Shown here: in pieces, positions 1 through 39,348 of the stretch
Numbering within the stretch: the first letter of the stretch is position 1
How the letters are laid out: every line of letters starts with the position of its first letter
Assembly (NCBI GenBank): GCA_017432225.1
Contig: JAFRJN010000002.1
Coordinates: forward strand, 1-39,348
Source of the DNA: Candidatus Saccharimonadota bacterium
Lineage (GTDB): Bacteria > Patescibacteriota > Saccharimonadia > Saccharimonadales > Saccharimonadaceae
DNA: 39,348 bases
Reading direction: 5' to 3'
Made by a program: the position numbers and the translations under genes
Notes under the pieces: model-generated
What the model was told of the DNA's origin: nothing
Database searches by the model: none
The model's input: the letters and a program-made list of their open reading frames with translations, nothing else

Positions 1-1
1 C

Positions 2-358
2 CCGAAAGGCTGGAGCCTCCCAACTGGTGGAAGCGGTGGAGAGTTTGAAACTCTCGCTACGGCATACGGCTATGGCACTGATAGCGGTAGCACAGTGGCT
101 GGCAAATTACTAGTCGCTAATCCATCTACTGCCACCGAGAACATTAACGGCCAATATGCGCCTGGTCTCTTACTAGGTGGCATCTACGGCAGTAACGGCG
201 CCAACAACGTTGGCACGAACGGCTACTACTGGTCTAGTACTTCCTATTCAGTTGGGCACGGGTACGGCTTGTACATCAGTACTTCAGGCGTCGACCCACT
301 ACATCACAACCATAAGTACTACGGCCGGGCCGTTCGTTGCCTCCTCCAAGAATCCTAG
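2..358 (+). CDS. FISUMP-domain surface protein, C-terminal part (5' truncated by window)
   Basis: The frame is open from the first complete codon at position 2 to a TAG at 356-358, so only the last 118 residues are present. It begins PKGWSLPTGG, contains NGYYWSSTSYS and ends VRCLLQES. This matches the C-terminus of the full-length protein at 22824-24209, which has PTGWRLPTSG, NGDYWSSTTYS and IRCLLQES at the same places. That pattern (GWRLPT, YWSST, RC near the end) is typical of the Fibrobacter succinogenes major paralogous domain (FISUMP, a C-type-lectin-like fold). By analogy the whole protein is a secreted or surface-anchored adhesin-like protein; the ligand is unknown. The two copies also differ at silent positions, so they are old paralogues. 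The gene is followed after 41 bases by ileS with its own promoter. Confidence 0.85.
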   Translation, partial: PKGWSLPTGGSGGEFETLATAYGYGTDSGSTVAGKLLVANPSTATENINGQYAPGLLLGGIYGSNGANNVGTNGYYWSSTSYSVGHGYGLYISTSGVDPLHHNHKYYGRAVRCLLQES

Positions 359-363
359 CCTCC

Positions 364-392
364 TTGTCAACATCACCGCAAAATGGTACAAT
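364..392 (+). promoter_or_regulatory. ileS promoter, apparently leaderless
   Basis: TTGTCA at 364-369 is followed by a 17-base spacer and TACAAT at 387-392. The ileS ATG is at 400, 7 bases after the -10 box. There is no ribosome binding site before the ATG, so transcription should start on or next to the start codon. Confidence 0.6.
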
Positions 393-399
393 AATAGAC

Positions 400-3282
400 A
401 TGAAATACAGAGCGGGAGAGCGCCGGAGGGCGATAGAATACGAAAAAGCTATTTCTGATTGGTGGAAAAAGCACCAGATTTTTGAAAAATCCATTTCAGA
501 ACGGCCAGAAGACAAATCTTATGTTTTTTACGACGGCCCCCCGTTCATCACCGGCATGCCCCATCACGGCACGCTTTTAAGCTCCATTGTCAAAGACGCC
601 GTTCCACGCTATTATACCATGCATGGTTACAGGGTAGAGAGAAGATGGGGTTGGGATTGCCACGGCCTCCCCGCCGAGAACTTTGTCGAAAAGCAGCTCG
701 GCATCACCGATAGAAGAGACATCGGCACCAAGTGGAGCCTCGAGGATTATATTATTAAAGCCCGCGAATCTATGGTCGCAAACTCCGAAACTTGGCGCGA
801 TACCATCGACCGCGTCGGCCGCTGGGTCGATTTCGACCACCCTTACCGCACCATGAACAAGGACTTCATGGAGTCCGTCTGGTGGGCTTTCAAGAAGCTC
901 TACGAAGCTGGCAAAATCTACGAAGGCCGCAAAGTCTTGATGTACGACACCAAATTCGCCACCCCAGTCTCAAAGGCCGAAGTCACCATGGATAACGACG
1001 CCTACCAGACCGTCACCGACCCTTCCGCTTATGTAAAGTTCAAGGGAAAAGATTTTTATTTTCTAGCTTGGACTACCACTCCTTGGACTCTGATGGCTAA
1101 CCGCACTCTAGCAGTTAATGCTACAATGGACTATGGTATCTATAACATAGACGGCGAAAAACTCGTTGTCGCAACCAAACTTGCCAAAAAAATATTCGAA
1201 AACGAAAAACCCGAAAAGACCCTCAAAGGTCAAGACCTCGCAGGTCTTGAATACGAATCATTGGACGGCACCATTTGCCAAGTCTTCACTGCGGATTTCG
1301 TGGGAGAAGAGGAAGGCACCGGCATCGTCCATATCGCTCCAGCTTACGGTGAAGACGACTACGAATTATACAAAAAACATGAGGACAAAATCGGCTTCAT
1401 TGACACTCTCGACGAAAACGGCTATTATCTACCAGAATACGCGGAGAAACTCCACAACCTCGGAGTTAGAGATACCGACGACCACGGCATCCAGATCTGG
1501 GCCGGCAACAAATTCATCGCCAAATGCCTCGAAGAAAAGGGAATTATTTACAAAATCGAATATATCCAGCACGAATACCCCTTCAATCCTAGAAGCAAAG
1601 AACGCATCATGTATCGTGCTTTTCCATCTTGGTTTTTCGACATTAATGGCCAAAAGCAGCTCATGCTAGAGGAGAACGAAAACGTCAACTGGTTCCCAGA
1701 GCATTTAAAGCACGGTCGTTTCATGAAAAATATCGAGCAGGCCCCCGACTGGAACTTATCTCGCGATCGCTTCTGGGCCACCGCCATGCCAGTTTGGAAA
1801 GGCGGCAAAGGCACCGTCAAAGTCATAGGTAGCTACGAAGAGCTCAAAGAACTCTCCGGCGTAGAGCTAGAAGATTATCACCGCCCGTGGGTCGATGCTA
1901 TCGAATTCGACTACGAAGGCGAGCATTTTAAACGTATCGAAAAAGTACTAGACTGTTGGTTCGAATCCGGCTCCATGCCGTTTGCAGAGCTCCACTATCC
2001 GTTCGAAAACAAAGAAAAGTTTGAGAAGAATTACCCTGCCGACTTCATCGTCGAATACGTCGGTCAAGTCCGCGCCTGGTTCTACTACGTCCACGCGGTC
2101 AACACCGCTCTCGCCGAAATTGGCGCCTTTGGCGACAAGGCTAAAAAAGGTCACAAAAATGCTTACAAGAATGTCATCACCACCGGCACTCTAGCTGGCA
2201 ACGACGGCCGCAAGATGAGTAAATCCCTCGGCAACTTTACCGATCCAAACGTCCTGATGGACCAATACTCCGCCGACTCACTTCGCTTCCTCTTGCTTTC
2301 CAGCCCAGTATTATCCGGCGAAGATTTCGCCCTTCTCGACAAAGACGTCTCCGATGTCAACCGCAAACTCGCCATGCTCTGGAACGTTTATGATTTCTTC
2401 ACCACCTACGCCGAAATCGACGGTATCGATAGCGAAAATATTAAAGATCTAAAATCAGAAAACATCTTGGATCAATGGATTATTTCCAGAGTTTACGAGC
2501 TAGAAAAAGAAATCACCCTAGGTATGGAGAAATACGACATCCCGACGGCACTTGCTGGCGTCCTCCCGTTTATTGATGATTTATCTAACTGGTACGTCCG
2601 TCGCTCTCGCCGCCGTTTTTCCAAAAACGACGACAGAGACGACAAAATGAGCGCCTACTCCACCCTGTATTATATATTAATATATACAGCGCACCTCTTG
2701 GCGCCGTTTACTCCGTTCCTTGCCGAGGAATTATACCATAAGCTGACCGGAAAAACCGATTCCATCCACCTCCACGACTGGCCGACCCCAGGCGAAGCCA
2801 ATCAAGAAGTTCTGGATAATATGTCTCGCACCCGCGCCATCATTACCGACGCTCTCGCCCTCCGTATGCAAAAGTCCGACACCGAGGACCAGATCAAAAT
2901 CCGCCAGCCTCTAAATATACTCGAATACCCCGGCGACCAGCTCGACGACTTCTACGAACAAATCATCAAAGAAGAAGTCAACGTCAAGTCTGTTAAAAAT
3001 GGCAAAGAGTTGAAGCTAGACAAGACCCTCACCAAAGAATTGAGGGAAGAAGGCTACGCTCGCGACCTCATCCGCGCCATCCAGTCCGCTAGAAAGCACG
3101 CTGGTTTACAAATGGACGACCGCATCAAGCTCTCACTGTCTGCCGACATCCCCGCCGACTATACAGATTTGGTCAAAAAAGAAGTCTTGGCCGACGAACT
3201 CGTCAAAAACGAGAACTTCGCTTACGACGAAATCGCCAAAATCGGCAAAGAAAACGTCACTATCTCACTAGAAAAGATATAA
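400..3282 (+). CDS. ileS: Isoleucyl-tRNA synthetase
   Basis: Class I aminoacyl-tRNA synthetase of about 960 residues that charges tRNA-Ile with isoleucine in the cytoplasm. The HIGH-equivalent lies in PPFITGMPHHGTLL near residue 50, followed by the WGWDCHGLPAE block. The editing (CP1) domain fills the middle with TTTPWTL and GTGIVHIAPAYGEDDYEL. CWFESGSMPFAE precedes the KMSKS loop in GRKMSKSLGN, and an anticodon-binding helical domain ends the protein. PHHGT instead of PHLGH, and the general spacing, suggest the eukaryote-like type-2 IleRS found in many CPR bacteria. The reading frame extends upstream to 337 with a non-ATG start, but MKYRAGERR at 400 is chosen because a good promoter ends just before it and the family begins here. 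The last codons form one arm of a long inverted repeat. Confidence 0.95.
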   Translation: MKYRAGERRRAIEYEKAISDWWKKHQIFEKSISERPEDKSYVFYDGPPFITGMPHHGTLLSSIVKDAVPRYYTMHGYRVERRWGWDCHGLPAENFVEKQLGITDRRDIGTKWSLEDYIIKARESMVANSETWRDTIDRVGRWVDFDHPYRTMNKDFMESVWWAFKKLYEAGKIYEGRKVLMYDTKFATPVSKAEVTMDNDAYQTVTDPSAYVKFKGKDFYFLAWTTTPWTLMANRTLAVNATMDYGIYNIDGEKLVVATKLAKKIFENEKPEKTLKGQDLAGLEYESLDGTICQVFTADFVGEEEGTGIVHIAPAYGEDDYELYKKHEDKIGFIDTLDENGYYLPEYAEKLHNLGVRDTDDHGIQIWAGNKFIAKCLEEKGIIYKIEYIQHEYPFNPRSKERIMYRAFPSWFFDINGQKQLMLEENENVNWFPEHLKHGRFMKNIEQAPDWNLSRDRFWATAMPVWKGGKGTVKVIGSYEELKELSGVELEDYHRPWVDAIEFDYEGEHFKRIEKVLDCWFESGSMPFAELHYPFENKEKFEKNYPADFIVEYVGQVRAWFYYVHAVNTALAEIGAFGDKAKKGHKNAYKNVITTGTLAGNDGRKMSKSLGNFTDPNVLMDQYSADSLRFLLLSSPVLSGEDFALLDKDVSDVNRKLAMLWNVYDFFTTYAEIDGIDSENIKDLKSENILDQWIISRVYELEKEITLGMEKYDIPTALAGVLPFIDDLSNWYVRRSRRRFSKNDDRDDKMSAYSTLYYILIYTAHLLAPFTPFLAEELYHKLTGKTDSIHLHDWPTPGEANQEVLDNMSRTRAIITDALALRMQKSDTEDQIKIRQPLNILEYPGDQLDDFYEQIIKEEVNVKSVKNGKELKLDKTLTKELREEGYARDLIRAIQSARKHAGLQMDDRIKLSLSADIPADYTDLVKKEVLADELVKNENFAYDEIAKIGKENVTISLEKI

Positions 3283-3448
3283 GTAAATTTCTGAGCATTT
3301 GATGAACCCAAGAAAATTTTGAGAATTTTAGAAAATTGTCAGTCGCGAACCCTGAAGAGAGCCGTGAGACGACTGCAATTTTCGTTAAGAAATTCGAAAA
3401 ATTTTCCTGGTGCGAAATCAACCGCGAAGAAATTTACTTATATCTTTT
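3272..3448 (+). repeat. Long imperfect palindrome over the ileS stop (terminator-like)
   Basis: Bases 3272-3292 are perfectly complementary to 3428-3448 (21 bp). Inside, 3309-3350 pairs imperfectly with about 3370-3412, giving one giant hairpin of about 177 nt. The 5' arm contains the ileS stop codon at 3280-3282. The 3' arm ends in TCTTTTTC, and the next -35 box starts at 3460. It probably ends or protects the ileS transcript. No other gene fits this stretch. Confidence 0.75.
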
Positions 3449-3459
3449 TCTCAGTTAAT

Positions 3460-3521
3460 TTGACTTTTTTCCATTTTTTGCCATAATCACTATTGACTTT
3501 TTTCGCAATGTGTGCTATACT
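3460..3521 (+). promoter_or_regulatory. Tandem promoters for the 3612 gene
   Basis: The downstream promoter is near-consensus: TTGACT 3493-3498, a 17-base spacer with TGTGC before TATACT at 3516-3521. A second TTGACT at 3460-3465 is followed 16 bases later by CATAAT at 3482-3487. The predicted 5' leader (about 3528-3611) is strikingly rich in A and poor in G, with one short hairpin GTTAGAA/TTCTAAC, then AAAAAGGAGCAAAAA before the ATG. This suggests strong expression from an unstructured leader. Confidence 0.7.
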
Positions 3522-3611
3522 CAAATTAAGTTAGAAAATAAAACAAACATTCTAACAAACAAAACAACAAAATAAAAACAAAAATAAATCAAAAACAAAA
3601 AGGAGCAAAAA

Positions 3612-3890
3612 ATGGCGGAAAAACTAAAAACACAAACTTTAAATATCCCATCTGAAGTAGTCGATTCAGAATGGCGAGACGACATCGACACGGACTACGC
3701 CACTCGTGAAGATGGCTCTATAGAATCAAACTTTGAATTCTACGGCGACAACGAAAAACAGGAAGGAGAATACATCAGTCCTTCAAAGGTCAGCAAAGAA
3801 TCTTTATCTCAAATCAAAGATTTTCAAGTCAAATTAGACTTCACCAAGCTAGGCAAACTCTTGAAGCAAGAACTAGCCAAATCCGTTTAA
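3612..3890 (+). CDS. Small acidic hypothetical protein
   Basis: A 92-residue protein with no family I recognise. It is acidic in its first two thirds (EWRDDIDTDYATREDGS, then FYGDNEKQEGEY) and ends with a short amphipathic stretch FTKLGKLLKQELAKSV. It has no signal peptide, membrane segment or cysteine, so it is probably cytoplasmic. The ATG is supported by the AAGGAG ribosome binding site 7-8 bases upstream and by a near-consensus promoter. The A-rich leader and promoter quality suggest an abundant product. A 30-codon reading frame follows, and a terminator closes the unit at 4062-4095. Confidence 0.7.
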   Translation: MAEKLKTQTLNIPSEVVDSEWRDDIDTDYATREDGSIESNFEFYGDNEKQEGEYISPSKVSKESLSQIKDFQVKLDFTKLGKLLKQELAKSV

Positions 3891-3922
3891 GCCTAGCCAA
3901 AGACTAGAGAAGGACATTAAAA

Positions 3923-4015
3923 ATGGAACGCATCAGAGGCAAAATTTACACGATAGACCCTTTATACTACGACATCGTATATAAAACCATTTCAGCTATC
4001 GTGCTCATCATCTAA
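3923..4015 (+). CDS. Possible 30-residue membrane peptide
   Basis: A short frame starts ATG GAA CGC and ends with TAA at 4013-4015. It begins MERIRGKIYTIDPLYYDIVY and ends with the hydrophobic run ISAIVLII. GAGAAGGAC about 10 bases upstream could serve as its ribosome binding site. It lies between the 3612 gene and the terminator in the same transcript. The basic start and hydrophobic end would suit a membrane-associated peptide. There is no homology argument, so it may be untranslated. Confidence 0.35.
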   Translation: MERIRGKIYTIDPLYYDIVYKTISAIVLII

Positions 4016-4061
4016 AAGCAGTCCGATTAGAGGTGATCTAATAGACGCTCGCAACAGTTAA

Positions 4062-4095
4062 ACCAAAAACCGAACAAAATGTTCGGTTTTTTGTT
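4062..4095 (+). terminator. Rho-independent terminator
   Basis: AAAACCGAACA and TGTTCGGTTTT form an 11-bp stem with an AAA loop, and the T run continues as TTGTT. It closes the small-protein transcription unit. Confidence 0.85.
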
Positions 4096-4158
4096 GTAGC
4101 CGTTATGGCTTTGGCTTGCCAAAAGCTAAACTTTTTTGCACAAAAATTGATTTTACGC

Positions 4159-4185
4159 TTGACCCACCATTTCGTTTATGATAAT
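4159..4185 (+). promoter_or_regulatory. Promoter for the 4223-8351 surface gene unit
   Basis: TTGACC at 4159-4164 precedes TATGATAAT at 4177-4185. The spacer is 15 bases if GATAAT is used as the -10, which is short. The only G-rich site upstream of the ATG at 4223 is AGAAAGG, about 20 bases away, so the start is weakly supported on this side. Confidence 0.45.
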
Positions 4186-4222
4186 CTTATAACAGAAAGG
4201 TAATACATAACAAAATAAAACC

Positions 4223-4549
4223 ATGGCAGTCTATCTCATTGAGCCGGAGGTATTGGGGCAAATTGTTGATGCGCTCATCGACGAAAAATATCCAAACAAA
4301 AAAGACATACCCGCCGGGCTAAAAAACGAGGCAATGCAGGCCCTCGATTATCAAATTTTAAGAGACATTTTGGGGAGTCTCACGAAGGAACAAGGTCAAG
4401 AGTTGAGCGCTCTTCTAGACAAAGATGATTCCGACGAAGACGCACTTCAAAAGTTTTTTGAAAGTCAAAACATTGATTTAGACAAAGTCGTCGAAAAATC
4501 CATGGTCGATTTTAAAAACCGTTTTCTAGGAGGGAATCAGAATGCGTAG
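4223..4549 (+). CDS. Small helical hypothetical protein
   Basis: A 108-residue acidic protein with no signal peptide or membrane segment. It is predicted mostly helical (LGQIVDALIDEKY, LKNEAMQALDYQILRDILGSL, ALQKFFESQNIDLDKVVEKSM). It resembles the small DUF5663-type helical proteins common in CPR genomes, but I cannot confirm membership by eye. Its stop overlaps the next start by 8 bases (ATG 4542, TAG 4547-4549), so the two are almost certainly translationally coupled. A role alongside the downstream coiled-coil membrane protein is inferred from that coupling only. Confidence 0.75.
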   Translation: MAVYLIEPEVLGQIVDALIDEKYPNKKDIPAGLKNEAMQALDYQILRDILGSLTKEQGQELSALLDKDDSDEDALQKFFESQNIDLDKVVEKSMVDFKNRFLGGNQNA

Positions 4550-6767
4550 TCCAGAATTTTCTAGCAGCTTTGAGGAGTTTAACGACAACCAAGAAAACCT
4601 CACCGATACCAACGATAGGTATAACGATGAAGTCGAACGCACCAAGATGCGAATCGAAGAAGAAGAGCGCCAAAAAGAATTAGTTCTAAAGCAACACGAG
4701 CTCGAAGAAAGACTCCGCGCCCTCGGCGTAGACCCAGAGCCAATCATCAAAAAAGCTCGCGAAGATTACCTTGCCAAAAAAGCCCGAGTGGCCAAAAACA
4801 CTGCCAAAGTTGAAGAAAACAAAAAGACCGAGTCAGCTCCAGCCCCAGCTCCGGCTCCAAAATCAGAAGCCGTTCCAGAGCCGGCATCAGCTCCAAAACC
4901 GGAAGCAACTCCAGCTCCAAAACCTGAAGTAACCCCAGTCCCAGAGCCAACCCCAGCCCCAGCTCCAGAAAAACTTACCGTCAAAGAAGTTTCTCCAGCC
5001 GAAGTTGGCAAGCAGATTAGAAAAAGCCCTGGCCTCAAAAAGATTTTGACTCGCATCGCGATTACTGCGGGCGCTGTGATCACTGGTGCGGCAGCCATCT
5101 TTGGCGCTTACACCATGTCCAAGAATCGCAAAGCTCCAGTCAATAATCCTGTCGCCACCGAAAGCGTCGTCGACTCACTAGGTACGGATGCTTTGCGGGA
5201 CGAGCAGCTAGGGTATGAAGACGCCTCTACTGGCGACGCTCGTGAAGCGGCTAGACTCATTAGCGAATATGATGATACTGGCTCGTCAGCAAACGAGACG
5301 GAAGTCGAAGAACATGTATCAGCCGAAAACTCCAGAGTTGCCGGCGAGACTGTTTATAACGTATCATATGATTATAATAAATTCCTCGATGTCGACAACA
5401 AAGTTTCCACGAGAGCCTATCAATATAATCACGATAGTGAATATGGCAACCGCGACGCTTCCACCGGTGGCATTATGGAAGTAGCTACCGACGAGCCAGA
5501 GGCTCTTGCATCCTATGCCTACAATATTTTCACTGACGAGGAAAAGAAAGAACTTGGCATCGACGGTCTCACTATGACCCAGATTGACGACAAATTCGAC
5601 CAAGAAGGCGGTGGCGAACTCCAGAAGAAACTTCTGAGTAAGTTAGAGCAAGTTCTAAAAGACAAAGAAAACACCAGCTTTGATTTCTATTACGAAAACG
5701 ACACCGAGAAGACTAACTACATTTACTTTATAGGCGAAAACGGCGAAGATATTTTCGCATCCGAAGGGAACCTCAGCACCTTCGTCGCTACACCTAGCAA
5801 ATTCAAAATTGGCTACGACGTCAAGAAACGTGACAACGCTCCACAGGTTGATATTTACCGTAATATTACCATGTCTGACGGTACTGTCAAGAAAGTCAAA
5901 ATGCTCGACCTCAACATGCGCTGTGGCTACCAGCCAAATTATGAAATCGCCCCAGAGGGTGTCAAACACGTCGAAGTCAAGCAAGAAGCCGAAACGGTCA
6001 CTCCGCCAGTCACAATCGAGACTCCAGAGACTCCGACTAGTCCAGAGCCGACCCCAGAGCCGACCCCAACGCCAGAGCCAACGCCAACTCCTACCCCGAC
6101 CCCAGAACCTACCCCGACCCCAGAGCCAACTCCGACCCCAACTCCTACTCCTACTCCTACCCCAACGCCGACTCCTACACCTACCCCTACCCCTACTCCA
6201 ACTCCAACACCAGAGCCAGAACCAACTCCAACACCAGAGCCAACTCCAACCCCAACACCAGAGCCAGAGCCAACTCCAACCCCGCACATTCCAAAGAGCG
6301 AGGAGGAGGAAATCGCCCACGCTGGCGAGCACGTCACTCCATTACCACTAGACGAGGAAGTCACTCCGAAGACTACTCTAGAAGAAGACCAGGCTAACTT
6401 CGCCGCTATCGAAGAGCAAAGAAAAGCCGACGAAGCCGCCAAGGCCGAAGCCGAGCGCGTCGCCAAAGAACAGGCCGAAAGAGAAGCCGCCGCAAGGGAA
6501 GAAGCCAAGAATCGTGAACAAATTCAGGCTAACGAAGAACAGTTGAGAAGAGCTGACGAGGCCGCCAGAGCCGCCGAGGCCGCTGCCGCCGCCGAGCAGG
6601 CTGCCAGAGCCGAAGCTGAAAGAGCAAATGCTGAAGAGCAAGCCGCCCGTGAAGCCGCTCAAGCCGAAGCCGACGCTAGAGCCGCCGCAAATAGCGCCGA
6701 AGCCGAATCTCACGCCGATGACACCGCCGCCGAGCGCGCCGCCCTATTCGAAAGTGGTAATTTCTAA
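4542..6767 (+). CDS. Large coiled-coil membrane protein with Thr-Pro repeat region
   Basis: A 741-residue protein of unknown function. Residues 1-90 are charged coiled coil ([20 protein letters not shown]). Residues about 98-145 are Pro/Ala/Glu-rich. One membrane segment lies near 168-190 ([20 protein letters not shown]). Residues about 200-480 are a folded acidic region with many Tyr and Asp. Residues about 493-583 are a Thr-Pro/Glu-Pro repeat, and 617-735 form a long Ala/Glu-rich helix ([20 protein letters not shown]). The Pro-Thr stalk suggests that the part after the membrane segment spans the cell surface, but there is no classical signal peptide and the orientation is an inference. AGGAGGG lies just before the ATG. 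It is followed after 21 bases by a secreted protein gene. Confidence 0.85.
6025..6287 (+). repeat. Low-complexity Thr-Pro/Glu-Pro coding repeat
   Basis: An uninterrupted array of six-base units of the form CCN ACN, with some CCA GAG units, encodes (PT)n and PEPTPTP. Silent-site variation between units (CCG, CCA, CCC, CCT; ACC, ACT, ACG, ACA) indicates selection on the protein. Such arrays can still change length by slippage. Confidence 0.85.
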
Positions 6768-6788
6768 TAATATAAAGAAAGGAACGAA

Positions 6789-8351
6789 ATGACCCATCTA
6801 AAAACCCTACTTACCAAACTAAAAGCTCCCGCCTTCGCTCTCGCTGGGATTTCCACGGCCACTGTTGCTGTCGCCATGGGCTTCTCCACTGCTCATGCTT
6901 GGGGTCCGGAGCGCCCTACTTATACCAACCAAAACCCCGCTGACTACGCTACCTTTAACTCTATCACCGACAACGCAGCTGTAGGTGACGAACGCAACTT
7001 CGTCCGCATCCGCGAGGCTGGCACTGAGGACACTTTTGTCGATGAACTTGAAGTAGTCCCAGGGCACGAATATGAAGTATATATATACTATCACAACAAC
7101 GCCGCGACCGACACCAATGCTAGCGGCTACGGCATTGCCACCAACACCCGCGTGGCTTCCGCCTATCCTACAGTAGTTAATACTGGCGAGCGTGGCATGG
7201 TTAGCGGCATCATCAGCTGGAGCTACGTTACCCCGTCCGACCCTAATAACGCTTTAGAAGGCACTGTTTGGGACGAAGCCTATGTTACGAGTAGCGTCGA
7301 CGGCGTCGTTTTGAAATACAAAACCGGTACTGCCATTATTCACAACGGTGGCGAAGCTAATGGTTCGGTCCTGCCATCAGATTTGTTCACAAAAGAAGGT
7401 ACGCCAATCGGCTACAACATGTTGACCGGCACTATTCCGGGCTGCGCTGAATATTCCGGCCACATCACCTACACACTCGTCACCGAGAATCCAGGCTCAT
7501 CTCTCACTAAACAGGTTTCCTTGGACGGTGAAAACTGGGCTTACAATGTCGAAGCTAAGCCAGGCGACATCGTTACCTACAAAGTCGCTTTCGAAAACAC
7601 CGGCAATACCAACTTTACCAACCTTATCCTTACCGACAGCCACGACGAAGATTTGATCCTTCGCGCCGGTAGTACCAAAATCTTTGACTATCAGCACACC
7701 GATGGCTACACCATTGATGATATTATCGACATCAGTGGTTACAACACCGGCGATCTATTAAACGGCGGTCTCGTCCAGGCCATTTACCAAATGCAAGTCA
7801 GAAACGACAATTCCTCTTGCGGTAAAACTCTCACCAACACCATCACCGCCAGTTTCAACTCTACCGAGCAAAAAACTGATTCTACTACTGTCACGGTAGT
7901 TTGTGATGACGTCCCGGTCACTCCAGACACTCCCGAGACTCCAAGCGAAATCGTTAACACCGGTCCGCTTGAAATCGCCATGGCGGCCGTCGTGGTCATC
8001 GCCATTGGTGGTGCCGGCTTCTACCTCTATCGTACTCGCCGCACTCTAAAGACCGTTGAAAATGTCGTAACCGGTACTGGCGACCAAGCTCCTTCTGCTG
8101 GAGTCGCACCGGCCAGCCCAGAAGGCCCATCTGCGCCAAGCACGCCAGCAGCTCCATCCGCTCCGGCAAATCCAGCAACACCAGCAAACCCAGCTACCCC
8201 AGCAAATCCATCTGCTCCTAGTCCAGTCGACCAAGCTGTAGCCAATTACCAAGCAGGTGTCAGCCCTGCCGGGTTCTCCCAGTCAGCCAGTCCAAATTCA
8301 AATCCGACTCCAATTTCCGGGACGCCAACCACTCCAGAGCACAACCAGTAA
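6789..8351 (+). CDS. Secreted surface protein with DUF11-like domain and C-terminal membrane anchor
   Basis: A 520-residue protein. A signal peptide occupies residues 1-37 with the cleavage motif STAHA before WGPERP. An N-terminal beta-rich domain follows (VPGHEYEVYIYYHNNAA). Near 235-370 there is a DUF11-like repeat of the kind found in cell-surface proteins (KPGDIVTYKVAFENTGNTNF). IVNTGP precedes a membrane helix at about 395-415, followed by RTRR and a 105-residue Pro/Ala/Ser tail. The NTGP-helix-RR arrangement resembles a sortase signal, but the long tail argues against sorting and cleavage. AAAGGAAC precedes the ATG. It probably forms an operon with the two genes upstream and is displayed on the cell surface. 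The Ala-Pro tail may lie in the cytoplasm. Confidence 0.85.
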   Translation: MTHLKTLLTKLKAPAFALAGISTATVAVAMGFSTAHAWGPERPTYTNQNPADYATFNSITDNAAVGDERNFVRIREAGTEDTFVDELEVVPGHEYEVYIYYHNNAATDTNASGYGIATNTRVASAYPTVVNTGERGMVSGIISWSYVTPSDPNNALEGTVWDEAYVTSSVDGVVLKYKTGTAIIHNGGEANGSVLPSDLFTKEGTPIGYNMLTGTIPGCAEYSGHITYTLVTENPGSSLTKQVSLDGENWAYNVEAKPGDIVTYKVAFENTGNTNFTNLILTDSHDEDLILRAGSTKIFDYQHTDGYTIDDIIDISGYNTGDLLNGGLVQAIYQMQVRNDNSSCGKTLTNTITASFNSTEQKTDSTTVTVVCDDVPVTPDTPETPSEIVNTGPLEIAMAAVVVIAIGGAGFYLYRTRRTLKTVENVVTGTGDQAPSAGVAPASPEGPSAPSTPAAPSAPANPATPANPATPANPSAPSPVDQAVANYQAGVSPAGFSQSASPNSNPTPISGTPTTPEHNQ

Positions 8352-8396
8352 GCTCAAAATAACAGAGTGCAAAACGTTTATAGCAAATAATTTCAA

Positions 8397-8467
8397 GGTG
8401 GGGGGTTGACTTTCCACCCCCGCTATGCTACTGTAGCGGCGGGTGGAATATACTATCCTTCCGCCCC
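8397..8467 (+). promoter_or_regulatory. Alternating hairpin set between the surface operon and rpsF
   Basis: Four segments can pair in alternative ways: GGTGGGGG (8397-8404), TTCCACCCCC (8412-8421), GGGTGGAA (8441-8448) and TTCCGCCC (8459-8466). Neighbouring segments are complementary, and a CGCTA/TAGCG stem caps the middle pair. This could be a terminator for the upstream operon or a two-state attenuator. The rpsF -35 box starts two bases after the last C run. Confidence 0.5.
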
Positions 8468-8468
8468 C

Positions 8469-8497
8469 TTGTCAATAATAAAAATCTGTGCTATAAT
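8469..8497 (+). promoter_or_regulatory. rpsF operon promoter
   Basis: TTGTCA 8469-8474, a 17-base spacer ending TGTGC, and TATAAT 8492-8497. The TGTGCTATAAT form recurs before rplU (30641) and the 34579 gene (34541), so it appears to be a strong housekeeping extended -10 here. Confidence 0.85.
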
Positions 8498-8514
8498 AAA
8501 AACAATATCAGCTC

Positions 8515-8574
8515 AGCAAACGAGCCCCTGGAAGTCGGCGAGAACCAAGCCAACAACTCCCACCTGCGTTTGCT
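8515..8574 (+). promoter_or_regulatory. rpsF 5' leader hairpin, possible S6:S18 autoregulatory site
   Basis: AGCAAACG (8515-8522) pairs perfectly with CGTTTGCT (8567-8574) and encloses a C- and A-rich internal region. The AAAGGAG ribosome binding site follows at 8582. Bacterial rpsF operons often carry a leader bound by the S6-S18 complex. Position and size fit, but I did not establish the consensus core. Confidence 0.4.
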
Positions 8575-8591
8575 TTAACCAAAGGAGTAAT

Positions 8592-8972
8592 ATGAAAGCA
8601 TACGAACTTTCTATCCTCTTTCATCCCGACCTCGAGATGAATCTAGACCCCGCTCTAACCAAGGTCAAGAAATTGATTGAGACTAGCGGTGGCAAAATAC
8701 TAAAAGAAGAGCCAGAAGGCAAGAAGCGTTTGAACTATCAGATTGCTGGTAATGATTACGCCCTCTACTACTACTTCGACGTAGAGCTCCCAGCCGACGC
8801 CATTGACAAAATCTCTGGCACGCTCACTATCACCGACGAAGTGATTCGGTTCTTGCTCGTCAAAGCCGACCCTCGCCGTGCTAAATATCTAGCTTCCAAA
8901 GCCGAAGAGTCGAAGGAAGAGGCCAAAGAGGCTAAAGAAGCCAAAGAAACTAAAGAATCAAAGGAGGCCTAA
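8592..8972 (+). CDS. rpsF: 30S ribosomal protein S6
   Basis: A 126-residue S6 with the usual N-terminal strand MKAYELSILFHPDLE, the central KRLNYQIAGNDYALYYYFDVE strand pair and the helix-strand end VIRFLLVKADPRRAKY. It binds the platform of the 30S subunit with S18. The last 25 residues are a Glu/Lys/Ala tail (SKEEAKEAKEAKETKESKEA), which is common and variable in S6. The frame is open further upstream, but the ATG at 8592 is chosen because AAAGGAG lies 8 bases before it and the family starts here. The TAA overlaps the ssb ATG (TAATG), as in the classic rpsF-ssb-rpsR operon. Confidence 0.95.
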   Translation: MKAYELSILFHPDLEMNLDPALTKVKKLIETSGGKILKEEPEGKKRLNYQIAGNDYALYYYFDVELPADAIDKISGTLTITDEVIRFLLVKADPRRAKYLASKAEESKEEAKEAKEAKETKESKEA

Positions 8973-9427
8973 TGCGCGGATTCTCAAAAGCTATTATTAC
9001 GGGTAATCTTACTCGTGACCCAGAGCTCCGGAGCACCGCTAGCGGTACTTCCGTCTGTGCGTTTACGGTTGCGGTCAACCGCGTTTATCGTGGTGCTGAC
9101 GGCGAAAACAAAGAAGACGTCTCTTTCATTGATTGTTCCGCTTGGGGCAAGCTCGGTGAAATGGTCGCTCAATATGCCAAAAAAGGTAGCGGTGTACTCG
9201 TCTCCGGTCGTCTCAACCAACGTAGCTGGGAAGACAAGAACGGTGGCAAACGCTCTAGCGTCGAAATCATCGTCGAAGATTTCAATTTCGTCGGTGGTGG
9301 CAGAGGAGATGGCAGCAGCTCATCATATAATTCCAGCACCAGCTCCAGCGCCCCGGCAGATATCCCAGAGGAAATGCCTACCGACATCCCAGAAGGGGAA
9401 GTGGATTTATCAGAAATCCCATTCTAA
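8972..9427 (+). CDS. ssb: Single-stranded DNA-binding protein
   Basis: A 151-residue SSB with an N-terminal OB fold, residues 1-108: FSKAIITGNLTRDPELRSTASGT, then FTVAVNRVY, SFIDCSAWGKLGEMVAQYAKKGSGVLVSGRL and RSSVEIIVEDFNFVGG. A Ser-rich linker follows, and the acidic tip ends VDLSEIPF. That tip matches the conserved DDDIPF-type tail that recruits replication and repair partners. It protects ssDNA during replication. It overlaps rpsF by one base and is followed by rpsR, so all three are probably co-transcribed. Confidence 0.95.
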   Translation: MRGFSKAIITGNLTRDPELRSTASGTSVCAFTVAVNRVYRGADGENKEDVSFIDCSAWGKLGEMVAQYAKKGSGVLVSGRLNQRSWEDKNGGKRSSVEIIVEDFNFVGGGRGDGSSSSYNSSTSSSAPADIPEEMPTDIPEGEVDLSEIPF

Positions 9428-9450
9428 TTTAAAACAGGAAGGATAGTATA

Positions 9451-9648
9451 ATGAAAAAGTATAAAAACGACAAGGATATTTATTTCGATTATCGTGATGC
9501 CAAGACCCTTGGCCGTTATCTCGACACCTATGGTCGGATTGAGCCAATTTCCAAGACTGGTCTCTCGGCTAAACAACAGCGCCAGCTCGCGACAGCGGTC
9601 AAGCGCGCTCGTCATCTAGCACTTTTGCCATTTGTTTCAAATAACTAA
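9451..9648 (+). CDS. rpsR: 30S ribosomal protein S18
   Basis: A 65-residue S18, short but complete. [37 protein letters not shown] and [11 protein letters not shown] are the family hallmarks. The Cys residues of zinc-binding S18 forms are absent, which is normal for the C-minus type. It joins S6 on the 30S platform. ACAGGAAGG precedes the ATG. It is the third gene of the rpsF-ssb-rpsR unit, with efp 11 bases downstream. Confidence 0.93.
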
Positions 9649-9659
9649 AAAGGAGTAAA

Positions 9660-10220
9660 ATGTACGGACCTACAGATCTCAAGAAAAACACCCTTATCAC
9701 TTTGGATGGACAGCCGTACAAGGTGGTAGAATATTCTCAAAAAGTTATGGGCCGTGGCGGTTCCATCGTCAACGTCAAAGTTAAAAATTTGATTACCGGT
9801 GCTTTGCTTCCAAAGACCTTTAAAGGTCAGGAAAAAATCGAGCCAGCCGAAGTCACCACTCGTAAAGTTCAATATCTTTACAACGACGGCGAAAAGTTCT
9901 ACTTTATGGACCCAGAAAGTTTTGAACAATACGAGCTCATGGGCGACATGGTTGGCGAATCGGCCGACTTTATGAAAGAGGGCGACGAAATGGAAATCCA
10001 ATTCTACAACGGCACCCCGATTAATCTCAATCTGCCAAAGAATCTCTGGCTCAAAGTCACTTACACCGAGACTGCGGTGAAGGGCGACACCACGAGCTCG
10101 GTCATGAAAGACGCGACCCTCGAGACTGGCATCGTCATCAAAGTCCCCGCCTTTATCAAAGAAGGTGACATCGTCTCGGTAGACACAGATACTCATGAAT
10201 ACCGCGAACGCAAAAAATAG
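9660..10220 (+). CDS. efp: Elongation factor P
   Basis: A 186-residue EF-P that relieves ribosome stalling at polyproline. The N-terminal KOW-like domain begins YGPTDLKKNTLITLDGQPYKVVEYSQKVMGRGGSIVNVKVKNL. Two OB domains follow, ending VIKVPAFIKEGDIVSVDTDTHEYRER. The loop tip carries Arg (MGRGGS) where E. coli has the modified Lys34, so lysylation by EpmA is not expected. Arg-type EF-Ps are rhamnosylated by EarP in some bacteria, but no such gene is in view. Polyproline handling is relevant because the window encodes very Pro-rich surface proteins. AAAAAGGAGT precedes the ATG. The end overlaps the next gene. Confidence 0.95.
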   Translation: MYGPTDLKKNTLITLDGQPYKVVEYSQKVMGRGGSIVNVKVKNLITGALLPKTFKGQEKIEPAEVTTRKVQYLYNDGEKFYFMDPESFEQYELMGDMVGESADFMKEGDEMEIQFYNGTPINLNLPKNLWLKVTYTETAVKGDTTSSVMKDATLETGIVIKVPAFIKEGDIVSVDTDTHEYRERKK

Positions 10221-10755
10221 AGGCTACTTCAAAATTAAAAGCGCCGTTCGCGCTTTTAATTTTGATTTCCGCGGCAAAGACGTCCTCGACATTGGTTCGT
10301 CTACCGGTGGCTTCACCGAATATGCCTTAGAGCAAGGTGCCAAAAAAGTCGTTGCAGTGGAGAAGGGAACGAACCAAATGAAATCCCCTCTGCGTGACAA
10401 CCCGAGAGTAGAACTCCATGAGAAGACCGACATTTTTGATTTTGTCTGCAAGCCAGATGTCATTGTGGCAGATGTATCATTCTTAAGCTTGACAAAAATC
10501 TTAAAGTATGCTAAAATGAACTTATCACGTAGCAATACGGATTTTCTCGTAATGCTCAAACCTCAATTTGAAGCCGACCCAAGGGACTTAAGAAACGGCA
10601 TTGTCAAAAACGAAACCATAAGACGAGCCATCATCAAAAATTTCGAGCACTGGCTAAAATTAAATGGTTTTTTGATAATCAAAAAACACGACAACGAACT
10701 AGAAGGCCGCCACGGCAACAAAGAAAGATTCTACTGGCTAAAATTAGCAAAATGA
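10195..10755 (+). CDS. TlyA-like rRNA 2'-O-methyltransferase lacking the S4 domain
   Basis: A 186-residue Rossmann methyltransferase. KDVLDIGSSTGGFTEYALEQGAKKVVAVEKG is the SAM-binding motif I region, DVIVADVSFLSLTKIL is motif IV, and MLKPQFEAD and a GRHGNKERFYWL end follow. These match the TlyA/hemolysin A family, which methylates 16S and 23S rRNA. Usual TlyA proteins are about 240-270 residues with an N-terminal S4 RNA-binding domain. Here the protein starts at NRGYFKIKSAVRAF, so that domain is missing. The ATG at 10195 overlaps efp by 26 bases, with no clear ribosome binding site, so translation is probably coupled. The stop lies inside the 5' arm of the inverted repeat at 10747-10811. Confidence 0.8.
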   Translation: MNTANAKNRGYFKIKSAVRAFNFDFRGKDVLDIGSSTGGFTEYALEQGAKKVVAVEKGTNQMKSPLRDNPRVELHEKTDIFDFVCKPDVIVADVSFLSLTKILKYAKMNLSRSNTDFLVMLKPQFEADPRDLRNGIVKNETIRRAIIKNFEHWLKLNGFLIIKKHDNELEGRHGNKERFYWLKLAK

Positions 10756-10811
10756 AAATGAAATCAGCAGGCTCTTGCTTGCAACGTCTGCTGATTTCAT
10801 TTTTATTTTGC
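10747..10811 (+). terminator. Long hairpin over the tlyA-like stop codon
   Basis: Bases 10747-10770 and 10788-10811 form a 24-bp fully paired stem with one G-U, around a 17-base loop. The stop codon (10753-10755) sits in the 5' arm. The 3' arm contains TTTTTATTTTGC and abuts the pilM -35 box at 10812. Confidence 0.8.
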
Positions 10812-10840
10812 TTGCAATTTGTCAAGTTTAAGCTTATAAT
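10812..10840 (+). promoter_or_regulatory. pilM promoter, leaderless
   Basis: TTGCAA 10812-10817, a 17-base spacer and TATAAT 10835-10840. Six bases then separate the -10 from the ATG at 10847, so the mRNA should begin at the start codon. It probably drives the pilus operon through pilB. Confidence 0.8.
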
Positions 10841-10846
10841 TAAACC

Positions 10847-11893
10847 ATGAACTTATTACATGGCGTGGGCGATTTCTTCTCGCTAGACATCGGGACCAAC
10901 TCGATGCGTATCATCCAGCTTGTCGGTGACGATAAGAATGGCTGGTCATTAATTCGCTACGCTTATGTTCCGATCGAACCACGGCTCACCGCCGACCAAA
11001 CCGATTTAGGTCGCAAGCGTCTCGGCGAGGCTATTTTGGGTGCCGTCGAGCAAGCTGGTATCAAGACCAAATCCGTCGCTGTCGGGCTCCCCGCTAGCAA
11101 GACCTTTACTTCCATTGTCGAGACGGATACTTTACCCGAAAAGGAATTGCAAAAAACTTTCAAATACGAAATCGACAAATACGTCCCGATGCCAATGAGT
11201 GATGCCAAGGCCGACTACGTAATCCTCGGCCCCAGCCCCAACGATCCTATGAAAACCGAAGTCTTGGTGAGCTCCGTTGCGAGAAGCTACGCCGAGCCAT
11301 ATCTAGAAACTATCGAAAAAACTGGTTTGAGCGTTATCGCGATGGAGCCAGAGCCACTAGCCATGGCCCGCTCTTTGAGCTTGCCTGGTGCTATCGACGC
11401 TACCATGATTGTCGATTTTGGTGAGAAGTCTACCGATCTTGTCATCACTTACCAGAACAAGCCTCGCTTGGTCCGTTCCATTCCAGGTGGTTTTGACCAG
11501 TTCTTAAATGCTGTTACCGCCGGTCTCGGCGTCACCGAAGACCAAGCTCGCCAATTTATCCTCAAATTTGGTCTTTCTGAAGAGCAAGTCGAGGGCCAAG
11601 TCTTCAAAATCCTCGTTCCATCTCTCGACACTTATGCTTCCGAGCTGGCTAAGTCCGTTCGTTTCTTCCAGACCAAATATCTAAATGGCAAAGTCGGCAG
11701 CATTGTCCTCTCCGGCTACGCCAGCATGATCCCACTCTTTGCTGAATACATTGAAGCCAAGACTAACATTCCAGTTATCAAAGGCAACCCATGGCAGCTA
11801 GTTCGTACTACTCCAGAACAGCAGCACGCCCTCATGCCAGTCGCGTCTGAATTTGCCGTGGTAATCGGTTTGTCAGAAAGGAGCAATGACTAA
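10847..11893 (+). CDS. pilM: Type IV pilus assembly protein PilM
   Basis: A 348-residue actin-like ATPase of the PilM/FtsA fold that sits on the cytoplasmic face of the pilus machine and binds the N-terminus of PilN. FFSLDIGTNSMRIIQL is the first phosphate loop, VAVGLPASKTFTSIVETDTLPEKEL a family block, MIVDFGEKSTDLVI the second phosphate loop, and GSIVLSGYASMIPLFAEYI the adenosine-binding block. No membrane segment is seen. It has a leaderless start, and its TAA overlaps the next ATG (TAATG). It is the first gene of the pilM-pilN-pilO order typical of type IV pili. Confidence 0.93.
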   Translation: MNLLHGVGDFFSLDIGTNSMRIIQLVGDDKNGWSLIRYAYVPIEPRLTADQTDLGRKRLGEAILGAVEQAGIKTKSVAVGLPASKTFTSIVETDTLPEKELQKTFKYEIDKYVPMPMSDAKADYVILGPSPNDPMKTEVLVSSVARSYAEPYLETIEKTGLSVIAMEPEPLAMARSLSLPGAIDATMIVDFGEKSTDLVITYQNKPRLVRSIPGGFDQFLNAVTAGLGVTEDQARQFILKFGLSEEQVEGQVFKILVPSLDTYASELAKSVRFFQTKYLNGKVGSIVLSGYASMIPLFAEYIEAKTNIPVIKGNPWQLVRTTPEQQHALMPVASEFAVVIGLSERSND

Positions 11894-13179
11894 TGGCCAA
11901 AGAAATTAACCTCGTACCAGACATCAAAGACGAGTTCTTGAGGACTCTTAAGTTTAGAAACCTAGTCTTTTTCCTTTGCATTATTATCTCGGCCGCTAGC
12001 CTTATCGTGATTTTGGTATTCGTTTCCATCACCAGCGGTCAAAAGAATTTCATCAACTCCAAGCAAAACACCATTGCTGCGCTCGAGCAAAAAATCAACG
12101 ATTACAGCGATTTGTCAGATTTTCTTACCATTCACGACCAGCTCGGCAACATTTCGCTCATCACCGAAAACAAAGTTATGCTTTCTCGTACTTTCAATAT
12201 TCTCTCCGCCATCATCCCGACTGGCGCCGACTATATCAATATTTCCGAACTTTCGATTGATTTGAGTGGTGAAGCTCCGACTTTCCGCTTCGAGGCCCAG
12301 GCTAATGCCGGCTCCGAACCATTCATCGATTACAACGTCCTAGATTCTTTCAAAAAATCCATGCAATATATGCGCTATGACTACGGCGAATACGTCGACA
12401 AAAACGACGAATCAATCCCAGCCTACTGTATTATTGAGACTGCCGACGACGGCTCCGTGTTAAGAGATCAGGCCAAAGGCTACTACGCCTACTGGCTCAT
12501 CGAAGGTGATGGCTGCAACCCATCCGCCGAAGACGAAGACGAAGAAGAGGAAGAAGAAACCGACGCATCCTCCGCAAGCGAAAACCTCGCTACTGACACT
12601 ACCGAGCAAATCGAAGTCATCCCGACGAGGGAAGAGCTCTCAAACCAGCTCGGCTATCCACTCGAAGATTACAAAGGCCAAAATGTCGTCCGTATTTGGC
12701 GCACTCCACAATATGCTGATTGGTACAAAGAAGATCCAAACGAAGACGATGTCTACATGGATCTAGACGGTTCCATTCATAACGTTGCGCATTTTAATAG
12801 TACCTGCATTAGCTATTCTGGTACCGAGAACAGTAGCGGCGACGCTATCACTTGGTCGGCCACCAATACTTGTAAACTTGTTCCTGGCGCCGACGATGGT
12901 TCTAGCGGTATCACCATTGAGGAATCGTCCAACGGCCGTGATGCTAGCGAAGAATTAGTCCTCCGTTTCTCCGGCACTATCGCGTTTGCCTCCGAAGTAT
13001 TTAATTTCAACAATCACCACATGCTCGCGCTTTCGCCAAGCGGCCGATACAACGTGACCGATTCGTATTCTCAAATCCAGAGTATCTTTGCCGAGCGCGC
13101 TGCCGACTGTGAGCAAGACGACACCGTCTGTACCACTACCCCGACTAGAAACACTAATAGTAACGAGGAGGCGGAATGA
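11893..13179 (+). CDS. PilN-like pilus inner-membrane protein, enlarged
   Basis: A 428-residue protein. The N-terminus AKEINLVPD is the PilN motif that docks into PilM. A membrane helix follows at about 22-48 (LVFFLCIIISAASLIVILVFVSI), then a short coiled coil (NTIAALEQKINDY) and a ferredoxin-like region. PilN is usually about 200 residues. Here the extracytoplasmic part is doubled and contains an acidic run of Asp/Glu near residues 215-225 and several Cys in its second half. It is probably the alignment-complex subunit linking PilM and the PilO-like protein. The enlargement may reflect a monoderm envelope without PilP/PilQ. It overlaps the next gene by 4 bases (ATGA). Confidence 0.8.
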   Translation: MAKEINLVPDIKDEFLRTLKFRNLVFFLCIIISAASLIVILVFVSITSGQKNFINSKQNTIAALEQKINDYSDLSDFLTIHDQLGNISLITENKVMLSRTFNILSAIIPTGADYINISELSIDLSGEAPTFRFEAQANAGSEPFIDYNVLDSFKKSMQYMRYDYGEYVDKNDESIPAYCIIETADDGSVLRDQAKGYYAYWLIEGDGCNPSAEDEDEEEEEETDASSASENLATDTTEQIEVIPTREELSNQLGYPLEDYKGQNVVRIWRTPQYADWYKEDPNEDDVYMDLDGSIHNVAHFNSTCISYSGTENSSGDAITWSATNTCKLVPGADDGSSGITIEESSNGRDASEELVLRFSGTIAFASEVFNFNNHHMLALSPSGRYNVTDSYSQIQSIFAERAADCEQDDTVCTTTPTRNTNSNEEAE

Positions 13180-14060
13180 TCAAAACTTCCCAAAAAGACC
13201 AAGATGGTACCACCAAGCGAGCGAAAATTAGCAAGGCTCAACAGTATATGATTTTGTCGGTGCTCGGCGCCAGCCTTTTCCTAGGCGCTGCCGTTGCCGT
13301 AGTCGTAAAATCTGTCAATCGTATTTCCTTCAATGCTAATGTGATTATGGCAGAGGACCAATCTATCGTGGCCTTTTCCGACACCATCAAAAATATCGGT
13401 ATCTGCACCAAGCCATCCGGCAGCGTTTACACCGACGAAGAGCTTAAGAAATGTAATCCTGATAGTATCAGCGCTTACAATGTACCAGGCACTCTCCGTT
13501 CCAACATTTTGGAGGTTTTGGCCGGTTCCGAGGCACTCGAGTCCGTCGCCAACCAAGGCAGCAGTAACTGTCTCAACCCAGACACGGGCAAGAACTACAC
13601 TTACAAAGAGCTCGACGCCAAATACGACGCCGCCGAAACCGAAGCCGAGCTTTCTGCTGCTAGCAATTTGATCAAAAGCTGTTCCGCTCTCCGCGTCATT
13701 CCAGATGCTCTCCCAGCTTACGAAAACGAAGAAGCTCTCCTCGCCAGCGTTGACAAAATTTTCCGCGTCTCCGGCACCGAGCCAGAGTCTTTGAGCCCTA
13801 CCGGCGAAACCGACGTCGCAACTTACGGCACTAGCCTTTACACTATTTCCGTCCGTCTAGCTATCGAAACCGATGCCGGCACCGTTAACAATTTACTCGA
13901 AAATGTCGAACGTTCCATCCGCAATTTTAACGTCGAGCGTGCCACCATCAAATGGAGTAGCAACAACGCTATCAATTTCCAGGCCAACGCCACTGCATTT
14001 TACATGCTTCCGACCGATCTCGACGTCACCACCAAAGTTATTAAATTAGGAGGTAAATAA
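13176..14060 (+). CDS. PilO-like pilus inner-membrane protein
   Basis: A 294-residue protein with a basic N-terminus (KTSQKDQDGTTKRAKISKAQQY), one membrane helix near 26-50 (MILSVLGASLFLGAAVAVVVK) and a Ser/Thr- and Cys-containing extracytoplasmic domain. The end (YTISVRLAIETDAGTVNNLLENVERSIRNF) resembles the PilO/GspM ferredoxin-like fold. The family match is weak by sequence and rests on position after pilM and the PilN-like gene, plus topology. It starts within the ATGA of the upstream gene. GGAGG precedes the ATG of the following small gene. Confidence 0.7.
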   Translation: MIKTSQKDQDGTTKRAKISKAQQYMILSVLGASLFLGAAVAVVVKSVNRISFNANVIMAEDQSIVAFSDTIKNIGICTKPSGSVYTDEELKKCNPDSISAYNVPGTLRSNILEVLAGSEALESVANQGSSNCLNPDTGKNYTYKELDAKYDAAETEAELSAASNLIKSCSALRVIPDALPAYENEEALLASVDKIFRVSGTEPESLSPTGETDVATYGTSLYTISVRLAIETDAGTVNNLLENVERSIRNFNVERATIKWSSNNAINFQANATAFYMLPTDLDVTTKVIKLGGK

Positions 14061-14318
14061 ATGAAAACCGATCTCTTTACCGCAATCATCGCCGCCATCG
14101 CCGGCTTTGCCGTAGCTTTTCTAGTGACGGCTAATGTCCTAATCAAAGACCCTAGTCAAGTTTCTATCAAAACTTTAAGCAGCCCCATCAGCACCAGCTT
14201 AAACGAACCGAGCGAAGAAGTTTTCAACTACCGCGCTATCAATCCGACCGTCGAAGCCTATGTCGACTGCACCAATTACGATGTTGCTGGTAACTGCGTG
14301 CAGAGAGCAGGAGAATAA
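14061..14318 (+). CDS. Small pilus-operon membrane protein
   Basis: An 85-residue protein with an N-terminal membrane helix (LFTAIIAAIAGFAVAFLVTANVLI) and a short outer part with two cysteines (VDCTNYDVAGNCVQ), suited to one disulfide. No family is recognised. Its place between the PilO-like gene and pilB, with an AGGAGGT ribosome binding site and no intergenic gap, says it belongs to pilus assembly. A PilP-like role is possible but unsupported by sequence. Confidence 0.7.
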   Translation: MKTDLFTAIIAAIAGFAVAFLVTANVLIKDPSQVSIKTLSSPISTSLNEPSEEVFNYRAINPTVEAYVDCTNYDVAGNCVQRAGE

Positions 14319-16076
14319 ATGGCAGTTCTAACTAGAGAGGCCGAATCCAGGATTCTAAACCTCCTTCTAGCGGAGGGTTTAGTTGAGCCTAGTCTAGCTA
14401 CTAATGTCCAGAGTTCCATCGCGAGCGGGGAATCAGTTCTGGACAAATTAGTGGATGAACGCGCCATTACGAAGGACATGATTTCTCATGCCACCGCCGT
14501 CATTATCGGTGTGCCTTACGTTGAGCTTAAAAACGTCATGATCGACCAAGACATTTTGGTCACGATTCCGTACGAGACTCAAGCTCGTTTCATGGTCATT
14601 CCGCTCGGCGAAAAAGACGGTATGTTAAATATCGCCATGGCCGACGTCACTAACGTTCAGGCTACCGACTATATTTCTAATCTCATCAACAAGCCCGTCC
14701 GCGTCTGGATGTCGAGCGAACGCGGCATCAGCGAAATGCTCGAAAAAAACCATGGTGATTTTTCTGGCGTCAAAGAAGCCGTCAAAGATAGTAAAGAAGA
14801 AGTCGCCCAGCAGGCATCAAATGTTAAAACTATCGTTCAAGATTCTCCGATTTCCAAGGCTCTCACCACGATTTTGAGTTATGCGGTCAAGACCAAATCT
14901 TCCGATATTCACATCGAGCCACTTGAAGACTCGCTCATCATTCGTTGCCGCATCGATGGTGTTCTCCGAAAAATCATGGACCTGCCCAAAGCCGTCGCAC
15001 CTGCTCTTGTTTCGCGTATCAAAATCTTGGCTAACCTCAAAATCGACGAACATCGTATCCCGCAGGACGGCCAGTTTACCGTGATTGTAGAAGACAAGGA
15101 AGTGGACCTTCGTATTGCTACCTCGCCAGTCACTTGGGGCGAGCAAGTCGTTATTCGTCTTTTGGATAAAAAAGGCGTTTCCATGGACATTCACAAAATG
15201 GGTATGGCCGGTCGCGCTCTTCGTGCCGTGCTCGATGGCATTCAAAAGCCAAACGGCATGATTTTAACTTCCGGTCCTACGGGTTCTGGTAAGTCTACTA
15301 CGCTCTATGCCTTGATTCAAGAAATTAAATCTGAAGAAATCAACATCGTGACTCTCGAGGACCCGGTCGAGTACAAAATGGACGGTATCAACCAAATTCA
15401 GGTCAATGTCGACGCCGGTCTCACTTTTGCGTCAGGTTTAAGAAGTATCCTTCGTCAAGACCCTGACGTAGTGATGGTCGGGGAGATTCGTGACTCCGAG
15501 ACTGCCTCTTTGGCCGTGCAGGCGGCACTTACCGGCCACTTGGTCTTTAGTACACTCCACACCAACTCGGCGGCTGGTATTTTGCCTCGTCTTCTCGACA
15601 TGGGTATCGAGCCGTTCCTCCTCGCCTCGACCTTGAACGTGGTCATCGGCCAGCGCTTGGTGCGCCGGGTCACAGAAAAACGCGATTTGTACAAATCTTC
15701 CGATCTTGAGACCGCTTCCATCAATTCCATCGTTGGCGATTTGTTGCCGCAGACCAAGTCGGACGTCGACAGAATTAGCGAGGACCTCGGCTATCCAGGA
15801 CTTCCAGTAAAAGACGACAATTTCTATATGCTAGCGAGAGGCCGCGATACCAAAGAGACTCCTGGCGGTTATGCTGGCCGGGCCGGTCTCTACGAAACCA
15901 TCACCTGCGATGAAGATATTCAAAAAATGATTGTGAATCACTCTACTGCCGCCGAAATTATGCACCTTGCGCGTGAAAAAGGCACCGTCACTATGCGCCA
16001 AGACGGTATTTTGAAAGTTCTTTCTGGTATTACGACAATTGACGAAGTCAATCGTGTAGCATCCGACATCTCGTAA
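14319..16076 (+). CDS. pilB: Type IV pilus extension ATPase PilB
   Basis: A 585-residue GspE/PilB-type ATPase that powers pilus extension. An N-terminal MshEN-like domain (ITKDMISHATAVIIGVPYVELKN) is followed by the N2 domain (SSDIHIEPLEDSLIIRCRIDGVLRKI). The core ATPase has Walker A GPTGSGKST, the Asp box VTLEDPVEYKMDGINQIQV, Walker B RQDPDVVMVGEIRDSETA and the His box TGHLVFSTLHTNSAAG. The zinc-binding tetracysteine insert found in many GspE/PilB proteins is absent: QRLVRRVTEKRDLYKSS has no Cys. The start follows GCAGGAGAATAA. It ends just before the pilT promoter. Confidence 0.93.
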   Translation: MAVLTREAESRILNLLLAEGLVEPSLATNVQSSIASGESVLDKLVDERAITKDMISHATAVIIGVPYVELKNVMIDQDILVTIPYETQARFMVIPLGEKDGMLNIAMADVTNVQATDYISNLINKPVRVWMSSERGISEMLEKNHGDFSGVKEAVKDSKEEVAQQASNVKTIVQDSPISKALTTILSYAVKTKSSDIHIEPLEDSLIIRCRIDGVLRKIMDLPKAVAPALVSRIKILANLKIDEHRIPQDGQFTVIVEDKEVDLRIATSPVTWGEQVVIRLLDKKGVSMDIHKMGMAGRALRAVLDGIQKPNGMILTSGPTGSGKSTTLYALIQEIKSEEINIVTLEDPVEYKMDGINQIQVNVDAGLTFASGLRSILRQDPDVVMVGEIRDSETASLAVQAALTGHLVFSTLHTNSAAGILPRLLDMGIEPFLLASTLNVVIGQRLVRRVTEKRDLYKSSDLETASINSIVGDLLPQTKSDVDRISEDLGYPGLPVKDDNFYMLARGRDTKETPGGYAGRAGLYETITCDEDIQKMIVNHSTAAEIMHLAREKGTVTMRQDGILKVLSGITTIDEVNRVASDIS

Positions 16077-16093
16077 TTTTATTAAACTTATGG

Positions 16094-16099
16094 TAAAAT
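16094..16099 (+). promoter_or_regulatory. pilT -10, leaderless
   Basis: TAAAAT at 16094-16099 ends exactly 6 bases before the pilT ATG at 16106, and no ribosome binding site is present. No good -35 is seen at the 17-base position. Confidence 0.55.
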
Positions 16100-16105
16100 T
16101 AAATT

Positions 16106-17188
16106 ATGGAAAATGGGCAAAATAACAACACTTTGAGAATCGAACTACTTTTGGAAGAATGTATCCGTCGCAACGCTTCGGATTTGCATCTTCAATATGG
16201 CTTGCCGCCGATTCTTCGTGTCGATGGTGCGCTCGTTCCGATCGCCGGTTTGCCCGCTTTAAACGCCACTACTCTCCAGGAAATTATTTTTGCAACTTTG
16301 GATGAAAACCAAAGAAAGATTTATTTAAAAGACAAAGAATTTGACTATTCCTTCGCCTTTGGCGACGTGGCACGTTTTCGCGTCAACGCCTTTCACGAGC
16401 GTGGCAAAATGGCTGCAGCTTTCCGTCTTATTCCTAACCAAATTCGCGAAATCGCTGATCTCGGTTTACCGGGCGTAGTAGGCACTTTTGCCGATTTCCC
16501 GCGCGGTCTCGTGCTTGTCACCGGTCCAACTGGCTCTGGTAAATCCACCACGTTGGCGGCTCTGATTGATAAAATTAACAAAGAAAAAGCCGTCCACATC
16601 TTGACAATTGAAGACCCGATTGAATATACTCATACATCGAAGCGTGCCGTCGTGGTGCAAAGGGAAGTACACTATGATACCTTCAGCTTTTCGGCCGCTC
16701 TTCGTTCCGCCCTTCGTGAAGACCCGGACGTAGTCTTAATCGGCGAGATGCGCGACCTCGAAACCATCCAGGCTGCCATTACTATTGCCGAGACTGGCCA
16801 CCTTGTTTTTGCTACGCTTCACACCAACTCCGCTTCGCAGTCGCTCGATCGTATGATTGACGTATTTCCAGCTCATCAGCAGCCGCAAATTCGCGCCCAA
16901 CTAGCCAACATTCTTCAAGCAATTTTCTCGCAGCGTTTAGTCCCAGCTATTGGTGGCGGTCGCGTCGTGGCTTCGGAAATTTTGGTTACCAACTCTGCCG
17001 TTCGTTCGCTCATTCGTGAGGGCAAAACTTTCCAGCTCGATAACGTTATCCAGACCGGTGCCGAGCAGGGTATGCAGACGATGGATCACGACCTCGCTCG
17101 TCTCGTCCAAGCCGGTGTCATCACTTATGAATCTGCTTGCGACTACGCCGTAGACTTAAATGAGCTCAACCGCTACGCTAGGGGCTAA
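16106..17188 (+). CDS. pilT: Type IV pilus retraction ATPase PilT
   Basis: A 360-residue PilT that drives pilus depolymerisation and twitching. It has the N-terminal PAS-like domain (NASDLHLQYGLPPILRVDGALVPI), Walker A GPTGSGKST, Asp box TIEDPIEYTH, Walker B REDPDVVLIGEMRDLET and His box TGHLVFATLHTNSA. AVRSLIREGK is the PilT-specific AIRNLIRE motif needed for retraction. Length is typical. The presence of both PilB and PilT implies retractile pili, so twitching or host-surface pulling is likely. pilC follows after 2 bases. Confidence 0.95.
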   Translation: MENGQNNNTLRIELLLEECIRRNASDLHLQYGLPPILRVDGALVPIAGLPALNATTLQEIIFATLDENQRKIYLKDKEFDYSFAFGDVARFRVNAFHERGKMAAAFRLIPNQIREIADLGLPGVVGTFADFPRGLVLVTGPTGSGKSTTLAALIDKINKEKAVHILTIEDPIEYTHTSKRAVVVQREVHYDTFSFSAALRSALREDPDVVLIGEMRDLETIQAAITIAETGHLVFATLHTNSASQSLDRMIDVFPAHQQPQIRAQLANILQAIFSQRLVPAIGGGRVVASEILVTNSAVRSLIREGKTFQLDNVIQTGAEQGMQTMDHDLARLVQAGVITYESACDYAVDLNELNRYARG

Positions 17189-17190
17189 CC

Positions 17191-18402
17191 GTGAAACACT
17201 TTAACTATCGCGCCAAAGAAAAAGCCACCGGCAAATCCGTCAAAGGCAGCATCCAAGCCGAAAACGAACGCTTGGCCGGTCGTTTGTTGGTAGAGCAAGG
17301 GCTTATCCCGGAGTCCGTAGTAGAAGAAGGCGGCGCCAATCCATTTACCAAGTTTAACAACCGTATCACGACCAAAGATCACATTATGTTTACGCGTCAG
17401 CTTGCCACTTTGATTGGTGCTGGCCTCCCACTTTCTGCCTCGCTTCGCACCGTGGTCGAACAAACCGAGAACAAAGGCATGAAGGCCGTTGGCGAAGAAA
17501 TCCTCGCCGCCGCCGAGTCAGGGAAGAGCCTTTATGAGGCTTTCTCCGCTCACCCCAATGTCTTTAACGGTGTCTATCTCGCCTTGATTCAAGCCGGTGA
17601 AAAATCCGGTACTCTCGATATTGCTTTGAAACGTCTCGCCGACCAGGAAGAGCAAGATGCCGCTATGCTCGGCAAAATCCGGGGTGCACTCGTTTATCCA
17701 GCTATCATCCTTGTGGTTATTATCGCTGTGCTTCTTTTCATGATGTTTGCTGTGGTCCCGCAAGTTGAGGGACTCTATGAGGATATGGACAAAGAGCTTC
17801 CTGCACTCACTCAAATTCTCGTTTCTATGACCGATTTTATCGTCAGTTTCTGGGCAATACTTCTTATCGCTATCGTTGGCGGCATCGCTGGTCTGGTCTT
17901 CTTTGTCAAACGTACCAAGACTGGTCGCCGGTTGGCCGACGCTTTCAAAATTCACGTGCCACTCTTTGGCGGCCTTTTCAGAAAACTTTATGTCTCGCGT
18001 TTCGCCCGCACTGCCGAAATGCTCCTCTCTACTGGTGTGCCAATGGTCGACTCGGTTACCATCGCCATCAGCTCCGTTTCCAATACCGTAGTCGAAGCCG
18101 AATATAGCAAAGCCATCGAGCTGATCAAAGGCGGCAAAACTCTCTCCGAATCTTTCACCGACAGAGAATATATGTTGCCACTCGTCCCGCAAATGGCCGG
18201 CATCGGCGAAGAATCTGGTAAAATTGACGAAATGCTGGGTAAGGCCGCCAAAGTTTATGAAGACGAGCTCTACGACCAAATCAATAATATTTCCACCATG
18301 ATCGAGCCAATCCTGATGGTGATTATGGCTGGCCTGATCGGCGTGGTGGTCGGTGGTACTCTGCTTCCAATCTACTCGTTAGTCAACTCGGTCGGCGCCT
18401 AA
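17191..18402 (+). CDS. pilC: Type IV pilus platform protein PilC
   Basis: A 403-residue polytopic protein of the GspF/PilC family. It has two repeated T2SSF helical domains (FTRQLATLIGAGLPLSASLRTVVEQ and FARTAEMLLSTGVPMVDSVTIA), each followed by membrane helices (YPAIILVVIIAVLLFMMFAV; IEPILMVIMAGLIGVVVGGT). It is the platform that PilB and PilT act on. The start is GTG at 17191, two bases after the pilT stop, with no better ATG nearby. AVVPQVEGLYEDM and the final LLPIYSLVNSVGA are family features. Confidence 0.95.
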   Translation: MKHFNYRAKEKATGKSVKGSIQAENERLAGRLLVEQGLIPESVVEEGGANPFTKFNNRITTKDHIMFTRQLATLIGAGLPLSASLRTVVEQTENKGMKAVGEEILAAAESGKSLYEAFSAHPNVFNGVYLALIQAGEKSGTLDIALKRLADQEEQDAAMLGKIRGALVYPAIILVVIIAVLLFMMFAVVPQVEGLYEDMDKELPALTQILVSMTDFIVSFWAILLIAIVGGIAGLVFFVKRTKTGRRLADAFKIHVPLFGGLFRKLYVSRFARTAEMLLSTGVPMVDSVTIAISSVSNTVVEAEYSKAIELIKGGKTLSESFTDREYMLPLVPQMAGIGEESGKIDEMLGKAAKVYEDELYDQINNISTMIEPILMVIMAGLIGVVVGGTLLPIYSLVNSVGA

Positions 18403-18404
18403 AC

Positions 18405-18433
18405 TTGTCATTTTTAAACATAAGAGGTATACT
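18405..18433 (+). promoter_or_regulatory. Promoter of the first pilin gene, leaderless
   Basis: TTGTCA 18405-18410, a 17-base spacer, TATACT 18428-18433, then exactly 6 bases to the ATG at 18440. The -35 begins three bases after pilC ends. The pilin can therefore be expressed separately from pilTC. Confidence 0.75.
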
Positions 18434-18439
18434 AAAAAT

Positions 18440-19021
18440 ATGAAATCACAAAAACACGGATTCACTATCATTGAAGTAGTTTTAGTTCTCGGTATCGCCG
18501 GGCTGATTTTTATGATGGCATTTATCGCTCTGCCTAGCCTTTGGGCTTCCGAGCGTGATGCCGACCGCAAAGCCACCGTGATGGAGTTTATTTCTAGCCT
18601 CAAGACTTATCAGACCAACAACAGCCGTGGTGCTTTGCCAGTTTTAAACGGCAACGGCCCTGACGTATTTACTTTGTCTGACGCCCGCTCTTCGTCCACC
18701 TCGAGCGACTGGCGAGATTTTATCAAAAATTATGTTAGCGCCGATTTCAGTGAGCCAAGCGGCAAAGATATCACTTTCTATGTGGCAAATTGTCTCGGCC
18801 CCAGTGGCGGCAATTTAAATGTCACCGCTCCTTGTGCTTACAGCACAGATTTTGCATCAGTTAACGCCAACTCGTTTCCAGGTACCGGCATCAACTACAC
18901 CCTTTACGTCGCCATTGGCGCCGTTTGCGACGGCGATCAAGCCGTCAAATCCAGCAGCAGCCGCGATGTCGCTGCTGTCTATGTCCTAGAGCGCTCCGGC
19001 CGATATTGCTACGGTACTTAA
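18440..19021 (+). CDS. Type IV pilin-like protein
   Basis: A 193-residue prepilin. The leader MKSQKHG is cleaved before FTIIEVVLVLGIAGLIFMMAF, with Phe1 and Glu5 as in class IVa pilins. The globular part has four Cys (ANCLGPSGG, APCAYS, AVCDGD and YCYG) that can form two disulfides. The processing enzyme is the adjacent PilD. It is closely similar at its N-terminus to the pilin at 19948-20571 but differs in the head domain, so one is probably the major and one a minor or alternative pilin. The 3' end overlaps pilD by 36 bases on the opposite strand. Confidence 0.88.
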   Translation: MKSQKHGFTIIEVVLVLGIAGLIFMMAFIALPSLWASERDADRKATVMEFISSLKTYQTNNSRGALPVLNGNGPDVFTLSDARSSSTSSDWRDFIKNYVSADFSEPSGKDITFYVANCLGPSGGNLNVTAPCAYSTDFASVNANSFPGTGINYTLYVAIGAVCDGDQAVKSSSSRDVAAVYVLERSGRYCYGT

Positions 19022-19867
19022 TAGCTGATTTAGTACATCCGCCATCGCATACACTACCACAAAAGATAACGCCAGAAACGGCCCAAAATAAATTTGGTGG
19101 TTCTTGATCTTTTTGAGAAAAGGGAACATCACGAGGCAAGCCGAAAAATTCGCCACAAATAATGCTACGATAGAAAGCCACGGGCTTCCAAGCACCAGCC
19201 CGATCGAGAGTGCCAGTATCCAGTCGCCATCTCCCACCCATTTGCCTTTCGATACTATATATAACAGTAGATATATCCCCCCGTATAATAGTCCAGATAG
19301 AAAAGGCCCAATCAGAAACCCCGTCCACATTTGTGGAATTAAGGTAATTATAGCACAGATGACGGAAATTGTCAAGATTACGCTAGGCAGCTCCCCATAT
19401 AGTCCATCGTAAATTGCTAGATAGATCAAAATTAAGGTAAAAATTGTCACCAGTACAAACCTCACCCAGGCAGAAGCATCCGCCGCCTCGACATTTATCG
19501 TCGTCGCGATTAAGGCTAACGCTACTCCAGACGAAACCTCTGCGATAATTTCTGCTACGCCGATTTTTTTATGGCAAAACCGACATCTCCCCCGGAGCAA
19601 AATCCACGAAACCACCGGAATGTTGTCATACCACTTTAATTGCTTGTGACAATGTAGACAAATAGACCTAGGATGCTCAATGTCCTTTCGAAGGGCCTCC
19701 GGAACGCGGCAGCGCGAGGATGAGCGCCGGCCGCCCGTGGCGACGGGCCGGCCGGACGCAGCCCGAGAAAGGATATGAACATCCTTGCTTCGCCTCGCCT
19801 GGCAACAGAAAAAAGATCCAAAAGCACATCCTAAAACAAGCATTAAGACTATAAAAACAACCTGCAT
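18986..19867 (-). CDS. pilD: Prepilin peptidase PilD with an in-frame insert
   Basis: A 293-residue membrane aspartyl protease and possibly N-methylase that processes prepilins. FGSFF opens the protein, and a zinc-type CLHC...CRFC pair flanks WYDNIPVVSWILLRGR. The catalytic Asp residues are expected in the IYDGLYGELP and GDGDW regions, with several membrane helices after residue 90. Between FGSFFCCQARR and HPRSICLHC there are about 38 residues (residues 29-66), rich in Arg and Ser, encoded by a GC-rich palindrome. Relatives have a different, less basic loop there. The start is supported by TAAAAT 6 bases upstream of the ATG. It faces the first pilin and overlaps its 3' end. Confidence 0.88.
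   Translation of the reverse strand: MQVVFIVLMLVLGCAFGSFFCCQARRSKDVHILSRAASGRPVATGGRRSSSRCRVPEALRKDIEHPRSICLHCHKQLKWYDNIPVVSWILLRGRCRFCHKKIGVAEIIAEVSSGVALALIATTINVEAADASAWVRFVLVTIFTLILIYLAIYDGLYGELPSVILTISVICAIITLIPQMWTGFLIGPFLSGLLYGGIYLLLYIVSKGKWVGDGDWILALSIGLVLGSPWLSIVALFVANFSACLVMFPFLKKIKNHQIYFGPFLALSFVVVYAMADVLNQLLSTVAISAGAL
19670..19785. repeat. GC-rich palindromic element inside pilD
   Basis: The outer arms are about 19674-19689 and 19766-19784 (TCCTTTCG and CGAGAAAGGA type pairing). The inner core is CGCCGGCCGCCCGT - GGCG - ACGGGCCGGCCGG at 19725-19754. The GC content is far above the surrounding gene. The core 19715-19755 aligns base for base in most places with 31010-31050 in the rplU-parA hairpin, including CGAGGA, AGCG, CCGT and GACGGGC. 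It is read in frame without a stop in pilD. This looks like a small repetitive element. Confidence 0.6.
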
Positions 19868-19873
19868 GATTCT

Positions 19874-19879
19874 ATTTTA
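19874..19879 (-). promoter_or_regulatory. pilD -10, leaderless
   Basis: On the minus strand TAAAAT ends exactly 6 bases before the pilD ATG (19867), with no ribosome binding site. The -35 is not clear. Confidence 0.55.
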
Positions 19880-19892
19880 CCACGGTCGAGCC

Positions 19893-19928
19893 AAAATAAA
19901 AATCACCCCGTAACTCGGTCGGGGTGAT
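19893..19928 (-). terminator. Terminator of the minus-strand pilin
   Basis: A 9-bp stem of ATCACCCCG and CGGGGTGAT (19902-19910 with 19920-19928) with a 9-base loop is followed on the minus strand by TTTTTATTTT. It separates the pilin from pilD. Confidence 0.9.
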
Positions 19929-19947
19929 TAATTTGAAAGGATATTGT

Positions 19948-20571
19948 TTAGCTATTGGAGCCACTATCCTGGCAGAAGTAACCGCCACCTTCAAGGTAGC
20001 CATAGACTGCGAATGAACGCGCTGCCGTATCTTTGGATGGAGCTGGGTCACCGTTGCTATCGGTACCGTTACAGTTGGCTTGGGTGATTACGAATACCTC
20101 GGAGCCAGCTGCACCGCTAGCGGTAGACTCCCAAGTACCACCTGCGTTAGTACAGGCAGTCTGGTCGACTTTGCCATCTACTGTACAGTAGGATACCGTC
20201 TTGGTCAGCACTGCACCAGGAGTGGTGTTAGCGCTAGCGTACGTATCATAAGAGTACGCATAAAGACCATAAGGATTACCGTTTGGATCTTTGCCACTTT
20301 CGTTAATCCAGCGAGCCGCTACGAGCACACGTGGGTCAATCGTAGAGCTGCCACTCTTAAAGATGTTGGACAACTTACCGTTGTTCGAAGCCATATAAGA
20401 GTTGATTGATGTTACCAACATCGAGTAATCATCCCGACGCTGGGTGTTTCTTTGCGATCTTTGCAAAGCTGGGAGCGCGATAAACACCATGAGGAAGATA
20501 AGCCCGGCGATAGCAAGCACGAGCACGACCTCGATGATCGTAAATCCGCGTTTTGGTTTGTTGCTAATCAT
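19948..20571 (-). CDS. Type IV pilin (probable major pilin)
   Basis: A 207-residue prepilin. The leader MISNKPKRG precedes FTIIEVVLVLAIAGLIFLMVF with Glu5 of the mature protein. The head domain is Ser/Thr/Gly-rich and has four Cys (YCTVDG, TACTNAGG, ANCNGT, YFCQDSG). It ends in GYFCQDSGSNS. Unlike most genes nearby it has its own 5' leader, a GAAAGGAAT ribosome binding site and a strong terminator, as expected for a highly expressed monocistronic major pilin. The assignment of major against minor is an inference from this architecture. Confidence 0.88.
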   Translation of the reverse strand: MISNKPKRGFTIIEVVLVLAIAGLIFLMVFIALPALQRSQRNTQRRDDYSMLVTSINSYMASNNGKLSNIFKSGSSTIDPRVLVAARWINESGKDPNGNPYGLYAYSYDTYASANTTPGAVLTKTVSYCTVDGKVDQTACTNAGGTWESTASGAAGSEVFVITQANCNGTDSNGDPAPSKDTAARSFAVYGYLEGGGYFCQDSGSNS

Positions 20572-20595
20572 ATATTCCTTTCTATGATTTTTATA

Positions 20596-20618
20596 TCACG
20601 CGGGAGCCTCTCGCGTGA
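20596..20618 (-). promoter_or_regulatory. 5' leader hairpin of the pilin
   Basis: TCACGCG (20596-20602) pairs with CGCGTGA (20612-20618), leaving a 9-base loop, in the leader upstream of the ribosome binding site. It may stabilise the mRNA. The pilin promoter lies beyond it in AT-rich sequence but is not sharply defined. Confidence 0.45.
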
Positions 20619-20724
20619 AGTATCTTTAACATAATCATAACAAATTTAAAATAAAAAAACAATAGCGTTTTTAAGCTTAAATTAATAAAAATATATCTTT
20701 TGCCAGCTCTGCCTACTTTTGTGT

Positions 20725-20730
20725 TATAAT
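20725..20730 (+). promoter_or_regulatory. -10 of the 20737 pilin-like gene, leaderless
   Basis: TATAAT at 20725-20730 is preceded by TGT (extended -10), and exactly 6 bases later the ATG at 20737 begins. A reading frame from TTG at 20719 exists but would start inside the promoter, so it is rejected as the start. Confidence 0.75.
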
Positions 20731-20736
20731 AAAAAT

Positions 20737-21498
20737 ATGCGTAAGAAGAAAGGCGATACCCTTATTGAAGTGGCTCTAGCCATCGGGATTTTTTCCATGG
20801 TTGCCATGGTTGTCGTTTCGGTGATTTCTGCCAGTACTTCCGCTGCCCAATCGGCCCTAGAGCTTACCATCACTAGGGAAGAGCTAGACGCCCAGGCCGA
20901 CGCGCTCCGGTTCATTCACGATTCTTATGTGATTGGCAGTCAGTCTGCCGACACTTCCGAAAACCCTTATGCCGACCTTTGGAATGCCATAGTTGCTCGT
21001 GCTGTTGAAGCCTCTAATGCCGGTCTAGATGACGTCCCCCGCGCTTGCTCGGAGCTCTATGAAGGCAATGGATTTTTGAAAAACAGCGCCACGAGAAAAC
21101 AATTTGTTATCAACACTCGTAAATTAAACAATCCTAGCGACACCGCTGGCATCGTCGTCGCTACCAGCGCAGCTACTTCTACAGGTCCATTTTATGAAGC
21201 CGCCACCTATCCACGGATTTTGTACGGCGGCAGTGGTCTTGGGTCTAGCACCACCAGCGAAGATCTTTACAGCCAAGTTGAGAACGCATCTACCACTATC
21301 CAGCGCGTCGAAGGTATTTATATTATCGCGGTAAAGGGAAGTAGCAAAATCGTCGCCGAGACCGGCGCTTCGATTTCCGACAAAAATTCATATTATGACT
21401 TTTATATCCATTCTTGCTGGATGCCACCCAGCTCCGACTACGCCTCCACAGTTTCCACCGTCGTCCGCCTCTACGACCCTGCGGTAATTACGTATTAA
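20737..21498 (+). CDS. Pilin-like (type II pseudopilin family) protein
   Basis: A 253-residue protein. The short leader MRKKKG is followed by DTLIEVALAIGIFSMVAMVVVSV, with Glu5 in place and Asp at position 1 instead of Phe. This is a minor-pilin or PulG/GspI-type N-terminus. The head domain is larger than in the other two pilins and contains PRACSELYEG and a late HSCWMPP segment with Cys. It may be a minor pilin that initiates or tips the pilus. Its TAA directly abuts the end of the convergent recombinase gene with no spacer base. Confidence 0.82.
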   Translation: MRKKKGDTLIEVALAIGIFSMVAMVVVSVISASTSAAQSALELTITREELDAQADALRFIHDSYVIGSQSADTSENPYADLWNAIVARAVEASNAGLDDVPRACSELYEGNGFLKNSATRKQFVINTRKLNNPSDTAGIVVATSAATSTGPFYEAATYPRILYGGSGLGSSTTSEDLYSQVENASTTIQRVEGIYIIAVKGSSKIVAETGASISDKNSYYDFYIHSCWMPPSSDYASTVSTVVRLYDPAVITY

Positions 21499-22440
21499 TT
21501 ATTTAGTTTCACTATGGAATTTTTCGTGCACTTCTTTGAGATGCGCGTCAGTGACGTGCGTATAAATTTGTGTAGTCGAAATATCCGCATGCCCGAGCAT
21601 GGACTGCACACTGCGAATGTCCGCCCCGTTCATTAGCAGATCCGTCGCAAACGAATGTCTGAGTGTATGCGGAGAAACATGTTTAGTAATCCCGGCCAGC
21701 CTAGCATATTTTTCTACAATCCTCTCTACGCTTCGCGCCGTGATCCGACGGTAATTCCCCGACTGATCTACCGCCTGCAAATTCCGCGAATTATTAAGAA
21801 ATAGCGCCGGCAGAGAATCCGTCCTTGCATCGAGATAATCCGCGACTCTATCTGCGCATGCTTCGGAAATAAAAATCGGCCGGTCCTTTGACCCTTTCCC
21901 CCGTACCATAAACTCACGTTTCTCGAGATTAATCGAATCCCGATTTAGCCCTACTAGTTCTGACACCCGGAGTCCCCCAGAATATAACAGCTCAATAATC
22001 GCCCTATCCCTGAGTCCCGATTCCGTGGTGAGGTCAATCTGCTCCAGCATATCTTCCACTTCGTCAAAGTGCAGGAACGTCACTTGTTTCCGTACCACAT
22101 GTGGCAATTCAATCAGGGAAGGATCAAGCGACTTGATTTCACGTTTGGCCAGATATTTGAAAAACCCACGTAGCGCAATTAAGTGTAGAGCCTGCGTGAT
22201 TACTTTCAAATCTTCTTTGCCATTTTCTGATCCATACCGATTTAGCTTCAGCCGGTACTGACGCAGCACCTCGCGGTTAATGTCAGAAGCCTTCACGTCG
22301 TCTTTGTTTAGAATTTCCATGCTCACGATTTCGAGAAACCGCTCGAGATATAGCCGGTAGTTTTCGATGGTCTTTTTGCTCCGCCCACTTTCCACTTCCA
22401 AATGTTCCAAAAAATCTTCAATCAAATCCGAGATATACAT
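21499..22440 (-). CDS. XerC/XerD-type tyrosine recombinase
   Basis: A 313-residue tyrosine recombinase. The N-terminal SAM-like domain begins YISDLIEDFLEHLEVESGRSKKTIENYRLYLERF. The catalytic set is visible: Arg in LLYSGGLRVSELVGL, Lys in GKGSKDRPI, HTLRHSFATDLL (His and Arg), LGHADISTTQIYTHV (His and the Tyr nucleophile). Length and sequence fit chromosome dimer resolution by Xer proteins, and a single Xer is plausible in a small genome. An integrase of a lost element is the alternative, given the ORF6N remnant just upstream. The start codon is set by TATAAT exactly 6 bases upstream. Confidence 0.9.
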   Translation of the reverse strand: MYISDLIEDFLEHLEVESGRSKKTIENYRLYLERFLEIVSMEILNKDDVKASDINREVLRQYRLKLNRYGSENGKEDLKVITQALHLIALRGFFKYLAKREIKSLDPSLIELPHVVRKQVTFLHFDEVEDMLEQIDLTTESGLRDRAIIELLYSGGLRVSELVGLNRDSINLEKREFMVRGKGSKDRPIFISEACADRVADYLDARTDSLPALFLNNSRNLQAVDQSGNYRRITARSVERIVEKYARLAGITKHVSPHTLRHSFATDLLMNGADIRSVQSMLGHADISTTQIYTHVTDAHLKEVHEKFHSETK

Positions 22441-22446
22441 AACCCT

Positions 22447-22452
22447 ATTATA
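22447..22452 (-). promoter_or_regulatory. Recombinase -10, leaderless
   Basis: On the minus strand TGTGATATAATAGGGTT precedes the ATG: TATAAT, then exactly 6 bases to the start codon at 22440. The -35 is weak. Confidence 0.7.
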
Positions 22453-22482
22453 TCACAACCATCAAAACAACAGGGAACAAAA

Positions 22483-22600
22483 GATTTTGATTTAGCAGAA
22501 ATATACGGATATACGACCAGTGCTTTTAACCAGCAAATACAAAGAAATCCTGAAAGTAGTCGATAGATTATTACAAAACCCAGAACTAGTTTTGAAATAA
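22483..22600 (+). pseudogene. Remnant of an ORF6N-domain gene
   Basis: The frame at 22483-22566 reads DFDLAEIYGYTTSAFNQQIQRN before a stop, which closely resembles the start of the ORF6N domain of phage and mobile-element proteins (DLAELYGVETKRLNEQVKRN type). No start codon lies in frame. A second frame at 22520-22600 reads TSKYKEILKVVDRLLQNPEL and stops at TAA. I read this as a decayed gene fragment with a frameshift. It fills the gap between the recombinase and the FISUMP gene promoter. Confidence 0.5.
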
Positions 22601-22627
22601 AAATGGTTTGCTATATCAAAAGTGTGT

Positions 22628-22633
22628 TATAAT
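22628..22633 (+). promoter_or_regulatory. Promoter of the FISUMP leader, copy A
   Basis: GTGTGTTATAAT gives an extended -10 at 22628-22633, with no convincing -35. The start of transcription near 22640 would place the first helix of the structured leader within about 8 bases of the 5' end. Confidence 0.65.
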
Positions 22634-22646
22634 AAAAGTATACAAA

Positions 22647-22803
22647 TTTCTAACACCAAATGCACATTATAAAGAACAATATTTTGAACATATAAAACGG
22701 CACCAGTAGGTACTGATCGTGTTCAAAATCTTGTGTTTTGGGTGCGTTTGGTGTTAGAAAGCCTACGGGTGCCGTTTTGTATCCGCAAAATGCTCCGAAG
22801 GAT
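22647..22803 (+). ncRNA. Structured leader RNA, copy A (upstream of FISUMP protein)
   Basis: P1: 22647-22665 pairs with 22742-22760 (19 bp, one G-U). P2: 22681-22691 pairs with 22719-22729 (11 bp). P3: 22694-22710 in the apical loop pairs with 22762-22778, just after P1 (16 bp, one A-G mismatch). Conserved boxes shared with copy B are GCACATTAT (22662), GCACC-R-GTAGGTACTGA (22700), GAAAGCCTACGGGTGC (22757) and CTCCGA(A)GGA (22793). P1, P2 and the outer part of P3 differ in sequence from copy B but stay paired. The ribosome binding site AAGGAG follows at 22813. I do not recognise a known riboswitch or ribozyme. Confidence 0.75.
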
Positions 22804-22823
22804 TAAAAAAATAAGGAGTAAAT

Positions 22824-24209
22824 ATGCTACAGGTTGTACATAACATCAAAAAACACAAGTCTTTTAATTTTGCTTTAGTCATTATGTGGCTAATGCCGCT
22901 AGCGGTCATCTCGGCTATTTCTGCTCCTCCCGCCCATGCCGACAATCTAGACTACTCCATCAACGTCAATACTTCTCTCAATGTTGCAGTGTCGTCTGAA
23001 ACGGTTTCTCTCACGCTTAATCCTAGCACCAATCCATTTGATAGTACAAATGTAAATGTATCAGTAGGAACAAATAATCCATGGGGATATAAATTATATC
23101 TCAAGGCTAATAGTACAGATCTAACTAACTCTACTTATAGTACTCCTGCCTATATTAATACACTAAGTGATACTGCTACTGGCACTACTGAAGACTTTCC
23201 TGTCAATAAATGGGGCTATAGAGTAAGCGCACTATCTAGTGGCAATACCGCAGATAGCAGTGTCACTGATACTACTGGCACCTATTTCTATCCATTTGTG
23301 TCGGACACTTTGATTGGTTCTGCCACTACTTCGGTTAATAATAGTATTTCTACCCTGACTTTTGCCTCCAAGGTAGACTATGAAAGGCCAGCTGGTACTT
23401 ATACACTAGACTTTAGCTTTAGGACAGTGCCTACGGTGACTACGCTTGATATGCAAAATCTAGATCCGACTGTCTGCACTTCTGCCCCAACCCTCGTCAC
23501 TGATAGTAGGGATGGGCAGACGTATGCGATTGCTAGACTAGCGGATGGGAAGTGTTGGATGCTACAGAATCTGAAGCTAGGGAAATTGAGCGATAGTATC
23601 GCCCTAAGCCCTGCCAATTCAAATGTAAGCGATAGTGGGTTTATATTAACAAATAAACGTGACGTATCTACCAGGCCAGTAATGCCAAAAGAATCGGTAG
23701 TAGTAGATGGTGAAACGGTAGCGGACCAATATAATGAATCTGCATACGCATGCACTGATGGCTACGGTTGTTATTATAACTGGTATACAGCTACGGCTGG
23801 TTCTGGCACGAGTTGGGTCACATCCGGTAATGCAGCATACAGTATTTGCCCAACCGGATGGCGTTTGCCGACGAGCGGATCTAATGGCGAGTATCGTGAG
23901 CTAGCTATAGGATACGGCTATCTAATAGACTCTGGCACCGCAGTGTCTGCCAAAATGACCATAGCTAATCCTGATACAAACACAGAAAATATTAATGGGC
24001 AATATCTTCCTGGGTTCCTGTTCAGCGGCCATTACAACGCAGCGAGTAGCTACGCTGTGGGGACGAACGGTGATTATTGGTCTAGTACGACATATTCGGC
24101 GCAATACCCATTTTATTTTAATATTAGCAATAGCGGGGCTTATCCATCAGAAAGATATATTGGTAAATACGCTGGGCTTCCAATTCGTTGTCTCCTCCAA
24201 GAATCCTAA
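22824..24209 (+). CDS. FISUMP-domain secreted surface protein
   Basis: A 461-residue protein. A signal peptide spans residues 1-40 (IMWLMPLAVISAISAPPAHA before DNLDY). Residues about 42-205 are a Ser/Thr-rich beta domain (SLNVAVSSETVSLTLNPSTN). From 210 the FISUMP domain runs: MQNLDPTVC, VTDSRDGQTYAIARLADGKCWMLQNLK, GYGCYYNWYTA, ICPTGWRLPTSG, NGDYWSSTTYS and a final IRCLLQES. This C-type-lectin-like fold is used in surface recognition. No C-terminal anchor is seen, so attachment to the cell is unclear. AAGGAGTAAAT precedes the ATG, and the structured leader RNA precedes that. A bidirectional terminator follows. The C-terminus is paralogous to the fragment at 2-358. Confidence 0.9.
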   Translation: MLQVVHNIKKHKSFNFALVIMWLMPLAVISAISAPPAHADNLDYSINVNTSLNVAVSSETVSLTLNPSTNPFDSTNVNVSVGTNNPWGYKLYLKANSTDLTNSTYSTPAYINTLSDTATGTTEDFPVNKWGYRVSALSSGNTADSSVTDTTGTYFYPFVSDTLIGSATTSVNNSISTLTFASKVDYERPAGTYTLDFSFRTVPTVTTLDMQNLDPTVCTSAPTLVTDSRDGQTYAIARLADGKCWMLQNLKLGKLSDSIALSPANSNVSDSGFILTNKRDVSTRPVMPKESVVVDGETVADQYNESAYACTDGYGCYYNWYTATAGSGTSWVTSGNAAYSICPTGWRLPTSGSNGEYRELAIGYGYLIDSGTAVSAKMTIANPDTNTENINGQYLPGFLFSGHYNAASSYAVGTNGDYWSSTTYSAQYPFYFNISNSGAYPSERYIGKYAGLPIRCLLQES

Positions 24210-24221
24210 TTGCCAAAAATC

Positions 24222-24260
24222 AAAAAAATAAATCAGGACATACGCCTGATTTATTTTTTG
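24222..24260. terminator. Bidirectional terminator between the FISUMP gene and ackA
   Basis: AAAAAAATAAATCAGG (24222-24237) pairs with CCTGATTTATTTTTTG (24245-24260). A and T runs on both sides make it work for both convergent genes. Confidence 0.9.
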
Positions 24261-24268
24261 CAGTCTGA

Positions 24269-25462
24269 CTACTTTGCTAGTTTATACGCATCCCTCACAA
24301 TCATCACTTCCTCATTGGTCGGTTCTACATAGACCGGCACGGAAGAATCTTCTGTGGTGATGACACCGCTGGTGATTTCCTTAAACCCAGCAATTGCATT
24401 GTTCACCTCTACGTTGAGTTTGATCCCAAGCGGCGCCAAACCTTCGATGATTGACTCGCGCGTCTCGGCTCCGTTTTCCAAAACTCCAGCGGTAAACACA
24501 ATCGCATCTACCTGACCACCAAGTTCCAAGTAATACTCTGCGATATACCGGACAATCCGGTCCACGTACATGTCAAGAGCGAGTCTCGCATCTTCATCGC
24601 CTTCCGAAATCGCTTTTTCTACGTCGCGGTTGTCGTTAAAACCGCAGACCCCGAGTAGCCCAGACTTTTTGTTCAGGGCATCATCTACTTGGTCGTAAGT
24701 CATCCCAGCTTCATCAATCATGTATTTGATAATCGATGGGTCAATCGAGCCAGACCGCGTCCCCATCATTAGCCCATCAAGTGGAGTCAGCCCCATCGTG
24801 GTGTCATAGCTTTTGCCTTCCTTGACGGCGGTAATCGAAGCCCCCGACCCCACATGGCAAATAATCAAATTAATCTTTTCCTTACCAAGTTTCTTCTGCA
24901 TTTGCTCGGTAATGTACTTGTGCGAAGTCCCGTGGAAACCATATTTCCGCACGCCATATTTCTTGTACCATTCCATCGGCACCGGATACATATACTGGAC
25001 CTTTGGAATCGTCTGGTGAAAGGCCGTATCAAATACTGCTACTTGCACGGCATCCGGCAGAGCCTTTTGCATCGCCTTGACCCCAGAGATATTCCCCGGA
25101 AGATGTAGCGGTGCGAACTTGCCAAACTCTTTCATATCTTTCAAAACTTCATCGGTGATCACTACAGACTTGGTGTATTTTTCGCCACCATGCACCGCGC
25201 GGTGCCCCACGGCCTTGATTTCCGACAAATCTTTCACTGCGCCGTAGTTTACCAATTCCTCGAGCATAATCTTGACCGCTTCAGCGTGGTCTTTGACTGC
25301 TTTTACTACTTCATTTTTCTTGCCTTCGTGCTTGATAGTGTAAAAACTATCCTTTGCACCGATTTTTTCAAAATATCCGCCAATTAGCGAAATTTCCGCC
25401 GGCATATCATAAAGCTGGAACTTCAGAGAAGACGACCCAGCGTTCACGCATAGTACTTTCAT
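24269..25462 (-). CDS. ackA: Acetate kinase
   Basis: A 397-residue acetokinase that interconverts acetyl phosphate plus ADP with acetate plus ATP, the main substrate-level ATP step of many fermentative CPR bacteria. VLCVNAGSSSLKFQLYD is the N-terminal phosphate motif, GHRAVHGGE the substrate loop, FDTAFHQTIP and YGFHGTSHKY family blocks, and GLTPLDGLMMGTRSGSIDP the ATP-binding region. FTAGVLENGAETRE carries the usual late motif. Length is normal. A pta gene is not in the window. AAGGAGTAAAA precedes the ATG. It converges on the FISUMP gene. Confidence 0.97.
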   Translation of the reverse strand: MKVLCVNAGSSSLKFQLYDMPAEISLIGGYFEKIGAKDSFYTIKHEGKKNEVVKAVKDHAEAVKIMLEELVNYGAVKDLSEIKAVGHRAVHGGEKYTKSVVITDEVLKDMKEFGKFAPLHLPGNISGVKAMQKALPDAVQVAVFDTAFHQTIPKVQYMYPVPMEWYKKYGVRKYGFHGTSHKYITEQMQKKLGKEKINLIICHVGSGASITAVKEGKSYDTTMGLTPLDGLMMGTRSGSIDPSIIKYMIDEAGMTYDQVDDALNKKSGLLGVCGFNDNRDVEKAISEGDEDARLALDMYVDRIVRYIAEYYLELGGQVDAIVFTAGVLENGAETRESIIEGLAPLGIKLNVEVNNAIAGFKEITSGVITTEDSSVPVYVEPTNEEVMIVRDAYKLAK

Positions 25463-25467
25463 TTTTA

Positions 25468-25492
25468 CTCCTTATATATTATATATATTATA
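25468..25492 (-). promoter_or_regulatory. ackA promoter and ribosome binding site
   Basis: On the minus strand GTGATATAAT gives a -10 at 25492-25487, followed by an AT-rich leader of about 20 bases and AAGGAG (25473-25468) before the ATG at 25462. Unlike its leaderless neighbours, ackA therefore has a normal short leader. Confidence 0.65.
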
Positions 25493-25536
25493 TCACATTC
25501 GCCCCCAGAAACGCTATATAATATATGGTCGCACCC

Positions 25537-26283
25537 CTACAAGACTTTGTCCAAAAACTCTTTTACCCTCGGAGTCTTTGGACGCGAGAAAAATTCCGCC
25601 GGCTCGCCCTCTTCAATTATTCGTCCATGGTCGATAAATACCACGCGGGAAGCAATCTCTCGCGCAAAATTCATTTCGTGTGTCACAATCATCGTCGTCA
25701 TCCCTTTGTCCACCACCTCATGAATTAAATCCAGTACATCCCCGATCGATTCCGGGTCGAGCGCCGAGGTCGGCTCATCAAAGAGTAAAACTTCCGGGTC
25801 CATCATTAGCGCGCGAATAATCGCCACTCTCTGCTTTTGCCCACCAGAAAGGGAAGCAGGATAAGCGTCGGCTTTAGCAGAAAGCCCGATGTGTTTCAAA
25901 AGCCCTCGTGCCTTTTTACTCGCTTCATCTTCTGAAAATTTTTTTAGTTTCACTGGTGCCAAAGTCAGATTCTCCATCACGGTCAGATTATTAATTAAAT
26001 TAAAATGTTGAAATACCATCCCGATTTTCGCCCGCATCTCCCGCACGTTAGTATCAGAAATCAAAGTATTTTCAAAAAACACTTCACCGCTCGTAGGCTC
26101 TTCCAGTCGATTAATGCACCGCAGAAAAGTCGATTTTCCTGACCCCGACGGCCCGAGCACCACCACTTTTTCGCCATCATATAAATCAAAATCAATCCCA
26201 TTCAGTACTTTGTTCTCGCCAAAAGATTTTTTCAGCCCCCGCACGGAAATTTCAATATTCTGGTCAAATTTACGCCCTTGCAT
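25537..26283 (-). CDS. Polar amino-acid ABC transporter ATP-binding protein
   Basis: A 248-residue ABC ATPase of the GlnQ/HisP family that energises import. Walker A GPSGSGKSTFLRCINRLE, Q-loop MVFQHFNLI, signature LSGGQKQRVAIIRAL, Walker B EVLLFDEPTSALDPE and the switch His in MIVTHEMNFARE are all present. It overlaps the permease gene by 14 bases and is the last gene of the binding protein-permease-ATPase operon. The substrate (glutamine, arginine or another polar amino acid) cannot be read from the sequence. An amino-acid importer fits an organism lacking amino-acid biosynthesis. Confidence 0.94.
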   Translation of the reverse strand: MQGRKFDQNIEISVRGLKKSFGENKVLNGIDFDLYDGEKVVVLGPSGSGKSTFLRCINRLEEPTSGEVFFENTLISDTNVREMRAKIGMVFQHFNLINNLTVMENLTLAPVKLKKFSEDEASKKARGLLKHIGLSAKADAYPASLSGGQKQRVAIIRALMMDPEVLLFDEPTSALDPESIGDVLDLIHEVVDKGMTTMIVTHEMNFAREIASRVVFIDHGRIIEEGEPAEFFSRPKTPRVKEFLDKVL

Positions 26284-26962
26284 CGCTCCTCCTCATCCGT
26301 TTTTCCACGCGTTTTATCGCAAACGAAATCAAATATACCACGGCAAGGTAGAACAGCGCCGCGACAAACATCGGTACTACATAGCTCGCCATATTTTGCC
26401 CCGAGCCGATGTCCTTCGCCGCCATGTTAAGGTCATACATCCCCACCATCGACACAATCGCCGTCTCCTTTATCACCGTGATGATCTCATTTCCAAGCGA
26501 AGGAATGATATTTTTAAACGCTTGCGGTGCTACGATTTTCCGAAAAATTGTAAAATTAGATAGCCCGAGTGCCAGCCCCGCTTCGGTCTGCCCCGCATCC
26601 ACGGAGAGAATTCCACCTCGGATAATCTCCGACGTATAAGCCGCCGAATTAAACGCAAACGCCAGTATCGCCGTAACAATCTGCGGAAAATCCCTTATCG
26701 CAAAAATCACAAAAAACATAATAAAAAGTTGCAAGGCCATCGGCGTCCCGCGAATTATCGTTACATACACCCGACAAATAAATTTCAGAGGCAGAAGCCA
26801 CTTATGCTTACCAGTTTCGATAAGTGCAATAATGAGCCCGAGTATAAACCCAATCAGCACCGCAAAAAACGAAATTTCAATCGTGAGCAGAAACCCATGT
26901 AGGAGGGAATCAATATATTCCGGCGTGCTAAAAAGCTCAACTAGTTTCTCAAAAAATCCCAC
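26270..26962 (-). CDS. Polar amino-acid ABC transporter permease
   Basis: A 230-residue HisM/GlnP-family permease with about five membrane helices (FLLTIEISFFAVLIGFILGLIIA; LFIMFFVIFAIRDF). The EAA loop that contacts the ATPase is visible as SEIIRGGILSVDAGQTEAGLALGLS, and MALQLFIMFF and RGTP lie where the family has them. Two bases separate its start from the binding-protein stop, and it overlaps the ATPase gene. Only one permease is present, so it probably works as a homodimer. Confidence 0.93.
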   Translation of the reverse strand: MGFFEKLVELFSTPEYIDSLLHGFLLTIEISFFAVLIGFILGLIIALIETGKHKWLLPLKFICRVYVTIIRGTPMALQLFIMFFVIFAIRDFPQIVTAILAFAFNSAAYTSEIIRGGILSVDAGQTEAGLALGLSNFTIFRKIVAPQAFKNIIPSLGNEIITVIKETAIVSMVGMYDLNMAAKDIGSGQNMASYVVPMFVAALFYLAVVYLISFAIKRVEKRMRRSDARA

Positions 26963-26964
26963 TT

Positions 26965-27849
26965 TTAAAACCCTGTATATTTGAGCACCAATCGGTCTAT
27001 CTCACTCTTGCCTTCGGCATCTTTAGTCAGCATCTCTGCGAGCACCACGTTAAACGCTTCGAGAAGCTCCGTCCGGTCTTTGTTCACCGCGATAGCATAA
27101 GATTCCTCTGCCGGCTCGTCTTCAGCAATCGATGCGCCCATGTAGCAGAGTGGCACTGCCGCTAATTTATCATTCTTGTCCACAATCATTTTTGCCACTA
27201 GCTCATCCGCAATTGCATAATCTATAATATGAGCCGAAATCGCATCCGCCGCCAGCTGGTGTGACTCAAATCCCTTCACCTCGGTCCCGGTGTCTTTCAG
27301 TACTCCCGAGTCCGCCTCATCCGAGGCAAAGAGATATCCGGTACTTCCCATTTGCGAGCCCAGCTTCGCCCCTGCGAGCGCGTCCCATACGACATGATTT
27401 CCGCGCATTTCTGGCGCACTATCTTTGGCATAAATCAAATATTGCACCGAAGTGTAGTAGGGAATCGAGAAATTTACTTTTTCGCTCCGAGCTGGTGTGA
27501 TGGTCAGCCCTGCCGCCCCCGCATCAGCGATTTTGCCCGCCTCCACATTGTCGATAATCACGTCAAATTCCACGTCTTTCACATCGATTTTTTTATTCAA
27601 ATATTTCGCCACGCGGTCAATAATCTCAATGTCCACCCCCTTGATCTGCCGCCCTTCATAAAATTCAAATGGTGCAAAAAACGCATTCGTCTCCACTATA
27701 TAATCTGCCGGCCGATTTATCCTCACAAAGAGAAACCCTAGCCCCACGATTGCAAGGATAAGTAGGCTGATTTCAAACGCCACCCCCAGCGGAAATTTCA
27801 TTTTAGATTTTTTATTTATACTTTTCTTGACACCACTTTTATTTACCAT
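26965..27849 (-). CDS. Amino-acid ABC transporter substrate-binding protein, membrane-anchored
   Basis: A 294-residue bacterial family-3 solute-binding protein. The N-terminus is basic (KSGVKKSINKKSKMKF) and is followed by one hydrophobic helix (FEISLLILAIVGLGFLFVRI), with no lipobox Cys. It therefore appears tethered by an uncleaved helix. The binding domain runs YIVETNAFFAPFEFYEGRQIKGVDIEI, AGAAGLTITPARSEKVNFSIPYY, and GSQMGSTGYLFA. It captures a polar amino acid outside the membrane for the permease downstream. The ATG is fixed by a -10 box 6 bases upstream. Confidence 0.92.
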   Translation of the reverse strand: MVNKSGVKKSINKKSKMKFPLGVAFEISLLILAIVGLGFLFVRINRPADYIVETNAFFAPFEFYEGRQIKGVDIEIIDRVAKYLNKKIDVKDVEFDVIIDNVEAGKIADAGAAGLTITPARSEKVNFSIPYYTSVQYLIYAKDSAPEMRGNHVVWDALAGAKLGSQMGSTGYLFASDEADSGVLKDTGTEVKGFESHQLAADAISAHIIDYAIADELVAKMIVDKNDKLAAVPLCYMGASIAEDEPAEESYAIAVNKDRTELLEAFNVVLAEMLTKDAEGKSEIDRLVLKYTGF

Positions 27850-27855
27850 AACCTT

Positions 27856-27861
27856 ATTATA
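27856..27861 (-). promoter_or_regulatory. Amino-acid ABC operon -10, leaderless
   Basis: On the minus strand CGTGTTATAATAAGGTT precedes the ATG: TATAAT (extended by TG), then exactly 6 bases to the start at 27849. The promoter lies between mscL and the operon in a 39-base gap. Confidence 0.75.
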
Positions 27862-27888
27862 ACACGATAAAAATAAAGTAGGCTAAAG

Positions 27889-28299
27889 TTATTTCTTGCC
27901 TTTCGTTTCCGCTTTTTCCGCCTTCTTATCCTTCGCCCGATTGATTCTGTTCATTGCCTTGATAATCATAAAGATTACCCAAGCAATGATGAGAAACTCA
28001 ACTACATTCTGGATGAAGTTGCCATAAGCAATCACTGCCTCGGTGTTGCCGCCAAAGAAATTTGGAATCACTAATTTGAGGTCGGTGAAATTCACACCAC
28101 CGCCGATGAGCCCCACGATTGGCATGACAATGTCATTCACTAGGGAATTAACAATCGCAGTAAACGCCCCACCTACCGCCACACCTACGGCCAGGTCCAC
28201 CACCGACCCACGGTTGATAAACTCGATAAACTCTTTTCTAAACCCGCCACTTTTTTCATGTACAGAAGCAGCTTTTTCTTTTATTTTAGCTTTATCCAT
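27889..28299 (-). CDS. mscL: Large-conductance mechanosensitive channel
   Basis: A 136-residue MscL that opens under membrane tension to release solutes during osmotic downshock. The first helix FINRGSVVDLAVGVAVGGAFTAIVNSLVNDIVMPIVG is the pore-lining segment with its Gly/Ala pattern. The second helix is VEFLIIAWVIFMIIKAMNRI. A charged Lys/Glu tail ends the protein. The N-terminus is about 20 residues longer than usual (AKIKEKAASVHEKSGGF). AAAGGAG precedes the ATG. It follows the upstream membrane-protein gene after 17 bases and is probably in the same transcript. Confidence 0.95.
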   Translation of the reverse strand: MDKAKIKEKAASVHEKSGGFRKEFIEFINRGSVVDLAVGVAVGGAFTAIVNSLVNDIVMPIVGLIGGGVNFTDLKLVIPNFFGGNTEAVIAYGNFIQNVVEFLIIAWVIFMIIKAMNRINRAKDKKAEKAETKGKK

Positions 28300-28316
28300 A
28301 ATAACTCCTTTGTTAA

Positions 28317-28949
28317 TTATTTTGTCTCTGAAAAATCATTAAACTGTGTATAAAGATTGTTCAGACTATCATGAGACGAGGTCAAAAGCTCTTTTAGAGC
28401 CGCCTCGGAATCGGAGGTAGAGTTATAAATGGTCATTTCTTCACTCATCACGCTATAAATCTCCAGCGCCATTTTATGCGCAAAAGTCCTGTCGAGCAGC
28501 CCATTGATTTTGGCCTCAAACAGCTCATTCGAAAGCCCATCAGCGTTTAGTTCGGCTTCTTCTACCACCGCTTCGTCCACCTTGGATTCTTCATAACTAT
28601 ACGCAGAGATCATAAAATCACCCAGCTTCGAAGAAGTGTTAGTGAAAATCCCTTTGAGCGAAGCCGATAGGGAGCGTAGCGAAGAAGATTTGATATACTG
28701 CTGATATTCAGTGATCACGATACTAGTCTGGTCGAGTCGGAATTTTAGCTTGATACACTCATCCTTTGTGCTGGTGCCTCGGTTCATCATCAAAATCCCG
28801 CCAATCATCATAATTAAGATAAACGCCCCCACTGCCGCCATACTCCATTTAAAATATTTAGAATTAATGACCCCACTAATTCCTTTCTTCGGTGGCGCCT
28901 TTGGCCTAGCTAACTCTGAAATCTGATTCAAATAATCTTGACTATCCAT
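28317..28949 (-). CDS. Hypothetical single-span membrane protein
   Basis: A 210-residue protein of no family I recognise. Residues 1-33 are probably cytoplasmic (QDYLNQISELARPKAPPKK). One membrane helix lies near 36-58 (SMAAVGAFILIMMIGGILMM), followed by an about 150-residue helical acidic domain (KLKFRLDQTSIVITEYQQYI; GLLDRTFAHKMALEIYSVM). The frame is open upstream to 29150, but that part would overlap dnaG and its promoter. The ATG at 28949 (MDSQDYLNQ) is therefore preferred. It is divergent from dnaG and co-transcribed with mscL. Confidence 0.75.
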   Translation of the reverse strand: MDSQDYLNQISELARPKAPPKKGISGVINSKYFKWSMAAVGAFILIMMIGGILMMNRGTSTKDECIKLKFRLDQTSIVITEYQQYIKSSSLRSLSASLKGIFTNTSSKLGDFMISAYSYEESKVDEAVVEEAELNADGLSNELFEAKINGLLDRTFAHKMALEIYSVMSEEMTIYNSTSDSEAALKELLTSSHDSLNNLYTQFNDFSETK

Positions 28950-28967
28950 ATATTCCGATGCCCATGT

Positions 28968-28983
28968 TATAATATATATTATA
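28968..28983. promoter_or_regulatory. Symmetric bidirectional -10 between dnaG and the mscL operon
   Basis: TATAATATATATTATA is a perfect 16-base palindrome that places TATAAT on both strands (28968-28973 forward, 28983-28978 reverse). The dnaG ATG lies 12 bases after the forward box, and an overlapping TATATT at 28975-28980 would leave 5. The reverse start codon is 28 bases away. Confidence 0.6.
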
Positions 28984-28985
28984 TC

Positions 28986-30632
28986 ATGTATGATGCGAAG
29001 GAGGAAATAAAATCTCGGCTCCCCGTAGAGGACGTCATCGGTCAATATGTGGAGTTGAAACGCGCCGGCAGAAGCCTCAAAGGCCGTTCGCCTAGGGGTG
29101 TCAACAAAACCCCCAGTTTCATGGTTTCTCCCGAGAAGGGTATCTGGCATGATTTTTCTGCTAACAAAGGTGGCGACATTTTTACCTTCCTGATGGAAGT
29201 CGAGGGCATCACCTTTAAAGAAGCTTTAGAAAAATTAGCCCAGCGCGCCGGTGTCGACCTCCAGAAATATGGCGGCTTTTATAAAGGCTCCGACCGCAAG
29301 CTCGCCGAGAAAAAGTCTCGCTTAAAGGAAGCTCTAGATCTGTCCACCAAATATTATCAAGCTTGCCTCGCTCGTAGCAAAAACGTCCTCGAATACGTTT
29401 TTTACAAGAGAAACATGAACCGCGAGACAGTCAAAACTTTTAAAATCGGCTATTCTCCAGCCAGCGGCCATGCGCTCGTCGATGCTTTAGGGAAACGTGG
29501 TTTCACTACCGAGGAGCTAAACGACGCCGGCCTCCTCAACCGATTTCAAAAAGATTTATTCAAAAATCGTATGATGATCCCGTTTTTTGATACTGATGGC
29601 CAAGTTATCGGCTACACCGCAAGGATTCTAGACAAAGGTGAGCCGAAATACCTCAACACCCCAGAGACAATTTTGTTCAATAAATCCCGTTTCATCTTTG
29701 GATTATATCAAGCCAAGGAAGCTATCCGCCATAGCGGTTTCGTGGTAATCGTAGAGGGAAACATGGATGTGATTTCTTCGCATCAGGCCGGAGTAAAGGA
29801 AGCCGTGGCGACTTCAGGGACCGCTATGACCGAGCAGCATCTAAAAATCCTTTCGCGCCTCACTTCCGATATTCGCCTGGCTTACGATGGTGACGCAGCC
29901 GGGGTTAAAGCCACCGAGCGCGCGGTGGAGCTAGCTGGTGGGCTCGGCATCGACCTCACGATTATTTCTAATTATCACGGCGCCAAAGACCCAGATGAGC
30001 TTATCCAAAAGGACCCAAAATTATGGCGCGCAGCGGTCGAGGAGCGTATTCCCGCGGTGGACTGGCTTTTAAACAAATACGCTGAAACCCTGAATTTGAG
30101 CCAAGCTCCAGACAAACGTAAATATTCCGACCTCGCACTTCATCTTTTGACCTTTGTGAGAGATGAGATCGAGCGTGCCACTTACGAACAAAAAATTGCC
30201 GCGAGACTCGGTGTCACGGTCGAAGCTTTAAAAGAAAAAGGCGACCGTCTAAATCGTGAAATGGCAATCTCTGCGAGCAAAAAATATTACAAAAAACCTC
30301 AAACAGAGGCAAAAACTAATCAACTAAAAAAGTTAGTTAATGATCTGCTTGCACTCAAAATCTACGGTCGCGTCGAAACTCCCGAAATTCCTCTCGACGC
30401 GCCTACAGACGAGACCAAGCTGGCCGAACTTGAGCTGGTTTATCGCAGCAATTACGAAAATATTCCTGATTTCAACCCCTCTAAAGAGGCCCAAAATCTC
30501 CTTGACCGCCTCGATAAAGAATTAAAAAAGGCCGAAATTGCGAAGCTTCAGACTAAACTCACCGAGCTCGATGATGACGACCCAGATTACGAAAATGTCT
30601 TAAACGAGTTAAACCAGTTGCTAAAGTCTTAA
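28986..30632 (+). CDS. dnaG: DNA primase with degenerate zinc finger
   Basis: A 548-residue DnaG that makes RNA primers for replication. The N-terminal module runs DAKEEIKSRLPVEDVIGQYVELKRAGRSLKG, but the zinc ligands are lost. Where CPFHNEKTPSF is expected it has SPRGVNKTPSF, and where HCFGCGEGG is expected it has HDFSANKGG. The RNA polymerase core follows (FFDTDGQVIGYTARILDKGEPKYLNTPET). The TOPRIM motifs are VIVEGNMDVISSHQAG and LAYDGDAAGVKATERA. The C-terminal helicase-binding domain is short and divergent. The frame extends upstream to 28938, but the ATG at 28986 fits both the promoter and the family start. Confidence 0.93.
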   Translation: MYDAKEEIKSRLPVEDVIGQYVELKRAGRSLKGRSPRGVNKTPSFMVSPEKGIWHDFSANKGGDIFTFLMEVEGITFKEALEKLAQRAGVDLQKYGGFYKGSDRKLAEKKSRLKEALDLSTKYYQACLARSKNVLEYVFYKRNMNRETVKTFKIGYSPASGHALVDALGKRGFTTEELNDAGLLNRFQKDLFKNRMMIPFFDTDGQVIGYTARILDKGEPKYLNTPETILFNKSRFIFGLYQAKEAIRHSGFVVIVEGNMDVISSHQAGVKEAVATSGTAMTEQHLKILSRLTSDIRLAYDGDAAGVKATERAVELAGGLGIDLTIISNYHGAKDPDELIQKDPKLWRAAVEERIPAVDWLLNKYAETLNLSQAPDKRKYSDLALHLLTFVRDEIERATYEQKIAARLGVTVEALKEKGDRLNREMAISASKKYYKKPQTEAKTNQLKKLVNDLLALKIYGRVETPEIPLDAPTDETKLAELELVYRSNYENIPDFNPSKEAQNLLDRLDKELKKAEIAKLQTKLTELDDDDPDYENVLNELNQLLKS

Positions 30633-30646
30633 ATCTGTGCTATAAT
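30618..30646 (+). promoter_or_regulatory. rplU promoter
   Basis: TTGCTA 30618-30623, a 17-base spacer ending TGTGC, TATAAT 30641-30646. The -35 lies inside the last codons of dnaG. AAAGGATTAAT then precedes the ATG, so rplU has a short conventional leader of about 18 bases. Confidence 0.8.
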
Positions 30647-30670
30647 TAAAAGAATAAATAAAGGATTAAT

Positions 30671-30979
30671 ATGAAGAAAGCAGTTATCCTCGTTGGCGGG
30701 AAGCAATATCTCGTCGAGGAAAAAGAGACCCTACGGGTGGACCTCCTCCCGGCAGGCACCAAAGAGCTCGAGACTGATGCTTTACTCGTAATCGACGGCG
30801 ATAAGACCACCGTTGGTACTCCAGTAGTTAAAGGCGTAAAGGTTTCGGCCAAAGTTGTCACCCCTGAGGTGAAAGGCGACAAAGTCCGCGTGATCCGCTA
30901 TCATAGTAAGAAGCGCGTCCATACCGAGACCGGCCACCGCCAGAAATACTCTGAAATTCAGATTGTTTCAATAAAATAA
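30671..30979 (+). CDS. rplU: 50S ribosomal protein L21
   Basis: A 102-residue L21 that binds 23S rRNA domain II. AVILVGGKQYLVEEKETLRVDLLPAG, VGTPVVKGVKVSAKVVTPEVKGDKVRVIRYHSKKRVHTETGHRQKYSEIQI covers the whole family length. The usual partner rpmA (L27) does not follow. Instead the gene ends in a long inverted repeat whose 5' arm contains the TAA, and then parA begins. Confidence 0.94.
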   Translation: MKKAVILVGGKQYLVEEKETLRVDLLPAGTKELETDALLVIDGDKTTVGTPVVKGVKVSAKVVTPEVKGDKVRVIRYHSKKRVHTETGHRQKYSEIQIVSIK

Positions 30980-31080
30980 AAAAGCAGTTTTCAGTTGCCG
31001 CAGTTGCTACGAGGACTAGCGAGCCGGCCCCGTAAAGACGGGCGCCGGCGAAGCGCAACTAAAAACTGTTTTTTTATTTT
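30973..31080 (+). repeat. Long hairpin over the rplU stop with a GC-rich core
   Basis: Outer arms 30973-30998 and 31055-31080 pair at 25 of 26 positions and include the rplU stop (30977-30979). The 3' arm ends in TTTTTTTATTTT, so it should terminate. The core 31010-31050 contains a GCCGGC-CCCGT/ACGGG-GCCGGC hairpin and aligns with the element inside pilD at 19715-19755. Confidence 0.75.
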
Positions 31081-31088
31081 AATTATGC

Positions 31089-31094
31089 TATAAT
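31089..31094 (+). promoter_or_regulatory. parA -10, probably leaderless
   Basis: ATGCTATAAT places TATAAT at 31089-31094, and the ATG at 31103 follows after 8 bases without a ribosome binding site. The box begins 9 bases after the rplU hairpin. Confidence 0.6.
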
Positions 31095-31102
31095 ATATTT
31101 AT

Positions 31103-31879
31103 ATGAGTGCGAAGGTAATCTGTATAACTAACCAAAAGGGCGGCGTTGGCAAGACCACCACAGCTGTCAACCTCTGTTACTACCTTTCGAAGGATAAGAA
31201 AAAGACTCTGCTAATCGATTTTGACCCTCAAGGCAACGCCACCTCTGGTCTCGGCTTTGACAAAAATGACCCCAAGGCTTTTAATACCACGATGACCGAG
31301 ATTTTGCTCGGTACCGCCGATATTAAAGGTTGCATCAAGCACACCAAGTACAAGAATTACGATCTCGCTCCTACCACCCCTGAACTAGCCAACGCCGAAG
31401 TCGAGATCGCCACTTTGAACAAAAGATTTGTTCGCTTGCGTGATGCGGTTAATCAAGTGCGCGACCAGTACGATTATATCATTATCGACCTCCCACCGTC
31501 GCTTAGCCTTCTCACTGTGAACGGTATGATTGCCGCGGATTATTTGCTTTTACCAGTTCAGACCGAGTTTTACGCACTCGAGGGTGTCGCCCAGCTACTC
31601 GAGACCATGAAACGGGTCAAAAAACAGGCTAATCCAAATCTCCAGCTCCTCGGCGTGCTCGCCACCATGTACGACAAGCGTACTAGCCTCTCTACTCAAG
31701 TCTTTGCCGAAATCAAAAAATACTTCAAAAATCTCGCCTTTAAGACCACCATCCCGCGCAACGTCCGGGTAGCCGAGGCGCCATCTCATGGCGTGCCGGT
31801 AGGCGATTACGACAAGTTTTCCCGTGGCGCCAAAGCATATAAAGAGTTTACTAAAGAAGTAGAAAAGAGGATCAAATGA
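31103..31879 (+). CDS. parA: Chromosome partitioning ATPase ParA
   Basis: A 258-residue ParA/Soj ATPase. The deviant Walker A is NQKGGVGKTTTAVNL, followed by LLIDFDPQGNATSGLG (Walker A' region) and YIIIDLPPSLSLLTVNGM (Walker B). KRTSLSTQVFAEI and IPRNVRVAEAPSHGVPVGDYDKFSRGAKAY are Soj-type C-terminal blocks. There is no N-terminal DNA-binding extension, so it is the chromosomal small type. It segregates origins together with ParB. It overlaps parB through ATGA. Confidence 0.96.
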   Translation: MSAKVICITNQKGGVGKTTTAVNLCYYLSKDKKKTLLIDFDPQGNATSGLGFDKNDPKAFNTTMTEILLGTADIKGCIKHTKYKNYDLAPTTPELANAEVEIATLNKRFVRLRDAVNQVRDQYDYIIIDLPPSLSLLTVNGMIAADYLLLPVQTEFYALEGVAQLLETMKRVKKQANPNLQLLGVLATMYDKRTSLSTQVFAEIKKYFKNLAFKTTIPRNVRVAEAPSHGVPVGDYDKFSRGAKAYKEFTKEVEKRIK

Positions 31880-32715
31880 AAGGACTAGGTAGAGGATTTG
31901 ACGCGTTAATCCCCACAGATCTCGTGGACGAAGAATTCGACCTCACGGCCAAAGAAGACAAAAAAGAATCCGAGCTGAAAAAGCTCAAACTTACCGAGAT
32001 TTTCCCCGATGAGAATCAACCTCGGCGCGAATTTGACCCCGACGCCATCGACGCTCTCGCCGCTTCGATTAAAGAGCATGGCGTTTTGCAGCCCATCGTC
32101 GTAACCAAGGAAGACGGCAAATACAAAATCGTCGCCGGTGAACGCCGCTGGCGCGCCAGCAAGATTGCCGGGTTAGACAAAATCCCTGCCATCGTTCGTT
32201 CGCTAGACTCTCAAAATCGCCTCGAGCTCTCCATCATCGAAAACGCCCAAAGGGAAGATCTGAATCCGATTGAGCTTGCCACTGCCTACGCCAAGCTCAA
32301 AAATCAGTTTAATCTCTCCGATGAAGACATCGCCGCAAAAGTCGGGAAGTCGGAGGTTACCGTGCAAAATACCTTGAGACTCTTGAACCTTCCAGACGAA
32401 GCCAAACGCATCATGGTGAAGGAAAAAATCACCGAAGGCGTGATGCGCCCGCTAGTCAATCGCGACGAAAAAATCATCAGCAAGCTTTTACCAAAAATTG
32501 TCGAAGAAGGCTGGACCGCACGTAAAGTCGAACGCTATTTCCAGGACCACAAGCAAAAATCTTCTACTGCTCTGATGAAACGCGACGCTTACCACAAGAG
32601 CGAAGACGCCCTCTCCGCCAAATATAATACTATCGTCAAAATCACCGGCAGAAGCATCACCTTTAAGTGTAAAAACGAAACTGTTTTGAAGGAATTAATA
32701 GAAAAGCTGAAATAA
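31876..32715 (+). CDS. parB: Chromosome partitioning protein ParB
   Basis: A 279-residue ParB/Spo0J. It opens KGLGRGFDALIPTD, has the CTP-binding/ParB box EIFPDENQPRREFDPDAIDALAASIKEHGVLQPIVV and GERRWRASKIAGL, then ENAQREDLNPIELATAYAKL and a helix-turn-helix (LSDEDIAAKVGKSEVTVQNTLRLLNLP). A short C-terminal dimerisation part follows. It binds parS sites and loads the segregation complex. I did not find a canonical parS (TGTTTCACGTGAAACA) in the window. ATGA overlap with parA indicates coupling. Confidence 0.95.
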   Translation: MKGLGRGFDALIPTDLVDEEFDLTAKEDKKESELKKLKLTEIFPDENQPRREFDPDAIDALAASIKEHGVLQPIVVTKEDGKYKIVAGERRWRASKIAGLDKIPAIVRSLDSQNRLELSIIENAQREDLNPIELATAYAKLKNQFNLSDEDIAAKVGKSEVTVQNTLRLLNLPDEAKRIMVKEKITEGVMRPLVNRDEKIISKLLPKIVEEGWTARKVERYFQDHKQKSSTALMKRDAYHKSEDALSAKYNTIVKITGRSITFKCKNETVLKELIEKLK

Positions 32716-32785
32716 ACCTATAAAACCTGTTTTTTGTAAACTCGTGAGCGAAGCGAGGCGTTTGCGAAAAATAGGTTTTATAGGT
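32716..32785 (+). terminator. Inverted repeat starting at the parB stop codon
   Basis: ACCTATAAAACCT (32716-32728), directly after the TAA, pairs perfectly with AGGTTTTATAGGT (32773-32785). An inner stem TTTTTTGTAAAC/GTTTGCGAAAAA follows, capped by a GAGCGAAGCGAG segment. The last base of the 3' arm is the first base of the rsh -10 box. Confidence 0.75.
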
Positions 32786-32790
32786 ATAAT
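32762..32790 (+). promoter_or_regulatory. rsh promoter, leaderless
   Basis: TTGCGA 32762-32767, a 17-base spacer, TATAAT 32785-32790, then exactly 6 bases (GAGGCT) to the ATG at 32797. The promoter is built into the 3' arm of the preceding hairpin. Confidence 0.75.
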
Positions 32791-32796
32791 GAGGCT

Positions 32797-34227
32797 ATGA
32801 GCAAAGATAATGAGCGCATTAAGCGCGCTGTCGAAATTGCGACCAAAGCCCACGAAGGCCAATTCAGAAAAACTGGCGAGCCCTACATCATCCATCCCAT
32901 GGCTGTCAAAAAAATCCTCGAAGACTGGGGCATGGACGAAGACACCGTCATCGCGGGCATTCTTCATGATACCGTGGAAGATACCGACCTCACCTTAAAC
33001 GACATCAAAAAAGAGTTCGGCGAATCCGTCGCTTTTCTGGTGGATGGCGTGACGAAACTTTCTACTGCTCGTAACGGTATGCGCGACATCGACTCCTATC
33101 TCCCCCAGACCAAAGACAATTTCCTCCGGCTCATGATTGCTCTCGGCGATGACATTCGGGTCCTCATCATCAAGCTCGCCGACCGCCTGCACAACCTCAG
33201 GACTTTAAGCGCTCTCCCACCCGACAAGCAGAAGAAAATCGCCAAAGAATCTCTCGAAGTTTTTGCGCCCCTCGCCGACCGGCTCAACATGGGTTTACTC
33301 CGGGTCGAGATGGCCGACCTCGCCTTCAAGTACGTCGACCCCAAGCGCTACGATTATCTCGAGGATTTGATCAAAAAATACAACAAGCAGGCCTCCCGCT
33401 CGCTTGCCAAAATCGAAAAAGAGGTCTCCGATTTATTAAAAAAAGAAAAAATCCACTTCCGTATCTCTGGTCGCGTGAAGTCAGTTTACTCACTTCACAA
33501 AAAAATGGCCAAACACGACCAAAATATCAACGAGATTTACGACCTCACCGCTCTTCGCATCATTGTGGACGACATTACCGATTGCTATCTGACCCTCGGC
33601 CTCATTCATTCGCTCTATATGCCGATGGATGGCCGGATCAAAGATTACATTGCCATGCCAAAGCAAAACGGTTACCAATCTATTCACACTACCGTAATTA
33701 CCAAGGACAAGCACATCGTGGAGTTCCAAATCCGCACCAACGAAATGCACGAATTTGCCGAGCGCGGTCTCGCCGCCAGTTTTTATTACAACGAGCAGAA
33801 GCTCACAGAAAATTACAAAAAAGGCAAAATCGAGCATCTTCCAACCAATCTCCTCTGGATCACCGAGCTTCAGGCCACCGCCGCCAAACTCCGGGAAGGG
33901 AAGAAAGTGGATCTCAAAAAGCTCAAACTCAATCTCTTCGCCGACCGGATTTTTGTCTACACACCAAAGGGCGACATTCTAGATTTGCCAAAGGGCGCCC
34001 TGCCGCTAGATTTTGCTTATCGCCTCCATTCCGAAATCGGTGACCATGTGATGGGCGTCAAAATCAACGGCAAGATGTCGAGTCTAAACACCAAGCTCCA
34101 GCATGGCGACGTCGTGGAAATTTTGACTTCCAAAAACCAAATTCCAAAATCCTCTTGGCTCGAAAAAATCATCACCCCCCACGCCCGCTCCAAGATTTTG
34201 CATTCGCTTAATACTCGTAATAAATAA
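32797..34227 (+). CDS. RelA/SpoT-family (p)ppGpp synthetase/hydrolase, short form
   Basis: A 476-residue Rsh enzyme of the stringent response. The hydrolase HD domain has HEGQFRKTGEPYIIHPMAV and GILHDTVEDTDLTL, so degradation should be possible. The synthetase domain has SGRVKSVYSLHKKM, YDLTALRIIVDDITDCYLTLGLIHSLYMPMDGRIKDYIAMPKQNGYQSIHTTV and VEFQIRTNEMHEFAERG. A TGS domain follows (DRIFVYTPKGDILDLPKGALPLDFAYRLHSEIGDHV), and the protein stops soon after. Full-length RelA/SpoT has about 700-750 residues, so the helical, zinc-finger and ACT regulatory domains are absent. The stop codon lies in a long inverted repeat. Confidence 0.93.
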   Translation: MSKDNERIKRAVEIATKAHEGQFRKTGEPYIIHPMAVKKILEDWGMDEDTVIAGILHDTVEDTDLTLNDIKKEFGESVAFLVDGVTKLSTARNGMRDIDSYLPQTKDNFLRLMIALGDDIRVLIIKLADRLHNLRTLSALPPDKQKKIAKESLEVFAPLADRLNMGLLRVEMADLAFKYVDPKRYDYLEDLIKKYNKQASRSLAKIEKEVSDLLKKEKIHFRISGRVKSVYSLHKKMAKHDQNINEIYDLTALRIIVDDITDCYLTLGLIHSLYMPMDGRIKDYIAMPKQNGYQSIHTTVITKDKHIVEFQIRTNEMHEFAERGLAASFYYNEQKLTENYKKGKIEHLPTNLLWITELQATAAKLREGKKVDLKKLKLNLFADRIFVYTPKGDILDLPKGALPLDFAYRLHSEIGDHVMGVKINGKMSSLNTKLQHGDVVEILTSKNQIPKSSWLEKIITPHARSKILHSLNTRNK

Positions 34228-34344
34228 AATCATAAATCTTGGGGCATCAAGCACAAAATCTTTGATTTTGTGCGCGCGGAGGTGGAGCGTCGTGATATAA
34301 TCGAAGATTATCACGACGCGAAACTCCCAAGATTTATGATTTTA
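34225..34344 (+). repeat. Three-hairpin inverted repeat starting on the rsh stop codon
   Basis: Arms 34225-34243 and 34326-34344 are perfectly complementary over 19 bp, and the 5' arm begins with the rsh TAA. Inside are two further hairpins: GCACAAAATC/GATTTTGTGC (34251-34273) and GCGTCGTGAT/ATCACGACGC plus AATC/GATT (34287-34319). The whole would fold as a three-way junction. The 3' arm ends 3 bases before the tRNA-Thr -10. Confidence 0.8.
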
Positions 34345-34347
34345 TGG

Positions 34348-34353
34348 TATAAT
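34348..34353 (+). promoter_or_regulatory. tRNA-Thr promoter -10
   Basis: TATGGTATAAT puts TATAAT at 34348-34353, upstream of a truncated tRNA copy and then the tRNA-Thr gene. The -35 would lie in the hairpin arm and is weak. Confidence 0.55.
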
Positions 34354-34362
34354 TATGAGTAT

Positions 34363-34402
34363 GCCGATGTAGCTCCTCAGTCATGATAGTAGAGCAGCTC
34401 AT
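34363..34402 (+). pseudogene. Partial copy of the tRNA-Thr 5' half
   Basis: GCCGATGTAGCTC is identical to the first 13 bases of the tRNA at 34437. A variant stretch follows, and then AGTAGAGCAGCTCAT matches the tRNA D-arm and anticodon-stem start with one change. The anticodon and 3' half are missing, so it cannot make a tRNA. It lies between the promoter and the intact gene and is therefore likely transcribed in the same precursor. Confidence 0.65.
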
Positions 34403-34436
34403 CCCAATGAATGCACCTTACAGATATTATCTAGAT

Positions 34437-34512
34437 GCCGATGTAGCTCAGTTGGTAGAGCAGCTCATTCGTAACGAGCAGGTCACAGGTTCAAGCCCTG
34501 CCATCGGCTCCA
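34437..34512 (+). tRNA. tRNA-Thr (CGT)
   Basis: A 76-base tRNA. Acceptor stem GCCGATG/CATCGGC, D-arm AGCTCAGTTGGTAGAGC, anticodon loop TTCGTAA with anticodon CGT (threonine, ACG codons), T-loop GGTTCAAGC, discriminator T, and CCA encoded in the DNA. The anticodon stem has an A-C at its loop end. Confidence 0.93.
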
Positions 34513-34540
34513 TTTCTTATTTATTACATCGAACTTGTGC

Positions 34541-34546
34541 TATAAT
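34541..34546 (+). promoter_or_regulatory. Promoter of the membrane-protein/GT2 unit
   Basis: TTGTGCTATAAT, the same extended -10 as rpsF and rplU, at 34541-34546, with no good -35. TTAAGGAG follows before the ATG at 34579. Confidence 0.7.
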
Positions 34547-34578
34547 ATATAGTATATAAAGAGTTTTAAGGAGTTTTT

Positions 34579-35184
34579 ATGGCGGGTGCAAAAGCAAAAG
34601 CAAAAATGATCAAACGCCCCATCGAAATGGCGGGTGATAATATCAAAAAATCTGCTTGGTCTTCGATTTTGAGTTCCGTTGCCACTCTACTGCTTGGCGT
34701 TTTGTTCATCGCTTGGCCAGATCTCATGATCCAGATCGTCGCCTACATCATCGGCCTGATTTTTATCGTTAAAGGCTCGTTCGACATGCTTACTTACTTT
34801 ATGGACAAGAGATATGTCTATAGCAACCTCTTGCTCTCCGGCATCGTAGCTATGCTTATTGGTATCGCTGCGCTGGTCGCCGGGCCAAATATCGCCAATG
34901 TCTTCCGTATTATCATCGGCATCTTCCTGATTTACGAAGCTTTGAGCAAGCTAAATAGCGCCATCAAACTCTACCATGCCAAGATTAACCTCTGGCGCGC
35001 CGTCGTGGCGATGGCTGTGATTATCCTAGTATTAGGCATTTTCGTCACCTTCAACGACACCGCCGCCGTCATCGGCTGGGTCATGGTGATTGCCGGCGCT
35101 ATTAGCATCATCGGCGATGTGATGTTCATCCAGCAAGTTGACAAAGTAATTTCGGCTATCACCGGTAGCACCACCAAAAAATAA
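34579..35184 (+). CDS. HdeD/DUF308-family membrane protein
   Basis: A 201-residue protein with about six membrane helices in repeated pairs (SSVATLLLGVLFIAWPDLMIQIVAYIIGLIFIVKG; AMLIGIAALVAGPNIANVFRIIIGIFLIYEAL; VAMAVIILVLGIFVTF; AVIGWVMVIAGAISIIGDVMF). The W-P-D-L after helix 1 and the G-hydrophobic-F-L-I-Y-E pattern resemble the DUF308/HdeD acid-resistance membrane family, whose biochemical role is unclear. AAGGAG precedes the ATG. It is the first gene of a unit with a small membrane protein and a glycosyltransferase, which suggests an envelope role. Confidence 0.8.
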   Translation: MAGAKAKAKMIKRPIEMAGDNIKKSAWSSILSSVATLLLGVLFIAWPDLMIQIVAYIIGLIFIVKGSFDMLTYFMDKRYVYSNLLLSGIVAMLIGIAALVAGPNIANVFRIIIGIFLIYEALSKLNSAIKLYHAKINLWRAVVAMAVIILVLGIFVTFNDTAAVIGWVMVIAGAISIIGDVMFIQQVDKVISAITGSTTKK

Positions 35185-35189
35185 CCACT

Positions 35190-35552
35190 ATGAAAGATTA
35201 CAAAGAAGACATTATCAAAATCTACCATCACGAGCGTGTTACGCTGACTTTGATGATTATAAATTCCATTTTGAGTCTCGCACTTGCAATTTTGAGCTTT
35301 GTTAGAATCAACCCTGCAAGCTCCGTGATTAAGGTCGGTTACGGTGACATCGGCGGTTATCGCGACGGTTCCTGGACCGATCTCATCGCGTTTCCTTTGC
35401 TTGCAATTTTGTTCGGCATTATGCACAATTTTCTCGCCGTCCGGATTTTCCATCGCCGTGGCGCCGGCATGGCCAAGTTTTTTATCATCGTCACTACCAT
35501 GCTAATCATCGGGGCTTTTATCGTCCTGGTTCGCTTAACCAAAGAAGGCTAA
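35190..35552 (+). CDS. Small three-helix membrane protein
   Basis: A 120-residue protein with membrane helices near 20-40 (LTLMIINSILSLALAILSFV), 66-86 (LIAFPLLAILFGIMHNFLAV) and 96-116 (FFIIVTTMLIIGAFIVLV), and a short charged N-terminus DYKEDIIKIYHHERV. No family is recognised. It starts 5 bases after the previous stop, with no strong ribosome binding site, and ends one base before the glycosyltransferase ATG. It is likely to be a partner or chaperone in that unit, by context only. Confidence 0.75.
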   Translation: MKDYKEDIIKIYHHERVTLTLMIINSILSLALAILSFVRINPASSVIKVGYGDIGGYRDGSWTDLIAFPLLAILFGIMHNFLAVRIFHRRGAGMAKFFIIVTTMLIIGAFIVLVRLTKEG

Positions 35553-35553
35553 A

Positions 35554-37179
35554 ATGCGTAAGAATCTCGAGATTCCAAGGGGCAAACGCACACTGAAATA
35601 CCGGTTTTTTGAGATTTTGCCAGGGCTGATTTCTTATCTCGCGATTATTTTGCTTTTCGTCTTATCCGTGATTGACCCGGTACTGGGTGCAATTTATTTG
35701 TTCATTGTCATTGCAAGTACGTTGGTCAAAGCTGTCAGCGTAGCCTATCGTACTGTACAGGGCTATAGCGTGATTAAACGTGCCGAAAAAGTAGATTGGC
35801 GCGCTCGGCTCGAAGATTTGTCCGACCCTCACGCCGCTTACGAAAGACTCCGTGATGACAATCTAAAAGGCTATCATTTCGACGAGCATATTGAAAATCT
35901 CAAGCTCATGGCCGCTATGCCTCACGAATATCCCAAGCCGGATAAGACTCTCCATGTCGTCATTATGACTGCGTACAACGAATCAATCGAAGTGCTGCGC
36001 CCGTCCATCCAGGCTGTCAAAGATTCCACTTTTCCAAAAGACCGCATCATCATGGCCCTAGCCTACGAAGAGCGGGGCGGGGAAGAAATGAAAAAAACCG
36101 CCAAAACTCTCCGTGCAGAGTTCAAAGACACTTTTAAAGATTTTTTGCTGATAGAGCATCCCGACAATCTGCCGGGCGAAGTGGTGGGCAAAGGTCCTAA
36201 TCTTACCTACGCCGGCCACAAGATTGCTGAATATTTTGAAAAACGGCACATGTTGGTAGAAAATACTATCGTGACCTCTCTAGACAGTGACAACCGCGTC
36301 CATCCCAAGTATCTCGACAATGTGGCTTATGAATTTGTCACTCATCCTAGTCGTCAGAGGCTTAGCTATCAGCCAGTTTCACTATTTATGAATAATATTT
36401 GGGACGCTCCCGCGCCGACCCGCGTGATCGCTGTATCCAATTCGTTCTTCAATGTGATTTCTACCATGCGCCCGCACGTGTTGCGTAATTTTGCCAGTCA
36501 CTCACAGCCGTTGCAGGCTTTGATGGCGATGGACTTTTGGAGCAAACGCACCATCGTGGAAGATGGCCACCAGTATTGGCGCAGTCTATTCTTCTTCGGC
36601 GGAGATTATTCGGTCTTACCTATTCGCATCCCGATTTATCAGGACGCCGTGCTTGACGAGACTTTTCTAAAAACCGTCAAAGCCCAGTTTGTCCAGGTGC
36701 GCCGTTGGTATTATGGCGCTTCGGACGTGGCCTATGTTGGCGTGCGGCTTTTTTGTAAAGAGTCGGAGCGTCCGATGCCGTTTACCAAACTTTTTCCTAA
36801 ATTTTGGCGACTTTTGGACGGGCACGTTACTCTCGCCATCATGGCGCCGCTTATTACTTTTGGCGGCTGGGTACCGATGATTATGAACACATCCGCTCAT
36901 ACTATGGTCGGATATAATTTGCCAAATATTGTCAGCTGGATCGAGACTTTTGCTATGGTTGGCTTGGTCGCCACCGTCCTAGTGTCGTTCCGGATGCTCC
37001 CGCCCCGCCCTGCCAAATACAAAAAAGGGAAGGGTATCTTTATGTTGCTTCAGTGGATTTTGATGCCGATTACCTCGATCCTCTATCAGTCTATCGCCGC
37101 CTATTATGCCCAAACCCGCCTCATGCTCGGAACCTACATGGAAAAATTCGACGTCACCAAGAAGGTAATTCGAAAATAA
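35554..37179 (+). CDS. Membrane-bound family 2 glycosyltransferase
   Basis: A 541-residue processive-type GT2. Two N-terminal membrane helices (FFEILPGLISYLAIILLFVLSVI; GAIYLFIVIASTLVKAV) precede a cytoplasmic catalytic domain: VVIMTAYNES (nucleotide-binding), VTSLDSDNRVHP (DxD metal site), TIVEDGHQYWRS (catalytic Glu-Asp pair) and VQVRRWYYGASD (QxxRW acceptor motif). At least three more helices follow the domain (HVTLAIMAPLITFGGWVPMI; TFAMVGLVATVLVSF). This order is that of cellulose/hyaluronan synthase-like enzymes that make and export a polysaccharide. Substrate and product are unknown. It is co-transcribed with the two membrane proteins upstream. Confidence 0.9.
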   Translation: MRKNLEIPRGKRTLKYRFFEILPGLISYLAIILLFVLSVIDPVLGAIYLFIVIASTLVKAVSVAYRTVQGYSVIKRAEKVDWRARLEDLSDPHAAYERLRDDNLKGYHFDEHIENLKLMAAMPHEYPKPDKTLHVVIMTAYNESIEVLRPSIQAVKDSTFPKDRIIMALAYEERGGEEMKKTAKTLRAEFKDTFKDFLLIEHPDNLPGEVVGKGPNLTYAGHKIAEYFEKRHMLVENTIVTSLDSDNRVHPKYLDNVAYEFVTHPSRQRLSYQPVSLFMNNIWDAPAPTRVIAVSNSFFNVISTMRPHVLRNFASHSQPLQALMAMDFWSKRTIVEDGHQYWRSLFFFGGDYSVLPIRIPIYQDAVLDETFLKTVKAQFVQVRRWYYGASDVAYVGVRLFCKESERPMPFTKLFPKFWRLLDGHVTLAIMAPLITFGGWVPMIMNTSAHTMVGYNLPNIVSWIETFAMVGLVATVLVSFRMLPPRPAKYKKGKGIFMLLQWILMPITSILYQSIAAYYAQTRLMLGTYMEKFDVTKKVIRK

Positions 37180-37247
37180 TACAACAAAAATGGTGGGGCT
37201 TAATTCGCCAGGCTTTAACAGCTTATAAAGAAGTTGGTCGAAAATGG

Positions 37248-37253
37248 TATAAT
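37248..37253 (+). promoter_or_regulatory. Nudix gene -10, leaderless
   Basis: AAATGGTATAATAAAGGT precedes the ATG: TATAAT, then exactly 6 bases to the start at 37260. No good -35 is present. Confidence 0.7.
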
Positions 37254-37259
37254 AAAGGT

Positions 37260-37841
37260 ATGAATGATGGACTATTATTTCCTAAAAATGCAACCAATGA
37301 AGAGAGGCAAATAGATTGGCAATTAATAGCTAAAATATCAGACAAAGATTTTGGTTTTAATAATCTAAAGCCGAAAAGTGACGAGATTAGATTTAACGTA
37401 CGTTGTATATTGCAAAATAGCAATGGCGAAATCTGTGTTATCAGATCTGAAAAGTTTGGCTACATACAGATTCCAGGTGGCGGTATAGAGAATGAAGAAA
37501 CTATCGTAGATGCTTTACGCAGAGAAGTCCAAGAAGAAACAGGCTTTTTGATTACGGATATAAAACCTATTGGTTATATCTTAGAAATACGCGAAGATGT
37601 TCAAAATAAATACGATTGGGGTAAAGCTATTTCTTATGTTTTTAGTGCTTCCCCCAAGAAAGAAATCGGGACAAATTATACAGAATACGAAAACACAGAA
37701 GGTTTTAGACCGATTTGGATGACGGTAGACGATTTTATTGCCGAAAAAGAAAAATTAAGAAACAAAGCCATCAGCTATAGTGGTAACTTTTCAGATAAGC
37801 GTGATTTAGAAATCGCAAGGTTTTATAAGAATAATACATAG
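37260..37841 (+). CDS. Nudix hydrolase
   Basis: A 193-residue Nudix protein. The Nudix box is complete: GGGIENEETIVDALRREVQEETGF fits G-x5-E-x7-REUxEExGU and supplies the metal-binding Glu residues. FNVRCILQNSNGEICVIRSEKFGYIQIP leads into it, and a beta-rich C-terminal part with NKYDWGKAISYVFSASP follows. It would hydrolyse a nucleoside diphosphate linked to another group; the substrate is not predictable. The frame is open back to 37053, but the ATG at 37260 is chosen because a -10 ends 6 bases before it. The gene is clearly more AT-rich than its neighbours (many AAA, ATA, TTT codons) and lies next to a tRNA-Val fragment, so it may have been acquired. Confidence 0.9.
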   Translation: MNDGLLFPKNATNEERQIDWQLIAKISDKDFGFNNLKPKSDEIRFNVRCILQNSNGEICVIRSEKFGYIQIPGGGIENEETIVDALRREVQEETGFLITDIKPIGYILEIREDVQNKYDWGKAISYVFSASPKKEIGTNYTEYENTEGFRPIWMTVDDFIAEKEKLRNKAISYSGNFSDKRDLEIARFYKNNT

Positions 37842-38004
37842 AACAAATTGTTGGGGATTTAACAGCCGAAGTTATAGAGGTAAATTACGATTTTTTTTGT
37901 GTTTTTACCGCAAAAATGGCATAAAAATAACCCTCTATTTTGACGAGGGATTTAACAGGCATTTACAGATTATGAAATAGTTGAAAATTATTTTATAAAC
38001 CGTT
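37842..38004. other. AT-rich intergenic stretch with a terminator-like hairpin
   Basis: No gene is supported here. CCCTC (37942-37946) and GAGGG (37955-37959) form a short stem flanked by AT-rich sequence and could end the Nudix transcript. An earlier GGTAAA/TTTACC pairing at 37880-37909 spans a T run. The composition matches the Nudix gene, so the AT-rich block appears to run to the tRNA fragment at 38005. Confidence 0.4.
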
Positions 38005-38060
38005 TGGTGGGTGATGAGGGGCTCGAACCCCCGCACCGAAGGTTCGGGGGTTCCCAAACA
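38005..38060 (-). pseudogene. Partial copy of the tRNA-Val 3' half
   Basis: Bases 38005-38033 are identical to 38087-38115, the T-arm, 3' acceptor strand and CCA of tRNA-Val. Upstream of this on the minus strand the sequence diverges into a different hairpin (CGAACCCCCG with CGGGGGTTC), and no anticodon arm or 5' half is present. A 29-base direct repeat of a tRNA 3' end is the usual footprint of integration into a tRNA gene. Confidence 0.65.
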
Positions 38061-38079
38061 AAAAAGCTCCTTTGGAGCT
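38060..38079 (-). terminator. tRNA-Val terminator
   Basis: On the minus strand AGCTCC-AAA-GGAGCT is followed by TTTTTT. It starts about 8 bases after the CCA end of tRNA-Val. Confidence 0.85.
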
Positions 38080-38086
38080 CCTGAAC

Positions 38087-38163
38087 TGGTGGGTGATGAG
38101 GGGCTCGAACCCCCGACCTTCTCGGTGTAAACGAGACGCTCTAGCCAACTGAGCTAATCACCC
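38087..38163 (-). tRNA. tRNA-Val (TAC)
   Basis: A 77-base tRNA on the minus strand. Acceptor stem GGGTGAT/ATCACCC, D-arm TAGCTCAGTTGGCTAGAGC, anticodon stem TCTCG/CGAGA with loop TTTACAC and anticodon TAC (valine, GTA codons), T-arm CGGGGGTTCGAGCCCC, discriminator A, and encoded CCA. Confidence 0.95.
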
Positions 38164-38173
38164 AACTATATAT

Positions 38174-38179
38174 ATTATA
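38174..38179 (-). promoter_or_regulatory. tRNA-Val promoter -10
   Basis: On the minus strand GTGGTATAAT gives TATAAT at 38179-38174, 10 bases before the tRNA 5' end. Confidence 0.65.
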
Positions 38180-38311
38180 CCACAATTTCTCATTTTTTCA
38201 TATTTTTTGGGACTTTTTGGACATTTGTCCGAGAACTCAAATTATAGAGCCCCCGGAGGTAGCCGTTTCGTGATAAAATCACCTTGTGGAGGGGAAAGGT
38301 TATTTTTTTAG

Positions 38312-38977
38312 ATGCTGAAAGTTGTGGTATTTGATGGGGGTTATGGCGGTGAACTTTTTGCCGATAAATTAGAAACAGAGCTCCCGATAGTAAAGGTGAT
38401 TCGAGTGATTGACTGGCGGAGCGCCGACCGGTTCCTGAAAAATTCTCGTGCCGCCCGTCAAGCAGCCAAAGAGGCACTCCGGCCTTACATCGGGCGGGTG
38501 GACCTGATTATTTTTGCCAATTATTTTTTGAGCGCTACTAGCCTCAAATATTTTCGGCGCAAATTCAAGAATCAAAACTTTCTAGGGCTAAAATTGCCAT
38601 ACCCTACGACTTTTATAAAACGCCCAACTTTTGTCCTGACGACCAGGGCGCTCGCTCATACTATTAGCTACCAAAATTACAAATTTAGGTTGAACCGCCC
38701 GATCGATACGCTCTGTCTAGATTCTTGGGTTGGGTTGATAGACGACGGTGAGCTGACTGTAAACATGGTCTATCGTGAATTTGAAAAATTTCGCCGTAAA
38801 AATCATTGTTTGCCAAATGAGGTTATCCTTACTAGCAGTCAGTTCAATGATATTATTCCACAGTTAAGAGAAGTCCTCGGCGGCAATATCAAGATTTACG
38901 AAAGTTCCGCTGAAACGATTTCTGAAACTTGCAAACTCCTCAAAATCCGCGGCGGTACCGGGAAGAAAAAGAAGTAG
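38312..38977 (+). CDS. Asp/Glu racemase-like protein without catalytic cysteines
   Basis: A 221-residue protein whose N-terminus VVVFDGGYGGELFADKLETELP has the glutamate racemase pattern (VFDSGVGGLTVLRALRRELP). The first active-site block, expected as ACNTASA, is here FANYFLSA. The second, expected as LGCTHYP, is at best LTSSQFND. Neither catalytic Cys is present. The fold may be kept for another task, or the match may be only to the superfamily. The protein ends GTGKKKK. The ATG is supported by GGAGGGGAAAGG upstream, and TGATAAAAT at 38271-38279 is a plausible extended -10. It is divergent from tRNA-Val. Confidence 0.65.
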   Translation: MLKVVVFDGGYGGELFADKLETELPIVKVIRVIDWRSADRFLKNSRAARQAAKEALRPYIGRVDLIIFANYFLSATSLKYFRRKFKNQNFLGLKLPYPTTFIKRPTFVLTTRALAHTISYQNYKFRLNRPIDTLCLDSWVGLIDDGELTVNMVYREFEKFRRKNHCLPNEVILTSSQFNDIIPQLREVLGGNIKIYESSAETISETCKLLKIRGGTGKKKK

Positions 38978-38996
38978 CTTTTGGCGCAAAATGCTA

Positions 38997-39025
38997 TTGC
39001 AAAAGTAAAAATCGTGGTGTATAAT
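38997..39025 (+). promoter_or_regulatory. Promoter of leader RNA copy B
   Basis: TTGCAA 38997-39002, a 17-base spacer and TATAAT 39020-39025. Transcription should begin near 39032, a few bases before the first helix of the leader. Confidence 0.75.
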
Positions 39026-39038
39026 AAAGTTATAAAAA

Positions 39039-39207
39039 TTTCCATACTAGGCACATTATTATTAATGCAAGCAAGCTAATGCTTGATTGAAAGTATAAAC
39101 CAGCACCGGTAGGTACTGACTGCTTTCAATCAAGTTTGCTTGTGAGAATGTATGCCTAGTATGGAAAGCCTACGGGTGCTGGTTTGTGTTTAGGGCCACT
39201 CCGAGGA
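39039..39207 (+). ncRNA. Structured leader RNA, copy B
   Basis: P1: 39039-39053 pairs perfectly with 39153-39167 (15 bp), extended by CATT/AATG after a 2-base bulge. P2: 39082-39093 pairs with 39123-39134 (12 bp), with a further GCAAGC/GCTTGT extension. P3: AAACCAGCACC and GTAGG (39097-39112) in the apical loop pair with CCTAC and GGTGCTGGTTT (39169-39184). Boxes shared with copy A are GCACATTAT (39051), GCACC-R-GTAGGTACTGA (39103), GAAAGCCTACGGGTGC (39164) and CTCCGAGGA (39199). A GAGAGGT ribosome binding site follows. P1 and P2 share almost no sequence with copy A but pair as well. Confidence 0.75.
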
Positions 39208-39234
39208 AAATTAAAATAATAAAGAGAGGTCACA

Positions 39235-39348
39235 ATGCCCAAGGTCATACAATTCATCAAATCTAAATTAGAACTACACCGTGGTAAGAAGAGTATTTCT
39301 TCAAACCCTTATTCATATAGAAGTAATCTCAAAAGAAAGGAGAAAAGA
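39235..39348 (+). CDS. Start of a probable FISUMP-family surface protein (truncated by window)
   Basis: Thirty-eight codons are visible, beginning MPKVIQFIKSKLELHRG and running off the window without a stop. The first residues resemble the start of the FISUMP protein at 22824 (MLQVVHNIKKHKS): Val, Ile-Lys and basic residues are similarly placed. No hydrophobic signal-peptide core is reached within the visible part, so its nature is inferred mainly from the shared leader RNA. GAGAGGTCACA precedes the ATG. Confidence 0.55.
   Translation, partial: MPKVIQFIKSKLELHRGKKSISSNPYSYRSNLKRKEKR

Follow-up and report, generated by a model that had tools for sequence, protein, structure and literature searches.

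Results and discussion

We conclude with high confidence that a Saccharibacterium, whose genus is taken to be Candidatus Nanosyncoccus (label g1), produces leaderless mRNAs from extended -10 sigma-70 promoters beside a normal Shine–Dalgarno (SD) class of genes. The spacing between promoter and start codon, the promoter motif, the absence of SD sites at these genes, the restriction to AUG, and the conservation of the arrangement within the genus are observed directly. The window, i.e. the whole stretch of 39,348 nucleotides that was analysed, is one entire contig of an 18-contig genome of 620,715 bases with a G+C content of 46%; many of its nearest named relatives among the Saccharibacteria come from ruminant gut. 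A fixed gap of six bases between -10 hexamer and start codon had been proposed in a sequence-only reading of this window, and the observation is confirmed as real, genome-wide and stronger than first claimed.

Promoters and start codons in the window

Throughout, the gap is the number of bases between the -10 hexamer and the start codon, and a hexamer with at most one mismatch to TATAAT is called TATAAT-like. The gene for PilM (10847–11893, plus strand; PF11104) is predicted to be leaderless, with a TATAAT at 10835–10840, gap 6, ATG at 10847, and a -35-like hexamer TTGCAA (10812–10817) separated from the -10 element by a 17-base spacer. Further plus-strand genes with gap 6 are pilT (TAAAAT 16094–16099, start 16106, preceded directly by TGG as in an extended -10 element), a pilin gene (TATACT 18428–18433, start 18440, -35-like TTGTCA at 18405–18410), gene 20737, which lacks a Pfam match (TATAAT 20725–20730, start 20737, preceded by TGT), rsh (TATAAT 32785–32790, start 32797, a -35-like TTGCGA with 17-base spacer and no TGn) and a Nudix gene (TATAAT 37248–37253, start 37260, preceded by TGG). 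On the minus strand, gap 6 is found at pilD, which encodes the prepilin peptidase (TAAAAT 19874–19879, start 19867, TGG just before), a Xer-type tyrosine recombinase gene (TATAAT 22447–22452, start 22440, TGA just before) and the gene of an amino-acid ABC binding protein (TATAAT 27856–27861, start 27849, TGT just before). Thus, the nine genes originally listed all carry a TATAAT-like hexamer at gap 6 (9/9); TGn is present in six of the nine, and pilM, pilin and rsh have in its place a -35-like hexamer spaced 17 bases from the -10 element. Both exceptions named at the time are likewise as described: ileS has gap 7 (plus strand, TACAAT 387–392, start 400, -35-like TTGTCA at 364–369) and parA gap 8 (plus strand, TATAAT 31089–31094, start 31103, TGC just before).

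The contrasting class is represented by the operon-internal pil genes (11893–16076, plus strand), whose starts at 11893, 13176, 14061 and 14319 have SD-like sites and no -10 hexamer at gap 6, in agreement with the earlier view that genes inside operons keep their SD. The genes efp (9660–10220, plus strand; AAAAGGAGTAAA) and ackA (24269–25462, minus strand) belong to the SD class as well. At ackA, TGATATAAT lies 24 bases before the start, which is the same promoter type as that of the leaderless genes, here used with a leader. Most gene names of the sequence-only reading are backed by Pfam, namely pilM, pilT, pilin (N-methylation motif), prepilin peptidase, Xer-type recombinase, ABC binding protein, ParA, RelA/SpoT-type rsh, Nudix, EF-P, AckA, MscL and one Fib_succ_major (FISUMP) gene; for ileS the support is that of a class I tRNA synthetase, and “rpsF” and “rplU” were not backed by name.

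Two observations stand apart from these genes. The plus-strand dnaG and an unnamed minus-strand gene diverge (28949–28986) from a 36-base intergenic gap full of TATA repeats, and dnaG has a clear TATAAT at gap 12, from which a leader of about 6 bases would result. Moreover, perfect TGNTATAATN6ATG elements head two uncalled short reading frames on the minus strand, one of 29 codons at L031:6495 and one of 27 codons in the window (29695); these possibly encode small proteins or have arisen by chance.

Spacing across the genome

Gene statistics for the genome were obtained from a sample of 317,843 of its 620,715 bases (318 kb, 51%), with gene starts in the 262-gene count set by coding potential alone using a home-made gene caller. 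The resulting distance distribution shows a sharp peak at gap 6: a TATAAT-like hexamer is present there in 61 of the 262 genes against a background of about 5.7 per position (Poisson tail 9e-41), and gaps 5 and 7 have 5 and 14, respectively. A gene-free count on both strands of the same sample gave an analogous result, as ATG follows at gap 6 after 71 of 448 exact TATAAT hexamers (background 7.1) and at gap 7 after 21 of 448 (background about 7). The peak is restricted to ATG, with GTG (2/448, no more than at neighbouring gaps) and TTG (6/448) showing none at gap 6. Over the whole genome, 122 exact TATAATN6ATG sequences compare with 8 for the reversed pattern. The 80 contigs from close relatives, all centred on pilT and hence oversampling its neighbourhood, contain 1,741 TATAAT hexamers, 297 of which have ATG at gap 6 (background 32). 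When other in-frame ATG starts were allowed, background-subtracted values reached 27% of 248 genes for gap 6 and, among 65 divergently transcribed genes, 43% for gaps 6–7. The fixed six-base gap thus holds as a feature of the genome rather than of the hand-picked genes only.

The genes at this gap share the element TGn-TATAAT-N5-T-ATG. Among 60 own gap-6 genes, 52 have the extended -10 element (TG at -15/-14; 125 of 174 in the genus contigs), 48 an exact TATAAT, and all 60 start with ATG; T occurs at position -1 with a frequency of 0.77. T at -1 and A at +1 are the usual preference at a transcription start site. A -35-like hexamer with a 17-base spacer was found in 10 of the 60. The SD core, by comparison, is present in none of the 60 gap-6 genes and in 84 of 184 others, and the 80 genus contigs give 2 of 174 versus 615 of 1,033. 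These counts agree with the proposal that the gap-6 genes lack a ribosome binding site and that two initiation classes coexist. They also separate the genome from the Bacteroidetes type, in which translation proceeds without SD across the genome, as the 84 non-leaderless genes with an SD core show that the motif is not absent genome-wide. Leaderless transcription, as inferred from promoter spacing and SD absence, is likewise upheld, the start sites themselves being predicted.

The promoter motif TGNTATAAT has 165 sites in the 318 kb, compared to 15 in the reversed sequence and 6–17 in five shuffles. Intergenic positions account for 137 of the 165, and 61 have an ATG at gap 6, of which 52 match a possible start of a called gene, with the Nudix gene in addition. 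Many of the remaining sites are found further upstream, tens of bases away from the next start, as at ackA. Since the motif occurs both at gap 6 and well upstream of starts, one promoter type appears to serve both classes, with only its position differing.

Alternatives to a start at the A of ATG

The best-surviving alternative assumes ultra-short leaders, i.e. that transcription starts a few bases upstream of the ATG and that a 5′ stub of 1–5 bases matters. It draws on the enrichment of gap 7 described above (21/448 TATAAT, background 7), on elevated counts at gaps 6–10 in the family pool, and on pilM, whose -10 element in other family genera is mostly found at gaps 9–10 (14 matches among 21 orthologues). 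In the genome itself, however, the counts for gaps 6 to 11 are 73, 17, 8, 3, 9 and 10 against a background of 5.6, so that gap 6 exceeds gap 7 fourfold and gaps 8–11 stay near background; moreover, T at -1 followed by A at +1 speaks for initiation at the A itself. We regard ultra-short leaders as an unlikely general explanation, though the true start may lie 1–2 bases off the A, and the cases with gap 7–8 may have such stubs.

Conversely, the gap-6 ATG may not be the true start, in which case a coding-looking leader would be followed by translation from a downstream, SD-preceded codon. An in-frame start with an SD core within codons 2–25 is found in 8 of 60 gap-6 genes, compared with 5 of 60 when a control stretch of these genes is taken; a few starts may accordingly be misassigned. 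As a general account this is very improbable, because a pure transcription signal would not predict the enrichment of ATG, and not of GTG or TTG, at gap 6, and because the spacing to the ATG is kept across orthologues. An upstream in-frame ATG is present in 5 of the 60 genes. It should be noted that 60 of 157 first-in-operon-like genes fall in neither class, in part through wrong choice of start. Finally, chance occurrence of TATAAT in AT-rich intergenic DNA near starts, with the six bases selected by eye, would be in keeping with hand-picked examples and a supply of hexamers with at most one mismatch of about 6/262 per position, but it has a negligible probability given a peak at one position only (61 vs about 6), the gene-free and whole-genome excesses (71 vs 7; 122 vs 8 in the reversed-pattern control) and the results with shuffles, reversed sequence and neighbouring gaps, which rule out base composition.

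Functions of the two classes

Having set these alternatives against leaderless initiation, we turn to the genes that show its signature. It had been proposed that the leaderless class takes in pilus components together with genes that are single-copy or regulatory. For some pilus genes this is correct, as pilM, pilT, pilD and one pilin gene in the window are of the leaderless type; others, at 11893, 13176, 14061, 14319 (pilB-like) and 20571 (prepilin), have SD-like sites, and the split in its general form is not supported. To assign names, 40 of the 54 leaderless genes found beyond the window and 30 of 37 SD first genes were scanned. The leaderless ones with a match to a named family encode mostly housekeeping enzymes (SerS, TyrS, GlyS, Der, ObgE, PolA, UvrB, PcrA-like, MurD, MurJ, Pth and SmpB), with HrcA as a clear regulator, and the SD first genes include bL25, bL35, GroEL, FtsZ, SecA, NusA, PPase and HPF. 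The codon-bias trend between the classes is weak (CAI 0.703 vs 0.740, p 0.02), and a strong functional partition was rejected on this ground; it hints weakly that the axis separating the classes is nearer to abundance than to regulation. Furthermore, 13 of 60 gap-6 genes lie less than 30 bases behind a co-directional upstream gene, indicating that leaderless genes are not only operon heads.

Conservation and distribution

Among genus orthologues in up to 80 contigs, gap 6–7 is found in 62/64 for pilM, 46/48 for gene 20737, 61/78 for pilT, 53/67 for pilD, 49/59 for xer and only 25/72 for the pilin gene. The corresponding values for the operon-internal genes at 11893, 13176, 14061 and 14319 are 0/64, 0/63, 0/64 and 0/64, and gap 6–7 was not found in the genus orthologues of the pil-operon gene 17191 either (up to 80 contigs). 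As the spacers have diverged (28 distinct spacers in 33 pilM and 43 in 49 xer orthologues) while the gap is kept, it is the spacing rather than the sequence that is conserved.

Beyond the genus, the picture depends on the gene. Gap 6–7 is present in 9/19 family and 8/11 order orthologues of xer, and in 2/26 pilT orthologues from other genera of the family, 14 of which have an SD. The gaps of 9–10 that prevail for pilM in other family genera (L160–L185) possibly represent an ultra-short-leader state beside the leaderless one. For all sampled own gap-6 genes taken together, the family orthologues outside the two high genera show gap 6–7 in 17 of 67, the rest being short-leader (18), SD (14) or neither (18); the family orthologues of own SD genes outside these genera show it in 0 of 29.

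Counts of TATAATN6ATG per genome have a median of 113 in 17 Nanosyncoccus genomes (range 76–124; reversed control median 9) and of 31.5 in 182 genomes from 60 other genera of the family (control 7). The three highest genus means are 110 for g1, 86 for g196 (n = 4) and 72 for g197 (n = 17). Across the phylum sample of 192 genomes the counts are mostly lower, with scattered high values, e.g. 95 vs 17 in G212. Such exact-motif counts vary with base composition, against which the reversed control and the gene-based values guard. The gene-based excess at gap 6–7 amounts to 24% in the genome under study, 16% in g196 and 15% in g197; two other genera reach 9% and 6%, pooled further genera 8%, and the order's other families 6%. 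The leaderless signature is thus far stronger in Nanosyncoccus than in most genera of the family.

Transcription and translation machinery

The element corresponds to an extended -10 sigma-70 promoter, with TGn directly before TATAAT, and the sigma factor has a housekeeping-type region 3.0. The motif RIPVHMVET of this region occurs in all seven g1 genomes examined, and we take it to resemble region 3.0 of E. coli sigma-70. Sigma70_r3 has one match per genome in 22 of 23 genomes and two in G235; a second sigma factor was therefore rejected as an explanation, G235 excepted.

On the side of translation, loss or change of the anti-SD was likewise rejected. The assembly under study is without a 16S gene; the anti-SD ACCTCCTTT was read, and is intact, in one congener from Nanosyncoccus and in six further genomes of the order. 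The 16S 3′ end in these seven Saccharimonadales genomes (L220–L225, L227) reads GGATTACCTCCTTT, a single-base departure, immediately ahead of the anti-SD, from GGATCACCTCC, which we presume to be the usual end. Loss of S1 or IF3 can also be discarded, as IF3 and S1-domain matches are present in 23/23 genomes, including all seven of g1. The same applies to bS21, considered and rejected because it is matched in 23/23 genomes, in 11 of them above the family cut-off. With anti-SD, IF3 and S1 matches and one sigma factor in place, leaderless initiation would operate alongside standard SD machinery.

The mechanism is very probably leaderless initiation of the ordinary kind. With TGn TATAAT N5 T ATG, the position of the promoter would make the A of ATG the first base transcribed by RNA polymerase with its single housekeeping sigma factor. 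The mRNA would then begin with 5′-AUG, to which 70S or 30S ribosomes would bind through pairing of the initiator tRNA with AUG and without SD–anti-SD contact. Roughly one gene in four would use such extended -10 promoters, and among divergently transcribed genes about two in five. The same ribosomes would serve the normal SD class, in which abundant proteins and operon-internal genes are more frequent.

A shortened YchF

YchF (TIGR00092) is matched in 23/23 genomes, and the match breaks mid-model in each of the seven g1 genomes and in both from g196. Measured by alignment columns, with three duplicate rows dropped before tree and count, the segment from LAD to L-x-x-KP comprises 24–27 residues in six Nanosyncoccus proteins and 25 in two of g196, compared to 53 in two of g197 and 56–64 in 19 other Saccharimonadales proteins. 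The missing part lies after residue 142 of H. influenzae YchF (1JAL). Most of the helical domain is thus missing in Nanosyncoccus and g196 (L252–L258, L267), and the P-loop and TGS regions look intact. In E. coli, the helical (coiled-coil) domain includes R146 and A160, and YchF is reported to inhibit translation of leaderless mRNA via IF3 (PMC8138138). A further article states that YchF promotes leaderless translation, contrary to the abstract of the primary paper (PMC12641178), and a review describes a charged cleft formed by the helical and TGS domains, with the exact role of the former given as unknown (PMC8779481).

It is conceivable, if rather doubtful, that the Nanosyncoccus lineage shifted toward leaderless mRNAs and partly dismantled a factor restraining them; loss of the YchF brake and leaderless spread may be causally linked. 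The three genera with most TATAATN6ATG are g1, g196 and g197, and g1 and g196 have the short segment. Against the link, the segment is of nearly full length in g197, where leaderless-type starts are numerous, the events in evolution number just one or two, and the reported E. coli ribosome cross-links come from the ATPase domain and not the helical one. In the PilT tree g1 joins g197, with g196 elsewhere on long branches, and in the YchF tree the three genera group together without a settled internal order; the deletion is compatible with one or two origins. A link between YchF and leaderless counts within the genus was discarded, as G022, intact by HMMER coverage, has the short segment in its sequence. 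E-values alone suggest a short YchF in g211, g243, g198, g194 and g213, for which contig edges could be the cause, and YchF was not found in the 20 stretches of G268 and 19 of G300 examined.

Comparison with known systems and implications

The best-known cases of leaderless translation are those of archaea, Actinobacteria and Deinococcus (PMC3160421, PMC8779481). Closest to the present case are the TA-led genes of Actinobacteria and Deinococcus-Thermus (Zheng 2011, PMC3160421), which have a -10-like signal about 10 bases upstream and no SD, make up about 20% (Actinobacteria) to 40% of genes, coexist with SD genes and are rarer among translation genes, all as in Nanosyncoccus. Their signal is TAnnnT in a high-GC background, whereas that of Nanosyncoccus is a near-exact TATAAT with extended -10; Saccharibacteria are not among the groups listed in the section of that paper on TA-led genes. 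Leaderless genes of Lactococcus and other low-GC genomes are similar in their strong TG before the Pribnow box, thought to substitute for the -35 element (PMC3160421), but Nanosyncoccus has 46% G+C and belongs to an episymbiont lineage. A further difference from Lactococcus is that each of the nine gap-6 genes of the window carries TGn or, failing that, a -35-like hexamer at a 17-base spacing. In mycobacteria, leaderless mRNAs constitute about a quarter of transcripts and form a robust class beside SD mRNAs, as in Nanosyncoccus (Shell 2015, PMC4633059); they use ATG and GTG, whereas Nanosyncoccus has no GTG signal and in its AUG restriction is closer to E. coli, where GTG gives less than 10% (PMC4633059). 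The leaderless group of bacteria defined by GeneMarkS-2, as cited for StartLink+ (PMC9581028), is another close known system. Leaderless initiation itself is known, though unusual; the lineage may be new to it, as a literature search, covering few subscription papers, found no report of leaderless genes in Saccharibacteria.

In annotation, start-finding can misplace the start codons that TGnTATAATN6ATG marks, and several were missed or shifted by our home-made caller. The response to drugs may also differ, since leaderless translation in E. coli resists kasugamycin and SD translation does not (PMC8138138). Within Saccharibacteria, the expansion at the level of a clade, with sister genera keeping an SD at the same genes (pilT), amounts to a natural experiment on the change of initiation mode.

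Follow-up and report, generated by a model that had tools for sequence, protein, structure and literature searches.

A pseudoknotted leader RNA, possibly a switch, upstream of surface-protein genes in Saccharibacteria and a few other Patescibacteria lineages

What kind of element precedes the surface-protein gene at this locus, and does it act on that gene as an RNA? The window, that is, the whole stretch of 39,348 nucleotides analysed here, comes from a Candidatus Saccharimonadota genome, and a sequence-only reading of it had proposed a structured leader RNA upstream of a FISUMP-type surface protein. Almost nothing is known of how Patescibacteria regulate the surface that faces their hosts; in a 2024 perspective, the mechanisms governing their differentiation were described as completely unknown, and riboswitches were named as promising tools for these bacteria (PMC11665869). 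A leader class native to these bacteria, with no Rfam counterpart and placed before surface-protein genes, would offer a direct handle on surface control. It might respond to a host or starvation signal, and parts of the leader could serve as expression tools.

Reading of the sequence located the three pairings common to the two window leaders at the proposed positions: P1, P2 and P3 are all formed in copy A (22647-22779) and in copy B (39039-39186), with all elements of both copies on the plus strand. In copy A, a TATAAT -10 box (22628-22633) precedes P1, and a TA(T/C)AAT box immediately 5' of P1 was seen across copies. P1 joins 22647-22665 to 22742-22760; its pairing had been described correctly, its length had not, the helix being longer, with 19 bp. 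P2 joins 22681-22691 to 22719-22729, and P3a (22694-22710), within the P2 loop, pairs with P3b (22762-22778), a pairing supported by covariation. Directly 3' of P3a lies an unpaired TACTGA (22711-22716), which is kept in the alignments of A, B and a third copy, C, found on a different contig of the source genome. The corresponding elements of copy B are the -10 box TATAAT (39020-39025), P1 (39039-39053 with 39153-39167), P2 (39082-39093 with 39123-39134) and P3 (P3a 39097-39113 with P3b 39169-39185). The strand order is P1-5', P2-5', P3a, P2-3', P1-3', P3b, so that P3 crosses P1 as well as P2 and forms a pseudoknot. The two P3 covariations reported between A and B (G-C to A-U and A-U to C-G) were indeed present.

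Pseudoknot-free folding gave stability z values of -7.5 for copy A and -6.2 for copy B, with none of 200 shuffles equally stable. These folds recovered P1 and P2 and put P3b in a hairpin with a downstream strand, P4', located at 22786-22801 in copy A, where a class-wide pairing test also supports it, and at 39193-39206 (GGGCCACTCCGAGG) in copy B, where the fold assigns it. In copy A taken alone the pairing of linker and P3b is weak (z only -0.7). The motif CTCCGA had been described as conserved and as unpaired or junction sequence; the conservation held, and the motif belongs to P4', the second partner of P3b.

The gene behind copy A (22824-24209, plus strand; Shine-Dalgarno AAGGAG at 22813-22818) encodes a surface protein of 461 amino acids with a FISUMP domain (Pfam PF09603, E 1.7e-12; TIGR02145, E 3e-18). 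These matches, together with the fold and the covariation, upheld the proposal of a structured leader upstream of FISUMP-type surface proteins. Behind copy B, the start of a gene (39235-39348, plus strand) leaves the window, and its N-terminus resembles that of other family members. The region before the FISUMP domain in the 22824-24209 protein and in the protein at L116 resembles the CPR Pam pilin model, below cut-off. One scan found no viral relatives of the FISUMP protein. A gene for a XerC/D-like tyrosine recombinase (21499-22440, minus strand) adjoins copy A.

Comparison with Rfam 15 agreed with the suggestion that the leader was uncatalogued, as no family matched. The whole window held just two tRNAs at or above the gathering threshold, 20 further loci gave no match at that threshold, and permissive scans of copy A, L298 and L326 returned sub-threshold hits only. 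No T-box or ribosomal-protein leader was matched at gathering score in the window or the 20 further loci. No description of the leader was found in the literature, which is weak evidence, only open-access sources having been covered.

The distribution of the leader was determined with patterns and covariance models. An exact P3 pattern run across the family matched only the source genome, plus one site read as a coincidence, and models were therefore used instead. A first model, built on P3 of A, B and C, retrieved clear homologues in the genus; a second, built from 19 of these, matched 75 of 174 genomes of the genus. The source genome was found to carry at least 10 sense copies, and the impression of only two copies was thus mistaken. 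In a congener (G181, ~0.8 Mb), the RNA occupies at least 39 distinct places, a lower bound from scoring 150 of 287 candidates, and P1 and P2 were present in the 32 copies examined. A contig pattern scan yielded at least 119 stretches, nearly all from Candidatus Saccharibacteria, with named sources that were mostly ruminant guts, and no viral contig held a copy by either pattern. Among the matches listed, six rabbit-gut contigs labelled Oscillospiraceae, Dysosmobacter or Clostridia bear true copies (L173, L194, L197, L212, L220 and L223); whether these are misbinned or reflect real transfer is unresolved.

Outside the genus, a second and mostly single-copy form (type 2) was found, with P1, P2 and P3 in the same order as in type 1. 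A third model detected this form in 33 of 147 genera of the order and in another family of the same class (L321). Two weak but structurally sound matches in other families of the phylum (L326 and L327; E 1e-5 and 3e-4) each contain P1 and P3. The two types are connected because two source-genome copies match the third model (E 1e-5 and 2e-4). A lack of further homologues with compensatory changes, which would have refuted the proposal, was thereby excluded, the models having found many in the genus and the order. The leader is a previously undescribed folded RNA class of Saccharibacteria and a few other Patescibacteria lineages. Some candidates were judged false, namely L122, L324 and L330, which are simple hairpins, and L191, L175, L286, L287 and L296. 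Ends of G228, G275, G271 and other contigs often lie ~119-130 nt from the RNA; this points to assembly breaks in a repeated leader-plus-gene family, and copy numbers are probably undercounted.

Many type-1 copies precede genes for secreted proteins that carry FISUMP or Listeria-Bacteroides repeat domains, and some of the scanned ones matched no domain. Type-2 copies precede genes for OmpA-like, DUF4352 and NHL-repeat proteins, a host-cell-surface lipoprotein with PASTA and other membrane proteins, and one lies upstream of a DNA methylase gene. In 38 of 41 type-2 copies, a same-strand gene with a Shine-Dalgarno sequence, mostly for an envelope protein, starts within 100 nt, and in G181 nearly all copies examined are followed by a paralogous surface-protein gene. 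A folded RNA between a -10 box and the start codon of mostly envelope-protein genes satisfies the structural requirement for a cis-regulatory leader RNA, an effect on the gene being inferred in the absence of expression data.

Selection on the fold was examined in copies gathered by P3 pattern and promoter, which gave 159 pattern hits. The hits in which P1 was missing from its usual position proved to be other copies read in antisense or to have P1 close by, and P1 was present in all 146 sense copies kept for testing. Since P3 is self-complementary, P3-only models also match the antisense strand, and the strands were told apart by P1 and the promoter. MAFFT was unable to align the P1 and P2 columns across copies; column counts were therefore replaced by alignment-free swap tests, in which each strand was paired with its own or a foreign partner. 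Over the 159 hits, own versus foreign pairing was -24.3 vs -9.9 kcal/mol for P1, -19.1 vs -7.5 for P2 and -25.4 vs -22.9 for P3; this run still contained antisense hits, which weakened the own values. Within the single genome G181 (32 copies), the respective values were -22.8 vs -9.9 and -19.7 vs -7.4 for P1 and P2, and -26.2 vs -26.1 for P3. In type 2 they were -27.4 vs -13.4 for P1 and -20.8 vs -15.0 for P3. The strands of P1 and P2 are thus private to each copy, and those of P3 are interchangeable inside one genome. Of the P3 base pairs, 7 of 17 covary in type 1 and 5 of 15 do so in type 2, in alignments that came from P3-based searches and are biased towards P3.

The interior of P1 also revealed which strand is under selection. 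Among 116 distinct helices, with mismatches counted only where flanked by Watson-Crick pairs, wobbles numbered 112 (U.G 106, G.U 6) vs 7 A.C; the unfiltered count of 165 vs 157 is inflated by helix ends. Because of this excess, the plus-strand RNA is what selection keeps. The wobbles are one-sided: in 106 cases U in the 5' strand faces G in the 3' strand, and in 6 the arrangement is reversed. The commonest is a single wobble ~10-12 nt from P3b, about one helical turn from the foot of P1, and the cause of the U.G excess is unexplained.

The strand bias bears on the idea that the element works as DNA, as a recombination site, cassette boundary or bidirectional terminator shaping the surface-protein gene family. 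Such a role would suit the self-complementary P3, the recombinase flanking copy A and a sharp boundary in G181, where 14 copies of one linker type share 96% identity from P3b onward and 51% upstream. That boundary can, however, be explained by gene conversion that reached P3b but halted before P1, lest P1 break, although this is an inference; the -10 box at the foot of P1 and the mostly single type-2 copies also speak against such a role, as does the bias itself, which marks the plus-strand RNA, and a DNA-level element is considered very unlikely. Integron attC sites likewise occur in many copies and retain structure while their sequence varies, but here selection falls on the RNA strand, each copy has a promoter in front of it, and it is the outer helix that varies. 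Judged from sequence, only the G.U strand bias argues against an attC reading, the R box (GTTRRRY) not having been compared. The near-equal own and foreign P3 energies in G181 would also allow leaders of paralogues to pair mutually in trans, coordinating which surface protein is made. Pairing in cis is faster, however, and the same fold is kept in single-copy genomes, which leaves this cross-talk very improbable.

If the RNA acts in cis, its output may lie in the pairings of P3b, for which three partners compete: P3a; P4', which lies between P3b and the start codon; and one arm of a terminator-shaped hairpin, T, which most copies have but A and B lack. In 57 non-redundant type-1 leaders, pairing of P3b with the linker had a mean z of -3.5 against shuffled linkers and reached p<=0.05 in 75%; in type 2 the mean z was -1.8, with 53% at p<=0.05. 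P4' also varies along with P3, as in L285 and L119. Hairpin T is built from P3b as the 3' arm and the end of P1 plus ACC as the 5' arm, followed by a U-tract of about five U. In type 2 it is nearly always formed before the U-tract (mean z -2.5; mean U-tract 5.3) and shows the compensatory variants GACACC/GGTGTC, GACAACC/GGTTGTC and GACGACC/GGTCGTC; in type 1, 131 of 146 copies have the arm, and the 15 that lack it include A, B and C. What is expected of an intrinsic transcription attenuator, a GC-rich hairpin that directly precedes a U-tract and rivals an upstream helix, is present in type 2 and in those 131 type-1 copies but not in A, B or C, attenuation itself being a possibility with no transcription data behind it. 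The linker paired less strongly with the start region (mean z -1.3 and 32% at p<=0.05 for type 1, -0.4 and 15% for type 2), and in type 1 this pairing partly covaries. As judged from complementarity, the leader has what is required of a riboswitch in structure, a conserved fold with mutually exclusive expression-platform pairings, P3b being common to P3a, P4' and T; exclusion in the cell has not been shown.

These data are probably best read as a new class of cis-regulatory RNA with riboswitch-like strand exchange in the 5' leader of surface-protein mRNAs; regulation and switching are inferred, without transcription, probing or ligand data. P1, near the predicted transcript start, carries P2, and the P3a strand in the P2 loop pairs with P3b immediately after P1. 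The helices of this pseudoknot, the complementarity of P3b to several strands, and the promoter and gene context are supported by the tests above, and the use of the P3b pairings as a switch is inferred. The intact P1-P2-P3 fold may block the pairings of P3b with T and P4'; a cue, whether metabolite, protein or RNA, would alter the fold, release P3b to T or P4' and so change the output, presumably transcriptional in T-bearing copies and translational in T-less copies such as A and B. P1-P2-P3 is taken as the sensing part because the upstream fold is constant while the output part varies. Riboswitches likewise combine a constant upstream fold with output parts that differ. Lying past the U-tract, P4' is unable to act on termination at T, and any role it has would come later. 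The ON state is undecided: P3 might protect expression by blocking T, or might itself be a terminator, since it abuts the U-tract. The window copies without T, the weak pairing of linker and start region, and the copy before a DNA methylase gene count against this switch.

A close likeness is to transcription-terminating pseudoknot riboswitches such as fluoride (crcB) and ZTP (pfl), 5' leaders in which a hairpin forms a pseudoknot with the segment immediately 3', a terminator hairpin with a U-tract shares sequence with the pseudoknot region, and one upstream fold persists across differing expression platforms. Unlike these, the leader has no Rfam sequence or model match, its P1 and P2 are free in sequence, the pseudoknot strand is repeated farther downstream as P4', and no ligand is known. 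T-box and ribosomal-protein leader attenuators are also cis leaders with competing helices near a terminator, but the genes here encode surface proteins rather than tRNA synthetases or ribosomal proteins. The leader looks as if it works like a pseudoknot attenuator or a riboswitch; membership of the latter would need a ligand, and there are no binding data.

The T-less copies leave room for a switch that acts on translation only, in which P4' would pair with P3b, freeing the start region, or with the Shine-Dalgarno sequence and start codon (off), T and the U-tract being decoration or a separate terminator. In copy A, TGCTCC of P4' (22791-22796) could also pair with GGAGTA over the Shine-Dalgarno sequence, and the source genome holds covarying pairs of this kind (TGCTCC/GGAGTA, GACCACTCC/GGAGAGGTC and GGCTCC/GGAGCC), in line with the type-1 signal at the start region (mean z -1.27, 32% at p<=0.05). 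The signal is nevertheless slight in type 2, where T is nearly universal, so that translation alone is judged unlikely, if still a real possibility. A promoter, a folded RNA of ~140 nt and a terminator-shaped hairpin would equally make up a complete unit, such as a free-standing 6S-like small RNA with an incidental gene behind it. The close same-strand genes of type 2, the paralogous genes in G181 and the conservation of P4' past the U-tract make this improbable.

Under the favoured cis-regulatory reading, a further and more tentative suggestion, for which the case falls somewhat short of even, is that an old Patescibacteria riboswitch-like class, which usually stands as one copy ahead of an envelope-protein gene, has multiplied in a single genus of gut Saccharibacteria and there reaches tens of copies in genomes of 0.6-0.8 Mb. 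One cue acting through the common P3 core would then set the whole surface repertoire, P1 and P2 remaining private to each copy. The at least 39 copies in ~0.8 Mb would represent an unusually large RNA-controlled gene set for a genome of this size.

Some leaders are separated from their genes by additional sequence. A second repeated hairpin element (GGACGGGT..GGCAGGAC-CGTCC type), possibly MITE-like, lies in either orientation between P4' and the Shine-Dalgarno sequence in L015, L164 and L146; in L013 it apparently lies within the N-terminal coding region. In L140 and L152 of G181, a different insert of ~150 nt with inverted ends (GCATAATTCAT..ATGAATTATGC) lies between leader and gene.
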